From: a virus
IMG/VR virus record: IMGVR_UViG_3300021085_000031
Span: 1 to 60,532 of that record
DNA length: 60,532 nucleotides
Reading direction: 5' to 3' (one strand)
Shown: piece after piece, positions 1-60,532 of the stretch
Position numbering within the stretch: position 1 is the stretch's first letter
Layout of the letters: each line of letters begins with the position of its first letter
Program-made: the position numbers and the translations under genes
The notes under the pieces: generated by a model
The model's database searches: none
Told to the model about the DNA's origin: nothing
The model's input: the letters and a program-made list of their open reading frames with translations, nothing else

Positions 1-303
1 ATTACGTCAATGAGTAAAGACGAGAACGCACAGAAGCTAAGAACAATGAACATTCAGAAGTTGTTCGGTGAGACTGCGTTTACCAAGTTCATCTACCTCG
101 ACACTGGGGCAGATAAGGATGAGGTGTTAAGTCAATACGAAGGAACAGATTACACTTGGGTTGAAGACAAGGTTGAGAACGCACACGCTGGTGCAAACTT
201 TGGTCTGGACTCTATTGTCATGGAACATGGATACAACATGGACGATGACAGCTTCCCACTCATGAAGGGTTGGAAAGATGTGTACGAATATCTAGTCGGT
301 TAG
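1..303 (+). CDS. HAD-family phosphatase, C-terminal fragment
   Basis: The reading frame is open from the first base, so the gene probably starts upstream; the ATG at 10 is likely internal. The visible ~100 residues resemble the C-terminal half of a small HAD phosphatase: a Lys-rich stretch, a beta strand FIYLDTG, then WVEDK followed by NAHAGANFGLDSIVM and the closing MKGWKDVYEYL. WVEDK would supply the acidic metal-binding residues of HAD motif IV. The nucleophile motif DxD should lie left of the window. The substrate cannot be told; small phage HAD enzymes are often nucleotide phosphatases. The gene is followed directly by a hairpin at 328-362. Confidence 0.55.
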   Translation: MTSMSKDENAQKLRTMNIQKLFGETAFTKFIYLDTGADKDEVLSQYEGTDYTWVEDKVENAHAGANFGLDSIVMEHGYNMDDDSFPLMKGWKDVYEYLVG

Positions 304-327
304 ATTCTCCCCATAAAACTCCCCTAT

Positions 328-362
328 ATACCCTATGTAAACAATTAAAATACATGGGGTAT
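328..362 (+). promoter_or_regulatory. 12-bp RNA hairpin between two genes
   Basis: Bases 328-339 (ATACCCTATGTA) pair with 351-362 (TACATGGGGTAT) over 12 bp with one G-U wobble and an 11-nt A-rich loop. The 3' arm ends 5 nt before the ATG at 368 and carries the GGGG that could act as ribosome-binding site. Only a short T run follows, so it is a poor intrinsic terminator. Masking of the start region or mRNA 3'-end protection is equally possible. Confidence 0.5.
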
Positions 363-367
363 TTCGC

Positions 368-754
368 ATGGCTAAACAAATAGCAGACACACCTGTAGGA
401 CAAGCAACAGTTGACTTGGAAAAGTATACTGAGTTAGTTCTCAAGGTGGACGAAGCACAAGATAAAATCAAAGAGATGGAAAAACTCTCTAAAGAACTAC
501 AGGTTGTATCAGCTGCCGCAAAACCAGTTCCAAAAGGATTCTGGTCATTGTTCCGTGATGAGAATGATATCAATGAGAAATCAATTATTGGATTTGCATC
601 ATTTATAATGATGGTTGTATTCGGTATTTTTGATTTGATTACTGCAATGAACGGTGTACAGTTAGAGATATCTGATACAATCTACACATCTTTTGTTGTC
701 GTAACATTGGGTTCATTTGGTATTGCAGAAGCAGGAAAAGCATTCGGTAAATAA
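368..754 (+). CDS. Small two-TM membrane protein with coiled coil
   Basis: 128 residues. Residues ~15-50 are charged and helical (VDLEKYTELVLKVDEAQDK and following), suggesting a coiled coil. Two hydrophobic segments follow (~IIGFASFIMMVVFGIFDLIT and ~YTSFVVVTLGSFGIAEAG). The size and hairpin topology would fit a holin-like or inner-membrane accessory protein, but no family signature is clear and no endolysin is adjacent, so holin is only a guess. The start is the first ATG after the hairpin; the next gene begins 1 nt after its stop. Confidence 0.6.
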   Translation: MAKQIADTPVGQATVDLEKYTELVLKVDEAQDKIKEMEKLSKELQVVSAAAKPVPKGFWSLFRDENDINEKSIIGFASFIMMVVFGIFDLITAMNGVQLEISDTIYTSFVVVTLGSFGIAEAGKAFGK

Positions 755-755
755 A

Positions 756-1568
756 ATGGAAAAGGTTAGGTGGAGAGGAACGTGGGGCGTTGGTGATGCA
801 ATGCTCGCCCTCAACGTATGTCATAAGTATTGTTATGATAATAACATAAAAGTAAACCTAGAGATGCATTGGGAACACGGTGAGGATTATCTCCATTCGC
901 CCGATGACCCCGAAACCATCATAGAGAGAATGGAGTGGTTACACACCAAATACCACAGACCAGAGGATGTGACAGTCACTCACGTCTACTACTCCGACCT
1001 ATTCCAACACGGCAATGTCAATCCTGATAAACAGAAGGATAGATTCTACTTTGATTCGGGTGCATACGACTCGACAGGAGCGCCATCAAACCACTGGCCG
1101 TTCAAGAAAGAATTGTATCGTAATCATATCAAGACAAAACGCATTGTTATCTGGACACCAACTTATAACACAGAACAACCAAGATTATGGAAAAGGTTCT
1201 TGACAAAAGATGATTGGGCCTATATAATAAGCTTACTGCGCCGAGAGGGTTGGATACTAGTTGAATTGACGTATCGAACACCAGTAAAAGATGCATTTGA
1301 ACAGATTAGAAAAGCAGATTACATCTTTAGTTATGATGGTATGTGGCATTATATCGCAAAGAACTTTTCTATACCTATATTCATTCCATCTTGGGAAGGT
1401 ATTACTGGTTATGCATGTCCTCAAGTAGTATGTAGACCTGACACTGAGGGAGTTATGGAATTTGTGAATACCTTCACTGAAGAAGGTAGACACCACATGG
1501 ATAATAAAGCAGATAAATATCTGAGAGAATTGAGTAAATTTTATGAAGAAAATACTACAGATAGTTAA
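756..1568 (+). CDS. GT9-like glycosyltransferase (GT-B type)
   Basis: 270 residues from the ATG at 756, which lies 1 nt after the previous stop; an upstream in-frame start at 717 would sit inside the previous gene. The N-terminus RWRGTWGVGDAMLALNV looks like the first Rossmann strand and GG/GD loop of heptosyltransferase-like enzymes. The C-terminal part ADYIFSYDGMWHYIAKNFSIP resembles the GT9 signature (D-G-xx-H-xA-xxxxxP) that binds the nucleotide sugar. It probably transfers a sugar to a glycan; donor and acceptor are unknown. First gene of a long glycan-type island. Confidence 0.5.
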   Translation: MEKVRWRGTWGVGDAMLALNVCHKYCYDNNIKVNLEMHWEHGEDYLHSPDDPETIIERMEWLHTKYHRPEDVTVTHVYYSDLFQHGNVNPDKQKDRFYFDSGAYDSTGAPSNHWPFKKELYRNHIKTKRIVIWTPTYNTEQPRLWKRFLTKDDWAYIISLLRREGWILVELTYRTPVKDAFEQIRKADYIFSYDGMWHYIAKNFSIPIFIPSWEGITGYACPQVVCRPDTEGVMEFVNTFTEEGRHHMDNKADKYLRELSKFYEENTTDS

Positions 1569-1707
1569 CCTATCACCTAACGAATCTATCGTTGAGAAAC
1601 TAGCTGATATACATCCTATGAAACAAATCACTTATGCGTCTATATTGCAAGTGGTTGTATTCTTCTTTATGTTACTTATGTTTAAAGTAATTGGGAGTTT
1701 TGTGTGA
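1543..1707 (+). CDS. 54-aa single-TM protein
   Basis: A short gene linking its neighbours: its ATG at 1543 lies inside the end of the GT9-like gene and its TGA (1705-1707) overlaps the GTG start of the radical SAM gene. The predicted protein has a soluble N-terminus (MKKILQIVNLSPNES) and one hydrophobic helix at residues ~31-50 (ASILQVVVFFFMLLMFKVIG). The overlaps at both ends suggest translational coupling. No family recognised; it might anchor a glycan-modifying complex, but that is inference. Confidence 0.5.
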   Translation: MKKILQIVNLSPNESIVEKLADIHPMKQITYASILQVVVFFFMLLMFKVIGSFV

Positions 1708-2666
1708 AAATTGATAGAGCAGTAATTGAAATTAACGGTGGGTGTAACTACTCGTGTACTATGTGTCCCCAAGACATGCGTACTGGAGGGAGACATAAAG
1801 ACTTTCTCAAGAAGATGGGACTAGAAGAGTTTGAGAAGAATGTCGCAGATTGTGCCCAACATGGATTGAGAGTAGTCAACCTAGAAGGTAGTGGAGAACC
1901 CACACTGAATAGAAACCTACCTGAGTACATTAAGATTGTAAAGAAGTATGGAGCCAAGTGTTTCATGTTCTCTAATGGATTCCGTATGCATGGACAGTTT
2001 ATGAAGGACTGTGTTGATGCGGGTCTGGACTTCTATCGGTACTCATTCATTGGGTACAATCCTGAGAAGTATGATGAGTGGATGAATAACATCATTGGAG
2101 GAAACTTTAATACTATTGTAAACAACATTCGTGAGATGAAGAAATATGTAGACGAGACTGGAAGTGACTGTGTAGTCGCAACCTATCATTTGATTACTGA
2201 CAACAACAACCTAAATAATGAGCTGGATGCTTATAAAAAGTTAGTTGATGACCTTGGGGTGAAGACTGAAATATGGAAAATGCATAACTGGTCTGGTGTA
2301 TACGAGATTGGTGAAAACGAAAGAAAAGGTGAGGTAAAAACCTGTGGTAGACCCTTTAGTCCTGATGTTGTTATCCGTGCTGGCGGTACTGGCGGCAAAA
2401 GAGGTGGTGTTGCACCTTGTTGCCAAGTACTCGGACAAGACGAGAAGGCCGTTCTGGGGCACACCTCTGAGAATACAATCGAAGAAATCTGGAATGGGCC
2501 CGAATATACAAAACTCCGTGATGACCATACTACTGGAAATTATCCTGATTACTGCCGTACTTGCGACTTTCTACTGGATGACCCTGAAGTATTAGTTTAC
2601 ACGAATCATGAACGTGACTTAATGAAGATGCACGGAACTGAGTTCGACTTGAATGATTACCGATAA
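1704..2666 (+). CDS. Radical SAM enzyme with C-terminal SPASM-like cysteines
   Basis: 320 residues with a GTG start in a GTGA overlap. The radical SAM cluster motif CX3CX2C is at Cys14, Cys18 and Cys21 (GGCNYSCTMCPQ), followed by LEGSGEPTLN, the GGE-like SAM-binding strand. The C-terminal third has further cysteines (VKTCGRPF, VAPCCQVLG, YCRTCDF) typical of SPASM/twitch domains that hold auxiliary Fe-S clusters in enzymes modifying peptides or sugars. The reaction is not predictable; the glycan-gene context suggests a sugar or peptide modification. Confidence 0.8.
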   Translation: MKIDRAVIEINGGCNYSCTMCPQDMRTGGRHKDFLKKMGLEEFEKNVADCAQHGLRVVNLEGSGEPTLNRNLPEYIKIVKKYGAKCFMFSNGFRMHGQFMKDCVDAGLDFYRYSFIGYNPEKYDEWMNNIIGGNFNTIVNNIREMKKYVDETGSDCVVATYHLITDNNNLNNELDAYKKLVDDLGVKTEIWKMHNWSGVYEIGENERKGEVKTCGRPFSPDVVIRAGGTGGKRGGVAPCCQVLGQDEKAVLGHTSENTIEEIWNGPEYTKLRDDHTTGNYPDYCRTCDFLLDDPEVLVYTNHERDLMKMHGTEFDLNDYR

Positions 2667-3249
2667 CCTTTGGATGATTCAGATACCTGGCAATAAGGTA
2701 TCACAACATTATGCAAGACAGAGTATACCAACGTGGGATGCTGATGTCAACTTATTTGACGCATATACACCTGACCATATGCCAAACTATCTGACCTTTG
2801 ATAAGTTCTGGGGTGAACGTGAGTTCAGTGAGAGTGAGAAGGCGGGATTCTATAGTCACCTAGAGTTGTGGCAGAAGTGTTATGTTGAAGAGAAACCAAT
2901 CGCAATCATTGAACATGACGTGGTACAACGTAAAAAGAGTATGCCCATCGTGGGTGATTTCTTTGCGTTTGCAGACTTTGTTGATGAAGACGATTGGAGA
3001 AACTACTCTACCCGATTCAAGGGTCATCCATACTGGGGAACAGACGAACCCCTATGTCCTGTCACCCACGCATACTATATGACCCCCGATGTGGCAGAGT
3101 CATTGTTCTTCTCTATCAGTCTCTACCCTGTTACCAAGTTTGTGGATGATTACATGTGGGAGTTCATGGGGAAGAACAAGAGAAAAATAATGGATTATGC
3201 AAGTCCTATATACTATAACGATATAGGCGGAACTATGGTACATGAGTGA
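2653..3249 (+). CDS. GT25-like glycosyltransferase
   Basis: 198 residues, starting 14 nt before the end of the radical SAM gene. The stretch SEKAGFYSHLELWQKC followed by AIIEHDVV matches the LPS glycosyltransferase family 25 pattern (S-H-xx-xW, then an E-x-D-like acidic strand), and HAYYMTPDVAESL matches its AYxxxxxGA region. Shorter than typical GT25 domains (~220-250 aa). Probably adds a sugar to a surface glycan; the substrate is unknown. Two other GT25-like genes lie at 11.3-12.6 kb. Confidence 0.55.
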   Translation: MITDNLWMIQIPGNKVSQHYARQSIPTWDADVNLFDAYTPDHMPNYLTFDKFWGEREFSESEKAGFYSHLELWQKCYVEEKPIAIIEHDVVQRKKSMPIVGDFFAFADFVDEDDWRNYSTRFKGHPYWGTDEPLCPVTHAYYMTPDVAESLFFSISLYPVTKFVDDYMWEFMGKNKRKIMDYASPIYYNDIGGTMVHE

Positions 3250-3424
3250 ACAAGAACATAACCCCACAATGATGTTTCTGGAATATAAGATACACCGAAC
3301 ATCCGATTGGAAAATACAATTCGACAGTGCATTGGAATTGATAAACCTCAATCCAGAATGGAAAGAAGGAGATGTCCTCGGTCTATCCATACAAGACGGA
3401 AGGATTACATTGACTAAATTATGA
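3242..3424 (+). CDS. 60-aa hypothetical protein with AbrB-like hairpin
   Basis: Overlaps both neighbours (8 nt upstream, 4 nt downstream). The C-terminal part EWKEGDVLGLSIQDGRITLTKL looks like the swapped-hairpin half of AbrB/MazE-type proteins (GD followed by a hydrophobic strand, turn and strand). At 60 residues it could be a small DNA-binding regulator or an unrelated small beta protein. No toxin partner is next to it, so an antitoxin role is not supported. Confidence 0.45.
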   Translation: MSEQEHNPTMMFLEYKIHRTSDWKIQFDSALELINLNPEWKEGDVLGLSIQDGRITLTKL

Positions 3425-4212
3425 AGAGATTAATATTTCAAGTATCGGTGGGCAAACCATCGAATCTATACAAACACTGTATCGAATCAGTCGCACATTA
3501 TTGTGCGAATTATGATATCGAACACATTGTTCTGACACAACCCAAACTACGAATCAAACCTGATATCTTTAGTAGTGGCCGCAGTGAAGAATCTTACATG
3601 AAGTATGGTGGATATCTTCCTATCTTTGAGAAGGAGAACGCATTTGAATACCTTGATGACTATGACCAGATTGCCATTGTGGATGCCGACATTTATATAC
3701 GAGCCGATGCCCCTAATATATTCGATGACTTTGGTACTACTCATGCCTTTGGTGCAGTAGCAGAACGTGAGATGGATATCCAAGACTGGTATGGTGGTAA
3801 GATTCAAAACTATTCTGCCATGCAGTATCGTCACCTACATGGTAGTGGACAGGGTGACTTCAAACCAAACAATCTAGGTTACGAGTTCTTTAATATGGGA
3901 TTGATTCTCTTGAACTCAAAACAATTCAAACCATACCTCAAGGGACAAGACCCACACACCTTTTTGAATCGTATGGAATTTAAAGACTTTGTAGATGGTC
4001 TTGGTGCATACAAGTGGAGTACTGACCAGACCTTGCTAAACTATTTCCTGAAGAAGTATAAGATACCTACCAAACATATGGATGGTAAGTGGAATGGACT
4101 ATTTGGTGCAATCAATAATGTAAAGGATTGTAACTTTGTGCATTTCTTTCTAAAGGATAAACTCCCTGACGGTGGAGAAAATGTTGACCAGTTAATGAAT
4201 CAAATCATATAA
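3421..4212 (+). CDS. GT8-like glycosyltransferase (GT-A fold)
   Basis: 263 residues, starting in a 4-nt overlap with the small upstream gene. The metal/nucleotide-sugar motif DxD is in QIAIVDADIYI (residues ~85-95). EFFNMGLILLN is the conserved N-G loop of GT8/GT24-type enzymes that contacts the donor sugar, and the C-terminal NFVHFFLKDK provides the late His ligand region. It likely transfers a hexose to a surface or phage glycan. A T4-type late promoter lies at its very end and serves the next gene. Confidence 0.6.
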   Translation: MKRLIFQVSVGKPSNLYKHCIESVAHYCANYDIEHIVLTQPKLRIKPDIFSSGRSEESYMKYGGYLPIFEKENAFEYLDDYDQIAIVDADIYIRADAPNIFDDFGTTHAFGAVAEREMDIQDWYGGKIQNYSAMQYRHLHGSGQGDFKPNNLGYEFFNMGLILLNSKQFKPYLKGQDPHTFLNRMEFKDFVDGLGAYKWSTDQTLLNYFLKKYKIPTKHMDGKWNGLFGAINNVKDCNFVHFFLKDKLPDGGENVDQLMNQII

Positions 4213-4215
4213 ATA
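4208..4215 (+). promoter_or_regulatory. T4-type late promoter TATAAATA
   Basis: Exact TATAAATA just ahead of the ferritin-like gene, with a ~45-nt leader that includes AGGAG before the ATG at 4269. The phage encodes gp33 (21071), the T4 late coactivator, which supports late-promoter usage. An 8-mer this AT-rich also occurs by chance, so confidence rests on position. Confidence 0.5.
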
Positions 4216-4268
4216 ACTAATAGACAATACCGTCAACTTATATTAATAGAGTGAATAGGAGAACCCTA

Positions 4269-4967
4269 ATGTTAACCCCGAATGATTTTGTGAAGAAGAT
4301 TCGCAAAGATAACCAAGCCCTGTTTGAAGCGTCTAAGATGAATACTAAGGCGTACTTCGAAGGTGACCTTCCTGAAGAGGAAATGGTCAATCACTTCATT
4401 GGTCGCATGGTCAATGAACGTATGAACATGTCTGAAATCTCAATGCAGATTGCAAATGCAGCTGACGATACAGACCCGAAAGAATTAGAACTTCTTTCTA
4501 AACAAGCAGCAGACGAAGCAAAACATTACCGTATGGTTCGAGAAGTAATCGAACACATTAAAGGTGAGAAGATTGATGTAGTCCAAGCACTTGAATCAGA
4601 AAGAAAGGCAAACACCGCAAAAGGTGCTGCACTTCTAGATAAGTATGATGCACAAGAAGATGAGGCAGTCCTTGCCGCATACCAACTTGTTGCAGAAGGA
4701 CGTGCAGAAGCTGTCTGGAATCAGATGGCAGATACCATTCAAGATGATTTCATCTCTACTCGTTATCGTGAGATTGCGAAAGACGAAGGTTTCCACAGTG
4801 CAATCGGTGGATACTCGTTACGTAAACTTGCGACAGACGAAGAGACTCAAAGTCGTGTCCAACGTGTTGTGGAAGCAATGCGTAAAGACCTGTTTGAAAT
4901 CTCGTGTAAAAACACAGTCGAAGCAGAAGGTTCGAGGGAACTCGTAAACGAAGCTTACGGTTGGTAG
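4269..4967 (+). CDS. Ferritin-like diiron protein
   Basis: 232 residues, all helical. The start at 4269 is chosen because AGGAG sits 8 nt upstream; an in-frame GTG at 4251 precedes this site. Two ExxH motifs, E83-A-K-H86 (ADEAKHY) and E173-G-F-H176 (KDEGFHS), lie on two helices, with glutamates on the other two (E50 or E56; E143 or E147). That is the four-helix diiron ligand set of ferritin-like oxidases and oxygenases. It has no obvious ferritin storage-cage features. It may be an O2-dependent oxidase or hydroxylase working with the adjacent amidotransferase and cupin. The gene has its own late promoter. Confidence 0.65.
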   Translation: MLTPNDFVKKIRKDNQALFEASKMNTKAYFEGDLPEEEMVNHFIGRMVNERMNMSEISMQIANAADDTDPKELELLSKQAADEAKHYRMVREVIEHIKGEKIDVVQALESERKANTAKGAALLDKYDAQEDEAVLAAYQLVAEGRAEAVWNQMADTIQDDFISTRYREIAKDEGFHSAIGGYSLRKLATDEETQSRVQRVVEAMRKDLFEISCKNTVEAEGSRELVNEAYGW

Positions 4968-5519
4968 ATGAAGATAGGACTCAGTCAAAGAGTCCTCACG
5001 CACAACAAACAAGTTCATGACTCTTTAGACCGTAGTTGGTACGTGTTATTAAGGGGTCATGAACTCGTCCCCATCCCAAATCGTGAAGACTTAAATTATC
5101 CATCTCTTGCCGAATCTCTAGACCTTCTTATCCTTACGGGTGGAGGGAACGAGAGGATTCGACTCGAAACCGAAATATCTATTGCAACCGAGATGGCAAA
5201 ACTAGGTAAACCTATACTTGGCATATGTCATGGTGCATTTTTACTCACAGAGATTTTTGAAGGTAAGACAAAGTCTGGCAAGGAGAATCATCACAACGTG
5301 AATCATCTTGTGTACGGTAAAGAATCTAATCGTATGGTGAATAGTTTTCACAACATTGCTATTGACAAACACCCCCCAAATAGTGTATTATTATACAGTG
5401 ATGAAGATGACGATTGTGAATCATGGATAATGGATAATATCTGTGCGATTGTATGGCATCCAGAGAGGATGACTATACCTTATATACCAGAAGAAATTAT
5501 GGAGGCAACAGGACTATGA
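4968..5519 (+). CDS. Class I glutamine amidotransferase-family hydrolase
   Basis: 183 residues; the ATG directly follows the previous stop. Catalytic features are visible: oxyanion-loop TGGG (57-60), nucleophile elbow GICHG with Cys87, and His164/Glu166 in VWHPERM, plus VNSFHN (124-129). The pattern ISQRV...SLDRSW...LTGG...GICHG...VNSFH...WHPER resembles capsule-cluster amidotransferases such as the gamma-glutamyl-CDP-amidate hydrolase of Campylobacter (from memory, not aligned). It probably hydrolyses a gamma-glutamyl amide; the true substrate is unknown. Confidence 0.7.
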   Translation: MKIGLSQRVLTHNKQVHDSLDRSWYVLLRGHELVPIPNREDLNYPSLAESLDLLILTGGGNERIRLETEISIATEMAKLGKPILGICHGAFLLTEIFEGKTKSGKENHHNVNHLVYGKESNRMVNSFHNIAIDKHPPNSVLLYSDEDDDCESWIMDNICAIVWHPERMTIPYIPEEIMEATGL

Positions 5520-6172
5520 TTAATATAAAAAAAGGTGAGACTTTTCAAGTTCGTGATATATGGAGTTATGATATCACGTTTGTTGAAGGTAGATATACGA
5601 GTGACAATTTCTTAGGAACAAGTTACTTGATGGCCAAAGATTCTAATATTCATATTAGAGATGGATACTCAGTCAACGGTAAGAATTTTGCGGGACAGAC
5701 AACAAAACAATTTACCGTATATGATGACTCCACATTTGCCCATATAAAATTCTATGGTTTATCCATGAATGATGAACGTCTGTTTATACCTCATGGGAAT
5801 CCAAAAGGTAATCTATCGTATATGGATGGTGGTACAAATACTACCGCAGTAAATCCAGGCAGACTAGGATTACCTGTTATCAACTATGTCCATTTTCCAG
5901 CAGGGATGAAACAAACCCTACACACCCATCCAAGTCAACGTATTGGTCTTATCCTTTCTGGTAAAGGTGAGATTGAACTTGACAATGGTGTAATGTTTCC
6001 TATCAAAGAAGGTGACTGTTGGGTGATGGAAAGAAATGTACTACACAACTTTATGTGTAACCAAGGTGAAGATGTCACCCTATTCGTGTTCAGTCCTGAC
6101 TCTGGTACAGGGCCGACAGATGAAATTAATCCATTGAAGGTGAGAACTTATGTCGGACAAACAAGAGTCTAA
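5516..6172 (+). CDS. Cupin-domain protein
   Basis: 218 residues from the ATG at 5516, in an ATGA overlap with the amidotransferase. Cupin motif 1 is QTLHTHPSQRIGLILSGKG (metal ligands His136 and His138), and motif 2 is GDCWVMERNVLHNF (His177). A ~110-residue N-terminal half is also beta-rich, so this may be a bicupin with one degenerate barrel. Cupins here may be isomerases, epimerases or dioxygenases. Tight coupling to the diiron and amidotransferase genes suggests a shared pathway. Confidence 0.7.
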   Translation: MINIKKGETFQVRDIWSYDITFVEGRYTSDNFLGTSYLMAKDSNIHIRDGYSVNGKNFAGQTTKQFTVYDDSTFAHIKFYGLSMNDERLFIPHGNPKGNLSYMDGGTNTTAVNPGRLGLPVINYVHFPAGMKQTLHTHPSQRIGLILSGKGEIELDNGVMFPIKEGDCWVMERNVLHNFMCNQGEDVTLFVFSPDSGTGPTDEINPLKVRTYVGQTRV

Positions 6173-6788
6173 GAAACTAATTATTATCACAGGGCCACAG
6201 GGTTCTGGGAATCATCTATTCAGTAAAGTGTTTGGTTATCATTCGGATGTAAACGGATGGGATTTCGGAGACAAGTACTGGATACCATCTGACGAAGAAC
6301 CCTTTGCAGAGTGTTGGGTTGACCCATCCAAGACAAAGAGTATGTTGACCCAAGACTATATTGTTGCGAATGTCAGTGTACCGTTTGTCTATGATGGAGT
6401 CAAACAGATTCCTCAGATACAACAAGTAGTCTACGAAGCACAAGATGCTGGATATGATGTAAGGGTTTGTATCGTAGTACGTGATGGTAATATCAACCGA
6501 GAACAACAACGTAGAGTCCGTAAGGAGATAACCCTACCGACTGCACTACAATACTATTATAATCTAGATGCACAGCTGGAGTTTTTGTCACACGAATCTC
6601 TTTTCCTATATGGTGGTGCATACCTGAGATGGTTATCTAAGATTCTCGACTTCCCTATTGCTTATAGTGATGACCGAGTACTGAGAGATATCAACGAAGA
6701 CCAGAATGCGAAGTACGTGAAACACGTAGAAGAACACTGGTTAGATGAACAAGTATGGAATGGGATAAGACCAAAAAGTGAAAGGTAA
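6150..6788 (+). CDS. P-loop NTPase / sulfotransferase-like protein
   Basis: 212 residues overlapping the cupin end by 23 nt, with GGTGAGA upstream of its ATG. An N-terminal P-loop ITGPQGSGNHLF (residues ~13-24) ends in Asn-His instead of Lys-Ser/Thr, as in PAPS-binding sulfotransferases and related phage proteins. VRVCIVVRDGNINREQQRR may be the second nucleotide-binding strand and helix. The assignment as sulfotransferase rather than kinase is tentative. Next to two more sulfotransferase-like genes. Confidence 0.5.
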   Translation: MSDKQESKKLIIITGPQGSGNHLFSKVFGYHSDVNGWDFGDKYWIPSDEEPFAECWVDPSKTKSMLTQDYIVANVSVPFVYDGVKQIPQIQQVVYEAQDAGYDVRVCIVVRDGNINREQQRRVRKEITLPTALQYYYNLDAQLEFLSHESLFLYGGAYLRWLSKILDFPIAYSDDRVLRDINEDQNAKYVKHVEEHWLDEQVWNGIRPKSER

Positions 6789-7347
6789 TTATTTATTAAT
6801 GACGGGTGCGCCAGGCAGTAAGTGGTCTGGAGTTGCAAACAACATTCACGCATCCACAGATTTTGACCAGACCGATATCACAAAGGAAAGGTCTTACACA
6901 CACCACAATGGTTTAGTACATGGGGGTGCATACTTTGACCCACTGATGGAGTTTAAGTTTGACAAGAAAGAATGGGACTTGCCTTTTTCTGGAAAAGGTG
7001 TTAGACTAATCAAATCGCATACCCTATCCACACAACTACCTAACTACCACAAGTATCCTGTTGTTCTGGTAATAAGGAATTCTTATTCGTGTTGGGAGTG
7101 GTGGAATCAGTGTGGTGGGTTTCGTATCACATATCCTGATTATACGTGGTATAAGAATCCCGACAATATGTTTGTACAGATACAGTTACAGAATCAAGCC
7201 ATAACAACATTCATATATAAGAACAGAGATAAGATTATTCAATGTATGGATAATATCGAAGTACTTGAAGAACTGGGATTAGACTCTAACGTGACAAAAG
7301 ATAATTATAGTGAAAAAGATGTGAGTGTATATGTCTACCAACCTTAA
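6778..7347 (+). CDS. Sulfotransferase-like P-loop protein
   Basis: 189 residues with a GTG start at 6778 overlapping the upstream stop (an ATG at 6799 would remove the first strand). The P-loop-like MTGAPGSKWSGVANNI (residues ~8-23) fits a 5'-phosphosulfate-binding loop. VRLIKSHTLS followed by VVLVIRNSYSCWEWW matches the K-S-H and R-N/D...SW pattern of sulfotransferase 3'-phosphate binding. It probably transfers sulfate from PAPS to a glycan or small molecule. Confidence 0.55.
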   Translation: MKGNYLLMTGAPGSKWSGVANNIHASTDFDQTDITKERSYTHHNGLVHGGAYFDPLMEFKFDKKEWDLPFSGKGVRLIKSHTLSTQLPNYHKYPVVLVIRNSYSCWEWWNQCGGFRITYPDYTWYKNPDNMFVQIQLQNQAITTFIYKNRDKIIQCMDNIEVLEELGLDSNVTKDNYSEKDVSVYVYQP

Positions 7348-7888
7348 AACAATTAATGCAGAAACTAGACAATGGTTGAAGGACTACTTCACATACGACT
7401 GGCCAAGTTCACGCACTGCGGGACTTGATAGATATTACTGGACAGGGTTTAGGTTAATAGATGAAATCAGAGAAGGGGAATCAGTTCTGGATGTTGGTTG
7501 TGGTATCAATCCTTTTAAGCGTCACATTGCCAATCTTCATGGAATTGATATTACAGACATAGGGTCTGACGAACAAGTAGATGTTCAATACTTTAAATCT
7601 GAAAAGAAGTATGACGTTGCGTTTGCATTAGGTAGTATCAACTTTTGTAGTTATGATACAATACGAGACCAGACCGAGGGAATGGTCAACGCACTCAAGC
7701 AGAAGTCACGTATATACTGGAGATGTAATCCAGCCCATCGTGACCACACCAATGATAAGGTGAATGATGTTCCGTTCTTTCATTGGAGACTCGAACATCA
7801 TCTTTTGTTATCAAAACGATTCGGATATGAAATCACTGAATTCATGCCTGACCAGAATAGATATTATGTGAAGTGGGAAAGAGAATGA
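7331..7888 (+). CDS. SAM-dependent methyltransferase
   Basis: About 185 residues from the ATG at 7331 (a GTG at 7325 is also possible). Class I motif I is SVLDVGCGINPFK (residues 51-63). Following strands GIDITDIG and YDVAFALGSINF fit motifs II and IV. The C-terminus (FFHWRLEHHLLLSKRFGYEI) is the usual late strand region. The target may be the glycan or small molecule made by this island. Its stop overlaps the next start (ATGA). Confidence 0.75.
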   Translation: MSTNLKTINAETRQWLKDYFTYDWPSSRTAGLDRYYWTGFRLIDEIREGESVLDVGCGINPFKRHIANLHGIDITDIGSDEQVDVQYFKSEKKYDVAFALGSINFCSYDTIRDQTEGMVNALKQKSRIYWRCNPAHRDHTNDKVNDVPFFHWRLEHHLLLSKRFGYEITEFMPDQNRYYVKWERE

Positions 7889-8583
7889 AAATGTTTGTAC
7901 ACATCCCTAAAAATGGTGGGATGACAATAAGAAAGAATACGGAGATTAGAGGACAGGTTGTACTGGGACATCCAGACAATCTAAAGAACGCTGAGTATGT
8001 GAGTAGTGTTAAAGCTAAAATGCATAACACTAAAGACCATGCTGGATACGAACACGCACGTTGGAGGGACTGGAAACAGGACATCAAAGATTCGATTCAA
8101 GCAGTCGCAATTGTTCGTAATCCTTGGGACAGAGTATGTTCCCGTTATATGTTCGCAAAGAAGGTAATGGAATACGAAGGAACTCAACCAGAAGGTTACG
8201 CAGACACCTCATCCTTTGAGGCATTCCTTGAGGAACGTCACAAGTGGGGTGGTGTTGAATATATGTGGCATCGTGCGATTCGTGGATGGTATAATGCATA
8301 CGACCACGTATCAGATGAAGAGGGAAACAACCGTTGTGACATCTTACGGTTTGAAAACTATAACGAAGATGTCAAACTCTACTTTAGATTACTATCTAAT
8401 CCCAAACCCCGTAATATTACTCGTGTACCTAATGATAAAGGTAAGACAGGATACGGGACTTCTTATAAGGATATATACAACGAAGAGACTATACAGATTG
8501 TCGCAGACTGGTATCAGAAAGACATAGACTATTGGGGTTTTGACTTTGATACAGGCGCAACACGGAATTATTGGAATGCTTAA
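7885..8583 (+). CDS. Sulfotransferase
   Basis: 232 residues, ATGA-coupled to the methyltransferase. The PAPS 5'-phosphosulfate loop is FVHIPKNGGMTI (residues 4-15). The 3'-phosphate motif is AIVRNPWDRVCSRYMF (75-90), and DILRFENY is the conserved R-x-E strand of the Sulfotransfer_2 / heparan-type family. This is the most certain of the three sulfotransferase-like proteins and suggests that the island makes a sulfated product. The usual family length is ~200-300. Confidence 0.8.
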   Translation: MKMFVHIPKNGGMTIRKNTEIRGQVVLGHPDNLKNAEYVSSVKAKMHNTKDHAGYEHARWRDWKQDIKDSIQAVAIVRNPWDRVCSRYMFAKKVMEYEGTQPEGYADTSSFEAFLEERHKWGGVEYMWHRAIRGWYNAYDHVSDEEGNNRCDILRFENYNEDVKLYFRLLSNPKPRNITRVPNDKGKTGYGTSYKDIYNEETIQIVADWYQKDIDYWGFDFDTGATRNYWNA

Positions 8584-9202
8584 AGAATTATTTGACAAAT
8601 ACCAGTGTGATAAGGGTACAGAGAAACATCACTATTATAAAGACTATGAACAATATTTTGAGGAACGAAGAGAAGAACCTCTGAACTTTCTTGAGATTGG
8701 TACGTTCATGGCCGCATCAACAAACGCATTCTACGATTATTTTCCTAATGCGAACATCTACACCATTGACATTTTTGTGAGGACTAACCCAAAAGACTTG
8801 AAGATTCTACACGAAGACCGTGTACACTGGATGAAAGCAGACTCTATGGACGCTTCTCTTGGTATGAAAATAAGAAGTCAGTGGGGACAGGATATTCAAT
8901 TTGATTTTGTTATTGATGACGGAGCGCATTGGCCCGAAGCCAACCGATTGACATTCGAGAACGTTGTCCCATTCCTAAAAGATGACGGTACATACTTTAT
9001 TGAAGATGTATGGCCAATGGACAGAATGACTAGTCAAGAACTAGATAATCCTTGGTTACGGAAATCCCCCGATAAGTATTGCATGTTGAAACACAATCGT
9101 TTCATGTCTACTCTCGACCCATACGAAACAACGTTGTATGACCGAAGAAAAGAAACAAAGAATCCTGACACGTACATTATAGCGATTAATAAAAATGATT
9201 AA
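8576..9202 (+). CDS. Methyltransferase, MycE/CmcI-like
   Basis: 208 residues from the ATG at 8576, overlapping the sulfotransferase stop by 8 nt. The N-terminal CDKGTEKHHYYKDYEQYF is typical of macrocin O-methyltransferase-like proteins (DKG...H.Y...Y). Motif I is FLEIGTFMAAS (38-48), followed by IYTIDIF and the acidic metal-binding FVIDDGAHWPEANR. It likely O-methylates a sugar hydroxyl using SAM and a divalent metal. Together with the other methyltransferase it suggests a decorated sugar. Confidence 0.7.
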   Translation: MLKELFDKYQCDKGTEKHHYYKDYEQYFEERREEPLNFLEIGTFMAASTNAFYDYFPNANIYTIDIFVRTNPKDLKILHEDRVHWMKADSMDASLGMKIRSQWGQDIQFDFVIDDGAHWPEANRLTFENVVPFLKDDGTYFIEDVWPMDRMTSQELDNPWLRKSPDKYCMLKHNRFMSTLDPYETTLYDRRKETKNPDTYIIAINKND

Positions 9203-10541
9203 ACTAGTATTGTTTGACTTGGACGGTGTTCTTGTTGACACCAAGAAGATACACTTTGACGCTTTGAATGAAGCGTTGAATAAGTATGGTTATCCTAGAA
9301 TCAGTTACGAAGAACATCTGACAAGGTTCGATGGACTACCGACAGAAGAGAAGTTGGATATGTTGGGTATCCAAGAAGACTTGATTGACAAGATTCAGAT
9401 ACACAAACAGTCAGTAACTTATTACAAGTTGAACACAATCAAACCCGATGCAGATATTACTGAGGTCTTTGGTAATTTAAAACAACGGGGATATAAGGTT
9501 GGTATCTGTTCTAATGCCATCGACAAGACAGTACACAGGTGTATTGAGATGTTGGGATTGGGAGAGTATATTGATATCGTTCAGACTACTTTCGATGTGA
9601 CCAATCCTAAACCACACCCTGAGATGTGGTGGAATGCAATGGTGGACTTTGGGGTTTATCCTGAAGAGTGTGTTATCATTGAGGACTCACCGAAAGGTCT
9701 TGCATCTGCATACCAATCTGGTGTGCCTCCACAACAAATTATTCGGGTCGATTCACCCGAAGAGGTCAATATGGATTTGGTAAGTCGAATTGAAGGCGGT
9801 AGACCGAATACTCCCAAATGGGTAGATAAGAAAATGAATGTACTAATTCCTATGGCGGGTGCGGGTAGTCGTTTCCAAAAGGCAGGATACAGTTTCCCCA
9901 AACCATTGATTGATGTCAACGGTAAACCAATGATTCAGACTGTAGTGGACAACATTGGCATTCATGCGAACTACATCTTTATTGTACAGAAGGAACATCG
10001 TGAGAAGTATCACCTAGACAACATGTTGAATCTGATTGCACCCAACTGTAAAATCGTGGAGGTTGATGGCGTGACCGAGGGTGCAGCTTGTACTACACTA
10101 CTCGCAGAAGAATATATCGACAATGACAAACCACTGTTTATTGCCAACTCCGACCAATGGGTTGGATGGAACTCTCTTGACTTCATTTATAAGATGAACT
10201 CTTTGAATGCAGACGGTGGTATTGTTACTTTCAAAGCAACACATCCCAAGTGGAGTTATGCAAAGACCGATACTAATGGTATGGTCACTGAGGTTGCGGA
10301 GAAGAATCCAATAAGTAACAATGCGACTGTAGGTTACTACTACTGGAAGAAGGGAGAAGACTACGTAGAGTCTGCCAAGGATATGATTGAAAAGGACATA
10401 AGAACAAACAACGAGTTCTATGTGTGTCCTGTATACAACCAAGCAATCGAAAACGGTAAGAAGATATTCGTACACGAAGCCACTGAGATGTGGGGACTTG
10501 GTACACCTGAAGACCTAGAGAATTATCTGCGTGAATGGTAA
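9195..10541 (+). CDS. HAD phosphatase fused to nucleotidyltransferase
   Basis: 448 residues. Domain 1 (1-~205) is a beta-phosphoglucomutase-like HAD enzyme: nucleophile DLDGVLVD (D8, D10), ICSNA (motif II), NPKPHPEMW (motif III Lys) and IEDSPKGLASA (motif IV). Domain 2 (~213-448) is a sugar-1-phosphate nucleotidyltransferase: VLIPMAGAGSRF with FPKPLIDVNGKP, then FIANSDQWV. The fusion would dephosphorylate or isomerise a sugar phosphate and then activate it as an NDP-sugar. It overlaps both neighbours, so it is co-translated with the glycan genes. Confidence 0.85.
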   Translation: MIKLVLFDLDGVLVDTKKIHFDALNEALNKYGYPRISYEEHLTRFDGLPTEEKLDMLGIQEDLIDKIQIHKQSVTYYKLNTIKPDADITEVFGNLKQRGYKVGICSNAIDKTVHRCIEMLGLGEYIDIVQTTFDVTNPKPHPEMWWNAMVDFGVYPEECVIIEDSPKGLASAYQSGVPPQQIIRVDSPEEVNMDLVSRIEGGRPNTPKWVDKKMNVLIPMAGAGSRFQKAGYSFPKPLIDVNGKPMIQTVVDNIGIHANYIFIVQKEHREKYHLDNMLNLIAPNCKIVEVDGVTEGAACTTLLAEEYIDNDKPLFIANSDQWVGWNSLDFIYKMNSLNADGGIVTFKATHPKWSYAKTDTNGMVTEVAEKNPISNNATVGYYYWKKGEDYVESAKDMIEKDIRTNNEFYVCPVYNQAIENGKKIFVHEATEMWGLGTPEDLENYLREW

Positions 10542-11293
10542 TGAAAATTGCGTTATGTTTATCTGGTAGATGGAATGAGTTCTGTCACCAGAAATGGATG
10601 GATAGAACACAAGAGATAATTCCTCACGACAAGATGTTCACGGGTACATGGAAGGGTCAAGACTATGATGCTGACTACTACTTTGATGACCCTGAGAATC
10701 TGTATCATCCAATATTCGACACCGAACCTTATCCCGATGACGCAAGTGAACTGAGGAGAGATATCTTTCCCCATTACTTGAAGAGACATAAGGAAGACCC
10801 TACCTATCACAACAGTCAGTTAAGACACGCATACGCAAGTGCGAACTGGCACAAACAACTTCTCATACACAATGAGATGATGAAGTCGATACCTAAAGAA
10901 TATGATATGATTATTCGAACAAGGTTTGACGTAATCGTGTCTGACCAACTTCCTTGGAAAGATATGATTGTGGATTCATATAACAGGATAATTCCGAAGG
11001 GATTCAACTGTATGAATTACTATGGTACACATGACTTCAATAAGATTAAAGGTACGGGAAGAGAGACTACCTACTATATAAATGATGCATTGATAATGCA
11101 TCCCAGAGAATGTTGGGATACCGATTTAGTGGATTCACTATATAAGGATAAGAAGTTAAAGAGTGCAGAAGAGGGATGGTATCAAATACTGTCCGAACCA
11201 TTTGGATTTTATCATGAGAGTTATCATGGTGGATGTTACCTATCAGAGAGATGGGAGTATGTAAGAGATGTTGATGAAAGCCTTCATAATTAG
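10541..11293 (+). CDS. WavE-like glycosyltransferase candidate
   Basis: About 250 residues from the ATG in the TAATG junction (an ATG at 10535 adds two residues). It starts KIALCLSGRWNEF, as in family members that begin with a CxSGR strand, and has DMIIRTRFDVIVSD, an R-x-R-x-D strand like the acidic donor-binding motif of WavE-type LPS proteins. YYINDALIMHPREC and EEGWYQILSE are consistent with a late GT-A catalytic region. Substrate unknown. Confidence 0.5.
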   Translation: MKIALCLSGRWNEFCHQKWMDRTQEIIPHDKMFTGTWKGQDYDADYYFDDPENLYHPIFDTEPYPDDASELRRDIFPHYLKRHKEDPTYHNSQLRHAYASANWHKQLLIHNEMMKSIPKEYDMIIRTRFDVIVSDQLPWKDMIVDSYNRIIPKGFNCMNYYGTHDFNKIKGTGRETTYYINDALIMHPRECWDTDLVDSLYKDKKLKSAEEGWYQILSEPFGFYHESYHGGCYLSERWEYVRDVDESLHN

Positions 11294-11987
11294 TATGATA
11301 AACAATCACGAGTCCACAGTTGCGACTCGACATGTTATTGAATCAATAAAGAAAACTGGAACAAAACTAGAACCTATCATTCTACCCGCAACAATACCCG
11401 ATACCATTGGAACTGATATTAGGGATATTGGTATGTCTGGTATCGCATGGACATATCCGATTGATGTACACCAAGACGGTCTTGATATGAAAACAGGACT
11501 ACGTCTTACCCACTACAAGACTGCGAATCATTCTAATCGTGTTGCCTGTCTGGTATCGCATATGAGATGTTGGCAGAAAGCAATCGACCTTGATGAGACT
11601 ATTGTTGTACTGGAACACGATGCATTATTTATTGATTCTTTTCTGCCTGAGGACTTGACAGGAGAATGGAAGGGTGGTATAATAGGCTTAAATGACCCAA
11701 GAGGTGCAACTAGAAGGTCTCAAGAGTTTCATAGGAAAGTATCTAGTTTCGTAGGTCTACAATCAGTACCATCTATAGATGATTGGGATGTACCTCAAGG
11801 GTTAGCTGGTAACTCAGCATATATGATATCACCCAAGGGTGCTAAGAAACTTATAGATAAGGTTAAAGAAATAGGTATGTGGCCAAACGATGCGTTGATG
11901 TGTAAACAGATGTTCCCTTGGTTACAGGTAGTATATCCATACTACACAACTATACAGAAAGGGTTGAAATCAACCACAACACAATGA
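11268..11987 (+). CDS. GT25-like glycosyltransferase (copy 1)
   Basis: 239 residues; ATG at 11268 or 11274. NRVACLVSHMRCWQKAI followed by IVVLEHDALFI gives the GT25 pattern of S-H-xx-xW and the E-x-D metal/donor motif, and AGNSAYMISPKGAKKLI is the family's AYxxxxxGA segment. Probably an LPS- or fibre-glycan glucosyl/galactosyltransferase. The next gene is a clear relative, so the pair looks like a tandem duplication that has diverged. Confidence 0.65.
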   Translation: MLMKAFIISMINNHESTVATRHVIESIKKTGTKLEPIILPATIPDTIGTDIRDIGMSGIAWTYPIDVHQDGLDMKTGLRLTHYKTANHSNRVACLVSHMRCWQKAIDLDETIVVLEHDALFIDSFLPEDLTGEWKGGIIGLNDPRGATRRSQEFHRKVSSFVGLQSVPSIDDWDVPQGLAGNSAYMISPKGAKKLIDKVKEIGMWPNDALMCKQMFPWLQVVYPYYTTIQKGLKSTTTQ

Positions 11988-12646
11988 CAGAGATTAATAT
12001 GAAAGCTTTCGTGATTACCCTCCTCGATAACCCTGAATCAGTCAAGGCTGCAAATAAGTGTATCGAATCTGGTCTGAGAAACGGTCTTACCATCAAACAA
12101 TTTCAAGCAGTAACTCCAGATGATGAACCTCTGGAGATTCTAGAACGTAAAGGTATTGCACCTGATAAGTTTGACGAGAAGTATTCAAGAAACTTGAACT
12201 GCATCTCTGCATTCCTATCTCACCATACACTATGGGAGATGTGTGTACGGGAAAACGAAACCTTTGTAATCTTTGAACACGATGCTGTCATGGTAGACAG
12301 GATTCCCCCAGCGTTTCCCAACTATGTGATGAACCTTGGACACCCATCATATGGTAAATGGAATACCCCGAAGATGCTTGGCGTAAACCCATTAACAAGT
12401 AAGAGATATTTTCCAGGCGCACATGCGTACATGGTGACTCCCGCTGGTGCTCAACTATTGGTTGAGAATGCACCGATGTATGCAAAACCCACAGATGTGT
12501 ATCTAAACCTAGATACTTTCCCGTGGTTGCAAGAGTGGTATCCCTTCGTTGCAGAAGCACGAGACAGTTTCACAACTATACAAACAGAAACAGGATGTCT
12601 CGCAAAACATAATTGGAAAGAAGGATATGAAATCATCAATGCATGA
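11984..12646 (+). CDS. GT25-like glycosyltransferase (copy 2)
   Basis: 220 residues from the ATG at 11984, ATGA-coupled to copy 1; the in-frame ATG at 11999 is an alternative. It carries NCISAFLSHHTLWEMC, then TFVIFEHDAVMVD, and FPGAHAYMVTPAGAQLL, in the same order as copy 1 (KAFIISMI versus KAFVITLL at the start). Both end with a motif around FPWLQ. The two may add successive sugars to the same acceptor. Confidence 0.65.
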   Translation: MTEINMKAFVITLLDNPESVKAANKCIESGLRNGLTIKQFQAVTPDDEPLEILERKGIAPDKFDEKYSRNLNCISAFLSHHTLWEMCVRENETFVIFEHDAVMVDRIPPAFPNYVMNLGHPSYGKWNTPKMLGVNPLTSKRYFPGAHAYMVTPAGAQLLVENAPMYAKPTDVYLNLDTFPWLQEWYPFVAEARDSFTTIQTETGCLAKHNWKEGYEIINA

Positions 12647-13304
12647 AGTATTTTTAACGGGGTGTGATAAACACACCGAATGGCAACTCCCGTGGTTCCT
12701 TGAGAACTATCGCAAACATAATACTAAACCTATTATACTCGCAGACTTTGGTATGGAAAAGAACACACGGACTAAGATGGAGTCTGAGTTTGACCTTATC
12801 ATTGATGTCAAGAGTGAGGCAAAGGGGTGGTTCAAGAAACCTCGTGCGATTCTAGATGCAACCAAACTAGATGCTGTAGAGAAGGTATGTTGGATTGATA
12901 CCGATTGTGAGGTTGTAGCTAACATCGAAGACATCTTCACTCGCACCGTGTTCGGTAAACTCGCAATGGTAGAGGATAGACCGTGGACACTACGTAGACC
13001 CGACATGGGTAGGTGGTACAACTCTGGTGTTGTTGCGGTTAATGGTACACCTAATATTCTAAAGGCATGGGCAGACGAGTGTATTCGTAATCCTGTACAG
13101 GGAGACCAAGAAGTACTTTATCTAATGATGAACGGTGATGAGATTTATAAGATGACGTGCATAGAACCTATGCCACATCATTATAACACTTTACGGTTAG
13201 ACTACATAGATGGTATAAACGTAGGAAAACCAAGAATTATCCATCACACGGGTAAAGTTGGTAATGAAACAATAAGGAAACAGATGAATGAATTATCTAC
13301 TTGA
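12639..13304 (+). CDS. GT-A glycosyltransferase with DTDCE motif
   Basis: About 221 residues. In-frame starts at 12627 and 12639 both have purine-rich upstream sequence; 12639 puts the start right before HEVFLTGCDKHTEW. The donor-binding acidic motif is VCWIDTDCEVV, and WYNSGVVAVNG is the N-S-G loop of GT8-like enzymes. A late IIHHTGKVG supplies the C-terminal His. It acts on a nucleotide sugar; the acceptor is unknown. Last glycosyltransferase before a run of small genes. Confidence 0.6.
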   Translation: MHEVFLTGCDKHTEWQLPWFLENYRKHNTKPIILADFGMEKNTRTKMESEFDLIIDVKSEAKGWFKKPRAILDATKLDAVEKVCWIDTDCEVVANIEDIFTRTVFGKLAMVEDRPWTLRRPDMGRWYNSGVVAVNGTPNILKAWADECIRNPVQGDQEVLYLMMNGDEIYKMTCIEPMPHHYNTLRLDYIDGINVGKPRIIHHTGKVGNETIRKQMNELST

Positions 13305-13503
13305 AGCATTGATTAAAAAACTAGAAGGTCAGATTGCCGTTGCAAAAGCAAACGTTGACGTGTACCTGAAAGGTGCTGCGGGTATCGGAGAACATCCTGA
13401 TATCGTAGAATCTATCGAAACACAAATTGATAAAATTGCAGAAGCCGAAGATAAGATTGAAGCAATCAATAATAATTTCGGATGGAAGAAGAAGGAGAAG
13501 TAA
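13288..13503 (+). CDS. 71-aa helical hypothetical protein
   Basis: Overlaps the upstream glycosyltransferase by 17 nt and ends directly before the nuclease ATG. Mostly alpha-helical and charged: LLEALIKKLEGQIAVAKANVD, then VESIETQIDKIAEAEDKIEAI, probably a two-helix coiled coil, with a basic tail WKKKEK. No family recognised. Confidence 0.55.
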   Translation: MNYLLEALIKKLEGQIAVAKANVDVYLKGAAGIGEHPDIVESIETQIDKIAEAEDKIEAINNNFGWKKKEK

Positions 13504-13908
13504 ATGTATGAATACAGAACAAAAGTGGTACGTGTCGTTGATGGTGATACCGTTGACGTTGACATCGATTTGGGGTTTGGTGTTTGGCTTCGAAAATCAA
13601 GAATTAGACTACTTGGCGTTGACACCCCCGAATCACGAACACGTGACCTCGTGGAAAAGAGATATGGACTTGCCGCTAAGGCATTCCTGAAGAAGAGTTT
13701 GGGTACTTCGCCTATTCTTAAAACAACAAAGGATGGTAAGGGTAAGTTCGGACGTATCCTTGGAGAGTTCTTGGTAGAACATCCAGAAGCAACAATCAAC
13801 ATTAATGAATTACTCATTGATACTCATCATGCAGTACGGTATATGGGACAATCCAAAGCCGATATTGCAGAACAACATCTAGTGAATAGAGAATTGGTAC
13901 AACTATGA
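13504..13908 (+). CDS. Thermonuclease (SNase)-family nuclease
   Basis: 134 residues; the ATG follows the previous TAA directly. It shows the staphylococcal-nuclease signature: VRVVDGDTVDVDID (metal-binding Asp), RIRLLGVDTPE (catalytic Arg35 and Glu43, close to the SNase numbering) and KFGRILGEF (second catalytic Arg84). It has no signal peptide, so it probably acts in the host cytoplasm on DNA or RNA, for example host DNA breakdown or repair. The length is typical of a minimal domain. Its last codons overlap GroES. Confidence 0.8.
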   Translation: MYEYRTKVVRVVDGDTVDVDIDLGFGVWLRKSRIRLLGVDTPESRTRDLVEKRYGLAAKAFLKKSLGTSPILKTTKDGKGKFGRILGEFLVEHPEATININELLIDTHHAVRYMGQSKADIAEQHLVNRELVQL

Positions 13909-14159
13909 AAGTCTTGCATCACAATGTCCTCGTGACAAATGCAGAAGTCGAAGAGAAAACATCGGGTGGTATTATCCTATCGGGTGATATCTCTACGGGT
14001 AATAAACCCGCAATCGTTATCGCAGTTGGTGATGATGTTCCAGATATCAAACCTAAAAACAAAGTGTATCTTGATTGGAGTAAATCCATGCCAGTGGAGA
14101 TTGATGGTTTGAAGTGTGCGGTGGTAGATGAATTTGACATTAAGTTGATTGTAGAGTAA
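13905..14159 (+). CDS. groES: GroES-like co-chaperonin
   Basis: 84 residues. HNVLVTNAEVEEKTSGGIILSGDIS matches the Cpn10 start, with the mobile loop EEKTSGGIIL carrying the hydrophobic tripeptide that docks on GroEL. IVIAVGDDV and the C-terminal KLIVE fit the beta barrel. Slightly short (Cpn10 ~95 aa). T4 uses its own gp31 as co-chaperonin to fold the capsid protein with host GroEL, and this protein probably plays that role. No GroEL gene is in the window. Confidence 0.75.
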   Translation: MKVLHHNVLVTNAEVEEKTSGGIILSGDISTGNKPAIVIAVGDDVPDIKPKNKVYLDWSKSMPVEIDGLKCAVVDEFDIKLIVE

Positions 14160-14169
14160 GGGATAATTC

Positions 14170-14799
14170 ATGAGAGTCAATGTTCTGGGTAATGGAGATA
14201 ACGCTGGTATTTTTGAACGTGGTACTAAAGGTAAGTTATTAATATGTAATATGCCTCCCTTTGAGATACCACGTAACGAAGTCCATGCAACTTGTATGGT
14301 TGACTTCAAGATGATGAAAGCGTTACAGGAAGGACATATCAAATTAGATATGTACGATTGGGTTCTGGGTACAAGACCTAAAATCTGGATGGAACAATCT
14401 GGAACATTTTATATGAAGTACTCGCATCTCATCAAGGGATTCTATCCCCACATACCTGATTATTGCACACCGCCTGGCGGTGACCCACGAATGGCTGCGA
14501 CAAACTTTAACTGTGGTCACATGGCAGTTCATTACGCATGTACCAAGATGAAGGCAACCGAAGTACACATCTATGGGTTCGATAGTATCTTTGATATGAA
14601 CCTAGAGAGTTTCACTGACTTGTTGTTAGAGAGTGACCGTGGTACTGCAAATACTGTAAGACTCGCAAACAACTGGAGACCCATCTGGACTAACATGTTC
14701 AAAGAGTTTCCTAACATTGAATTCAATTTATATCATTGTCATAAGCACATCAAAATTCCAGTTACAGACAACGTAAAAATTCACGTTCCACAAAAATAG
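14170..14799 (+). CDS. Rossmann-like protein resembling DUF115/MptE-type
   Basis: 209 residues, start 10 nt after GroES. VNVLGNGDNAGIFERGTKGKLLICN and YDWVLGTRPKIW suggest an alternating alpha/beta fold. TEVHIYGFDSIFD resembles the GxD strand of DUF115/MptE-like and sialyltransferase-like proteins. NCGHMAVHYACTKM may be the catalytic helix. It could be a glycosyltransferase closing the island, but this is a weak fold-level resemblance only. Confidence 0.45.
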   Translation: MRVNVLGNGDNAGIFERGTKGKLLICNMPPFEIPRNEVHATCMVDFKMMKALQEGHIKLDMYDWVLGTRPKIWMEQSGTFYMKYSHLIKGFYPHIPDYCTPPGGDPRMAATNFNCGHMAVHYACTKMKATEVHIYGFDSIFDMNLESFTDLLLESDRGTANTVRLANNWRPIWTNMFKEFPNIEFNLYHCHKHIKIPVTDNVKIHVPQK

Positions 14800-14802
14800 T
14801 GC

Positions 14803-14831
14803 TTGCCTTTTCATATCAGTGTTGATATAAT
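14803..14831 (+). promoter_or_regulatory. Sigma70-like promoter for the tRNA genes
   Basis: TTGCCT (14803-14808), 17-bp spacer, perfect TATAAT (14826-14831). The predicted start falls at ~14838, 13 nt before the first tRNA. This would give the tRNAs transcription by unmodified host RNA polymerase. Confidence 0.7.
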
Positions 14832-14850
14832 ATTTACATGATTGGAAATG

Positions 14851-14926
14851 CGACCTATGGTGAAACTGGATATCATACGAGTCTTCTAAACTTGGGTTCA
14901 AGGTTCGAGTCCTTGTAGGTCGGCCA
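14851..14926 (+). tRNA. tRNA-Arg (anticodon TCT)
   Basis: Cloverleaf built by eye: acceptor CGACCTA pairs with TAGGTCG, discriminator G, encoded CCA. D stem GTGA/TCAT; anticodon stem CGAGT/ACTTG with loop CTTCTAA (anticodon TCT); T stem CAAGG/CCTTG with TTCGAGT loop. It reads AGA/AGG, codons that are common in this phage's genes and may be poorly served by the host. Confidence 0.9.
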
Positions 14927-14937
14927 ATCAATTAACT

Positions 14938-15012
14938 GCCTCCGTAGTTTAACGGATAAAACAGTGCGCTACGAACGCACAACTCGTGGTTCGATTCCAT
15001 GCGGGGGCGCCA
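14938..15012 (+). tRNA. tRNA-Arg (anticodon ACG)
   Basis: Acceptor GCCTCCG pairs with CGGGGGC (one G-U), discriminator G, encoded CCA. D stem GTTT/AAAC; anticodon stem GTGCG/CGCAC with loop CTACGAA (anticodon ACG); T stem CGTGG/CCATG with TTCGATT loop. With A34 edited to inosine it would read CGT, CGC and CGA. CGT is frequent in the phage genes. Only 11 nt from the first tRNA. Confidence 0.9.
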
Positions 15013-15031
15013 AACACAAGGATGCATAGTA

Positions 15032-15190
15032 ATGCAAGATAATTACAAATTTTTTAAAATGAATCGTGGATTTAAGTTTGACAAGTTGACTGCGTCAGAC
15101 TTGAAGTACTACAAGGAAATTCTCATGGAGAAGGGTCAGAAAATGGCCGTAGTCGGACAAGACGGAAAACTAATCTATGTGGAGGAATAA
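15032..15190 (+). CDS. 52-aa hypothetical protein
   Basis: The ATG at 15032 is the first start clear of the tRNA; an in-frame ATG at 14999 is inside the tRNA. The protein is basic and mixed alpha/beta (FKMNRGFKFDKLTASDLKYY, then KMAVVGQDGKLIYVEE). Likely transcribed with the tRNAs. No family recognised. Confidence 0.5.
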   Translation: MQDNYKFFKMNRGFKFDKLTASDLKYYKEILMEKGQKMAVVGQDGKLIYVEE

Positions 15191-15192
15191 CC

Positions 15193-15351
15193 TTGGCTAC
15201 GAGAGAACCTTATAAAGACTTTATAAGACGGATGTATCGTGAGATGAAAGAGAAACAAAAACAACGGGAAGATAGTACCAACCCGTTGCTTTTGCGTATT
15301 AAATCTTTAGAGGATAGAATAGACCAGTTAGAAAAGAATAGACTAGATTAG
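15193..15351 (+). CDS. 52-aa coiled-coil protein with TTG start
   Basis: A TTG start at 15193 is supported by GGAGGA at 15181-15186 and by position 2 nt after the previous stop. The product is helical and charged (YKDFIRRMYREMKEKQKQRE, then IKSLEDRIDQLEKNRLD), with a heptad pattern in the last 18 residues. It ends 4 nt into the convergent kinase gene. Function unknown. Confidence 0.5.
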   Translation: MATREPYKDFIRRMYREMKEKQKQREDSTNPLLLRIKSLEDRIDQLEKNRLD

Positions 15352-16028
15352 TCTCTCTTCTTTTTGTCACGTTCTCTTTTAATCCAAGATAGCGCTCTCT
15401 TGTTCTCAGGTTTCTTATCTAAGAACTTGCGAACATCTTTGTATGCACGAAGAGTTTCTACTTTGAAGTCTTTACCGTTAGAGTTATCAACGATAAGCAT
15501 ATTCTTCTTACCAAAGAATGTTTGGAATGCACCAATGTTTCGTTGAACTTCTTTCCAGTAGTTGGTAACTTCTTTCTCACCAATAGTTCTGGCACGTGCT
15601 TTGTCACGTTCGATTGCGGTATCAAGGTCAGTGTTAACGAATATCATTGCGACATCGTAACCCAATGCCTTCATTGCCATTGCTTGTTTCTTGACCTTAT
15701 CAAACTCTTTACCAGTTCCGTCAACCACAACACCAAGTCTACCCATGAGGTATCTTGCCTGTTTCTTACCTGTGAGTGCCTTTGCACGTCCACGGATATC
15801 TTGACCTTGAACTGAGAAGATGTTATCGGGAGACATTTCCATTCCCGCTTTCTTCATTGCAGCTTCGTATGCGTCATCGGAGTTTATCACTTTCAGACCG
15901 AGGGCGGGAAGACCCGTTTTTCCTACGATGAAGGACTTACCACTGCCTGGCCCACCCGCTAGAAAAACTGCTTTAAAGATTGCGGGGTCATCCACACCCT
16001 CGGTCATAAACTTCTTGAACTTAATCAT
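15348..16028 (-). CDS. P-loop kinase (zeta-toxin-like)
   Basis: 226 residues from the ATG at 16028, which overlaps the upstream stop (TAATG). Walker A is AGGPGSGKSF (residues ~24-33). A second acidic strand VINSDDAYE and the late MIFVNTDLDTAIERDKARAR (LID-like Arg-rich helix) fit zeta-toxin or polynucleotide-kinase-like enzymes. As a T4-like phage protein it is more likely a nucleic-acid or small-molecule kinase than a toxin; no epsilon-type antitoxin is adjacent. Last gene of the leftward late operon. Confidence 0.65.
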   Translation of the reverse strand: MIKFKKFMTEGVDDPAIFKAVFLAGGPGSGKSFIVGKTGLPALGLKVINSDDAYEAAMKKAGMEMSPDNIFSVQGQDIRGRAKALTGKKQARYLMGRLGVVVDGTGKEFDKVKKQAMAMKALGYDVAMIFVNTDLDTAIERDKARARTIGEKEVTNYWKEVQRNIGAFQTFFGKKNMLIVDNSNGKDFKVETLRAYKDVRKFLDKKPENKRALSWIKRERDKKKRD

Positions 16029-16189
16029 TAGACAATCCACACCACGATTAACATGAGTACTGCACCTTCGATTGCAGCAATTGAACGTAGTCCAAGTCCT
16101 GTACTCTCGGATGCCACCTCACATACTTCATCGTGTTTATCTACGATGATAGATGGGATTTCTTTTAGTTTATTGATAATAGTTTCCAT
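16028..16189 (-). CDS. 53-aa membrane protein
   Basis: A well-supported small gene: AGGAG lies 7 nt before its ATG, and its stop overlaps the kinase start (TAATG). The soluble part (METIINKLKEIPSIIVDKHD) is followed by one C-terminal TM helix (IAAIEGAVLMLIVVWIV) ending at the last residue, a tail-anchored layout. No family recognised. Confidence 0.65.
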   Translation of the reverse strand: METIINKLKEIPSIIVDKHDEVCEVASESTGLGLRSIAAIEGAVLMLIVVWIV

Positions 16190-16198
16190 TACTTTCTC

Positions 16199-17050
16199 CT
16201 AGTAAACTTTGAATTCACTTACTAACACTCTAGACAAGTGGGGTAGAATAAATTTCAAATTCCCAGCATTCTCGTCTTCGGCATCTAAATGAACTGTAGT
16301 ATTATTTATATATTCCGCAACTTCGGATATATCTTTTTGTTCACCAACAATTCTTGGTGGTAACACTGGTAATTCTTGGTTGAACGCAATTGCATATGTG
16401 GTGTCTTTGCCGTTTGCGTCTGATTGTCCGTGATAACTATCAATCAAATCGAAGTCTTCGGTACAGATTGACGCAAAATCTGCCTTGATATCGGTTGCGT
16501 TAAACTGTTCTCCCTCATTTACAGGGATACCCGCAAGGAATACTGCATCAAATTTTAAGTCATCTGGAACTGTAACCTGATAGGTGTCATCACCTAGTAT
16601 GTATGGTTGGTTAGAGGATACACGAGACACATCAAAATGTCTCATTAGATTTCTTGCAAAACTACCGTGGTCATCTGGATATGCAACACATACATCATGG
16701 TCTGTGTTAAAGTATTGGGTGATTGCTGGCCAAAGATTACCAGCTACGTTTGCAGCAATCTTACCTTTGGAATCATCCCAAAGACTGGAATATCTACTAT
16801 TCCTGAAAGATGGTACTACCAATACATTCTTGTATTTCTGTAGTCCAATTATGTTATTGATTACGATAGACCAAAACAAGAACCCGTTGATAAACCTCTC
16901 TTGTTCACGATAGTCATATGTGGGGTCAGACGCAATAAACTCTTGAACTTCATTCCACAAGGTTTGGTAACCGCCATGATTTAACATGATAGTCTTTATT
17001 GATGCTCCAGATTTACCTGTAACAACGTCAAATATATTTCTATTATTCAT
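16199..17050 (-). CDS. Hypothetical protein, paralogue A
   Basis: About 283 residues from the ATG at 17050, 1 nt after the upstream stop (17080 is an alternative). Unrecognised family. It shares an ordered set of segments with the next upstream gene: YKNVLVVPSF, HDVCVAYPDDH, KFDAVFLAGIPVNEG and CTEDFDLIDSY. The strand-then-small-residue pattern (VLVVPS, VCVAYP, DAVFLAG) suggests a Rossmann-type alpha/beta fold. The SAM-methyltransferase fold is possible, but motif I is absent. Confidence 0.55.
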   Translation of the reverse strand: MNNRNIFDVVTGKSGASIKTIMLNHGGYQTLWNEVQEFIASDPTYDYREQERFINGFLFWSIVINNIIGLQKYKNVLVVPSFRNSRYSSLWDDSKGKIAANVAGNLWPAITQYFNTDHDVCVAYPDDHGSFARNLMRHFDVSRVSSNQPYILGDDTYQVTVPDDLKFDAVFLAGIPVNEGEQFNATDIKADFASICTEDFDLIDSYHGQSDANGKDTTYAIAFNQELPVLPPRIVGEQKDISEVAEYINNTTVHLDAEDENAGNLKFILPHLSRVLVSEFKVY

Positions 17051-17051
17051 T

Positions 17052-17840
17052 TTAAAATACCCTATAAAATTTGTTGACATTCTTTATATTCTCACCCAGT
17101 CGGAAGTATAAAAGAAGTTCTTTTCTCTTGAGACTATTTAGTATGCGGTGAGGTGTCAATCCCGTCACAGGATGATAAAGTTTTCTGGGGGAGTTGACAC
17201 ATGACACAAATCTTTGGACTTGTTCTGTGGTGGGTAAGTCTTTTTCATTACCTTTCAGTTGTCTTTGACCTGACCGATACAAATCAATTAAATCAAAGTC
17301 TTCGGTACAATGTTTAGCGAGTTTCTTTTTGATGTCGTTAACTTGATACTTTCCGTCCCCGCTTTCTCCAACAGTACCTAGTAACACAACTGCGTCAAAC
17401 TTTACATCGGTTTTAAATCTCGGTAAGTGTCCACCCAGTTTATATAAGTTATCTACCTCAATGATAGAAACACCAGCCTCTTCGTATGCCTTTCTATAGA
17501 GATGTTCTTCTGGTAATGCAACATACATTTTGCCTTCAGCTTGCATCGTCTCGTGAATGACAGGTAACAAATGGTCACCCGCACTACCTATAGGTCTATA
17601 CCTTGTGTCTCTTAATCTGCCAGTTACTTTACTCGGAAGAACCAGAATGTTCTTGTATCCTTGTTGTGATAACAACCCATCAACAACAGATGCATCCGTC
17701 ACTAGGGTGTTCACGTCCCCATGCTTGTTATCTCGATGGTCTATATTGTCCATCAACATATTTAATAGTCTTTCCTTGGTATCAAGGTTAATAATACTAT
17801 TATGCGTAGGGTTTCTGGGTTGGGTCTTGTATAGAAACAT
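17052..17840 (-). CDS. Hypothetical protein, paralogue B
   Basis: 262 residues; its start codon overlaps the 88-aa gene's stop. Matches paralogue A in order: YKNILVLPSK, GKMYVALPEEH, KFDAVVLLGTVGESG and CTEDFDLIDLY. The shared CTEDFDLID motif is the best-conserved block and may be an active or binding site. Tandem duplication within a phage late operon suggests a heteromeric partner or specialised copy. Confidence 0.55.
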   Translation of the reverse strand: MFLYKTQPRNPTHNSIINLDTKERLLNMLMDNIDHRDNKHGDVNTLVTDASVVDGLLSQQGYKNILVLPSKVTGRLRDTRYRPIGSAGDHLLPVIHETMQAEGKMYVALPEEHLYRKAYEEAGVSIIEVDNLYKLGGHLPRFKTDVKFDAVVLLGTVGESGDGKYQVNDIKKKLAKHCTEDFDLIDLYRSGQRQLKGNEKDLPTTEQVQRFVSCVNSPRKLYHPVTGLTPHRILNSLKRKELLLYFRLGENIKNVNKFYRVF

Positions 17841-18106
17841 TAGGAACCTTTGTATAACTTCTGGATGTGGTCTTCGAACTGTTCAATCTTTTCCAGTCTA
17901 TTGGGCCACAGTATATATTCCTTTTCAGGATTCTTTTTGAGATTGTTTAACAGGGGTTGCACTGCATTAAACACTGCATCCAGTTTTTCTTGTGTTTCGG
18001 ATGTTGATGCCGTTACGGACGATACTGTCTCCTGTGCTTTCTGCACAGCTTCCAGTTCATTCTCATCTACAAGGGTAAACCCGAAATCGAATAAATCATC
18101 TGCCAT
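17840..18106 (-). CDS. 88-aa conserved-type acidic protein
   Basis: The start at 18106 is supported by AGGAGAAG 5-12 nt upstream. Acidic N-terminus (MADDLFDFGFTLVDENELE), a helical Gln/Glu/Ser-rich middle, and a C-terminal EYILWPNRLEKIEQFEDHI. This layout is familiar from small T4-like marine phage proteins of unknown function. First gene of the leftward operon, behind a late promoter. Confidence 0.6.
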   Translation of the reverse strand: MADDLFDFGFTLVDENELEAVQKAQETVSSVTASTSETQEKLDAVFNAVQPLLNNLKKNPEKEYILWPNRLEKIEQFEDHIQKLYKGS

Positions 18107-18125
18107 ATTTCTTCTCCTGTCCTAC

Positions 18126-18133
18126 TATTTATA
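18126..18133 (-). promoter_or_regulatory. T4-type late promoter (leftward)
   Basis: TATTTATA on the plus strand reads TATAAATA on the minus strand. The predicted transcript would start ~14 nt before the ATG at 18106 and include its AGGAG. It would drive the leftward operon to 15348. Confidence 0.6.
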
Positions 18134-18144
18134 CAAAAAAATGC

Positions 18145-18173
18145 TTGACAATGTATGTTTTTTCCTGTATAGT
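18145..18173 (+). promoter_or_regulatory. Sigma70-like promoter, rightward
   Basis: Consensus TTGACA (18145-18150), 17-bp spacer, TATAGT (18168-18173). The predicted start at ~18180 leaves a short leader with GGAG (18189-18192) before the ATG at 18199. It diverges from the late promoter at 18126-18133, separating early-type and late-type transcription. Confidence 0.75.
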
Positions 18174-18198
18174 GTACTTATATAGTCTGGAGATGAAG

Positions 18199-18498
18199 AT
18201 GCAAACCTTCCACGGTTCAATGAAATATGACATGCATGGGCGGAAACGCAAGACTAATGCATGGAAGAAGACCCCTAAACGCAAACCCGAATTTAAACCC
18301 CTTGAGAACTATTCTATTGGTCAGGCTGGTAGTGACCATCGTGAGAAGTATCCCTCTGTGTCTGACATGGGATATGTCCCTCAGAAAGATAACTCTTACA
18401 AACTAGAGGAATCCAAGAAATTCACTGTCGCACCCGCATACAATAAGGGCGCCTACCAAGTCATCCCTCGTGGTGACGTTAAACATATAGGTAAATGA
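18199..18498 (+). CDS. 99-aa basic hypothetical protein
   Basis: The ATG at 18199 has GGAG with a 6-nt gap; the in-frame ATG at 18145 would lie within the promoter. Very basic and likely disordered at the start (MHGRKRKTNAWKKTPKRKPEF). The C-terminal FTVAPAYNKGAYQVIPRGDV may form a short beta unit. A nucleic-acid-binding role is possible. ATGA overlap with the next gene. Confidence 0.6.
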   Translation: MQTFHGSMKYDMHGRKRKTNAWKKTPKRKPEFKPLENYSIGQAGSDHREKYPSVSDMGYVPQKDNSYKLEESKKFTVAPAYNKGAYQVIPRGDVKHIGK

Positions 18499-18668
18499 GT
18501 ATGGAATTAACAACCCCCGATAATCGTACAGACTTTGACGCATTCTGTCAAGACATGTATCAAGAGAACTGCGTTGAACGGGATGCATATAACGAACCCC
18601 TGTTGACATATAACCAGTATGTTGAAAAGAATCGTAAATTTCTGCTTGCCAAATATAGTCTAATGTAG
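18495..18668 (+). CDS. 57-aa hypothetical protein
   Basis: ATGA-coupled to the upstream gene. Helical, with two cysteines (FDAFCQDMYQENCVERDAY) and a C-terminal TYNQYVEKNRKFLLAKYSLM. The last codons contain the -35 element of the next promoter. No family recognised; the layout and coupling support a real gene. Confidence 0.6.
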   Translation: MSMELTTPDNRTDFDAFCQDMYQENCVERDAYNEPLLTYNQYVEKNRKFLLAKYSLM

Positions 18669-18674
18669 TATAAT
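18646..18674 (+). promoter_or_regulatory. Sigma70-like promoter
   Basis: TTGCCA (18646-18651), 17-bp spacer, perfect TATAAT (18669-18674). The -35 lies inside the 57-aa gene and the -10 begins 1 nt after its stop codon. Predicted start ~18681, with AGAAAGG ahead of the ATG at 18707. Confidence 0.7.
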
Positions 18675-18706
18675 ACTTGTATTGATAATGAGAAAGGTAA
18701 TTGATT

Positions 18707-18925
18707 ATGTCTGAAGTAACTTATGTTGTCCGTTGTGCCGAAACCGAGAAACCCCTTGCTGGTTTCTTTACTCCCTGTTATGACCGTCAAAAGGCGTTCA
18801 TATACCAATCACAACTAGAGAACTATGGGTATGAGAATACCTTTGTTGTTGCTCGTAAAGAGAGTACCGAGGTTACTGGTATGTATCAGGAACGTGAAAT
18901 CTTCAATACGGAGGTATACGTATGA
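18707..18925 (+). CDS. 72-aa hypothetical protein
   Basis: Start at 18707 with GAAAGG upstream; a TTG two codons earlier is possible. TYVVRCAETEKPLAGFFTPCYD suggests a beta hairpin, followed by a helix KAFIYQSQLENYGY and a strand NTFVVARKES. A small alpha/beta protein of unknown function in the early-type small-gene region. Confidence 0.55.
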   Translation: MSEVTYVVRCAETEKPLAGFFTPCYDRQKAFIYQSQLENYGYENTFVVARKESTEVTGMYQEREIFNTEVYV

Positions 18926-19170
18926 TTACATTTGCAACCCAAGAACGGATTGACGTTCTTACCGAGAAGTTTGAGATACTTACTGAGGGTATGGAAAACT
19001 GGAAGATGCCGATTGATACGGTAATTCCAATCCGTGACCTAAATGATTATCGTGACGCATGTGAGTGGTTTACTGGTTCAACACTCTATGTTGTTAAACA
19101 AGTGAATGAACCAAACTTTGGAGACATGCGTGTAAAAGCGGATGGTTATTATAATGCAATCGGAAGCTAG
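18922..19170 (+). CDS. 82-aa hypothetical protein
   Basis: ATGA-coupled to the upstream gene. Mixed alpha/beta: helix QERIDVLTEKFEILTEGM, then LNDYRDACEWFTGSTLYVVKQ. No family recognised. Confidence 0.55.
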   Translation: MITFATQERIDVLTEKFEILTEGMENWKMPIDTVIPIRDLNDYRDACEWFTGSTLYVVKQVNEPNFGDMRVKADGYYNAIGS

Positions 19171-19174
19171 AGTA

Positions 19175-19435
19175 ATGAAAGGCGGGTGTATGGTTGAGAA
19201 AACCGATATGCCTGACGTGGACGGGTATCAACTCGTCTACAAATTTGATAATGGTTATGGCGCATCTGTAGTCAAACACGACTTCTCTTACGGAGGTAAG
19301 AAAGGTCTATATGAACTTGCTGTGCTTGACAATGAAGGTGCGTTGTGTTATACTACACCCATAACTGAAGATGTTGTCGGTCACCTAACAATGGGTGAAG
19401 TCGATAAACTTCTTGTGGAGATATCACACCTATGA
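19175..19435 (+). CDS. 86-aa conserved-type phage protein
   Basis: Start uncertain: ATG at 19175 (GGAAG upstream) or ATG at 19190 (AAAGG upstream). YQLVYKFDNGYGASVVKHD with SYGGKKGLYELAVLD and DVVGHLTMGEVDKLLVEI is a pattern I associate with small proteins widely shared by T4-like and other tailed phages, with no known function. Four-nt overlap with the next gene. Confidence 0.55.
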   Translation: MKGGCMVEKTDMPDVDGYQLVYKFDNGYGASVVKHDFSYGGKKGLYELAVLDNEGALCYTTPITEDVVGHLTMGEVDKLLVEISHL

Positions 19436-19989
19436 ACATATTTCATTTAGACAATGACCCTATTGTTGCCGCACAGATGATGTGTGACAAGCATGTGGTC
19501 AAGATGGTCACTGAGTACGGTCAGATGCTGTCTACTGCACATCGTGTACTAGACGGTGAGTTGTACACAGACAAGACCAAGAATGGTCGTAACATCAAAC
19601 GATGGAGACTGAAACAACCTGCCCGTCAAAACGATTTGTACAAAGCATCTCATGTCAATCACCCGTCCAATATCTGGACTCGTGAGAACGAGGAGAACTA
19701 CCGATGGTTGTTCAAACACTTCCAAGCAACTGCAAAGGAGTATGAGAAACGATACGGCCGTGTTCATGCTACCTATGATAAGTTAGGTGGTTACCTGTGG
19801 TTTGCACCACATAATATTAACCGATTCGGAAGACTTACCAAATTCGCACAAGCAATGCCTGAGTATTGCAAACGTGAAGACCCTGTAGAAGCATATCGCT
19901 ACTACTATATTAATGAAAAGAAAGACTTTGCGAAATGGACTAACCGTGCAATGCCATGGTGGTATCAACAAGCAGTCGGAGGATTTTAA
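19432..19989 (+). CDS. Conserved phage protein of unknown function (185 aa)
   Basis: The N-terminus IFHLDNDPIVAAQMMCDKHVV followed by MLSTAHRVLDG is a recognisable phage pattern (LDxxPxxAAxxxCDxHVxK). Later segments HVNHPSNIWTRENEENYRWL and FAQAMPEYCK...VEAYRYYYINEK are Trp/Tyr-rich and helical. The conserved Cys/His and Arg residues suggest an enzyme, possibly acting on nucleic acid, but I cannot name the activity and it does not look like T4 DenV. Confidence 0.6.
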   Translation: MNIFHLDNDPIVAAQMMCDKHVVKMVTEYGQMLSTAHRVLDGELYTDKTKNGRNIKRWRLKQPARQNDLYKASHVNHPSNIWTRENEENYRWLFKHFQATAKEYEKRYGRVHATYDKLGGYLWFAPHNINRFGRLTKFAQAMPEYCKREDPVEAYRYYYINEKKDFAKWTNRAMPWWYQQAVGGF

Positions 19990-20175
19990 ATGAAGAAAGT
20001 TTTATGGGGACGGGTGTATTGTTTTAGTAACCAGTGGACATGGGAACGAACTATATATCTTACTCCATCAATTAGTTTGGACTTCAACGAAGGTTGGTGT
20101 TTAGACATATCGTTCTTGATATTTAAGTTTTATACATATCAAGATTATACAAGTGAGTTAAAAAATGGAGACTGA
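19990..20175 (+). CDS. 61-aa hypothetical protein
   Basis: The ATG follows the previous stop directly. Aromatic-rich (WGRVYCFSNQWTWERTIYL, then ISFLIFKFYTYQDY), mostly beta in character. Codon use is like its neighbours. Function unknown; confidence is limited by its short length. Confidence 0.45.
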   Translation: MKKVLWGRVYCFSNQWTWERTIYLTPSISLDFNEGWCLDISFLIFKFYTYQDYTSELKNGD

Positions 20176-20176
20176 A

Positions 20177-20431
20177 ATGACTTATGAAGAAATCGTTAAC
20201 ACCTTACGTGAAGGTGTAGTAAACTTGTCGTTCACTAAAGTGAAGGATGGTGCAGTTCGTGAAATGAAAGCGACACTGGTATCTGATATGATTCCAGAAG
20301 ATAAAATGCCTAAGACAGATGCAAACGCAAATACTGAGAAGAACCAACTTGCGGTTCGTGTATTTGATTTGGATTTGAATGATTGGCGTTCATTCCGTGT
20401 CGATTCGCTCTTGACTTTTTCCGCAGTTTAA
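20177..20431 (+). CDS. Sm-like SH3 beta-barrel protein (WYL_2-like)
   Basis: 84 residues from the ATG at 20177, which has GGAG 6 nt upstream (an ATG at 20165 is also in frame). LREGVVNLSFTKVKDGAVREMKATLVSD is typical of the small phage SH3-barrel family related to the WYL_2 domain (V-x-F-x-K-x-DG-x-x-R-x-M-x-x-T-L), ending with the barrel strand LAVRVFDLDLNDWRSFRVDSL. Possible RNA or nucleotide binding. Early-type region. Confidence 0.6.
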   Translation: MTYEEIVNTLREGVVNLSFTKVKDGAVREMKATLVSDMIPEDKMPKTDANANTEKNQLAVRVFDLDLNDWRSFRVDSLLTFSAV

Positions 20432-20439
20432 TATATACT
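20411..20439 (+). promoter_or_regulatory. Sigma70-like promoter with almost no leader
   Basis: TTGACT (20411-20416), 17-bp spacer, TATACT (20434-20439). A second AT-rich box TATAAT is at 20441-20446. The ATG of the next gene is at 20449, only 9 nt past the main -10 element, so transcripts would start at or within a few bases of the start codon. Confidence 0.6.
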
Positions 20440-20448
20440 ATATAATAT

Positions 20449-21081
20449 ATGGTCAAGAAACTAACAGCAGCGCAGAAAGCCAAGAAGACTAGGGAAGCGA
20501 ATAAGAAACGTGCCCTTGAAGAACTCGGTTACGAACGTAAGAAACCCAAACGCACACGCAAACCTATGTCGGAAGCACAGAAGGCTGCAGCGGTTGAACG
20601 TCTTGCGAAAGCACGTGAAGCTAGAGGTGCAGACGGTAGTAAGTCTGTCCATAAGGACATTCGAGATTTACCTGAAGACCATTTTATACATTGGAAGAAA
20701 GTCAAAGTTTGGTTAAAGTCTAACCAAGAACAACTAAAGGGAATGCGAGCATGGAAGAATTCCAAGGTCGCTAAGGAGCGTGCTGAATACATTGACCTTG
20801 AAGTTTACATCTCTAACATGAAGAAGTATCTGAGTGGTGGAGTGTGGATGGACTTTCGTTATGGTGAACAACGTGAAGGACGTGTACAAAAAGTGTGTGT
20901 CGCTATGGCATATCACGATGACGGGACACCCAAGAGACAATATGGAACTTGGTATCCCGACATTGTACAGGTCTGGACACGTGAACTGGAAGAAGAGTTT
21001 AAACAAGACCCTGAGTACGCTAATCAATTCAATAGTCAACTTAGAGTCAAATCAAATGATGAGGTTGATGATGAAAGTTGA
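20449..21081 (+). CDS. 210-aa basic protein, possible leaderless mRNA
   Basis: N-terminal ~60 residues are Lys/Arg-rich and helical (LTAAQKAKKTREANKKRALEE, then KKPKRTRKPMSEAQKAAA), likely nucleic-acid binding. The C-terminal part has KVKVWLKSNQEQLKGM and VWMDFRYGEQREGRVQKVCVAM, a beta-rich unit. No Shine-Dalgarno is visible before the ATG and the promoter lies immediately upstream. Position before gp33 and gp32 suggests a replication or transcription accessory role; function unknown. Confidence 0.6.
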   Translation: MVKKLTAAQKAKKTREANKKRALEELGYERKKPKRTRKPMSEAQKAAAVERLAKAREARGADGSKSVHKDIRDLPEDHFIHWKKVKVWLKSNQEQLKGMRAWKNSKVAKERAEYIDLEVYISNMKKYLSGGVWMDFRYGEQREGRVQKVCVAMAYHDDGTPKRQYGTWYPDIVQVWTRELEEEFKQDPEYANQFNSQLRVKSNDEVDDES

Positions 21082-21343
21082 TTTTCAAATGGGTGGGGTG
21101 GATTCGTCTTCGGAAGAATCTAACTTCATGAACAAAAAGAAATTCACCAAGATGGTGGAGGACTGTGTAAGAACAAAGTCTATGACATACATGGACACGG
21201 TTGTTTATCTGTGTGAACAGAACAACCTAGAGATTGAGGATGTGAAAAAATATATTTCACCCTCAGTAAAAGAGAAGATTGAGTTTGAAGCAATGAAACT
21301 TAATTTCCTCGAAAAGAGTGAAAGTTTACCAAATACTAAATAA
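21071..21343 (+). CDS. gp33: gp33-like late transcription coactivator
   Basis: 90 residues from the ATG at 21071, where GAGG (21061-21064) has a good gap; in-frame ATGs at 21056, 21059 and 21068 are possible. FMNKKKFTKMVEDCVRTKSMTYMDTVVYLCEQNNLEIEDVKKYIS followed by VKEKIEFEAMKLNFLEK matches the helical core of T4-like gp33, which bridges RNA polymerase and the sliding clamp at late promoters. T4 gp33 is 112 aa. The adjacent gp32 and the TATAAATA boxes in the window support the call. Confidence 0.7.
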   Translation: MKVDFQMGGVDSSSEESNFMNKKKFTKMVEDCVRTKSMTYMDTVVYLCEQNNLEIEDVKKYISPSVKEKIEFEAMKLNFLEKSESLPNTK

Positions 21344-21348
21344 AGGTA

Positions 21349-21378
21349 TTGACTTTCTATACTACGTTATGATACAAT
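21349..21378 (+). promoter_or_regulatory. Sigma70-like promoter for gp32
   Basis: TTGACT (21349-21354), 18-bp spacer, TACAAT (21373-21378). It gives a ~40-nt leader ending with GGAG ahead of the gp32 ATG at 21426. Confidence 0.65.
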
Positions 21379-21425
21379 GAATACTCATAATACAACTAAT
21401 ACGCAAATATACGGAGAATACAAAT

Positions 21426-22349
21426 ATGTCTTTTGCAAATTTAAAATCTAATTCCCTAGACGTTTCTAAGTTGGCAGCAGCCGCTCAGGAAGTTTCAGGG
21501 GTAACTCAATCCAAAAACAAATACGAAGACCTTCGATTCTGGAAACCTACTGTTGATGACAATGGTAATGGTTTTGCACAGATTCGTTTTCTTCCTGCCG
21601 CTGAAGGTCAAGAACTACCGTGGGTACGTTACTTCGACCATTTCTTCAAAGGCCCTACTGGTCAATGGTATGTTGAGAAGTCTTTGACTACTCTTAACAA
21701 CAATGACCCAGTAAGTGAATACAATTCACGACTCTGGAACAGTGGTATTGATGAAGATAAAGAGACCGCACGTAAACAGAAGCGTAGACTTCATTATGTC
21801 GCAAATATCATGGTGGTAAGTGACCCAACTAATCCTGCTAACGAAGGTAAAGTATTCCTTTACGACTTCGGTAAGAAAATCTTTGACAAGATTATGGATG
21901 TGATGCAACCACAATTTCCTGGCGAAACTCCAGTAAATCCATTCGACTTCTGGTTGGGTGCAGATTTCCAACTGAAGATTCGTAATGTTGCGGGATACCG
22001 TAACTATGATAAGTCGGAGTTCAAGTCCACTTCTGCATTGCTTGATGCTGATGAGACTAAACTCGAAGCAACATATAATCAGTTACATGATATGTCTGAG
22101 TTTGTTGCACCGACTTCATACAAATCATATGATGAGTTGAAGGCACGTCTTGAGGTAGTATTAGGTCAGTCAACTGGCGCTGGTGCAACTGTCAAGAACG
22201 ACATGTTGACTCAAACTGCTGAGTCTACACCAATCAAATCTGCGGAACCTGTAGTAGTGTCTAACACTGCACCAGAACCAACGATTGCAGCTGCGGGTGG
22301 TGAAGATGACACATTGTCATACTTTGCGAAACTTGCTGCTGAAGACTAA
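21426..22349 (+). CDS. gp32: Single-stranded DNA-binding protein gp32
   Basis: 307 residues. The core follows T4 gp32 closely in order: NGFAQIRFLPA, WYVEKSLTTL, RRLHYVANIMVVSDP, NEGKVFLYDFGKKIFDKI, FQLKIRNVAGYRNYDKSEF and an acidic C-terminus (AGGEDDTLSYFAKLAAED) that in T4 recruits replication proteins. The N-terminal LKSNSLDVSKLAAAAQ serves cooperative self-binding. I see no cysteine in the protein, so the T4 zinc site (three Cys, one His) is lost, as I recall for marine relatives. It coats ssDNA in replication and recombination. Strong terminator behind it. Confidence 0.95.
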   Translation: MSFANLKSNSLDVSKLAAAAQEVSGVTQSKNKYEDLRFWKPTVDDNGNGFAQIRFLPAAEGQELPWVRYFDHFFKGPTGQWYVEKSLTTLNNNDPVSEYNSRLWNSGIDEDKETARKQKRRLHYVANIMVVSDPTNPANEGKVFLYDFGKKIFDKIMDVMQPQFPGETPVNPFDFWLGADFQLKIRNVAGYRNYDKSEFKSTSALLDADETKLEATYNQLHDMSEFVAPTSYKSYDELKARLEVVLGQSTGAGATVKNDMLTQTAESTPIKSAEPVVVSNTAPEPTIAAAGGEDDTLSYFAKLAAED

Positions 22350-22373
22350 ACGTATACTAGTTACGTTGGAAAG

Positions 22374-22398
22374 GGGAGACTTCGGTCTCCCTTTTTTT
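22374..22398 (+). terminator. Intrinsic terminator after gp32
   Basis: GGGAGAC (22374-22380), loop TTCG, GTCTCCC (22385-22391), then seven T. A 7-bp GC-rich stem with the very stable UUCG tetraloop, ending the rightward early-type unit. It overlaps the end of the convergent tape-measure-like gene by 2 nt; the minus-strand version lacks a good T run. Confidence 0.9.
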
Positions 22399-24322
22399 AT
22401 GGTGCGGTTTTGTCTAGTTGGTCAGTAGCGGGTTCTGGAGAAGCAACCATTGCACTACTGTTGTTGTTTGTTGTGGTTGCCTTACTAGATGCATCAATAG
22501 CGACAACACCACCAGTACCACTATTTTGATTTGCTTGTGCTTGTGCGGGGGCCATTGCAGCATTCCTTGGTGCAGCGAATCCTAACGCCTGATTGACTTC
22601 AGTCATCTTTGCAGAGACTTCTGGAACCTTTAGGTCTGGATGGAGAATACCTTTACCAAAATCAATTTCTTTATCAAATTTACCAACTCCCGCATCTTGG
22701 AAACTTACTTTACCACCATTTGCAAGACCATCTAACAATGCGGGTAGATGTCCAAAGTTCTGTAACATACCTTCAATGTCTACATTGCCAGCACCGATAT
22801 TAATGTTAGACATTCGTTCAAGTGCCTTGACCATTCGTGCAATACCGCTCGCAGCCTTATCAATCTCAACCTGTCTGTCTGCAATACTCAACATCTGTTC
22901 GATGGGTGATTCACCACCTCTAATGAAGTTCAGAATACCAGTAGCTGCATTTGCAAGAGACGAGACCAGATTACCACCAGCGAATAATGCAAGACCAGTA
23001 CTCAGAGATGTCATTGCAGCTTTTACTTTACCCGCTCTAACATCAACATCTGCATTTTCTCCACTACCAATTGATAATAGAGTTTCTACTTGTTTCTTAG
23101 TATTATCCGCAAAGTCATCTTTTGAAAAGAAGTCACCGAGTGCTTTAATTACTTGACCACCACCAAAGACGGCAAGTCCAGCACCTAATCCTGCTAACGC
23201 AAGTGCAACCCCACCAGATTCGGCCAACAAACCAAGAGTGCCTTCATTTACACTTTCGGGTATACTTAACAATGTAAGTACTTGGTCTTTTACTTTTTGT
23301 GCATCAAAACCTACTAATTGTGAGACACCAGCAATACCACTACCTAGACCAAAGGCAGCGAGACCCGCTCCCAGTAAAGTCATAGCAGGTGCAAATCCAA
23401 CTAACCATGCGGCATCACCAACACTACCCACGTGTTCACCAATGGATAATAATGTACCAACTTGCTCTTTTACTTTTTGTGCATCAAAATCTATTAATTG
23501 TGATACGCCAGCAACCCCAGTACCAATACCGAATGCGGCAAGACCAACACCTATTGCCATCATTGCGGGTTTAAATAATGCAAGTGTTACAAGTTTAGCA
23601 CCGTCTAGTGATTCACCGATACTCAATAAGGTTAGAACATTTTTCTTTGTGGTGTCTGCCCAGTTACCTTGGTCAAATTTATCCAATACGCCTTGGGTCA
23701 TGCCAGCGATACCACCACCCGCAGAGAAGAATACTAGACCAGTTGCAATTTGTTTCATTGCAGTAGGGAACGCAATGAGAGTGGCAAGCTTTGCCACGTT
23801 CATCTCATCACCGATACTCAGTAGACTCAGAACATTCTTTTTGACCTTCTCACCATCAATCAGACCAGAAGACATAAGACCCGCAGTAGCAACAATCGCA
23901 AGAATACCGACACCAGCACCCTTCGCAAGACTACCGAGCATACCACCGAATCCCTTGACTTTCTTGCCAAGAGAACTCATGAGATTACTAGGAGCGTCTT
24001 TTACTCTCTTGAGAGAGTCTTTTATTGATGATGGGAGATTTCCGAGTTTCTTAAAGATTGCATTTCTTTCTTTCTTCTCTTCGTTATCATCACCCTTTGC
24101 ATTTTCTTTAGCTTTCTTATCCTTTTCGAAATGCATTGCATCTTGTTCTAGAATATCGTTAAGGATATTGTGAGTACCTTCAGCAATCTCTATGTGTTGG
24201 GCTCGATGATTCTCTGATTCGGCATGATTCTCATTCATCTCGTTAATCAGTTTTCTCAGAAGATTCTTTTGCGAATCACTGTCTCTACCAGCCCCTTTTG
24301 CGGGATGCATTTCTTCGGCCAT
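22397..24322 (-). CDS. Tape-measure-like tail protein (gp29 position)
   Basis: 641 residues. A charged helical N-terminus (NLLRKLINEMNENHAESEN and following) leads into a Gly/Ala-rich hydrophobic centre built from about five imperfect repeats of 59-65 residues, each starting near L-T-L-L-S-I-G-E and containing GLAAFGxGxGxAGVSQL. The C-terminus is Ala/Gln/Asn/Thr-rich and looks disordered. Length is close to T4 gp29 (590 aa), the tail tape measure, and the neighbours (gp51-like, gp26, gp54-like) fit. The homology to gp29 itself is not obvious, so this is a positional and compositional call. Confidence 0.6.
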   Translation of the reverse strand: MAEEMHPAKGAGRDSDSQKNLLRKLINEMNENHAESENHRAQHIEIAEGTHNILNDILEQDAMHFEKDKKAKENAKGDDNEEKKERNAIFKKLGNLPSSIKDSLKRVKDAPSNLMSSLGKKVKGFGGMLGSLAKGAGVGILAIVATAGLMSSGLIDGEKVKKNVLSLLSIGDEMNVAKLATLIAFPTAMKQIATGLVFFSAGGGIAGMTQGVLDKFDQGNWADTTKKNVLTLLSIGESLDGAKLVTLALFKPAMMAIGVGLAAFGIGTGVAGVSQLIDFDAQKVKEQVGTLLSIGEHVGSVGDAAWLVGFAPAMTLLGAGLAAFGLGSGIAGVSQLVGFDAQKVKDQVLTLLSIPESVNEGTLGLLAESGGVALALAGLGAGLAVFGGGQVIKALGDFFSKDDFADNTKKQVETLLSIGSGENADVDVRAGKVKAAMTSLSTGLALFAGGNLVSSLANAATGILNFIRGGESPIEQMLSIADRQVEIDKAASGIARMVKALERMSNINIGAGNVDIEGMLQNFGHLPALLDGLANGGKVSFQDAGVGKFDKEIDFGKGILHPDLKVPEVSAKMTEVNQALGFAAPRNAAMAPAQAQANQNSGTGGVVAIDASSKATTTNNNSSAMVASPEPATDQLDKTAP

Positions 24323-24454
24323 TTATCTACCCTGTTGTTGCCTATGTTTGTCGTTCTCTTCCTTTATATGTTCTGTGAGAAGAGTGACATATACCTCCCT
24401 TTCCCACGGCATCATCATTTCAAGTTCAGTCAAACTATAATGATGATGTTGCAT
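24323..24454 (-). CDS. gp51: 43-aa gp51-like baseplate hub assembly protein
   Basis: A tiny gene whose TAA is directly followed by the ATG of the tape-measure-like gene. HHYSLTELEMMMPWEREVYVTL followed by EHIKEEN resembles the conserved small tail-assembly protein of T4-like marine phages (YSLxELExMxPWERxxYxxLL), annotated gp51-like. It would help assemble the hub or the tape measure. No clear Shine-Dalgarno before its ATG. Confidence 0.6.
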   Translation of the reverse strand: MQHHHYSLTELEMMMPWEREVYVTLLTEHIKEENDKHRQQQGR

Positions 24455-24507
24455 TAACGAAAAATTAGTTTCATAAAAATTTATGAGACTATCATGGGAA
24501 AGGTTTA

Positions 24508-25209
24508 CTAAAAAAAATCAGTAAAACCCGATAACGTAGTCTTGTTATGTGTTCCACATTCCCTACAATCGAACTCAACGTCTTGGGTCAAAGTCGGAAT
24601 TGTTGCGACAAATTCACTGACTTTCTTAAACTGTTCACCAGTCATAGAGTCAACAAAGTCTCTCAAGTCATCCTTTGACACATCGTTTGCGTTGATGTTC
24701 TCATCTTCGGTTAAAATATTCTTGATACTATAAACGATTAGTTCAATCAATTGTTCTGTTTGTGATAGTCCTTCTTTCATGTTCATAAGAACATCTGCGG
24801 ATGGGTAACCCATTTCCACAAAGACTTCTTCCTGTAGGTCTATTGTCTCAGATGGATTGTCCATATTGAGTTCAATAGCTTCGAGGTCAACAGTAATCTC
24901 GTTTTTAGTATCACATTTTTGACAACCCATATTCAACTTACTACGTTCACCTACCGACTTACTGCGGAGTTTTGTGAACATATATTCCACATCAAATGTG
25001 GTAAGTTCTTTCTTGTCAATCTTATCATCGACACATACTTCAATTGTGTCAATGATTGCCTTCATAGCTTGAGTCGTATCTTGACTCTCAAATGCCATGA
25101 GAAGGACTTTCTCTTCTTTTACCAAATACGGACGGAATCTAACCATCTGTTGTTTAGAAGGAATCAACATCTCATATTTCGGATTCCCGTTTAGTTTAGG
25201 TAGTGCCAT
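24508..25209 (-). CDS. gp26: gp26-like baseplate hub protein
   Basis: 233 residues from the ATG at 25209 (GGAGA upstream; an earlier in-frame TTG overlaps this RBS). The N-terminus ALPKLNGNPKYEMLIPS then VRFRPYLVKEEKVLLMAFES is the familiar gp26 start in T4-like marine phages. Two Cys pairs, C96/C99 (CQKC) and C215/C218 (CREC), may form a zinc site. It takes part in assembling the central hub. The T4 homologue is 208 aa. Confidence 0.75.
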   Translation of the reverse strand: MALPKLNGNPKYEMLIPSKQQMVRFRPYLVKEEKVLLMAFESQDTTQAMKAIIDTIEVCVDDKIDKKELTTFDVEYMFTKLRSKSVGERSKLNMGCQKCDTKNEITVDLEAIELNMDNPSETIDLQEEVFVEMGYPSADVLMNMKEGLSQTEQLIELIVYSIKNILTEDENINANDVSKDDLRDFVDSMTGEQFKKVSEFVATIPTLTQDVEFDCRECGTHNKTTLSGFTDFF

Positions 25210-25230
25210 TATATTATTCTCCAAATAATC

Positions 25231-25929
25231 TTATAAAAATTTTCTAAGTAATTCGCCTGCAACACCTTGTACAAAACCAGTGTCTCTTGCGTCTCCACCT
25301 TTGGACTTCCAATTCTTGTATGACATTTGTACTGTCACCTCAAGTAATTGTCCGTCATCACTCAACTCAATTGCATTCAATGTTGTTGGGTAAGCCTTAT
25401 CTAGGACTAAAGTATAGGTGATATCATCACCGAATACCAAATTCAAGTCAAACTCGCCTTGTGCAAGGTCGAGTGGCCCTAGTCTGGGTAATCTACTTCT
25501 AAGAGAAGAAGGTATCTTACCCGCATCATATAATTTCTTTTTTGCGATAGGGAATGATGTTCCCTTCTTAATGTGTTGGATAATAACAGGATGTGTGTAA
25601 TCGTTAAAGTATCCAATCTCTTGGGTCTCTTGATTGACCGCAAGGTTTTGCCATGTCTCAAAATAGTTTCTTATTTTCATATCATTAAGACAATGGAAGG
25701 TCAGTGTAACATCATCGACAGCATACCCATATGCCATCTTGGTGGTATAAAGACCCATTTGTTTTTCTGTTGATAGAATCTGTCTGCCAGGCAAAGATGT
25801 TGCTTTGCATAACAAGTTCATTTCTCTTGCATCACCACCGATTGGGGGTAGGAAAATCTTGTACAGATTTCCCATTGCCATACCACCACCTTGTCCGACT
25901 TGTGATTTAAAATCGTCAATTGCTATCAT
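25231..25929 (-). CDS. gp54: gp54-like tail-tube initiator
   Basis: 232 residues. The layout of DFKSQVGQGGGMAMGNLYKIFLPP, LCKATSLPGRQI, YAVDDVTLTFHCLNDMKIRNYFETWQN and the late LLEVTVQMSYKNW is that of the gp19 tail-tube fold, which T4 gp54 and gp48 share. As T4 has one gp54 next to the 51/29/48 cluster, this is the probable tube initiator on top of the hub; a gp19 paralogue is the alternative. Starts in a 4-nt overlap with the upstream gene. Confidence 0.6.
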   Translation of the reverse strand: MIAIDDFKSQVGQGGGMAMGNLYKIFLPPIGGDAREMNLLCKATSLPGRQILSTEKQMGLYTTKMAYGYAVDDVTLTFHCLNDMKIRNYFETWQNLAVNQETQEIGYFNDYTHPVIIQHIKKGTSFPIAKKKLYDAGKIPSSLRSRLPRLGPLDLAQGEFDLNLVFGDDITYTLVLDKAYPTTLNAIELSDDGQLLEVTVQMSYKNWKSKGGDARDTGFVQGVAGELLRKFL

Positions 25930-26540
25930 GAACGTCTACCTATAGCTTTTCGTGAATCTGCATAAACTTTCTTAGAGTTCGCTTTACGGAACTGTGCAGT
26001 CGGTAAGAAGGTTGCAATCTCCCATTCTGGCATGGGTACTTCTGCAAACTTACTTTTGACATGTTTAGTCAGATAGTGTTTAAAACAGGGTTCGTAGTAT
26101 TTCAACTTAGAGATTGCCTGTAACTTTTTGTAAGTAATCTGAAACTTTGCATTATCTGTCGCTTTCATATTTGCGGTTTCCATCAATGCATCTAACATTT
26201 TTGCACGTAAGATGGGTGGAAGGTAATGCAAGTTCAATCCATAGAATCCACCTTCCGCAGGCCCAATCACCACAATCAAAGGAAACAAATCATAATATGG
26301 AAGTGTCTCTTTGTGTTTGGGGTCATAGAAGAACATCTGCATTGTACCAACCAGTCCAGTTCTAGATAGGTTCTTTAGTGCAGACCTCTGTTTAAGAGGG
26401 TCTTCTTTAATCAACGCTTGACGATTGATAGACCTCATGTTCTTGGCTTTGTTCATAAACCATGCACGAGATTCATCCGTTCTTGGTGTAATACCAGCAC
26501 GGAATGCCTGTAGTTCTAGTCTGTTGAATATATTACTCAT
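25926..26540 (-). CDS. T4-like conserved protein, possible gp2-like DNA end protector
   Basis: 204 residues. The central MQMFFYDPKHKETLPYYDLFPLIVVI and GFYGLNLHYLPPILRAKMLDAL resemble a protein found beside gp4 in T4-like marine phages. In T4, gp2 (which protects packaged DNA ends) lies directly next to gp4, and here only a radical SAM gene separates them. Basic C-terminus (RKANSKKVYADSRKAIGRRS). The gp2 assignment is a positional inference. The ATG lies exactly 5 nt after a TATAAATA box, so the late mRNA may be leaderless. Confidence 0.45.
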   Translation of the reverse strand: MSNIFNRLELQAFRAGITPRTDESRAWFMNKAKNMRSINRQALIKEDPLKQRSALKNLSRTGLVGTMQMFFYDPKHKETLPYYDLFPLIVVIGPAEGGFYGLNLHYLPPILRAKMLDALMETANMKATDNAKFQITYKKLQAISKLKYYEPCFKHYLTKHVKSKFAEVPMPEWEIATFLPTAQFRKANSKKVYADSRKAIGRRS

Positions 26541-26544
26541 GTCT

Positions 26545-28239
26545 TTATTTATACCAATTTATCTTAGATTTTTTGTAGTTTTCAATAAAATCGTAATATC
26601 TACTAACGTCATTGTCATCTATAATCGGTGGATTACCAGAATACACATCATTCAAATTATATCCTAGTATACTATACCAGTGCATGTGCCAACCACTTTG
26701 ACTTTCTGGTCTTTTTAGTTTTTGTATTCTATTGGATTGAAACTTCGCACTCCACTCTACCATATCAATAAAATCATAATCTCCACTTGGATGTACCCAT
26801 GCACGTTGCATAGTTTCTTTTGCTCGGTCTTTTAGTTCTTCTCGTTTTAACCAATCAACAGCTTTATTTTTCATCATATCATGTATTGAAACGTTATCTG
26901 GTATTATTTGTTTTACTTCCCAATTGGTATGATAATACGATTCAACTATTCTATCAATAGGAGTCTTATCTCTCCATGTGTATCCGTACTTTGACGGGTT
27001 TTTTTCTATTTCAGATACCGCATCAATACCATCATGACCCACGTGTTGCGATATGTATAGTCCATGCATTGTTGCTTGGTTCTTCCAATACTTGTTCAGC
27101 CAATCCGCAGTATTGTCAAGAGTCTCAAACGTTTCATGTGGTAATCCCGCAATCATTGATAGTGTTCCATTATAATGATTACCTGATAATACATTTTTTC
27201 TAAAGTATTCTTCTCCTGCTATTAGACCTTCTTGTATTATAAGAGGGGACATTCCTTTTCTGATTGACTTTGCAGACGCATGATTGAACGACTCAAGACC
27301 CATAGAGTGACTGGTGAATCCCATAGTAATCATATTATCCCAGTCTTCTCTCGCTCGTTTTACAAACAAGTCTCCTCTAACAAATCCATGAAACTGCGGT
27401 TGAAAAGGTAATGTTTTTACAACACTAGCAAACTTCTCAATCTTCTCTGAACGGTCATTACAAGTTTCGTCTGCAAGTATGTAACGAGTCACACCCCATT
27501 TATCATAGTTTTCCCGTAACTCTTCTTCAAAGTTTATTGCATCTCTGGTATGGTCTCCCTTGACACCCAGTGGTGCATAGTCACAGAATGTACATTTAAA
27601 CATACATCCACGTGATAACTCTATAGTCAACACTTCATTCTTTTGTATGAAGTCTCTTTCCTCGTATGATGTTCTTGGGTTCTTATGTGGAAATGCGGGA
27701 TAGTCCTTGAAACAATCAATGATTTTAAATTTCTTATTGGTCATATCAATAAGATTGAATGGGTTGGTCATCTCTTTGACCTTTGGTTCAGATGCATTAC
27801 CAACAAAGTAATCACACAAAGCAACGATTGCATGTTCTCCATTACCTACGGAAAAGTAATCTACATTCTCGTGACGTATAACATTTACAAGTTTGTTTGC
27901 CCCCACGACAATTTTAATCCAAGGGTATTTCTTTTTGATGTGTTTTATAAGTCTGTTATGTTTTACTACTAATGGTGATGTATAGAAAATACCATATGTA
28001 AAAAATACACTGAAGCCTATCCATTTTGTGTTACGAGCAACCCGACTGTCAACAAAGTCTGATAGTTCTTCGTCTGACCATGCATCAATAAAATCTAAAA
28101 CTTCAACATCCCAATCTCTTGTTTCTCTTAAATGTGAGGCAATCCTGTGTGCTCCTGTTCCTCGTACAGGCATATCACGACCACTATATCCAACTGGATA
28201 CGTTATGTTCGCTCCCGTGATAATTAGTGCGTGATTCAT
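26545..28239 (-). CDS. Class B-like radical SAM enzyme
   Basis: 564 residues. Residues ~1-145 look like a B12-binding-type Rossmann domain (ALIITGANITYP, GAHRIASHLRETRDWDVEVLD, WIGFSVFF, IVVGANKL, YFSVGNGEHAIV), though the cobalamin motif DxHxxG is not visible. The CX3CX2C cluster motif is C212, C216, C219 (LSRGCMFKCTFCD). HSMGLESFNHASAKSIRKG and TLSMIAGLPHETFETL are the usual later barrel strands. These enzymes methylate or rearrange unactivated carbons. It lies between structural genes in a late tail operon and overlaps gp4 by 4 nt. Confidence 0.8.
   Translation of the reverse strand: MNHALIITGANITYPVGYSGRDMPVRGTGAHRIASHLRETRDWDVEVLDFIDAWSDEELSDFVDSRVARNTKWIGFSVFFTYGIFYTSPLVVKHNRLIKHIKKKYPWIKIVVGANKLVNVIRHENVDYFSVGNGEHAIVALCDYFVGNASEPKVKEMTNPFNLIDMTNKKFKIIDCFKDYPAFPHKNPRTSYEERDFIQKNEVLTIELSRGCMFKCTFCDYAPLGVKGDHTRDAINFEEELRENYDKWGVTRYILADETCNDRSEKIEKFASVVKTLPFQPQFHGFVRGDLFVKRAREDWDNMITMGFTSHSMGLESFNHASAKSIRKGMSPLIIQEGLIAGEEYFRKNVLSGNHYNGTLSMIAGLPHETFETLDNTADWLNKYWKNQATMHGLYISQHVGHDGIDAVSEIEKNPSKYGYTWRDKTPIDRIVESYYHTNWEVKQIIPDNVSIHDMMKNKAVDWLKREELKDRAKETMQRAWVHPSGDYDFIDMVEWSAKFQSNRIQKLKRPESQSGWHMHWYSILGYNLNDVYSGNPPIIDDNDVSRYYDFIENYKKSKINWYK
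26546..26553 (-). promoter_or_regulatory. T4-type late promoter, 5 nt from start codon
   Basis: TATAAATA on the minus strand, then AAGAC, then the ATG at 26540. In T4 the late start site is about 6 nt past the box, which would fall on the A of ATG. The box lies within the last codons of the upstream radical SAM gene. Confidence 0.55.
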
Positions 28240-28712
28240 TTCTTACGTTTTTGAAAGGGTTTTAAAGGTTTTGTTGATTTAGGAATAAGAGACTTGAGTG
28301 GTTCATTCTTCTCAGTCCATATGACAAACTTCCACCCACGGTCTTTTGCATACTCGTTTGCCGCTTCCCATTTGTTTATGTTCTTGACATAGGTCATACT
28401 TTCTGATATGAATCGTTTAGTTCTACGATTACCTGTAGGGATTCGGGTTTCTTTATCTGGTTTTATCTCAACCAACCACGTCTTACCATCCTCCATGATA
28501 AGTTTCAAGTCCATAAAATATCTATGATAACGCTTGTCTACTTCATATAAGTATGGTATAATGACCTCTTCGGAAGACCACTTCTTTACCTTGGGATTAT
28601 CGTCTGCCCACTTGAATGCGTGTTTTTCCCATAAAGAACGGTATACCACATCTGTGTGGTCGCCCTGATACTTCTTTGGATTTTTTACCTTGTATCTTCC
28701 CGAATATGCCAT
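28236..28712 (-). CDS. gp4: gp4 head-completion protein (nuclease fold)
   Basis: 158 residues. AYSGRYKVKNPKKYQGDHTDVVYRSLWEKHAFKWADDN and the following VEIKPDKE match T4-like gp4 (gp50/65), which has a TnsA-like PD-(D/E)xK nuclease fold: E29, D68 and E82-I-K84. In T4 it is needed after DNA packaging to finish heads before tail joining. First gene of the leftward tail operon, with its own late promoter at 28749-28756. Confidence 0.85.
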   Translation of the reverse strand: MAYSGRYKVKNPKKYQGDHTDVVYRSLWEKHAFKWADDNPKVKKWSSEEVIIPYLYEVDKRYHRYFMDLKLIMEDGKTWLVEIKPDKETRIPTGNRRTKRFISESMTYVKNINKWEAANEYAKDRGWKFVIWTEKNEPLKSLIPKSTKPLKPFQKRKK

Positions 28713-28720
28713 AAAAACCT

Positions 28721-28728
28721 TATAAATA
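28721..28728 (+). promoter_or_regulatory. T4-type late promoter for the baseplate operon
   Basis: Exact TATAAATA between divergent operons, predicted start ~28734, leader of ~34 nt to the gp48 ATG at 28768. Confidence 0.65.
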
Positions 28729-28748
28729 AAGATAACTGATTTATAACC

Positions 28749-28756
28749 TATTTATA
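28749..28756 (-). promoter_or_regulatory. T4-type late promoter for gp4 operon
   Basis: TATTTATA on the plus strand gives TATAAATA leftward, predicted start ~28743. With the rightward box at 28721 the two late promoters face across each other, so the two transcripts would overlap at their 5' ends by about 10 nt. Confidence 0.6.
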
Positions 28757-28767
28757 GAGAAACTAAA

Positions 28768-29886
28768 ATGGTAGATAATATCCACGATGCACAAGTTGGA
28801 GATAAACTCACCCCCGCACAGGTACTAGAAGCAGCGGGTGGGCCTAAAGCAAAAACAAACGAAACTCCAGAGGGTGTCGATGTTGTTCTTGAAAAGAAAG
28901 ATTTAGAATATCCTCTGAATAATCCCGATGATTATAAAGGTCGTTTAGTTTTCAATGTGGTAAAAGAGGCAGAGACAGAACTCGGTAATGTCCTTGGTAA
29001 CGCACTAGAGTTTGGTAAAGACTTGGTAAAGGCAGTAACCGATGGTGCAAACCCATTTTCGGACGAAGATGCAAACACAGAAACCCCCGTACAAGTAGTA
29101 GCGGGTGGAAACCAAGAAGACCAACAAAAGGCAACCAATGCTCATTATGGTAACGAGTCTTCTAGTCAACCAGTCACAAAAAGAAAACCATTAACTGCGG
29201 TGGGAAGACAAGTATCTTTGTATCTTCCTGTTGGTCTACAGTATCGTGACAACGTTGCATATGAAAACACACAACTTGGTGCATCTGGTGGCGCAATGGA
29301 AGCAGGTCTAAAGAGTGGTGTCGGTGCATTGAGTTCTCTATTAGAGACTACTGGTAAAACCGTTAGTGCTGCACTTACTGGTAATGCAAGTCAAGATATG
29401 GCAAAACTTGCCACTGTAAAACTGATGGGTAGATTCCCAGATGAGGTTGCGGGTGCATTTAAAAGTGCTGGTCAAGTAACGACCAATCCAAATACACGAG
29501 TACTATTCAAAGAAGTTGGACTCCGTGATTTCTCGTTTGCGTTTAAGTTTATTGCAACCTCAGCTAAAGAGGCAGAAGAAGTCAAAGAGATTATCAAACT
29601 ATTCCGAACAGAACTCTATCCCGAAAACATTTCTCTTGAAGTTGCTGGTAGTGATATTTCTATTGGTTATCGTTTTCCAAACAAGTTTCAAATCAATGTC
29701 GAGTATGATGGTGAAGAGATTGCAACCCGAATCAAACCCTGTTATCTGAGAGATGTTGGTGTAACATATAATAATACTGCAATGTCAATGCACAGTGATG
29801 GTAACTTTCAAGAGATTGAAATGACGTTGGCGTTCCAAGAAAGTAGAACACTCAACAGAAAAGATGTTGAAGAGGACGGATTCTAA
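28768..29886 (+). CDS. gp48: gp48 tail-tube cap protein
   Basis: 372 residues. After a variable acidic N-terminus (~1-140) the protein shows SLYLPVGLQYRDNVAYENTQLG, GRFPDEVAGAFKSAGQVTTNP, VGLRDFSFAFKFIATSAKEAEEV, FPNKFQINVEYDG and the closing EIEMTLAFQESRTLNRKDVE, the order of T4-like gp48. gp48 sits on the hub and starts tail-tube growth together with gp54. The stop overlaps the gp53 start. Confidence 0.85.
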   Translation: MVDNIHDAQVGDKLTPAQVLEAAGGPKAKTNETPEGVDVVLEKKDLEYPLNNPDDYKGRLVFNVVKEAETELGNVLGNALEFGKDLVKAVTDGANPFSDEDANTETPVQVVAGGNQEDQQKATNAHYGNESSSQPVTKRKPLTAVGRQVSLYLPVGLQYRDNVAYENTQLGASGGAMEAGLKSGVGALSSLLETTGKTVSAALTGNASQDMAKLATVKLMGRFPDEVAGAFKSAGQVTTNPNTRVLFKEVGLRDFSFAFKFIATSAKEAEEVKEIIKLFRTELYPENISLEVAGSDISIGYRFPNKFQINVEYDGEEIATRIKPCYLRDVGVTYNNTAMSMHSDGNFQEIEMTLAFQESRTLNRKDVEEDGF

Positions 29887-30662
29887 TGACAACTAAGTAT
29901 TTCAAAAACTTTGGTCTAACTGCATATCGCTTTGGTGATAATGAATTACCTGTATTGTTTGATAACCTAACACAATATGTAGACATCATTGACGGTTTAA
30001 AAGATAACATTTCTTTTTATAACAAACATACGATTATATCTGGCGATAGACCAGACACATTGTCCTATAGACTTTACGGAACAACCGATTATTACTGGAC
30101 ATTTTATTTGATGAATGATGATTTACGTGAATCTGGTTGGCCTGTGGCTGCACCCGAAATCATGACAACCCTTGAAGAGAAGTATCCGTATCGTACTGTA
30201 ACAACAAATACAAACCTTTCGGAGTCATTCTTTGTCGGTCAGATTGTGACGGGAACCACCAGTGGTACGGTTGGTAGAGTTGTAAAAAGAAGATTAGACC
30301 TTGGTCAGTTGATTATTGATACTTCATTAACTCCAGGCGATTACTTCGGTAAATACCCCAACGCAGAAAACTTTGGCCCTACCGAACAGATTAGTTACAT
30401 ATCTGAAGAAGGTGCATTCTACTCCGCAACGTTAATCAAAGAATCTAAACAATATGATTCGGTACACCATTACGAAGATGCTGACGGTGTATGGCAAGAC
30501 CTACCAATATACGACTTTGGTAATACGGGTAACTATAAAGCTGTTACATACAGAGAACGTATGGAAAACAGAAACGAAGACCTTAAACAGATTAATGTTC
30601 TTAAACCTTCAGTCATTAGTAAGGTTGTGGCTGAATTCAATAATTTCCATAAGGGTGTCTAA
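29886..30662 (+). CDS. gp53: gp53 baseplate wedge protein
   Basis: 258 residues. KYFKNFGLTAYRFGDNELPVLFDNLTQYVDI, RPDTLSYRLYGTTDYYWTFYLMNDDLRESGWP and a late VHHYEDADGVW are the familiar gp53 pattern, including the LysM-like RPDxLSxxxYG...W motif. gp53 joins wedges around the hub. One-nt overlaps with gp48 and the next gene show tight coupling. Confidence 0.85.
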   Translation: MTTKYFKNFGLTAYRFGDNELPVLFDNLTQYVDIIDGLKDNISFYNKHTIISGDRPDTLSYRLYGTTDYYWTFYLMNDDLRESGWPVAAPEIMTTLEEKYPYRTVTTNTNLSESFFVGQIVTGTTSGTVGRVVKRRLDLGQLIIDTSLTPGDYFGKYPNAENFGPTEQISYISEEGAFYSATLIKESKQYDSVHHYEDADGVWQDLPIYDFGNTGNYKAVTYRERMENRNEDLKQINVLKPSVISKVVAEFNNFHKGV

Positions 30663-32029
30663 TGTCATCTGGTAAAACTACGCAGTCGCAACAATTTAAG
30701 ATTGTTGAAGCGGTAATCAGTGCCGACAGATTTGGGGGTAATGATACTGCTTCTTTTGACGTGCGAACTTCTGTGGTAGAACTTAGTTTATTTGAAAGTT
30801 TAGATAAACCATACCTTACGGGTCAGTTGGTTCTTTTGGATGATAAAGCACTATTTGATACGATTCAGTTTCAAGGGACAGAAAGATTAAATATTAAAAT
30901 GGCTTCCGTTGATAATGACTTAGATGTTATCATGGAACGTACATTCATTATGACAGGTATAGAAAAGTCTGTCAAGTCAAATGCAAACGGAAAGTCTAGT
31001 GTATTACTATTCACATTATTAGACGAACATGCATTCTTATCCAATCTAAAAAAGATTAGTAAGTCCTTTAATGGTCGAATTGATGAGATATTGATTAAGT
31101 TACTTGCAACAGAAATGAATTTGGATATTGATTTATCTTATCTATTTCTACCAGACGGGAAAAGAACTCTCCCAGTACAATCAAACATTAAGGGTATTAT
31201 ACCCAATCTCACACCTATAGAAGCGGTTAAGTGGTTGACCAATCGAGCTACGACAATCACGGGTTCCCCATTCTTTACTTACGCATCAATGCATGATAAT
31301 AACCTACGTTTGGGAAATCTTGATGCAATGTTATTTCAACCCGCATTCAACGAGAAGATACCTTACACATATAACCCAGCAAACATAGCGGGTGCGGATA
31401 GTCAGACAGAATTTGAAAAGACGTTTACAATTAAATCATTGACGGTATCAAAACAAGCGAACACACTCAAGTTAATTAGAGAGGGTGCGGTTGGTTCTAT
31501 GTTACAGAACACAAATTTGAATACGGGTGAGGTGAGTCGTAATCACCATAGTTTCAGGGAAGTGTTGACAAAACTTAAAACACAGAACATTATTGGAAAT
31601 TACCAAAATGTATTCGACCCCGCATTTAAAATGAACGAGACTTTCGTTGACGAATATGACTCACGTATATATCATACAATAACATCTTCAGGAACTTATG
31701 GCAGATTTAAATCATATCATGATGAATATGATGGAACTAAGATGCGAAAGAAATTGGAGAGACGAGCCATTCTCAATCATCTATATAAGAACATGTTGAA
31801 TGTTGTTGTCGAAGGTGCGGGATTCATCATATCAAAAGCAAGTGTTGGTGACGTAGTTAATCTAATGATTGTGAACGATAATGTTGAAGCGTCAGCCAAT
31901 GCCGCAAAGGGTGAACTTGTTGATAAAGCAAAGTCTGGTGACTTCATTATCTATGACACAAGACATACATTCGCTGGTACACAACACACAGTATCAATGA
32001 ATGTTTGTAAATTGGAGAGAGAAGAATGA
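30662..32029 (+). CDS. gp27: gp27-like baseplate hub protein
   Basis: 455 residues. FKIVEAVISADRFGGNDTASFDVRTSVVELSLFESLDKPYLTGQLVL is the barrel-type start of T4-like hub proteins. The centre (ATEMNLDIDLSYLF, TPIEAVKWLTNRATTITGSPFFTYAS) and the C-terminal VEGAGFIISKASVGDVVNLMI fit gp27 / late-control-D-type hubs, which connect the trimeric spike with the tail tube. Larger than T4 gp27 (391 aa). Next to the gp5-like lysozyme, its partner in T4. Confidence 0.7.
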   Translation: MSSGKTTQSQQFKIVEAVISADRFGGNDTASFDVRTSVVELSLFESLDKPYLTGQLVLLDDKALFDTIQFQGTERLNIKMASVDNDLDVIMERTFIMTGIEKSVKSNANGKSSVLLFTLLDEHAFLSNLKKISKSFNGRIDEILIKLLATEMNLDIDLSYLFLPDGKRTLPVQSNIKGIIPNLTPIEAVKWLTNRATTITGSPFFTYASMHDNNLRLGNLDAMLFQPAFNEKIPYTYNPANIAGADSQTEFEKTFTIKSLTVSKQANTLKLIREGAVGSMLQNTNLNTGEVSRNHHSFREVLTKLKTQNIIGNYQNVFDPAFKMNETFVDEYDSRIYHTITSSGTYGRFKSYHDEYDGTKMRKKLERRAILNHLYKNMLNVVVEGAGFIISKASVGDVVNLMIVNDNVEASANAAKGELVDKAKSGDFIIYDTRHTFAGTQHTVSMNVCKLEREE

Positions 32030-32892
32030 ACCCTATTCTATCGGAGTTCTACGGTGACAACACACGGTGGTTTATTGCGACTGTCGTGGATGCATCTCCC
32101 CCATACGGTTTTGAGGGTCGAGTAAAGATTCGTGTTCATGGTCTACACACCCCATCCACACGACTGATTCCACAAGCAGATTTACCTTGGGCCCAGTGTG
32201 TGATTCCTACTACAGAAGGTGGTGCGTCTGGTATCGGACGGATGCCTCAATTACAACCAAGTGCATTGGTATTTGGTATGTTTATGGATGGAGTCAACTC
32301 ACAGACACCTATTGTATTAGGTTCTCTTCCACACATTGAGTTTCCTTCAACAATACAAGTTGGTCAGTCTAACCAAAAACTCAAGTCCGATAATAAACCA
32401 GAGGAAGTCTGGGACAATGTTGCGGCTGAAAATACACCAGATATAATTGACATCGAAGACACTAATACAGAAAAGGTTGCTCTTAATGTCCAACGTCAAA
32501 GAGAAAAAACTTCGGTTGCCTTCTTTCTAAACTTGGGGTATACTTTAAAACAATCTATAGGATTAACTGCGGCTTTGAGTTTTGTTTCTGGTGGTATGAC
32601 CACAGGTAGAAACACAGACAATAAAGGTATCGGTGCATTCTCGGAAGGACGTTATTCTGAATTACAGAAGTTCTCTAATGACTACGACACGTTCCTTGTA
32701 CAATTATCCTTTGTCGCATATGAGTTAAACACTACACAGTCTAGTACAAACATTAGATTGGTAAACGCCACGAAATTGAATGATAAAGGTATTTGTCAGA
32801 TTGTTTCTAAATACTATCTGGACAGACCCGATGCAGCTTCTATCAAAGCGATTGAAACGGCTGCCGAAGAATTAATGAATAGGATATCATAG
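32026..32892 (+). CDS. gp5: gp5-like hub protein: OB domain plus tail lysozyme
   Basis: 288 residues. Residues ~14-110 form the gp5-type OB domain (WFIATVVDASPPYGFEGRVKIRVHG, DLPWAQCVIPTT, VFGMFMDGVNSQTPIVLGSLP). Residues ~165-285 look like the phage-tail lysozyme domain (SVAFFLNLGYTLKQSIGLTAALSFVSGG, IGAFSEGRYSELQKFS). It lacks the C-terminal beta-helix needle of T4 gp5, which is supplied by the gene at 35003. It would cut peptidoglycan during injection. Four-nt overlap with the hub gene. Confidence 0.75.
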   Translation: MNPILSEFYGDNTRWFIATVVDASPPYGFEGRVKIRVHGLHTPSTRLIPQADLPWAQCVIPTTEGGASGIGRMPQLQPSALVFGMFMDGVNSQTPIVLGSLPHIEFPSTIQVGQSNQKLKSDNKPEEVWDNVAAENTPDIIDIEDTNTEKVALNVQRQREKTSVAFFLNLGYTLKQSIGLTAALSFVSGGMTTGRNTDNKGIGAFSEGRYSELQKFSNDYDTFLVQLSFVAYELNTTQSSTNIRLVNATKLNDKGICQIVSKYYLDRPDAASIKAIETAAEELMNRIS

Positions 32893-35013
32893 ATGTCATT
32901 AAATAAACAAAACTTAAACGTTCTTCTTGGTTCTGAAATAAGAAAGAAACAAGAACCGACAGACCCGTTTGTTCGTAAGGGAGAGGTGGCCGTTCAGGAA
33001 ATCTTTGTCAAAAGAAATACCATAGTTGGTCAAAAAGACGGACAAATTCTTGGTGGTATTAAGACATTAGGACAATCCACAAACTCCAGTGAAGAAGTTA
33101 TTACCAGTGCTATCGGTCAAATTACGGATGACCTCCCCGCATTGTCTGGTGCGAAGGGTAACCTTCTAGAAGTTTCTTTTGATACCGTATTAGACTCTGA
33201 CGGAAAGTTCTTGCGATTCAAGTTGCCTACAGATTCCGATGGTGGTATTGCACTTGCACCCATCATTGCGGATAGTAATGGTGAACTGTTTCGTGGTGTT
33301 GGTCGTGATTCTGATAACCCTGCTCGTTCCTTTGGTACGCTATCAACAACTGTTACTTCCTTGACAGGTCTTCCCGCACTTAGAGCAAACAAGCCTACAT
33401 CCGCACTTGCAGTTATATCTGATGGTACTGCTCAAAGTATTGCGGAATGTGTCAGTGTTGCAGAAGATAAGAAATCAAAAGACTTTGCAGAGATTGCTGC
33501 ATTTACTGATGTCATTGAAGCAATGAAACCACCTGCTTCGGTAAGTGGTGGTTTGTTTGGTAAGATTAAAAAAGCAATGAGTGCAGTAAGTTTTGCGGGT
33601 GGTTTGACAGGTACTCTGAGTCAAATTGCACCTCTAGCCTCGTTGAACGAACAGGTTGCTTCTATTGGTGATAAAATTGATGCAATTGCTTTGCCTGGCA
33701 ACATTGGTACAATTGGTGAATTAAATGAACTTGCACAGAATGTGATGGCAACTCCAGGCGAATTGCTACAGGGTGCGGGAGACTTGGTAAGTAATTTTAC
33801 TGGACAGTTTGCTCAGGATGCACTGGCACAATTCCAAAGTTTGAAAGACACTTTACCAGACCTTCCTAGTGTGGAAGATGTTGTCGGTACAGACTTGACC
33901 GATGTTAAATCTGCACTAGACGAGTTTAAGGAAGCCGCAGATAACTTTGATACCAACTTCGATAATAGAACTGAAATGGGATTGGGTGGAGTATTACAAA
34001 ACCTATCCGAGAGATTGTCGGGGGCAGCTGCATCATTTATTCAAAACATAGTTCCAGGCGGTATCATAACTTCTGACGAAGAACGAAGAAAGATTTTAGA
34101 ACAATTTGGTTCGGGTGACGAGAATCAAAAGAAAGAAGCTGTCAAAACGTTAACTAAGAAATCTAATAACGTAACTAGTCGTATGAAGGATATCTTGGAT
34201 AAAGATACTAGGTCAACCAACACTCTTGATATGCAAATCGAAATGATTGAAACGGCAAGAAAACAAGATGTCCCCGAACAAGAGATTGCTATTGCACAAC
34301 AAGAGATATCCAGAATTAAAGAATCTATGGAGGAACTAAATACTACTATCAGTGGTACAGTGGTTATAGATGCTGACCTATTTGATGAAGGAGTACCAAT
34401 AGACAATTCATCAAGATGGAGTGGCAAGAATAGTCCAGATGATGTCTTTACTATGGTATCGTCCGTAGAAGAATTAGATGCAGAGATGCAGAAAGTTTAT
34501 CGACCAATTACTGAAGTGGTTGTTCATGCAACCGAGACCTTTACTAATAAAGATATTGGTTCGATTGAAATAAACAATATGCAGATTGAATTGGGTCACG
34601 AGGGTATTGGATACCATTATGTGATTCGAAGAGATGGTAGACTGCAACGTGGTAGACCAGTTAATACGGTGGGCGAACACGCACCCATAAACGGACACGA
34701 TGCGTTTTCGATTGGTCTTGCATTGGTAGGTGGACTTAATGTGTCTTCGGGTGATAACAACCCTACAGACTATAGGTCTTCTCAATCGTTTACTAGAGAA
34801 CAGTTTACGACATTAGAGAAATTCATAAAGAGTTTCTATCGTAGATTCCCAGGCGGACAGGTCTTCGGTCACAACGATATTGACGAGACAGAATTTGACC
34901 CATACTTTGATGTTCCAGATTATGTAGAATCGGTATTCAGAAAGATAAACAAAACTACTGAACCATTGATAACAGGCCCACTCTCAGAAGCGGAGATTAA
35001 TAATGACAACTAA
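32893..35013 (+). CDS. Baseplate protein with C-terminal amidase domain
   Basis: 706 residues. A long N-terminal structural part with helical stretches (~200-480, coiled-coil patterns such as IEMIETARKQDVPEQEIAIAQ) is followed by an Amidase_2/PGRP domain: EVVVHATETF (zinc His545), YHYVIRRDGRLQRGRP, HAPINGHDAFSIGLALVGG, FTREQFTTLEKFI and FGHNDID...FDP (His660, Asp669), as in T7 lysozyme and N-acetylmuramoyl-L-alanine amidases. A second wall-cutting activity next to the gp5-like lysozyme. Confidence 0.75.
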   Translation: MSLNKQNLNVLLGSEIRKKQEPTDPFVRKGEVAVQEIFVKRNTIVGQKDGQILGGIKTLGQSTNSSEEVITSAIGQITDDLPALSGAKGNLLEVSFDTVLDSDGKFLRFKLPTDSDGGIALAPIIADSNGELFRGVGRDSDNPARSFGTLSTTVTSLTGLPALRANKPTSALAVISDGTAQSIAECVSVAEDKKSKDFAEIAAFTDVIEAMKPPASVSGGLFGKIKKAMSAVSFAGGLTGTLSQIAPLASLNEQVASIGDKIDAIALPGNIGTIGELNELAQNVMATPGELLQGAGDLVSNFTGQFAQDALAQFQSLKDTLPDLPSVEDVVGTDLTDVKSALDEFKEAADNFDTNFDNRTEMGLGGVLQNLSERLSGAAASFIQNIVPGGIITSDEERRKILEQFGSGDENQKKEAVKTLTKKSNNVTSRMKDILDKDTRSTNTLDMQIEMIETARKQDVPEQEIAIAQQEISRIKESMEELNTTISGTVVIDADLFDEGVPIDNSSRWSGKNSPDDVFTMVSSVEELDAEMQKVYRPITEVVVHATETFTNKDIGSIEINNMQIELGHEGIGYHYVIRRDGRLQRGRPVNTVGEHAPINGHDAFSIGLALVGGLNVSSGDNNPTDYRSSQSFTREQFTTLEKFIKSFYRRFPGGQVFGHNDIDETEFDPYFDVPDYVESVFRKINKTTEPLITGPLSEAEINNDN

Positions 35014-36523
35014 GAATGACAATTATAATATTAGGGTCGAGAAGATTGGCGAGGGTACAGAGAATACTCTAGGTGTTCCTTTAGATGGAATGCAAGACCC
35101 TACGGGTGAGTATCCCAAACGTGAATATAACTATGGGTCATCAATTAACAAAGCTGCACGTGGTTCCAAAACAAACAACCTCTATGTTGGGGGTGGTGAC
35201 ATTGGTGTGTCCTTGGGTATTGAACCACAGAGACCATCCGAGTATCCATTTAACCAAGTACAAGAGACTATCTCTGGTCACGTAATCGAACAGGATGACA
35301 CGCCTGGCGGTGAACGAGTACTAATCAAACATCGTACTGGTGCGGGTGTAGAGATGAGAGCAGATGGTTCTGTTATCATTTCCGCAGTGAACAACAAGGT
35401 AGAAGTGACTGGTGGTGACCAGACTGTTATCATTGAGGGTAATGGTAATCTCGTGTATCAGGGTAACTTGAACATGAAGGTGACTGGTGACTATAATGTT
35501 GATGTGGGTGGTAACTACAATGTCAATGTTGGTGGTAGTCTACGTGAAGAGATTCAACAGAATCACCGAACCATCACAACAGGTAATCGTGAAGAGACTG
35601 TCAAGAAGACTAAGACTAATCGTACACTGAGTACCGTTACAGATGTTATGTTGGCAGATTATAACCAATTTGTCAAGCTCGACCAAAAGAATTTTGTTGA
35701 AGGTAATATAGAGATTGCTGCAGAAGACAATATTCTCATCTCAGGTAAAGAAGCGGTTGCAATCTCAAGTAAGAATGCAAATATCACTGGTGCAAAGTAT
35801 GTATCCGTTATGGGACAGAAAGGTGCAATCGGTGGTAGAATGGTTGACTTTACTGGTAACGTATTCCAAGGTGGTGAAGGCCCAGTTGAGTTTAACTCAG
35901 GTGCGAACTTCTACGGTACATTCTTTGGTAAGGCATCTGAAGCATGGAAAGCGAATAATGCAAACAATGCTGACCTCGCACTTAGGTCGTTTTACGCTTC
36001 TAACGCCAACAAATCACTAACGGCCGTTTCGGCAACTGCAGCGCTGACAGCGGGTTCGCTAGGGGCGTCTGGACTTGGGGGTAGTCCGCCAATCATATTG
36101 GCGGCGAGTGTTCACTTACCTAAATTTGCTGATGAGTTTCAGTATCCAAGTTCAGGCCCTGCCGAGACACAGATTACGGGTGAGTGGGTAGTAGGTCAAG
36201 TGGTCAATGGTGACTATGCAATCCGAACTGTTGTAATTGATGGTGGTGATGTATTGTTGACCAAGACTCTCCTATCAGATGATTACGAAGATGTGTTTGA
36301 TAAAGTTCCGACTACCCAAGAGATTCGTTCTGCATTTAGAAACAAATCTTCTCGTGAAAAGATTGGTAGTATTTTGGTATCCGAAGAGAAACTTAATCCA
36401 GAATATAAAACAAAGAGTCCGCCCGCAGTGGGTAGGACAGTGAAGAAATCCCCATCATCTAGATTTGGATTTGAACCGATTGGTAATGCAATTGAGAATA
36501 GAGGAAAGAGGTTTACACCATGA
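35003..36523 (+). CDS. Beta-helix central spike protein
   Basis: 506 residues. After an OB-like or linker N-terminus, residues ~110-300 carry repeated short strands with Val/Asn/Gly (VIISAVNNKVEVTGGDQTVIIEG, NLNMKVTGDYNVDVGGNYNVNVGG, IEIAAEDNILISGKEAVAISS), typical of the gp5/VgrG triple-stranded beta-helix needle. It probably supplies the membrane-piercing spike missing from the gp5-like protein. Around 36000-36110 the DNA is unusually GC-rich and contains an 8-bp palindromic stem (36086-36104). Confidence 0.65.
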   Translation: MTTKNDNYNIRVEKIGEGTENTLGVPLDGMQDPTGEYPKREYNYGSSINKAARGSKTNNLYVGGGDIGVSLGIEPQRPSEYPFNQVQETISGHVIEQDDTPGGERVLIKHRTGAGVEMRADGSVIISAVNNKVEVTGGDQTVIIEGNGNLVYQGNLNMKVTGDYNVDVGGNYNVNVGGSLREEIQQNHRTITTGNREETVKKTKTNRTLSTVTDVMLADYNQFVKLDQKNFVEGNIEIAAEDNILISGKEAVAISSKNANITGAKYVSVMGQKGAIGGRMVDFTGNVFQGGEGPVEFNSGANFYGTFFGKASEAWKANNANNADLALRSFYASNANKSLTAVSATAALTAGSLGASGLGGSPPIILAASVHLPKFADEFQYPSSGPAETQITGEWVVGQVVNGDYAIRTVVIDGGDVLLTKTLLSDDYEDVFDKVPTTQEIRSAFRNKSSREKIGSILVSEEKLNPEYKTKSPPAVGRTVKKSPSSRFGFEPIGNAIENRGKRFTP

Positions 36524-37113
36524 TAGTACTAGTTGACCCAGTATATAATCCAAAGAATCAGGGACAGATTACATCTGCTACCAAGTTGGGGCCAGGCATA
36601 ACCATTGCAAAGTTTCTTGGTGCATATGGTGACAGAACACCGTTCAACCATGTGATTAGTAATTCCGCAAGACAACTGATTGCGAGACAATTATATCTCC
36701 AATCAGAAGCGATGAGAATCATTAATGGTAACACCGAAAACTTCAATGACATTCGCATGATTGTATCAGAGGGAATATACCAGTTAAGAGAAGGTGACAA
36801 GTCTGACGAAACCATGCAGAAAAAATCTGACGGTAGATTAGTATATTATCAGATAATCGACCAAGAAGGCAATATTAATTTAGAAAAAACTTTTGATGTT
36901 GCAGAATATCTCAAAGACTATATCAAGTTCAAGAAACTTTACTTAGATTACGATATGTACAATCCGAACAGAAAACTTACTGCACAGATAGGGATTGAGT
37001 TTCCTCCAGTACCAGAATCGTTTGATATTGCATTCAATGGTGAAGTTGAAACTCATTTTAATAATGAGTTGATGAGTAAGGATGAATTAGTAGAAATTAA
37101 AGAAAGTGCTTAA
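36520..37113 (+). CDS. Baseplate-operon protein, unknown (197 aa)
   Basis: Four-nt overlap with the spike gene. IVLVDPVYNPKNQGQITSATKLGPGITIAKFLGAYG and FNHVISNSARQLIARQLYLQSEAMRII show a beta start followed by helices. KYYQ-type strands (GRLVYYQIIDQEG) follow. Conserved position between gp5 and gp25 suggests a baseplate or assembly role. No T4 counterpart recognised. Confidence 0.55.
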   Translation: MIVLVDPVYNPKNQGQITSATKLGPGITIAKFLGAYGDRTPFNHVISNSARQLIARQLYLQSEAMRIINGNTENFNDIRMIVSEGIYQLREGDKSDETMQKKSDGRLVYYQIIDQEGNINLEKTFDVAEYLKDYIKFKKLYLDYDMYNPNRKLTAQIGIEFPPVPESFDIAFNGEVETHFNNELMSKDELVEIKESA

Positions 37114-37120
37114 AAAAGGT

Positions 37121-37128
37121 TATAAATA
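37121..37128 (+). promoter_or_regulatory. T4-type late promoter, 5 nt from gp25 start
   Basis: TATAAATA, then GAACT, then the gp25 ATG at 37134. This is the same 5-nt gap as at 26546, which puts the predicted transcription start on the start codon. Confidence 0.6.
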
Positions 37129-37133
37129 GAACT

Positions 37134-37583
37134 ATGGCAATACGAAGAGCGTTCGCACAAGAAGATACTGACCTACAGACTGCAACTGTAACGACCAGTC
37201 GTGTAAGACAGTATACTGATATCGACCTTACATTCAAGGCAAAACCGACTTCTGGAGAAATATATAAGAAGACGGATGCAGCTGCGGTGAAACAGGCGGT
37301 CAAGACCCTAGTGATGACAAATCAACTAGAGAAACCTTTTCGTCCCAGTTTTGGTGGGAATATGCAATCGCAGTTATTTGAACTTGCGGATAGAGGCAAA
37401 TCCTCTATGATAAAAAGGAACATCAAAGAAAACATAGAGATGTTCGAACCAAGAGCGAAGATATTGGATATAATGGTAAATTTGCAATCAGATGCACATT
37501 CTCTGGACGTAACAGTAAAATTTAAAGTAGTAAACACAGAAGAAGAAATCGTATTCACTACAACACTTGCAAGGTTAAGATAA
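37134..37583 (+). CDS. gp25: gp25 baseplate wedge protein
   Basis: 149 residues. QYTDIDLTFKAKPTSGEIYKKTDAAAVKQAVKTLVMTNQLEKPFRPSFGG, SQLFELADRGKSSM and LDIMVNLQSDAHSLDVTVKF are the gp25/GpW-like core shared by contractile tails. gp25 forms the sheath-initiating part of the wedge with gp6 and gp53. No ribosome-binding site is evident; the late promoter abuts the gene. Confidence 0.9.
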   Translation: MAIRRAFAQEDTDLQTATVTTSRVRQYTDIDLTFKAKPTSGEIYKKTDAAAVKQAVKTLVMTNQLEKPFRPSFGGNMQSQLFELADRGKSSMIKRNIKENIEMFEPRAKILDIMVNLQSDAHSLDVTVKFKVVNTEEEIVFTTTLARLR

Positions 37584-37584
37584 A

Positions 37585-39411
37585 ATGGCAACAACAATTA
37601 AATCGACATCACTAGATTTTGATGCAATCAAGAATAACCTAAAGACATTCCTTTCACAGAAGGATGAATTTACGGATTATAACTTTGAGGCATCTGGTCT
37701 CTCAAACATCTTGGATGTCCTTGCATACAATACACACTATAATGCATTGACAGCCAACTTTGCATTGAACGAGTCATTCCTTGGAACTGCACAATTACGT
37801 AGTTCTTTGGTATCTCTTGCAGAAGGTATTGGTTATATCCCAGATTCGATGACCTCATCACAAGCTATTGTGAAACTGTCTCTGAACTTGGCGGGTGTTT
37901 CTGACCGTACTGCACAGGTTCAAATCCCTAGAGGATTTAAATTCAATGCAACTGTTGATGACGAAGAGTTTGTTTTCCAGACACAAGAAGACATAAGTGC
38001 GGATGATAATGGTGAAGGATTATATGAATTTACAAACGCATCTGGTAGTAAGAATATTAAAATCTTCGAAGGTACTTCCAGAGTTAAGACTTTTCTGGTA
38101 GAGAGAAGTCAAGATAATGCAGTCTATATTATCCCAGATAAGAGTATGGATATTGATACTGCAATCGTCCGTGTCTATCAGACACCAACTTCTTCGGTGT
38201 TCGTACCATACACAAGTATCTTGAAGGCGAATACCATTAATGCAAACTCCACACTATTCATTCTAAAAGAATCTCCGAATGGACTCTTTGAATTATCATT
38301 CGGTAATGGTTCTACTTTGGGTGACGCACCCAAGACAGGTTCTAAAGTACAGGTTACATATCTTTCATGTAGTGGTGCTCTTTCTAATTCTGCAAAGGTG
38401 TTCGAACCAAATTCTAATGTATCAGTGGGTGCGGGTAGTTATGAACTAACGGTATCCACAGTATCGGCTTCGGTTGGTGGTTCTGCTAAAGAGTCTATCG
38501 AATCTATTCGTCAGACCGCACCGTTCCAATATGCATCTCAGAATCGAATGGTAACTGCTGCAGATTATTCTGCACTGGTACTAAGAAACTTTTCTACACT
38601 GATTAAGGATATGCAATCCTTTGGTGGTGAGGACGCATTACAACCTGAGTTCGGAACAGTGTTCCTGTCCATCTTGTTTAATGCGGATGTAGATGATACG
38701 ACCATACAGGTCACAAAAGATTCTATTCAAGACCTTGCAAAACAATTAGCAGTCGCATCATTTAATCTCAAGTTTACTGACCCAGTCAAAACTTTTATTG
38801 AGTGTAGAACATTCTTCCAGTTTAACGCTAACTTTACCACATTATCCAGAAACACTATTCAAGATAATGTAAATAATACTATTAAAAATTATTTTGATGA
38901 GAACACTGGTAAGTTCGGTCAATCATATAGACGTTCGAACCTACTGACTCTTGTAGATGATGTGAGTCCAGCTATCTTCTCCTCACGTTCTGAGACGTTT
39001 GTTCAGAGAAGATTCTCTCCAACACTGACTAAAATAGAAGACTACACGTTGAGATTTGCGGTGCCATTGGCATCACCCGATGATGTCCACTATAGGGTTA
39101 CATCGTCTCAGTTTGGTTTTAAAAACAAGACATGTATCATAAGAAACAAATTAAACAGTAACAAACTAGAAGTCTATAACAGTGGAGACAACGAAGTTAT
39201 TGTTGATAATGTTGGTTCCTACGAGGGAGATACTGTTCGTATCGTTGGTCTTCAGATAGATAACTACATTGGTGCAGATACTTTCATTAAGGTTTCTGGT
39301 AAACCAGCTAACGAGTCTGCGATTACTCCATTGAGACAAGACATCGTAGAACTTGACCTATCTAACACATTCTCAAGAATCGTTGATGTTGCGTCTGGGG
39401 TGACGAACTAA
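37585..39411 (+). CDS. gp6: gp6 baseplate wedge protein
   Basis: 608 residues. SLDFDAIKNNLKTFLSQKDEFTDYNFEASGLSNILDVLAYNTHYNALTANFALNESFLGTA and IESIRQTAPFQYASQNRMVTAADYSALVLRNF are hallmarks of T4-like gp6 (J-like baseplate proteins). gp6 forms the iris ring that holds the wedges together. Close to the T4 length (660 aa). Starts 1 nt after gp25; overlaps the next gene by 1 nt. Confidence 0.9.
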   Translation: MATTIKSTSLDFDAIKNNLKTFLSQKDEFTDYNFEASGLSNILDVLAYNTHYNALTANFALNESFLGTAQLRSSLVSLAEGIGYIPDSMTSSQAIVKLSLNLAGVSDRTAQVQIPRGFKFNATVDDEEFVFQTQEDISADDNGEGLYEFTNASGSKNIKIFEGTSRVKTFLVERSQDNAVYIIPDKSMDIDTAIVRVYQTPTSSVFVPYTSILKANTINANSTLFILKESPNGLFELSFGNGSTLGDAPKTGSKVQVTYLSCSGALSNSAKVFEPNSNVSVGAGSYELTVSTVSASVGGSAKESIESIRQTAPFQYASQNRMVTAADYSALVLRNFSTLIKDMQSFGGEDALQPEFGTVFLSILFNADVDDTTIQVTKDSIQDLAKQLAVASFNLKFTDPVKTFIECRTFFQFNANFTTLSRNTIQDNVNNTIKNYFDENTGKFGQSYRRSNLLTLVDDVSPAIFSSRSETFVQRRFSPTLTKIEDYTLRFAVPLASPDDVHYRVTSSQFGFKNKTCIIRNKLNSNKLEVYNSGDNEVIVDNVGSYEGDTVRIVGLQIDNYIGADTFIKVSGKPANESAITPLRQDIVELDLSNTFSRIVDVASGVTN

Positions 39412-40556
39412 TGACTAGTAAGAGAAATGATACTCTTATCGACATTGATAGAAGAGAGATTGCTTTTATTGAGCATCAAGTGGAGAATATTCTTCCCGCC
39501 TTCTTTCGTACCGAGTATCCGAAACTAATAAGTCTTCTTAAAGAGTACTATCATTTCGATGATGAAGAGACCTCGGCTGCAAGACTAATTCACGATTTGT
39601 TTTACAGTAGAGATATCACTCAAACAGACGTTGAACTTCTTACATATATTGAAGACGAACTCCTGTTAGGTCAATCATATTTTGAAGGTTTTACTGATAA
39701 ACGTGCTGCTGCAAAATACTCTAACCAATTGTATCGTTCAAAGGGAACTCAATTCTCTATCGAACAATTCTTTAGAACATTCTTTGGGGTTGACCCAGAG
39801 ATTACTTACACAAAAAAACAAGTATTCCAATTAAATGGTGGAGATGACTTTAAGGAAATAGAACTTGACGCACTCATGGAAGCATCAATAGGTTCTCCCG
39901 CCTTTCCTGCTACAACATATGGTCAGTTAGATAGTGATGGTGCAAGACTAACATATCAAAATTATCTGAAAGATAACTATAGACCAACATCAAGGATTGG
40001 ATTTGAATCACAGAAGTATCTGACTAATGATAAACTGTATCAGACATTTGCGTTACTAGTAAAGACTGACATATCAACATCTGAATGGATTCAACCTTAT
40101 AAACTGTTTGCACATCCAGCTGGTATGTATGTAGGTTCTGAGGTTCAGATTGTATCGGTGGTAGAAGATACCATGACCGCACCAAATGTTGTGCTAGAAC
40201 CACCACCACCCATTGCGGTTCACTCAACCGCATCATTTGGAGATACTGGTTTGACAGATTTAACCGCAATTGTAGATGACCTATATACTGATTCAGCTGG
40301 TGTATACAGTCGTATCAATGCAGAGTTTAATTCTGTCGAAGACTTCTCTCTTGAAGAGATACAGACAATCAATAATCAGTATTCATCACTGCGTGAAGCA
40401 CAGATTGCAAGTTCACCCACATTTGATGATTCGGATGAGGTTGGAACAAACGGTATGGACTTGAGTAACAACTACTCTTGGGAAACTCTTGACCAACAAA
40501 AACATCAATGGTGGAGTGCTGACTCTGACCAATACTTAAAAAGTTTTACACTATAA
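39411..40556 (+). CDS. Baseplate-type structural protein (gp7 position)
   Basis: 381 residues. DIDRREIAFIEHQVENILPAFFRTEYPKLISLLKEYYHF and YSNQLYRSKGTQFSIEQFFRTFFGVDPEITY look like a conserved baseplate/wedge protein found after gp6 in marine T4-like phages. It is much shorter than T4 gp7 (1032 aa), so the link to gp7 is only positional. A Pro-rich linker and acidic C-terminus follow. Confidence 0.55.
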   Translation: MTSKRNDTLIDIDRREIAFIEHQVENILPAFFRTEYPKLISLLKEYYHFDDEETSAARLIHDLFYSRDITQTDVELLTYIEDELLLGQSYFEGFTDKRAAAKYSNQLYRSKGTQFSIEQFFRTFFGVDPEITYTKKQVFQLNGGDDFKEIELDALMEASIGSPAFPATTYGQLDSDGARLTYQNYLKDNYRPTSRIGFESQKYLTNDKLYQTFALLVKTDISTSEWIQPYKLFAHPAGMYVGSEVQIVSVVEDTMTAPNVVLEPPPPIAVHSTASFGDTGLTDLTAIVDDLYTDSAGVYSRINAEFNSVEDFSLEEIQTINNQYSSLREAQIASSPTFDDSDEVGTNGMDLSNNYSWETLDQQKHQWWSADSDQYLKSFTL

Positions 40557-40567
40557 CCTAAAAACCT

Positions 40568-40575
40568 TATAAATA
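40568..40575 (+). promoter_or_regulatory. T4-type late promoter
   Basis: Exact TATAAATA, ~25 nt before the ATG at 40600. It opens the structural/fibre unit. A similar CCTTATAAATA context occurs at 28721 and 56667. Confidence 0.65.
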
Positions 40576-40599
40576 GTTAAATAACAAACGGACTATAAA

Positions 40600-41625
40600 A
40601 TGGCACAACAGACACTAAACAGAGGAACAGCGGCAAATGACGGTACGGGTGATACCCTCCGTGTTGCTGCCCAGAAAATTAACGAGAACTTTACAGAACT
40701 CTATACGGCTGTTGGTGGTGATTCTTCGACTGTAACACTCACCAGTGCTGGTGTGGTTTTTGAAGGTCAGGCTGCGGATGACCATGAGACTACATTGTGT
40801 GCAGTAGAACCTACTGCTGACAATATTGTATATGTTCCCAATGATGGCGGAACACTCATTCTAGACTCTTGTTCTCAGGTATTGAGTAACAAGACCATCC
40901 TTAGTCCTATGTTGACTACTCCATCTATTAAAGACGCAGACTCAAGTCATGCATACAATGTTGTAGTAAGTAATCTGGCTGCAAACAGAAATATCACGTT
41001 ACCTCTATTGACAGGACATGATACCTTTCTCTTTGCAAATCATCCACAAACACTGACTAACAAGACTGTCGAAAACCCCGTATTATCCAACCCTGTTATG
41101 GGTGGATTGGATGGTGCTTCTTTATTGCTTGATAGTGCAAGTAATGAATATGTCAAGTTTACTAATGTTTCGAGTGCGGTCAACCATGTTCTCATTGGTA
41201 ACTCTGCCGCTGGTAATAACCCCACTATTGACGTAGAAGGTGGTGATACAAACATTAGTTTAGAACTAAGAGCTAAAGGCAGTGGTGCAGTCGAGATTAT
41301 GAACAAGTTGGTTTTCCAAAAGGGAACCGATGTCGCTGCAACCGAAGCAATAGATTTAAATGAACCCCTAACCGTATTTAACTCTGGTAGTTTAATTAGT
41401 CCAACTATTGGTGATGGAACTATCCAAGGTGAGGTAAAATACTTCAGTAATATTGCGGCAGGTGAGGTGAGATTATCTTCTGCAACAGCAGTCGCAAACA
41501 TCTATGGTGTTGACTCTGCTGATGGATTCCTCAGTTTTAATCAAGGTGATGGATGTATTCTCGTATGGAATTCACTTGCAAGTAAATGGTTTAAGGTGTC
41601 CAATAACGGCACAACAATAGGATAA
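40600..41625 (+). CDS. Tail fibre-like structural protein
   Basis: 341 residues. The start NRGTAANDGTGDTLRVAAQKINENFTELYTAVG is a recurring N-terminal module of marine phage structural proteins. Middle repeats with NKT (SNKTILSPMLTTPSIKD, TNKTVENPVLSNPVMGG) are typical of trimeric fibres. The C-terminal LSFNQGDGCILVWNSLASKWFKVS is a receptor-end type beta unit. Probably a short fibre or fibre-attached protein. Confidence 0.65.
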   Translation: MAQQTLNRGTAANDGTGDTLRVAAQKINENFTELYTAVGGDSSTVTLTSAGVVFEGQAADDHETTLCAVEPTADNIVYVPNDGGTLILDSCSQVLSNKTILSPMLTTPSIKDADSSHAYNVVVSNLAANRNITLPLLTGHDTFLFANHPQTLTNKTVENPVLSNPVMGGLDGASLLLDSASNEYVKFTNVSSAVNHVLIGNSAAGNNPTIDVEGGDTNISLELRAKGSGAVEIMNKLVFQKGTDVAATEAIDLNEPLTVFNSGSLISPTIGDGTIQGEVKYFSNIAAGEVRLSSATAVANIYGVDSADGFLSFNQGDGCILVWNSLASKWFKVSNNGTTIG

Positions 41626-41630
41626 ATGAA

Positions 41631-43001
41631 ATGGCGATTGTAACAAACCCAATTAAAAAACAGGTTATCGAATCACTTGATAGTGATATCGGTTTACCTA
41701 CTACACACTACTATGCCGCCATTGGTCGGTCAGAAGACTGGAATGATTCAGACGTTGCTCCTGCTCCACTGAATTCTGCAAGAGAAGAAAGAAACTTCCG
41801 TCTCGGACTTCAATCTGCTAAGAAGATTATCGACTTCTCCTTTGTTGTACCAAGATACAACTGGTCATCTGGTGCAATCTATTCTGCATATGATGATGCA
41901 CAGGTAGGGTATCCTACTCAGACATACTATGTTATGAACGATAACAACCAAATTTATGTGTGTATCCAACAGGGTAGAAACGCAGCGGGTCTGGCACAGG
42001 TATCTACAGTTCAACCAACTGGTAATACAGACGGAACTCCGTTTGATACTGTTGATGGTTACATCTGGAAATTCCTATATTCTATCGGTGCTTTGGACGC
42101 AAACAAATTCATTTCTGCAAACTATATTCCAGTAGAACTTGTAGGTACTACAGATGCAAACTCCACGGCTGCGGAGATAGAACAAAAGGCAGTACAGAAT
42201 GCTGCGGTTGCGGGACAGATTGTAGGTTACGCAGTTGACTCAGGTGGTTCTGGTTACTCATCATCACCCACAATTACGGTTGTTGGTGACGGTACAAATG
42301 CAAAAGCAGACGCAACAATCTCTGGTGGACAGGTAGTAAATGTCAAATTCATTGATAGTGATGGTTCTTATGCATTGGGTTCTGGATACCATTTCGCTGA
42401 CGTTAATTTAGCAGGTGGTGGTTCACCAACCAAACCTGCTAAGATTCGTGCAATCCTCGGAAGTCCTTTGGGACTTGGTGGAGATGCAAGAGATGACCTT
42501 CGTTCAACTGCAATCATGTTGAATACTAAACCAACTGGGACAGAAGACCTCGACTTTATTGTAGGTAATGACTTCCGTCAGGTTGGTTTGTTAAAGAATC
42601 CTTATCCACATAGTCCAGATTCAGCAGGTGATTATTGGACAGAAGATACTGCAATCTGTCTAAAGAAAATCACTCTCAGTGCTACAACCTCTGGTTTTAC
42701 TGCTGATAATAGAATTAAAGGTGGTACTTCAGGTGTTGAAGCTTTAATTGATAAGGTTGACTCTGACAACATATGGTATCACCAGACAGAAGATACTGGT
42801 TTCGGTAACTTCTCTTCTAGTGAAGCTATCACAGAACTTAATGGTAATGGTGTTGGTGTGAACGGTACTAACGGAGGCAATCCTTATACTTATCCAGAAA
42901 TTGATACGATGACTGGCGAAGTACTATATATTGATAACCGTGCTTCTGTTACTCGTAACACAGACCAGACTGAAGATATTAAACTCGTAATCCAAATTTA
43001 A
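41631..43001 (+). CDS. gp8: gp8-like baseplate wedge protein
   Basis: 456 residues. YYAAIGRSEDWNDSDVAPAPLNSAREERNFRLGLQSAKKIIDFSFVVPRYNWSSGAIYSAYDD and VDGYIWKFLYSIGALDANKFISANYIPVEL line up with T4 gp8 (GRSEPW..., VIPRRDW, GYVWEYLFEIP). T4 gp8 is 334 aa, so this version is extended, with Gly/Ser-rich insertions in the centre. A wedge protein binding gp7 and gp10 in T4. Confidence 0.75.
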   Translation: MAIVTNPIKKQVIESLDSDIGLPTTHYYAAIGRSEDWNDSDVAPAPLNSAREERNFRLGLQSAKKIIDFSFVVPRYNWSSGAIYSAYDDAQVGYPTQTYYVMNDNNQIYVCIQQGRNAAGLAQVSTVQPTGNTDGTPFDTVDGYIWKFLYSIGALDANKFISANYIPVELVGTTDANSTAAEIEQKAVQNAAVAGQIVGYAVDSGGSGYSSSPTITVVGDGTNAKADATISGGQVVNVKFIDSDGSYALGSGYHFADVNLAGGGSPTKPAKIRAILGSPLGLGGDARDDLRSTAIMLNTKPTGTEDLDFIVGNDFRQVGLLKNPYPHSPDSAGDYWTEDTAICLKKITLSATTSGFTADNRIKGGTSGVEALIDKVDSDNIWYHQTEDTGFGNFSSSEAITELNGNGVGVNGTNGGNPYTYPEIDTMTGEVLYIDNRASVTRNTDQTEDIKLVIQI

Positions 43002-43010
43002 GGTATAAAG

Positions 43011-46000
43011 ATGCCAAACACTTTTACATCCAACGTATTTTCTTCCACCTATAAAGATGACTTTAAGGATAGTGATAACTATCATAGAATTCTCTTTAAC
43101 AGTGGTCGTGCTCTGCAAGCAAGGGAACTTACTCAGTTACAGACCCTAATCCAAGAAGAGATTGGAAGGTTTGGTAGAAACATCTTTAAGGAAGGTGCTG
43201 CAGTAAATCCAGGCGGGCCCACAATCAGTAATGATTATGAGTTCATTAAGTTGACCACTGCAACCTATTCACTTCCTCAAGACCCACAAGATTTGGTTGG
43301 TACGATTCTTACTGGGCCAAACATCAATGATGCATCTGGTATTCAGGTAAGAGTACTTGAGTTCGTTGCGGCAACATCAACTGACCCCGCAACAATTTAT
43401 GTCCAGTATGTTAATACTTCGGCAGGTGATTCGGGTACAGACCCAATTAGAATGGCTGCTGGTAACGTAATGACCAATGTTAGTCTAGGTTTTACTCTAC
43501 AGGTTGCGAATGCAGTAGGTACTGAATTGCCTGTTGGTCGTGGTTGTAAAATCTCGAATGCAGAGGGTGACTTCTTCACTCGTGGCCACTTTGTGTTTAC
43601 GAAGGGACAGTCAATAATTCTTTCCAAGTACACCCGATATCCTACTAAGGTTGTTGGTTTTAAAGTAACAGAAGACATCGTCACTGTTTCGGATAATACT
43701 GCACTGTATGATAATCAGGGTGCTACACCCAACTTGTCATCTCCAGGCGCAGACCGTTATCGTATACAACTTACTTTAACAACAAAAGATGCAGTTGCTG
43801 ATGATGAAAACTTTGTTTATTACTGTGATGTGTTTGAAGGTAATATCGTTGACCAAGTAAAGGGTACAGAAGATTATAACAAAATCAATGATACCTTGGC
43901 AAAGAGAACCCAAGAAGAATCTGGCAATTACATTGTCAACCCATTCACAGTAGACTTCAGTGATTCAGGTACTAATATAATTGCATCTGTATCCGATGGT
44001 GTTGCATATGTAAACGGATACCGTGGTGCAACCGAGAAACCTACTTCATTAATTATTCCAAAACCAAGAGCGACTGGTATATCAGAAAACGAAGTTTCTG
44101 GTATCAGTTATGGTCAATACTTCCTAGTTGCGGCCGCAGAATTTAAGTTACACAGAGATACAAACACCTTTGAACGTGTTCGTCTTACGGATACTGTAAA
44201 TGGTGCGGGTACTACTTTAGGTCACGCAAGAATTCGTTACATCGAAAAAGACGGTTCTAACTATCGTGTGTATGTCTTTGATATACAGATGAAATCTGGA
44301 GAATCACTACGTAACATTAAGTCAATTGGTCTTGGTGGTTCAAACCACGCTGATGTCTTGTTAGAAAACAGTAAAGCGGTTTTAAAAGAATCACAAAAGA
44401 CTAATCTAGTATATGCATTACCTAATCCACGTCCTAGAGTATTGTCAGACTTTGACTTTGAAGTTCAACGTCTGTTTACTACATCTCAGGCTGGAACGAC
44501 TCATACCGAAACACTAAGTGTTAATGGTGAAACGTGGACAAATACAAGTGATTGGATTGTTGTTAATAACTCTACTGGTGCGGTTGTCACTGGTGCATCT
44601 GCCAATGGTACTGCTACAAACTCTACCGTAGTAAGTGGTCTTCCTTCTGGTGTTGCATGTTCGGTTTACGCAAAGGTAAACAAAGCGTCTCCAGTTGTTC
44701 GTCAGAAAACTTTGGTAGACACGACTGTAACAGCTGCTGTGACCACAGACTCCGATGGTGTTCCTTCGGTTAAACTTGGACTCTCAGACATCTTTGAAGT
44801 CGAAGAAATCAAACAAACTAACTCTGCTGGTGCAGACATTTCTCACCTCTTTACTGTTGACAACGGTCAACGAGCAGGATACTATGGTAATGGTCGTCTT
44901 GTTTTAGAAACAGGTGCAACTGCTCCTTCAGGAAATGTGTACGCAAAACTGAAACACTTCACCCACGGTGCTGGTGATTTCTTTGCGGTCAACTCATATA
45001 CTGGTCAGGTAGAATACGAGAAAATTCCTAGTTTCCAAACAGGTGTTCGTACTTCTGTAAACCTACGTGATGTTGTTGATTTCCGTTCTACCGTGAACTC
45101 ATCTGGAGCCTTTGGGGGTATTAACGAATTACCGTCTAACGGTGATATCTTCCAAGCAGACGTAGAATACTATCTACCTCGTGCAGATAAGATTGTTGTT
45201 ACTACACAAGGTGAAGTTAAGAACATTCAAGGTGAAGCAGGATTTGGTGCTCAGATTCCAGCAACACCCGAAAACACACTTGCACTATTTAATTTGGAAC
45301 ACAACGCTTATGGTCTAAATGACTCGGATGTTGTTGTTCAACCAATTAAAGCAAAACGATTCACAATGAGTGATATCTCCAGAATGGAGAAGAGGATTGA
45401 TAACCTAGAGGAAGTTACTTCCCTAAGTCTTCTTGAACTAGACACATCATCTCTATTAGTATTGGATGCTGATGGTAATGCAAGAACTAAATCAGGTTTC
45501 TTTGTAGATAACTATGCAGACAGAAGTTTCTCAGATGTAGGTAACCCAGAGTATCGTGCTGCTATTGACCCATCAAGGGGTCTTCTTGGAGTACCGACTG
45601 CGGATGATAATGTCATATTGGCATATGATTCCTCACTGTCAACCAACACTGTAATGAAAGGTGACACAGTTTATCTTAATTATACTGACTCTGCAACAAT
45701 CACACAGACACTCATTTCAGGAACAGAGAATGTAAACCCATTTGCGGTTATTACTGGTGAGGGTAACATTACGTTATCTCCCTCAACTGATAACTGGTTC
45801 CAGACTAAGTACAACCCAGCTAATGTAATCAACCAGACTGCAACAGAAAATGTTGATGTGAATCTGGGAGATAAGACGACATTCTTGAGTTTGAGACCCG
45901 ATGCGGCTAACAGATTCAAATGGTCACAACAAAGAAGATGGGTTCCTATCCCAGGCTTAAATATACTTAATATTCCAGCCCTTGGTGGATGGCGTGGACA

Positions 46001-48224
46001 GGGAATGTGGAACTGGCATGGTGTACCCAATAACGATGTGAGAATCGTTGATGTTGGTACAGGAAACGGTGGTAACCGTAGTCAAAACGCAGACTTCAAT
46101 GTCATTCGGTCTTTCTCACAACGTGTAGTTGTTGGAGAGAAGACAGTACGTAAGGTTGTTGGAGATAGAACAGTATCCTTGACTTTCTTACCATTCATAC
46201 GTTCACGTAAGGTATTCTTTAAGGCACAGGGTCTACGACCAAACACCAAGTACTTCCCATTCTTTGATGGAACACTCGTGTCAGACTTCTGTAGAGAAGA
46301 AACGTTCAAACGTTACGGTGCTATGGCAACAGACGTAAGTTTTGCGAATGCAAATAGACTTGCAACAGCACACCCACAGGGTAGTAGTACATTAGAAGCA
46401 GATGCCAATGGTGCTATTGAAGGTTCGTTCTTCATCCCATCATCCGAAACACTAAGATTCCGTGCGGGTACAAGAGAATTCAAATTACTGGATATCAGTA
46501 AGAATGATGACGCAGCTGCATTGTCTCGTGCATCATTCAACTATACTGCACAAGGTACTCTGGATACTAGACAGAAGACTATTACTTCTACTCGTATTAC
46601 TCAAACCAGAACACGTAGATGGACAGAAACTACAAGAGTTAAAGTAACTGACCCACTTGCACAATCGTTCTTTGTAACTAGTCCGAGTGGTATCTATGTT
46701 ACTAAGGTTCAGACTTATTTTAAAACCAAGGATGCTGATGGTGTTCCTATTCAGTTACAGATTCGTCCTATGGTCAATGGTGCGCCAAGTTCTACTGAGA
46801 TTCATTCACAGTCTATCAAATTCTTGGCACCAAGTCAAGTAAATACTCCTGCTTCCGAGACACAGGCTGCGGTAGTTGCTGCACCTACTACGTTTGAGTT
46901 TGATGAACCAATCTTCTTGAATCCAGAAGAAGAGTATGCGATTGTTTTACTTGCAGAATCTACTCAGTATCAAGCTTATGTTGGTGAGACATACGCATTC
47001 GAATTAGGTTCTACCGAGAAACGTATCTCACGTCAACCATCTATGGGTTCATTGTTTAAGTCACAGAATGGTACGACTTGGGAACCAGACCAAACTAAAG
47101 ATATGGCGTTCAAAATCTTCACTGCTGACTTCGTAAGTTCTGGTACTGCGGTATTCGAAAACCGTGATGTAGAGAAAGAACAACTAGTCGGTAACCCACT
47201 TTATATGAGTGCTGACCACGGTGCGGATAGTGACCAAGTAACATTGGCCGTTTCTAACCACGGGTTCAACGTGAATGACAAGGTTAATGTTGAAGGACTG
47301 GTTGCAAATACAACGTACAATGGTGTCAAGGGTTCCAGTATCAATGGTGAAAGAACAATCACTGCGGTAGATGGATTCGGTATCAGATTCGACGCTGACA
47401 GTGCTGCTACATCTTCTGGTAGATTCGGTGCAGAACTAATAAAAATTGATAAACAACTTCAGTTTGATATTGTAACACCAAGTTTCACTACACTGTTACC
47501 AGACGATACTCTACTGACCTACCGTGCAAAATACACAACTGGTAAGTCCCTTGCAGCATCTGCTGGTTCACAAGTCAAGTATCAGAAAGATGGAACATTC
47601 AGTAATGATGTCATCATCAATGACGAGAATACATTTAATGCACCAAGACTGATTGCAAACCCATCCAACGAAACTGCTGAATTGGGTACTGGTCAACGTT
47701 CTGCAACGTTTAGTATTGATATGTCAACCACAAGAAGTTCGGTAAGTCCAGTAATTGATACTCAGACTGCTTCATTGTCACTTCAATCTAATATGATTGA
47801 TAATCAGGCAGCTGCTGCAGCGAATGGATTCAATGTTCCGTTGGGATACTCTGCGGAAACAAATGCATTCGGTGGTTCTTCACTTGCGAAACACATTACT
47901 AGTGTTGCAAACCTAGAAGAATCCGCTGTTGGTATGAAAGTACTATTGGCAGTAAGTAGACCAGCAGGAAGTAATATTCAATTGTATTACCGTGTTGCCA
48001 ATGATGGTCAAGACATTCTCGACATAAATTGGACTGAACAGACTATAGAAACTCCAATTGCACCAGACGAAAAGAACTTCCGAGAGTATCGTTATCTGGT
48101 TGGTGGTGATGGTGGTACACTAGACCCATTCACTCAGTATCAATTTAAGATTGTATTTACTGGTAATAACACATCTAAGGTTCCGTTTGTTCGAGACTTT
48201 AGAGCCATTGCAATGGCGACATAA
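43011..48224 (+). CDS. Giant virion structural protein (DUF4815-like start)
   Basis: 1737 residues. The start FTSNVFSSTYKDDFKDSDNYHRILFNSGRALQARELTQLQTLIQEEIGRFGRNIFKEGAAV is the DUF4815-type N-terminus of large marine T4-like structural proteins. The centre is beta-rich; a block at ~residues 1020-1120 (VVGEKTVRKVVGDRTVSL, RKVFFKAQGLRPNTKYFPFFDG) and ~1200 (DPLAQSFFVTSPSGIYVTKVQTYF) looks like separate adhesin domains. Probably a baseplate/fibre connector in place of T4 gp9-gp12 region proteins; this is inference. Confidence 0.65.
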   Translation: MPNTFTSNVFSSTYKDDFKDSDNYHRILFNSGRALQARELTQLQTLIQEEIGRFGRNIFKEGAAVNPGGPTISNDYEFIKLTTATYSLPQDPQDLVGTILTGPNINDASGIQVRVLEFVAATSTDPATIYVQYVNTSAGDSGTDPIRMAAGNVMTNVSLGFTLQVANAVGTELPVGRGCKISNAEGDFFTRGHFVFTKGQSIILSKYTRYPTKVVGFKVTEDIVTVSDNTALYDNQGATPNLSSPGADRYRIQLTLTTKDAVADDENFVYYCDVFEGNIVDQVKGTEDYNKINDTLAKRTQEESGNYIVNPFTVDFSDSGTNIIASVSDGVAYVNGYRGATEKPTSLIIPKPRATGISENEVSGISYGQYFLVAAAEFKLHRDTNTFERVRLTDTVNGAGTTLGHARIRYIEKDGSNYRVYVFDIQMKSGESLRNIKSIGLGGSNHADVLLENSKAVLKESQKTNLVYALPNPRPRVLSDFDFEVQRLFTTSQAGTTHTETLSVNGETWTNTSDWIVVNNSTGAVVTGASANGTATNSTVVSGLPSGVACSVYAKVNKASPVVRQKTLVDTTVTAAVTTDSDGVPSVKLGLSDIFEVEEIKQTNSAGADISHLFTVDNGQRAGYYGNGRLVLETGATAPSGNVYAKLKHFTHGAGDFFAVNSYTGQVEYEKIPSFQTGVRTSVNLRDVVDFRSTVNSSGAFGGINELPSNGDIFQADVEYYLPRADKIVVTTQGEVKNIQGEAGFGAQIPATPENTLALFNLEHNAYGLNDSDVVVQPIKAKRFTMSDISRMEKRIDNLEEVTSLSLLELDTSSLLVLDADGNARTKSGFFVDNYADRSFSDVGNPEYRAAIDPSRGLLGVPTADDNVILAYDSSLSTNTVMKGDTVYLNYTDSATITQTLISGTENVNPFAVITGEGNITLSPSTDNWFQTKYNPANVINQTATENVDVNLGDKTTFLSLRPDAANRFKWSQQRRWVPIPGLNILNIPALGGWRGQGMWNWHGVPNNDVRIVDVGTGNGGNRSQNADFNVIRSFSQRVVVGEKTVRKVVGDRTVSLTFLPFIRSRKVFFKAQGLRPNTKYFPFFDGTLVSDFCREETFKRYGAMATDVSFANANRLATAHPQGSSTLEADANGAIEGSFFIPSSETLRFRAGTREFKLLDISKNDDAAALSRASFNYTAQGTLDTRQKTITSTRITQTRTRRWTETTRVKVTDPLAQSFFVTSPSGIYVTKVQTYFKTKDADGVPIQLQIRPMVNGAPSSTEIHSQSIKFLAPSQVNTPASETQAAVVAAPTTFEFDEPIFLNPEEEYAIVLLAESTQYQAYVGETYAFELGSTEKRISRQPSMGSLFKSQNGTTWEPDQTKDMAFKIFTADFVSSGTAVFENRDVEKEQLVGNPLYMSADHGADSDQVTLAVSNHGFNVNDKVNVEGLVANTTYNGVKGSSINGERTITAVDGFGIRFDADSAATSSGRFGAELIKIDKQLQFDIVTPSFTTLLPDDTLLTYRAKYTTGKSLAASAGSQVKYQKDGTFSNDVIINDENTFNAPRLIANPSNETAELGTGQRSATFSIDMSTTRSSVSPVIDTQTASLSLQSNMIDNQAAAAANGFNVPLGYSAETNAFGGSSLAKHITSVANLEESAVGMKVLLAVSRPAGSNIQLYYRVANDGQDILDINWTEQTIETPIAPDEKNFREYRYLVGGDGGTLDPFTQYQFKIVFTGNNTSKVPFVRDFRAIAMAT

Positions 48225-48430
48225 TGAGTCGATATATTCCAGTAGACGGTATGAGTGGTTTGGGAAGATGTTCTCATTCGGGTGCAATAATTAATATAAA
48301 TAAAGATGAGATACAGAAAGCACGTGACCTAAAAGAGAGAAGAAAACAAAAGGAATCAGAGTTTTTGGAACTAAGACAAGATGTCAATGAACTAAAACAA
48401 CTCCTCAATAAACTGGTAGAGAAACTGTAA
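48224..48430 (+). CDS. 68-aa coiled-coil protein
   Basis: One-nt overlaps with both neighbours. An N-terminal hydrophobic turn (YIPVDGMSGLGRCSHSGAIININ) is followed by a strong coiled coil (IQKARDLKERRKQKESEFLELRQDVNELKQLLNKLVEKL, heptad Leu). It may trimerise or chaperone the neighbouring fibre. A TATAAATA string at 48295-48302 lies within the gene; I do not count it as a promoter. Confidence 0.6.
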   Translation: MSRYIPVDGMSGLGRCSHSGAIININKDEIQKARDLKERRKQKESEFLELRQDVNELKQLLNKLVEKL

Positions 48431-49761
48431 TGGCAACAAACAAACCGACAATCACAAAGATTCAGGATACCTTCACTACGTTGGTAACCAACTTAAACAC
48501 CTTATCGTTGGATTTTGGTGCCACAGGTCGATTAAATACGAACGAAGATTCTAGTGGTGTTGCAGCGATTAACGAACTAGAACTGGGTATTCGAGGTACT
48601 TCAAACAGACTTGTTGAATCAGATTTATCAATTGCAGGTTTTACAGCAAATAATGTTGTGTCTGCACTGGTAGAACATGATGTAGACATGCATGGTTCTG
48701 GTGGTGGTAATGCCGCTTCCGATTTAACAACAACTGCAAATGACATTGTCTCTGCAATCAATGAGATTGAGGCCGTCTTTGACGCATCTACTCACGAGAT
48801 ATCTGCGGGAACAAATCAGTTTGATGTAACGACAGGTGACCTCAACTTTGCGGTTACTGGTGCGGTCAGTGTAGATGCGAGTGGTGACATCTCTCTTGAT
48901 GCCGATGGTGGAGACGTATTCTTCAAAGATGCGGGAACTACCTACGGTTCTTTGACAAACACCAGTGGTAATCTGATTGTTAAATCAGGTACAACCACAA
49001 ACTTAACAATGTCAGGTGCAAACCTTACAACTGCTGGTACATTAGCTACTGGTGGTAGTATCACCGTTGGTGGTACAAAGATTAATAGAACAGGTGCATT
49101 GACACTTGACGTATCTACAAATCTTATCTTAGATGCTGACACCGCTATTCAGTTGAAAGATGATGGAACACTATATGGTCGTTTCATTAAGAGTGGTTCT
49201 GACTTACGTATCCAATCGGGTGCGAGTAATGCTACTGCATTGACTTTCGCTGGTGCAAACGCAACCTTTGCTGGTACTGTGAATGTCGGTACACTTAATA
49301 CAACCGCAACTGACGTTAAGGCTGCAATCAACGAACACGAAGCAGACTTGGGTACTATGTCCCTTAGCACTAGTGCTTCTAATGTTACCGCTGCAATCAA
49401 TGAATTGCATACTGAACTTGGTACAACCGTAGACTCCGATGGATTAAACGGTAACCTTGCAAGTACCAACATTGGTCTTAGTCTATATAGACTAGACAGT
49501 GCAATTGGTGACCTAGACATTTTGAATAGTGATGGTACTATTTCAAATAGAACTAATATTGTAAGGTCAATCAACGCACTTGCGGATGACATCGCATTAC
49601 TAGATTCGGATAGTACATTACAGAACGCAAGATTGGGTTCACTAGTAGATTTAAACGCCGCATTTGTCGGTTCAGAAAGAGCTAATTTCGTTGCTGCCCT
49701 AAATGCATTAAGGATAGACGTACCACTTATCTATGACGAGAATGGAACACAACTTAATTAA
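48430..49761 (+). CDS. Tail fibre-like structural protein
   Basis: 443 residues with repeats of the form SNVTAAINELHTEL / VSAINEIEAVFD / VKAAINEHEADL, a common coiled-coil-with-beta pattern of marine phage fibres, and central beta strands (GNLIVKSGTTTNLTMSGANLTTAGTLATGG). The ISLDADGGDVFFKDAGTTYG repeats are typical of trimeric beta-fibre shafts. Precedes the two tetrapeptide-repeat fibres, so the group probably forms one adhesion apparatus. Confidence 0.65.
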   Translation: MATNKPTITKIQDTFTTLVTNLNTLSLDFGATGRLNTNEDSSGVAAINELELGIRGTSNRLVESDLSIAGFTANNVVSALVEHDVDMHGSGGGNAASDLTTTANDIVSAINEIEAVFDASTHEISAGTNQFDVTTGDLNFAVTGAVSVDASGDISLDADGGDVFFKDAGTTYGSLTNTSGNLIVKSGTTTNLTMSGANLTTAGTLATGGSITVGGTKINRTGALTLDVSTNLILDADTAIQLKDDGTLYGRFIKSGSDLRIQSGASNATALTFAGANATFAGTVNVGTLNTTATDVKAAINEHEADLGTMSLSTSASNVTAAINELHTELGTTVDSDGLNGNLASTNIGLSLYRLDSAIGDLDILNSDGTISNRTNIVRSINALADDIALLDSDSTLQNARLGSLVDLNAAFVGSERANFVAALNALRIDVPLIYDENGTQLN

Positions 49762-49778
49762 TCGGAGTATTAACACTA

Positions 49779-52250
49779 ATGAGTGTTCCACTAAAATTAA
49801 AAAATACCGCAGACTTCCAGAAGATGTCTACAACGGAGGAGAACTATCTTGCGTATGAAGCAGGATTAGACCTCGCCAGTTTAGACAGTTCTTCGGTTGG
49901 TACATTAGGTACAGACTTGTCGGGAGACAATCGTACTGTTGGTTCATTTATTGATACTTCATTTGACGATGCAGTAGGAACCACCGAAGCAGGTAATCTT
50001 CTTTCAACAACAAGCATAACTACTGTAATCCGACAGAAAGCGGGTCAAGCAGCTATACACGCTGACAGTGATTATCGTGTTCCTATTTTCCATACGGACG
50101 ATAACGGAACAACACCAAACAAATTATCGGAAATGGATTCTGATAATGTTAATACTTTGGTTGATAGAATCAATTCTAGAATATACACATCTGATTATCC
50201 AGGCACATACAAGTTATCAACATCCGCACCTAGTGGTGACTATGTTCTAAACAAAGCCAATGTCATGACCGATACAAGAACTGACGGGCATTCTTTATCA
50301 TACAACATCTACAAAAGAACTACAATGACCCCACCGACTACGGTGTTGCCATTTGCGATTAAACGTTCGGGTGGACGTACTGGTACATATCAAGGTATTC
50401 AACGAATGACTCCACGTCAGGTTAGGAAGACGTTTGGTGTTAATTCAAGAAACCGTACAGCTGCAAGTAGTAATAGTGTTGGTACATATAAAATCTTCAG
50501 TGCAACCGAAGGAACTCCGACAGCAAATGGACTTGCTGGTACATGGCAAGCGAAAGGTACAGCAACTGATACCAAGAATACATTAACTGGACAGGACTAT
50601 ACCAGAACTCGTTCATCAAACTATTCGAGATTGAGAACATCAACTTATAGTGACACATACACGAGGACTCGTGAATCTACATATCTGAGAAGTCGTACTT
50701 GTACTCGTGCTAGCACCTATACTGCATACTATACCACAACTCGTAGTAGTAATTACTCTCCGAGTTTTGTTGGTAACTATGTGGGAGACTATACTTCAAA
50801 TAGTACCAGAACTTCTACCAGAAGTAGTACTGCTACCTTACAGTTTACAAGAGAAAGTTCAGGAAGTTTTATTGGTAACTATTCGAGACTCCTTAGTTTT
50901 GTTGGTGACTATTCTGCTGATTATGCTGGTAATTATCTGGGAACTCCGTATGGACGTAATTACTCACGAACATTGTATGTGAGTGTTGACCAAGAGACCT
51001 TCTACTATACCAGTTGGTATTCAGCTGATTTTGTAGGAGCCTATACTGGTAACTATGCTCGTACCTCCACAAACACTGCCGATTATACACGTTCAAGTGG
51101 TGTCGATTATACTGGTAACTATTCCAGAATCGGAACGTATGCGGGTAACTTTATTGGCGAATTCGCTGGTAACTTCACACGTGATAGTCAAAGGATTACC
51201 AGTGACCAATTCTCTCGTACCTTTGTTGGTAACTACACTAGAAACTACACCCGTGTTTCATCAATAAACTATCAGAGAACTCGTACAGGTAACTTTGCTC
51301 GTAACTTCGCTGGTAACTATACTGGTAACTTTACTGGTAACTTCCAAAACACAACCGCAGATAGTGGTGCCTTTACTGGTAACTATGTTGGGACAACATC
51401 TGTACCCTATGATGCATCACATACTACTAGTAACACTGCATCTGGATATTATTGGAAACAGGGTTTTGATGCTACGCTGGCGAGGATAACTTTGTATGTT
51501 TATTGGGCTGGTCAACTGGTGTACTATGATGACTATGAACTCAATATTTACGAGGGGGGAATCTATACCGCAGTACCCAGCCAAGTTACAACCGCCAGTG
51601 GTGTAACCTATACCAGAGGTACTGTGTATCAATATTCAAATTTCAACAACTTGGATACTTACTACGGTGTAATACAACAAGCCTCAACAACTACTGCAAC
51701 GTATATAGGTAACTATGCTCCTGCTACTAGCGGTAATCTGCCAGGCAACTATGTTGGTAACTATGCTGCGGTATTTACTGGTGATTATCTGGGTGGTGGT
51801 AAGAGTGGTGATTTGACAAACTATATTGGTAATTACACTGGTGGAGATTACACAAGACAATCAATTGTAGAGTCTACCAGAGACAGTACCAGAAGTAGTA
51901 CAAGAAATAGGTCAAGTACTTATGCTGGTAACTTTGTTGGTGACTATCAGAGAAGTTTTACAGGAAATTATGCAAGAGCATTTACTAGAAGTAGGTCAAG
52001 TACTTTCACAGGTGCTTCTGCTTTTGCTAGAGACTTTACTGGTAATTACTTAGGTAACTATACACGAAACTTCTCTGCCACATATGGTGGTAACTATGCC
52101 CGAAACTTTGCGGGTAACTATATAGGCAATTATGCGAGGAACTTTATCGGAGATTACGGAAGAACATTTGTGGGCAATTATGCGGGTTCCAAGATAGGAA
52201 CAGGAACCGAAAATATTGAAACATATACTCTCTATGTTAGAGTTGCATAA
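49779..52250 (+). CDS. Tetrapeptide-repeat tail fibre, paralogue 1
   Basis: 823 residues. Residues 1-~270 form a globular N-terminal domain (TTEENYLAYEAGLDLASLDSS, YPGTYKLSTSAPSG, PFAIKRSGGRTGTYQGIQRMT) shared with the next gene. From ~273 to ~815 the chain is a four-residue repeat, Y/F-x-G/R-N/D/T (for example YTGN FTGN FARN YAGN), interrupted at ~535-640 by a non-repetitive beta domain (ARITLYVYWAGQLVYYDDYELN). It ends ETYTLYVRVA, as does its paralogue (ETYTLYQRTA). Probably a distal fibre; the fold of the repeat is not known to me. Confidence 0.7.
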   Translation: MSVPLKLKNTADFQKMSTTEENYLAYEAGLDLASLDSSSVGTLGTDLSGDNRTVGSFIDTSFDDAVGTTEAGNLLSTTSITTVIRQKAGQAAIHADSDYRVPIFHTDDNGTTPNKLSEMDSDNVNTLVDRINSRIYTSDYPGTYKLSTSAPSGDYVLNKANVMTDTRTDGHSLSYNIYKRTTMTPPTTVLPFAIKRSGGRTGTYQGIQRMTPRQVRKTFGVNSRNRTAASSNSVGTYKIFSATEGTPTANGLAGTWQAKGTATDTKNTLTGQDYTRTRSSNYSRLRTSTYSDTYTRTRESTYLRSRTCTRASTYTAYYTTTRSSNYSPSFVGNYVGDYTSNSTRTSTRSSTATLQFTRESSGSFIGNYSRLLSFVGDYSADYAGNYLGTPYGRNYSRTLYVSVDQETFYYTSWYSADFVGAYTGNYARTSTNTADYTRSSGVDYTGNYSRIGTYAGNFIGEFAGNFTRDSQRITSDQFSRTFVGNYTRNYTRVSSINYQRTRTGNFARNFAGNYTGNFTGNFQNTTADSGAFTGNYVGTTSVPYDASHTTSNTASGYYWKQGFDATLARITLYVYWAGQLVYYDDYELNIYEGGIYTAVPSQVTTASGVTYTRGTVYQYSNFNNLDTYYGVIQQASTTTATYIGNYAPATSGNLPGNYVGNYAAVFTGDYLGGGKSGDLTNYIGNYTGGDYTRQSIVESTRDSTRSSTRNRSSTYAGNFVGDYQRSFTGNYARAFTRSRSSTFTGASAFARDFTGNYLGNYTRNFSATYGGNYARNFAGNYIGNYARNFIGDYGRTFVGNYAGSKIGTGTENIETYTLYVRVA
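50595..52200 (+). repeat. 12-nt coding repeats (Y/F-x-G/R-N/D/T), first fibre
   Basis: Tandem in-frame 12-nt units such as GGTAACTATGTT / GGTAACTTTGCT, with many third-position differences between copies, so the protein pattern is kept more strictly than the DNA. A stretch at ~51390-51700 is not repetitive (inserted domain). Confidence 0.85.
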
Positions 52251-52260
52251 ATAGGTTGAT

Positions 52261-54741
52261 ATGGGAACTACAACACTAAAACTTGAAGGCACCAATGGTG
52301 ACCTCAAGGAGATAACAACCACAGAAGAAAACTACCTTGCTTATCAGGCGGGGTTGCATCTCTCTGCGTTGGATTCTAGTGATGTGGGAACACTCACTCA
52401 AGTATCCACAAACAATACTTTAATCGGTACATTTACTGATACTAGATTTGATGATGCGTCAGGAACGCACGGATTTAGTGGTGGTAATGTTCCTGTCGTA
52501 CAGACGGTTACTTCTTTGTATCAAAGAGAAGGTGTTGCAGATTTTGCTGGTGATTCAGCTGCATATCGTTACCCAATAGAATTTACTGATAATGGTGGAA
52601 CACCAGAACTTCATGAACTTGATTCATCTGAAGTAGACACTCTTGCAGATAGACTCTTATCTCGTATTGCAGTATCAGAATATCCTGGCGTATATAAAAT
52701 AGCAACATCTGCCCCGACTGGATATACCACATATAAATCATCTGTGTTTGCAGATAGACTACAAACAGGAACAACGGGAACAGTCTATAATCTTTATGTA
52801 AAGAATTCGATGAGCGCACCAACAACAGTAAGACCTGTTGCAATCAAACGTTCATCTGGTCTGACTGGTTCTTTCCAAGGTCTTCAAGAGATGACCGATG
52901 CAGAAATTCGTTATTCCTTTGGTTCTAGAGTTCAGAGTCGTATTACTAATGGTAGTGATGGTATAGGAACATACCAATTGAGAAGTGCTACCCAAGGCGC
53001 TCCAACTGCGAGTGGTACATGGACTAGTCGTGGTACAGGTACAGATACCAGATACAACACAACAAACACTGATTATTCAGCTGACTATACTAGAAGTCGG
53101 TCTAGTAACTATGTGGGTGACTATGCAAGAAACTTCGCACGTACTTTTGCGGGTCAGTTTGTAGGCAACTTCATTACTGAATTTGTCGGTGACTATACAG
53201 GTAACTACTCCAGAAACTTCGGTGGGGATTATACTGGTAACTATGCCCGAAACTTTATCGGAGATTACACTGGTAACTATGCTCGAAACTTTGCGGGTAA
53301 CTATGTAGGTAATTACTCCAGAAACTTTTCCGCTGCATATGCTCGAACAAGGATTACTGATTATGCTGGTAACTTTGTAGGCAACTATGTTGGTAACTAT
53401 GCAAGGGCCTTCAGTGCTGATTATACAAGGAACCGAGCTACCACATTCACTGGTGACTTTGCTGGTAACTTCTTAGGTAACTATGTAGGTAACTATGCTC
53501 GGAACTTCTCTGCAAACTACCAGAGAACAAGAGCAACAAACTATCAGAGAACTCGTGTAACAGACTATGTGGGTGACTTTGTAGGTAACTATGCCACAAA
53601 CTTCACTGGTGATTTTACTGGTAACTATACTACAGTATTCACTGGTAACTTTGTAGGTAACTATGCGACAAACTTCGTGGGTAACTTTGTAGGTAATTAT
53701 GCCACAAACTATGTGGGTAACTTCGCTGGTAACTATTCAAGAACAAGAGCAACAAACTACACAGGTAACTTTGTAGGTAACTACGGAAGAACACGAGCTA
53801 CTGCATATACGAGAAGTCGTGCTACTGCATATTCAAGAACTCGTGCAACTAACTATGCGGGTGGTGGTAAAGGTGGTAACGCTTATAACTACACTGGTAA
53901 CTTTGTAGGTAACTACACTGGTAACTTCGCTGGTAACTACACTGGTAACTTCGCTGGTAACTATTCAAGAACTCGTGCGACCAACTATACTGGTAACTTT
54001 GTGGGTAACTACGGAAGAACTCGTGCAACCACATATACTGGTGACTTCTCAAGAACTCGTGCAACAACATATACAGGAGATTTCTCAAGAACTCGTGTAA
54101 CAGACTATACAGGAAATTTCACAAGAAACAGTACAACGGTTTTCACGGGAGATTTCTCAAGAACAAGGGTAACCACATACACTGGTAACTTCTTGGGTGA
54201 TTACACAGGTAACTTCTTGGGGGATTATACTGGTAACTACGCTAGAAACTATAGTGATGATTACCAAAGAACATCTACTAGAACTCGTTCAACGGACTAT
54301 GTAGGTGATTTTACTGGTAATTATGTTGGTAACTATTCTAGAAACTATAGTGATGATTACACTAGAGAGTCCGTAGTAACCTTTACAGGTGATTTTGTTG
54401 GAGATTATACTGGTAACTATGCACGTGCATATGAAGCTGATTATCAAAGAACAAGAAGTTCTGCATATTCCGCTGTTTATCAAAGAACAAGAAGTTCTAG
54501 TTATTCTGCAAACTATCAGAGAACAAGAACATCTACATATGCAGCAGACTATTTAAGAACATCAACTACAGATTCGACAAGAGAGTCATCTGGTGTATCT
54601 ACAGTATTAAGGGCAAGTACATACACAAGAACTAGTACAAATACCTTTGCGGGTAACTACGTGGGTAACTATGTAGGAACAACGATTGATAGTGGTTCGT
54701 CCACAATTGAGACATATACGTTATACCAAAGAACTGCATAA
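52261..54741 (+). CDS. Tetrapeptide-repeat tail fibre, paralogue 2
   Basis: 826 residues, the most regular version. Residues 1-~270 match paralogue 1 (TTEENYLAYQAGLHLSALDSS, YPGVYKIATSAPTG, PVAIKRSSGLTGSFQGLQ). Residues ~271-810 are nearly unbroken four-residue repeats, in two flavours: YxGN-FxGN runs and R-T-R-A-T-x-Y-T-type runs (SRTRATNYTGNF). About 18 N-x-S/T sequons fall in the repeats by my count. A single Gly-rich break, GGGKGGNAYN, lies near the middle. It ends ETYTLYQRTA. Likely a trimeric receptor-binding fibre. Confidence 0.7.
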   Translation: MGTTTLKLEGTNGDLKEITTTEENYLAYQAGLHLSALDSSDVGTLTQVSTNNTLIGTFTDTRFDDASGTHGFSGGNVPVVQTVTSLYQREGVADFAGDSAAYRYPIEFTDNGGTPELHELDSSEVDTLADRLLSRIAVSEYPGVYKIATSAPTGYTTYKSSVFADRLQTGTTGTVYNLYVKNSMSAPTTVRPVAIKRSSGLTGSFQGLQEMTDAEIRYSFGSRVQSRITNGSDGIGTYQLRSATQGAPTASGTWTSRGTGTDTRYNTTNTDYSADYTRSRSSNYVGDYARNFARTFAGQFVGNFITEFVGDYTGNYSRNFGGDYTGNYARNFIGDYTGNYARNFAGNYVGNYSRNFSAAYARTRITDYAGNFVGNYVGNYARAFSADYTRNRATTFTGDFAGNFLGNYVGNYARNFSANYQRTRATNYQRTRVTDYVGDFVGNYATNFTGDFTGNYTTVFTGNFVGNYATNFVGNFVGNYATNYVGNFAGNYSRTRATNYTGNFVGNYGRTRATAYTRSRATAYSRTRATNYAGGGKGGNAYNYTGNFVGNYTGNFAGNYTGNFAGNYSRTRATNYTGNFVGNYGRTRATTYTGDFSRTRATTYTGDFSRTRVTDYTGNFTRNSTTVFTGDFSRTRVTTYTGNFLGDYTGNFLGDYTGNYARNYSDDYQRTSTRTRSTDYVGDFTGNYVGNYSRNYSDDYTRESVVTFTGDFVGDYTGNYARAYEADYQRTRSSAYSAVYQRTRSSSYSANYQRTRTSTYAADYLRTSTTDSTRESSGVSTVLRASTYTRTSTNTFAGNYVGNYVGTTIDSGSSTIETYTLYQRTA
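53071..54690 (+). repeat. 12-nt coding repeats (Y/F-x-G/R-N/D/T), second fibre
   Basis: About 1.6 kb of in-frame 12-nt units, for example GGTAACTATGTA, GGTAACTTCGCT and AGAACTCGTGCA types. Near-identical blocks recur (for example around 53740-53800 and 53955-54015), so slippage or recombination between units is likely. Confidence 0.9.
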
Positions 54742-54780
54742 GTTCGGTATATATACAAGTGAATATTATAGGAGACAACA

Positions 54781-55230
54781 ATGTCTAGAACATGGTTAGA
54801 TAATGCTTTCTGGGAAACCCCGAAACAAAGAACTCTGAACGCAATAAGTGAAACTGTTGAAGGTAATAAGACCACTCGACTAGTTCACAAAATTGATGCG
54901 ATTAATGCCGATGGTTCAGAAAACGAATTATTTCAAGAAGTCATAGAGTTTCTTGGAGTAGAGAAAATCAACGAAGCAAGTAAGAAACGTCTGGAAAAGA
55001 AACAGGCGGAAGCTGAAATTGAGAAACAAAAGAAAGTAGAACACGAACGTGCAAAGAAACTTGAGAAACTATTTGAGTACAAGTTAGAGACGTTTGAGAT
55101 TCCAGAAATTAAAGATTCTAAAAACAGAGCGTTAAAATCTAAATTGAGACGTTCCAAGTCTATTCCTGAAGTGAACCTCTATGCCATTTTAATTGTACAG
55201 GAAGCACTAGAAGATGTCGGAACAGACTAA
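54781..55230 (+). CDS. 149-aa hypothetical protein with charged helix
   Basis: AGGAG upstream of the ATG. The N-terminus SRTWLDNAFWETPKQRTLNAI is followed by a long charged helix (EASKKRLEKKQAEAEIEKQKKVEHERAKKLEKLFEYKL) and a C-terminal LYAILIVQEALEDVGTD. Such helical proteins next to fibre genes can be assembly chaperones. No family recognised. Overlaps the next gene by 17 nt. Confidence 0.55.
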   Translation: MSRTWLDNAFWETPKQRTLNAISETVEGNKTTRLVHKIDAINADGSENELFQEVIEFLGVEKINEASKKRLEKKQAEAEIEKQKKVEHERAKKLEKLFEYKLETFEIPEIKDSKNRALKSKLRRSKSIPEVNLYAILIVQEALEDVGTD

Positions 55231-55960
55231 AGGTTTTGTAGTAGTTGCATCCAGAAATCATAACTTCTATGTGTATGCAGTAAACTTAATCGAATCAATC
55301 AAAGACTTCTATCCAGAAGCACTTATCACTCTAGTAACCGAAGAACGTTTCGTTGATGACAGAGCGGATGAAGCTGACCAGATAATCTTTTGTGATGACC
55401 ATTATCGTGCAAAACTTTGGGGTATGGCACAATCTCCCTATGATATTACCATGTATGTCGATGCCGATATGGAATGTGAACACGAAGATATCATGACGGT
55501 CTGGGACGAGATGAAAGACTATGATATGGTTTTCCACGAACTGACTAAAGACCGTGAAAAGTACTACGCAATCCGTGAGTTTAAATACAACAATGGTTAT
55601 GAGAAGTATCGACTGTGTGGTGGTGTTTGTCTATATAGAAGTGAGAATCCATTGGTGATGGAATTCATGGACGATTGGAACGAGATGTATCGTAGACAAT
55701 TTGCTGGTGAGTGGAGACCAAAGGGATTTAATGAAGAACAGTGGAGAAAAGACCTCAAACATTTTGACCAGACTACACTTTGGTGGTTGGTCAATAAGGT
55801 AGAGAAATATAAAGATTTGAAGATTGGTATCTTTGAAGATGATATCCGATGGAATTACTTTACACAATATGGTTATGATAACAAGCAATCCAAAAGCGGT
55901 AAACCACCAATCCTTAGACATTACTCTGGATGTTTACAGAAGGACACACTTATAGTATGA
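55214..55960 (+). CDS. GT-A glycosyltransferase next to fibre genes
   Basis: 248 residues. A GT-A start GFVVVASRNHNFYVYAVNLIESIKDFYPEALITLVTEE is followed by ITMYVDADMECE (DxD, Asp83/Asp85), then RLCGGVCLYR and TTLWWLVNK, the acceptor and late catalytic regions. It is separated from the main glycan island by 42 kb and sits directly behind the repeat fibres, so the fibre itself is a possible acceptor (inference). ATGA-coupled to the oxygenase-like gene. Confidence 0.65.
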   Translation: MSEQTKGFVVVASRNHNFYVYAVNLIESIKDFYPEALITLVTEERFVDDRADEADQIIFCDDHYRAKLWGMAQSPYDITMYVDADMECEHEDIMTVWDEMKDYDMVFHELTKDREKYYAIREFKYNNGYEKYRLCGGVCLYRSENPLVMEFMDDWNEMYRRQFAGEWRPKGFNEEQWRKDLKHFDQTTLWWLVNKVEKYKDLKIGIFEDDIRWNYFTQYGYDNKQSKSGKPPILRHYSGCLQKDTLIV

Positions 55961-56646
55961 AGGACATCCCTATATTAAATAAAGAAGTACTCAAGGCTCT
56001 AAAAGAGTTTGAGTGGTACTATGAGAACAGGGAATGGTTACGAGAACATTTACGTACCAATGGTGACCCAAGTAAACGTGATTGGTTTGTTGGTGAAAAA
56101 CACCGTGATGAGATTATATCTCAAGCAGAAAATCACGAAGGTTATCCAGACACCATGCATTGTATATCATTAAAGAATGACCGACTTGATATCGCTCAAC
56201 GTGGTAAGATGTCTGCGGAATCACATAGTGCAGGCATTGTGGAAATCTTCAAGAAGTTTGGAGAGTTGAATACAAATCTTTGTACAATCCTATCCTCACG
56301 AAACAATGCTTTATGTTCACTCTATCCACCGAATGGATACATTTCGTGGCATAATAATGCAAATGCATCCGCATATAACCTAATCTTTACTTGGTCAGAG
56401 ACAGGTGAAGGCAACTTTAAGTATGTCGATGGTCACACAGGAAAGACTGTTGTGATGAAAGACAAGAAAGGTTGGCAATGTAAAGCTGGATATTTCGGTG
56501 CATATAGTGAACCTTGGTACAATAGGGTATATCATGCAGCCGAAACAGATTGTTGGAGACTCACGGTATCCTATATCTTTGACCGAACTGACATGTCAAT
56601 GGGTTTACAAGACGAAATCGTAGAAGAAATAATGTCAGATTACTAG
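55957..56646 (+). CDS. 2OG-Fe(II) oxygenase-like protein
   Basis: 229 residues from the ATG at 55957 (ATGA overlap; an ATG at 55930 lies within the upstream gene). The jelly-roll core shows YISWHNNANASAYNLIFTWS, GEGNFKYVDGHTG, and YNRVYHAAETDCWRLTVSYIFD. Candidate ligands are His132, Asn134 (where Asp is usual), His193 and the 2OG-binding Arg201, 8 residues after the distal His. The Asp-to-Asn change is odd and could mean altered chemistry. Possible hydroxylation of a phage protein or glycan. Confidence 0.55.
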   Translation: MKDIPILNKEVLKALKEFEWYYENREWLREHLRTNGDPSKRDWFVGEKHRDEIISQAENHEGYPDTMHCISLKNDRLDIAQRGKMSAESHSAGIVEIFKKFGELNTNLCTILSSRNNALCSLYPPNGYISWHNNANASAYNLIFTWSETGEGNFKYVDGHTGKTVVMKDKKGWQCKAGYFGAYSEPWYNRVYHAAETDCWRLTVSYIFDRTDMSMGLQDEIVEEIMSDY

Positions 56647-56666
56647 ATTCTTGGACTTCCAAACCT

Positions 56667-56674
56667 TATAAATA
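56667..56674 (+). promoter_or_regulatory. T4-type late promoter for the last fibre genes
   Basis: CCTTATAAATA context as at 28721 and 40568, 36 nt before the ATG at 56711, after a gene end. Confidence 0.6.
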
Positions 56675-56710
56675 AACACATAAAGGTTTTTATTTAAATG
56701 GGTACTGAGA

Positions 56711-57079
56711 ATGTCATCTAGTAATTACGAAGATATAACAATTAATCAAGGGACGGATGTTGCTGTAGAGATACATCTCATCCACGATAGCGGAAGCGCA
56801 TACGACCTGACCAACCACTCGGTTGCTGCCAGACTAAAACGTAGATTTGGCGATTCAGCTGATGACCCCGATACGATAGACTTCAACACTATTGTAGTGA
56901 ATCCGTCTCTTAACGGAATCATAAATTTATCACTAACTAATACTCAAACAGATTCTATGAAGACTCGTGGAAGATATGTCTATGATGTAGAAGTATCTTA
57001 TACTGACAGTGATGGTAACAACATAATCCAAAGAGTCCTCGAAGGACAAGCCGAAGTCACGCCATCGGTCACGAAATAA
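56711..57079 (+). CDS. 122-aa beta-rich tail protein (BppU-N-like)
   Basis: INQGTDVAVEIHLIHDSGSAYDLTNHSVAARLKRRFGDS and INLSLTNTQTDSMKTRGRYVYDVEVSYTDSDGNNIIQRVLEGQAEV form an Ig-like beta sandwich typical of N-terminal BppU/receptor-binding linkers. Located before the last giant fibre, it probably attaches it. Starts behind a late promoter. Confidence 0.6.
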   Translation: MSSSNYEDITINQGTDVAVEIHLIHDSGSAYDLTNHSVAARLKRRFGDSADDPDTIDFNTIVVNPSLNGIINLSLTNTQTDSMKTRGRYVYDVEVSYTDSDGNNIIQRVLEGQAEVTPSVTK

Positions 57080-57091
57080 AAGGGAAGAATA

Positions 57092-60000
57092 ATGACTGAT
57101 AAAATTATTGTCAAAAAAGTAGTTGTCGGTACACCCATTAAGAAGGTTACTGCGGGTGCGTTTAGTATATCTAACCTCGCTGGTGTTGACGTTAGTGCAA
57201 CAGAATCCGATGGTTCTATCCTTGCGTATAACAAATCTACGAGTAAGTGGGAAATCACTAACTTACGTACAGATGAGAATATCACTGCTGTCTTTGATAG
57301 TGAACAAAATAAATACACCTTTGGCTTGACAAACTCGTCATTTACTGGTAGTATAGTTCCAGACTCCAATGAGGCATATGACCTTGGTAGTGCAACTAAA
57401 AAATGGAAAGACCTATACCTAAGTGGCAATACTATTACGTTAGGAACCCTATCTCTAAAAGATAGTGGTGGTAACTTAACTGTAGTTGACGCAAACAATA
57501 ATAAAATAAACCTTGATATATCTTTAAGTACAAACAATACTGCGGTATTCTCTTTTGATAGTGCGACTGGTACATTCACATTCAATGATTCAGACCTTGC
57601 ACAAACAGATGTCGCAGAGACTTTCCATCAAGGATTGACTATCGTCAATGGTGCGACTATTGATAGTGCGACAATCACCAACATTGCAAACACACAATTA
57701 ACAGGAAGTCAAGCGACTTTCGATAGTGCTAACATTGGTACTCTACGAGTAACTGGTAATACCGTCTTAGATGGTAATCTGACCATTACGGGTACTGAGA
57801 CTACCGTAAACACTGAAACAATTAATCTTGCTGATAACACGATTGTTCTTAACTCCAATGCAACAGGAGCCCCAACCGAGAATGCGGGTATTGAAATTGA
57901 ACGTGGTGACTCTGCAAACAAAACATTCTTGTGGAACGAAGGTGCTCAATACTGGGATATAGGTTCAGATACTTTTCATACCACGGGTAAGATTTTATTC
58001 GGTAACGTCTATAGTTCAGAAGCTGACCTTCCAGATGCAAATGCCTATCATGGTATGTTCGCACATGTTCACGGAACAGGTAAAGGTTACTTTGCACATG
58101 GTGGTCAGTGGAGAAAATTAGTAGACTCCGATAACACTGCACAACAACAAGTATACAATCTTACATCTGCAATAGCAGATATCACAGATGGTACAATCAC
58201 TACACTTTACAACCAGAATCTCATTGGTGGTCAAGCAACATTTGATTCTGCAAGTATAACGTCACTTGGTAAGGTTGCTGGTGTTGATGCAACAACAACC
58301 GCAACTATGCGTGGTCTATTCTCCGCTGGGGGTGACTTAACATATAACAGTGGTACTGGACAATTCACGTTTGATGTAGAAGATGTCTACACCAAAGCAA
58401 ACTTTGATTCTGATTTAGGACTCGCAAACAGTGGTCAACTACCAGAAGGTACAAACTTATATTACACTACTACTCGTGCTGATTCTGATTTCGATGTCAG
58501 ACTCGGCACGAAATCGACATCTGATGTCAGTGAGGGTAGTAACTTATACTACACCACTGCACGTGCCGATAGTGACGCAAAACGTTCCGTATCAGTAACA
58601 GATGCTGGGGGAGATGGTTCTCTTTCATATAATTCTACAACTGGTGTAATCACATATACTGGCCCAAGTGCAGCTGAAGTAAGACAACATTTCAGTGCTA
58701 GTGGTGACATAACTTATAATAGTACAACTGGTGTTTTCTCTATTGACGTGGAAGATGTTTATACGAAGGTTAACTTCGATAGTGACTTCCTAAGTCGATT
58801 GACTACACAGATTGATAGTGCGGGTATTACTACATTAACAAATACCAATGCAACTATCACAAACTTAACAGGAAGTCAAGCAACATTTGACTCTGCGAAC
58901 ATCACCTCTCTAGGTGCGGTAGCTGGTGTTGATGCAACAACAACTGCTACGATTCGTGGACTCTTTACTGGTGCTGGTGACCTAACTTACAATAATGCAA
59001 CAGGTGAATTCACTTTTGATGTAGAAAGTGTTTACACCAAAGCAAACTTTGATTCAGACCTTGGACTTGCAAACACAGGACAATTACCCGAAGGAAGTAA
59101 TCTCTACTATACCACTGCTCGTGCAGACTCGGATGCGAAGGCATCTTTATTAGTCAATGACGCTGGTGGTGATGGTTCATTGTCATATGACAGTGCAAGT
59201 GGTGTCTTTACTTACACAGGGCCTAATGCAACCGAAGTCAGAGCACACTTAACCGCAAATAAAGGACTTTCCGTTACTAACGGTGAGTTTAACATAGATT
59301 CTGACAATGTCAAGGGAATGTTCTCTGCGACTGACGCTGGTGGTGACGGAAGTTTCAGTTACAGTAACGGTGTCTTTACATATACAGGCCCATCTGCTAC
59401 TGAAGTCAGAGCACACTTAACTGCAAATAAAGGTTTATCTGTAACCTCTGGTGAGTTTAACATAGACTCCGCAAATGTCAAGGGAATGTTTGCAGGGAAC
59501 AAGGGTCTATCCTATACGGATGGAACATTCGATATTGACTCTGCTAATGTCAAGGGGATGTTTGCTGGTGACAAGGGTCTGACATATTCAAACGGAACAT
59601 TCAATATTGACTCCGCAAATGTCAAAGGAATGTTCTCGGTTACCGATGCAGGCGGAGATGGTTCTGCATCTTATAATTCTAGTACGGGTGTAATCACATA
59701 CACAGGCCCGAGTGCGTCCGAGACAAGAGCACATTTCTCAGGTTCAACAGGAGTAACCTATAATTCAGGTACAGGTGCAATTGCAATCGGTCAGTCAGTT
59801 GGTACTACCGATGATGTAACATTCGGTAAGGTAACTCAAGACAGTGCGGTATCGAAGGGTATTCAGTTTACTCCACAGACCTCTGCATTCTCGCAAACTG
59901 CTGGTTCATTGTACTTTGACTCTGAACAGAACAAGGGTCTTTCGGTTCGACTGCGTACTCAAGAAAACGCAAACCCCGATGTAAGTCTAAACGTTGGTCA

Positions 60001-60532
60001 AGAGACATTCCTGTATGTTTATAACGATACGGGTGCTCAGATTGACAATGGTGATGCGGTATACATCTCAGGTACACATACGGATGGTAAACCAAAAGTA
60101 ACACTTGCACGTGCAAATGCATCCAATTCGAGTGCTGTATTTGGTCTTGCGACAATGAACATTCCAGATGACGCTCATGGTTGGGTAACTCGTTATGGTC
60201 TGGTTCGTGATGTTAATACTGCGGGAATGACAGCAGGGAACACTCTGTTCCTATCCCCAGATTCTGCTGGTGTTGTGACAGAAACTCCAGTAACAGTTGA
60301 CACTGGTTTCCCACATCACATTGGTCGTGTCATTGTCGCTGATGCATCAAATGGTGTCATCCTTGTTGATGGTGCAAGTGAAAGCTTTGATGACCTACGT
60401 GTTGAAAATAAATTAAAGACTACTCAATTGGTTGCGGATTCGGCATCACTTCTGAACATTCAGTTTGATACGAGTACTTTTGATTCCCAACAACCAGAGA
60501 ATGAAGGTCTGTTGTATTATGATAATGCACAC
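57092..60532 (+). CDS. Giant modular tail fibre, 3' end outside window
   Basis: Open from the ATG at 57092 (AGGGAAG upstream) for 1147 codons to the last base, so it is partial. Built from recurring modules: LTGSQATFDSANIGTL-type shaft units, GKVAGVDATTTATMRGLFSAG, YTKANFDSDLGLANSGQLPEG followed by NLYYTTARADSD, GGDGSLSYNSTTGVITYTGPSA with EVRAHF, and LTANKGLSVTSGEFNIDSANVKGMF. The repeated LYYTTARADSD is a hallmark I associate with fibres of marine T4-like phages. The visible end (VFGLATMNIPDDAHGWVTRYG, FPHHIGRVIV) looks like a capsid/fibre beta domain. A receptor-binding fibre is likely. Confidence 0.75.
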   Translation, partial: MTDKIIVKKVVVGTPIKKVTAGAFSISNLAGVDVSATESDGSILAYNKSTSKWEITNLRTDENITAVFDSEQNKYTFGLTNSSFTGSIVPDSNEAYDLGSATKKWKDLYLSGNTITLGTLSLKDSGGNLTVVDANNNKINLDISLSTNNTAVFSFDSATGTFTFNDSDLAQTDVAETFHQGLTIVNGATIDSATITNIANTQLTGSQATFDSANIGTLRVTGNTVLDGNLTITGTETTVNTETINLADNTIVLNSNATGAPTENAGIEIERGDSANKTFLWNEGAQYWDIGSDTFHTTGKILFGNVYSSEADLPDANAYHGMFAHVHGTGKGYFAHGGQWRKLVDSDNTAQQQVYNLTSAIADITDGTITTLYNQNLIGGQATFDSASITSLGKVAGVDATTTATMRGLFSAGGDLTYNSGTGQFTFDVEDVYTKANFDSDLGLANSGQLPEGTNLYYTTTRADSDFDVRLGTKSTSDVSEGSNLYYTTARADSDAKRSVSVTDAGGDGSLSYNSTTGVITYTGPSAAEVRQHFSASGDITYNSTTGVFSIDVEDVYTKVNFDSDFLSRLTTQIDSAGITTLTNTNATITNLTGSQATFDSANITSLGAVAGVDATTTATIRGLFTGAGDLTYNNATGEFTFDVESVYTKANFDSDLGLANTGQLPEGSNLYYTTARADSDAKASLLVNDAGGDGSLSYDSASGVFTYTGPNATEVRAHLTANKGLSVTNGEFNIDSDNVKGMFSATDAGGDGSFSYSNGVFTYTGPSATEVRAHLTANKGLSVTSGEFNIDSANVKGMFAGNKGLSYTDGTFDIDSANVKGMFAGDKGLTYSNGTFNIDSANVKGMFSVTDAGGDGSASYNSSTGVITYTGPSASETRAHFSGSTGVTYNSGTGAIAIGQSVGTTDDVTFGKVTQDSAVSKGIQFTPQTSAFSQTAGSLYFDSEQNKGLSVRLRTQENANPDVSLNVGQETFLYVYNDTGAQIDNGDAVYISGTHTDGKPKVTLARANASNSSAVFGLATMNIPDDAHGWVTRYGLVRDVNTAGMTAGNTLFLSPDSAGVVTETPVTVDTGFPHHIGRVIVADASNGVILVDGASESFDDLRVENKLKTTQLVADSASLLNIQFDTSTFDSQQPENEGLLYYDNAH

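What the first reader, a model, noticed from the sequence alone, without database searches (positions are those of the whole stretch)
53071..54690. Fibre built from a strict four-residue repeat (Y/F-x-G/R-N/D/T)
Over ~540 residues an aromatic residue recurs every fourth position, followed by G or R and then N, D or T, with almost no break. I know of no described fibre fold with a four-residue period of this kind; known shafts use longer periods. Codon differences between units show selection on the protein pattern. This is my strongest candidate for an undescribed protein architecture.
Basis: partly seen in the sequence, partly recalled or inferred. Interest (0 to 1): 0.85.

Follow-up and report, generated by a model that had tools for sequence, protein, structure and literature searches.

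The report
Phage fibre as giant self-complementary hairpin
A marine phage makes a tail-fibre-like protein whose long four-residue repeat appears to run out, turn at its exact middle and run back, each unit matching its partner by simple rules (tyrosine with tyrosine, phenylalanine with arginine), so one protein chain zips onto itself much as an RNA stem does.

Summary
The repeat is real: 105 of 108 aromatics in B 271-826 share one mod-4 register (shuffled maximum 43%). The array is mirror-complementary about residue 538, inside its only break, GGGKGG. Pairing r with 1076-r gives Y:Y 26, F:R 19, R:R 0, F:F 1 of 66, and glycine almost never faces glycine; no other offset comes near. Held-out homologues obey the same rules (F:R 226 observed, 75 expected), with arms up to 789 residues. 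The array is inserted between two strands of the base domain's third unit; mirror centre and anchor keep one exact offset in 23 of 25 arrays. Best reading: a giant antiparallel beta-hairpin fibre anchored at both ends. Nothing matched in Pfam, PHROGs, PDB or BFVD; AlphaFold2 left the array unresolved. A glycosyltransferase-like gene and a prolyl-hydroxylase-fold oxygenase gene follow the fibre; all 41 loci found from the former have the fibre upstream, suggesting dedicated modification. Topology is strongly supported; three-dimensional form, virion location and modification are inferred.

The parts
52261..53076 (+). ORF B residues 1-272: base domain of three tandem homologous units (about 1-98, 99-190, 191-272)
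   Evidence: AF2 pLDDT mostly 70-97; unit 2 vs unit 3 E 3.7e-7, unit 1 vs unit 2 E 2.5e-5
53077..53856 (+). Outgoing arm of the hairpin, tetrads, B residues 273-532
   Evidence: mirror complementarity with 541-803 at S=1076 only
53857..53880 (+). Tip AGGGKGGN, B residues 533-540, centre of mirror symmetry 538
   Evidence: fraction 0.50 of the array in homologues with arrays of 540-896 residues; centre of pairing
53881..54669 (+). Returning arm of the hairpin, tetrads, B residues 541-803
54670..54738 (+). C-terminal strand (SSTIETYTLYQRTA), B residues 804-826, completes base unit 3
   Evidence: pLDDT 92-94; aligns with the end of unit 2
49779..52250 (+). ORF A, 823-aa paralogue: same base domain and tetrads, with inserts
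   Evidence: 47% identity to B over 5-339; register lock ranks 3rd of 161 in A, 1st in six other A-type relatives
50598..50690 (+). ORF A outgoing strand of the base stem (pairs with 52089-52181)
   Evidence: segment at the register predicted from the anchor, score 24; weak on its own
52089..52181 (+). ORF A returning strand of the base stem (pairs with 50598-50690)
54781..55230 (+). Conserved small charged protein (149 aa), first gene of the linked cassette; possible chaperone (inferred)
   Evidence: present in nearly all loci
55214..55960 (+). Glycosyltransferase-like protein (248 aa) with invariant DxD
   Evidence: A2 invariants D83, D85; weak Pfam Glycos_transf_2, best E 0.0019 in relatives
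55930..56646 (+). 2OG/Fe(II) oxygenase-fold protein (238 aa), prolyl-hydroxylase-like; HxN in place of HxD
   Evidence: AF2 pLDDT 90.4; Foldseek PHD2/P4H E 2e-5, prob 1.00; invariants H141, N143, H202, R210
56711..57079 (+). Homologue of the L-shaped tail fibre assembly protein
   Evidence: phrog_3304 E 1.7e-15

Best explanation
ORF B encodes a tail-fibre protein made of a compact base domain (three tandem homologous units) from whose last beta-hairpin loop a very long antiparallel two-stranded beta-ribbon projects. About 260 residues run out, turn at GGGKGG, and about 260 run back, ending in the strand that completes the base domain. Residue r faces residue 1076-r. One face alternates position 4 (Y facing Y; F facing R, S or Y) with position 2 (G facing R, T or A). 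The arms zip in exact register over their whole length, so length changes must be matched in both arms; the tip is a glycine turn here and other inserts in relatives. At about 0.33 nm per residue an arm would be roughly 85 nm. The neighbouring glycosyltransferase-like and prolyl-hydroxylase-fold proteins probably modify the fibre. Shown on sequence: mirror complementarity, midpoint turn, common anchor, register lock, synteny. Inferred: ribbon geometry and length, oligomeric state, virion location, host binding at the tip, modification.
For: Unique mirror register S=1076 with z 16.8 (pos 4) and 10.0 (pos 2) and its pairing table. Glycine motif at 0.50 of arrays of 540-896 residues. Held-out arrays obey the rule: F:R 226 vs 75 expected, R:Y 28 vs 135, R:R 37 vs 129. 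Both-side changes 28 vs 9.4 expected and mirrored phase-breaking insertions in L007. Arms of 643 and 789 residues paired without a gap. Array inserted in base unit 3, E 3.7e-7; C-terminal strand modelled confidently. S-(D+Y) = -5 in 23 of 25 arrays; six of nine A-type relatives rank the predicted register first. Linked cassette.
Against: AF2 gives pLDDT below 50 for the whole array, so there is no direct structural support; a hairpin slice was not folded. Window A shows the signal only weakly. L070-L077-type relatives have tetrads without the pairing code. A lone two-stranded ribbon of this length would be unusual, so partners or coiling are likely. Virion location is by gene position only. 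The oxygenase has Asn where active 2OG oxygenases have Asp.
Confidence: 0.87

Rival explanations
1. The mirror pairing is between two chains: an antiparallel homodimer in which residue r of one chain faces residue 1076-r of the other, with base domains at both ends and swapped C-terminal strands.
For: The complementarity statistics alone do not tell intrachain from interchain pairing.
Against: A dimer needs no glycine turn, yet the only glycine-rich break lies exactly at the centre. Other relatives place larger tips or inserts exactly there. The two array ends are anchored in one domain of the same chain in the model.
Confidence: 0.08
2. An ordinary parallel, intertwined trimeric shaft (triple beta-helix or beta-spiral) with an unusual four-residue period; the mirror symmetry is incidental.
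For: Described T4-type fibre shafts are parallel trimers (PMC5537660, PMC4576200); the genes lie in a T4-like tail region.
Against: A parallel shaft does not predict antiparallel complementarity at one register, a turn at the exact centre, or a residue-exact lock to both ends of the array.
Confidence: 0.03
3. A disordered, aromatic- and arginine-rich (sticker-spacer) chain, perhaps a modified adhesive, with no fixed fold.
For: Low AF2 confidence, low-complexity composition, linked modification enzymes.
Against: Disorder does not require 105 of 108 aromatics in one register, indels in steps of four, or residue-exact mirror pairing across about ten lineages.
Confidence: 0.02
4. The hairpin is real, but the protein is not a virion fibre (for example it acts in or on the infected cell).
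For: No virion proteomics; location is inferred from gene order only.
Against: It sits after baseplate wedge and tail-fibre genes and before an L-shaped tail-fibre assembly homologue in the window and in phage C48C1.
Confidence: 0.12

Closest known systems
Phage C48C1 (Kyanoviridae, OQ984149.1) CDS0201, 3347 aa, annotated 'hypothetical protein'
   Same: True relative: 97% coverage, 35% identity, same base domain, same cassette, nested mirror stems, offset -6.
   Different: Four times longer, with extra domains on the returning arm; no function or structure described in the record.
T4 gp5 triple-stranded beta-helix and T4 gp34 long tail fibre
   Same: Long regular beta-structure in a phage tail; gp5 has a short sequence repeat (VxGxxxxx) with N/D ladders (PMC4576200).
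   Different: Those are trimers with parallel, intertwined strands; here the repeat is 4, strands pair antiparallel within the array, and the chain returns to its base.
RNA stem-loop (as a working analogy only)
   Same: Self-complementary arms, compensatory changes, bulges, nested stems, variable tip.
   Different: A protein; pairing by side chains with a looser code.
Prolyl 4-hydroxylases (PHD2, Pseudomonas putida P4H), for the linked oxygenase
   Same: Predicted fold, E 2-6e-5, prob 1.00.
   Different: 8-14% identity; HxD of the iron site is HxN throughout the family; TM-scores only 0.3-0.5.
S-RIM2 cyanophage structural protein with V/L-T-G-N tetrads
   Same: Four-residue period with G-N.
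   Different: Aliphatic instead of aromatic, no shared base domain; mirror symmetry not tested.

Membership tests
T4 gp5-type triple-stranded beta-helix | Octad repeat VxGxxxxx | tested here: not met
   The period is 4 with aromatic/Arg at pos 4.
T4 gp5-type triple-stranded beta-helix | Three parallel intertwined chains | not testable with these tools
   No multimer prediction here. The antiparallel mirror register speaks against it.
Any known tail-fibre or repeat family (Pfam, PHROGs, PDB) | Sequence or profile match | tested here: not met
   B: no match in Pfam, PHROGs or PDB; the A1 profile finds no PDB chain. A few relatives hit unannotated PHROGs or one tail-fibre PHROG weakly.
Antiparallel beta-hairpin (as architecture) | Residues r and S-r face each other about one turn | tested here: met
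   met statistically, not structurally.
Antiparallel beta-hairpin (as architecture) | Both ends anchored at one place, turn at the centre | tested here: met
2OG/Fe(II) oxygenase (ORF 55930-56646) | Double-stranded beta-helix fold of the prolyl-hydroxylase type | tested here: met
   (predicted model).
2OG/Fe(II) oxygenase (ORF 55930-56646) | HxD/E...H iron triad with distal basic residue | tested here: not met
   H141, H202 and R210 are invariant, but the Asp is Asn (N143) in all members; assignment of the triad rests on motif position.
GT-A glycosyltransferase (ORF 55214-55960) | DxD motif | tested here: met
   D83 and D85 invariant in A2.
GT-A glycosyltransferase (ORF 55214-55960) | Profile match above curated cut-off | tested here: not met
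   Best Glycos_transf_2 E 0.0019 among 23 members; window protein 13.2 bits against a 23.3 cut-off.

The most novel reading that the evidence does not exclude
A natural protein 'duplex' with a pairing code (Y:Y, F:R/S, G:R/T/A) that builds one-chain antiparallel hairpin fibres of about 90 to about 900 residues per arm, kept in exact register by compensatory substitutions and matched indels, and modified by a dedicated hydroxylase-fold enzyme and glycosyltransferase encoded beside it.
Probability: 0.6. Interest if true: 0.95.

Novelty: categorically new. Interest (0 to 1): 0.9.

Why it matters
Described phage fibre shafts of the T4 type are parallel trimeric beta-structures. A fibre that is one chain zipped to itself by a readable residue code would be a new fibre architecture, would show RNA-like stem evolution (covariation, bulges, matched indels) in a protein, and would give a designable, length-tunable beta-ribbon. 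It also predicts the fold of a family of unannotated marine phage proteins and makes the role of its linked modification genes testable.

Tried and rejected
(a) Known family: Pfam, PHROGs and PDB sequence searches of B gave nothing. (b) A 12-residue, three-tetrad beta-solenoid coil: there is weak autocorrelation at lags 3 and 6 tetrads, but indels are mostly single tetrads with no excess of multiples of 12, and mirror pairing explains the pattern better. (c) Relation to S-RIM2 cyanophage 'structural protein' hits: those are aliphatic V/L-T-G-N tetrads in another protein. (d) Enterococcus phage hits: the one inspected lies outside and antisense to annotated genes; taken as low-complexity matches. 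(e) AF2 of full-length B: base confident, array unresolved; Foldseek of that model uninformative. (f) hhalign of the oxygenase with S-RIM2 2OG oxygenases inconclusive (prob 0.5%), superseded by the fold search. (g) No relatives of the base domain found in bacterial or archaeal genomes. (h) Shuffle z-scores may be inflated where arms change phase; the own-sequence offset scans and the phase-preserving shift control are the firmer tests. (i) The last AF2 job went to the oxygenase, so no hairpin slice was folded.

Full report
OBSERVATION. In ORF B (52261-54741) the array occupies residues about 273-803; 105 of 108 aromatics in residues 271-826 share one mod-4 register, against at most 43% in 20,000 shuffles. 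The unit is x1-[G/R/T]2-[N/D/T]3-[Y/F/R/S]4. Homologues were found in 75 IMG/VR loci and, by base domain, in one record of the phage collection, phage C48C1; none was found in bacterial or archaeal genomes. Between relatives at least 70% identical, 406 of 561 indels are multiples of 4.

MIDPOINT. B's array is interrupted by a glycine-rich stretch only at AGGG-KGGN. In homologues whose arrays span 540, 564, 588, 848 and 896 residues the same glycine motif stays at 0.50 of the array. That suggested a turn in the middle of an out-and-back chain.

PAIRING. I paired residue r with S-r for registers S that keep the tetrad phase. Only S=1076 (centre 538, inside GGGKGG) shows strong dependence: z 16.8 for pos 4 against pos 4 and 10.0 for pos 2 against pos 2; other registers stay at or below 6. 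Over 66 tetrad pairs: pos 4 Y:Y 26, F:R 19, F:Y 11, F:S 7, F:F 1, R:R 0; pos 2 G:R 24, G:T 19, G:A 8, G:G 1. The 19 F:R pairs compare with a shuffle mean of 5.7 and a maximum of 14 in 200,000. Pos 1 against pos 3 shows little dependence (z 2-3).

HELD-OUT TEST. A pair matrix learned from five GGGK homologues was applied to sequences not used for it. The best mirror register falls at or near the array midpoint and scores about 2-4 times the next in L013, L004, L018, L023 and L033. Against phase-preserving register shifts, 11 held-out arrays give F:R 226 (75 expected), Y:Y 334 (205), R:R 37 (129), R:Y 28 (135), F:F 20 (56), G:G 49 (115), G:S 8 (81). Homologues change both sides of a pair together 28 times against 9.4 expected, and L007 carries mirrored 10-residue, phase-breaking insertions at the same distance from the tip on both arms. 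L069 pairs 789 residues per arm without a gap, and its tip continues with two different 10-residue repeats, one on each side. C48C1 shows four nested stems around one tip, with extra domains on the returning arm. L075/L071-type sequences show no signal, so the score does not arise from tetrads alone.

ANCHOR. The N-terminal 272 residues are modelled confidently, as is the last strand (pLDDT 92-94), while the array is not. The domain is three tandem units: unit 2 matches unit 3, with the array cut out, at E 3.7e-7, and the match continues through the C-terminal strand. So the array is inserted between the last two strands of unit 3, and both its ends sit at the same place. Two independent measures agree to the residue: the mirror register S from pairing, and the positions of the anchor residues D262 and Y819 (or equivalents) in the base. 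S-(D+Y) is -5 in 23 of 25 arrays, with half-spans from 90 to about 900 residues; the exceptions are L033 (-9) and C48C1 (-6). Where arms carry a small shift of register (a bulge), the outer register is the one that gives -5. In A-type paralogues, whose best overall stem often lies elsewhere because of inserts, the register predicted from the anchor ranks first of 161 near the base in six of nine, second in one, third in the window's own A, and fails in L045. By base-domain identity the sequences fall into 11 groups at a 60% cut, A types included.

MECHANISM. The simplest structure is an antiparallel two-stranded beta-ribbon that grows out of a hairpin of the base domain: residues two apart share a face, so one face alternates large pairs (Y:Y, F:R) with a glycine opposite a larger residue. 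Whether ribbons stay single, coil, or associate in twos or threes is not known. Position in the genome (after baseplate and tail-fibre genes, before an L-shaped tail-fibre-assembly homologue) makes a tail fibre most likely, and the tip, or inserts near it, the probable receptor-binding site. That step is inferred.

CASSETTE. Directly downstream in a fixed order lie a small protein, a DxD glycosyltransferase-like protein, a third enzyme and the assembly homologue. All 41 loci found from the glycosyltransferase alone have a tetrad fibre directly upstream, and fibre loci with about 3 kb of downstream sequence have both enzymes. In the phage collection both enzymes match C48C1 only. The third enzyme is predicted at pLDDT 90.4 and matches prolyl hydroxylases PHD2 and P4H, although its HxD is HxN in every member. 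Hydroxylation and glycosylation of the fibre is therefore a good hypothesis, not a result.

NOVELTY. No family, solved structure or paper in the held library was found that describes it. T4-type shafts are parallel trimers (PMC5537660, PMC4576200). I rate the architecture categorically new, on sequence evidence that is strong for topology and silent on atomic detail.

Noticed in passing
window 54781-57079: Five-gene cassette: fibre, small protein, glycosyltransferase-like protein, prolyl-hydroxylase-fold oxygenase and tail-fibre-assembly homologue stay together in nearly all relatives.
   Followed up: yes
window 55930-56646, residues 141-143: The oxygenase-fold protein has an invariant WHNN where active 2OG oxygenases have HxD; it could be an unusual iron site or a pseudo-enzyme.
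   Followed up: partly
L069 protein residues 1056-1257; L036 protein residues 915-1186: Tips made of 10-residue repeats, YARTLYYTGN on one side and SYARDRAYYP on the other: possibly a second pairing code with period 10.
   Followed up: partly
L059 3142-4488 and L061 5989-7305: Tips with six NYAGPT hexamers on one side and four to five NYLGExSGAV decamers on the other.
   Followed up: no
L070-L077: Short relatives with tetrads of the YAGSYTG type, LYVR replaced by LWLR at the C-terminus, and no F:R pairing signal; cassette genes present but diverged.
   Followed up: partly
L153 3469-4806, L156 3142-4800, window about 51387-51700, L001 CDS0201: Possibly related globular inserts ('VEVYVGGSLVA...GVVYNRG', 'ITLYVYWAGQLVYYDD...GVTYTRG') in fibre arrays: candidate receptor-binding domains; no Pfam match for those searched.
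   Followed up: partly
L002 3417-9155 (Synechococcus phage S-RIM2): A 1912-aa structural protein with V/L-T-G-N tetrads, an aliphatic four-residue repeat; not tested for mirror pairing.
   Followed up: no
window 59465-59634: 72-bp tandem repeat (24-aa unit) in a further stretch of fibre-like coding sequence near the window end.
   Followed up: no
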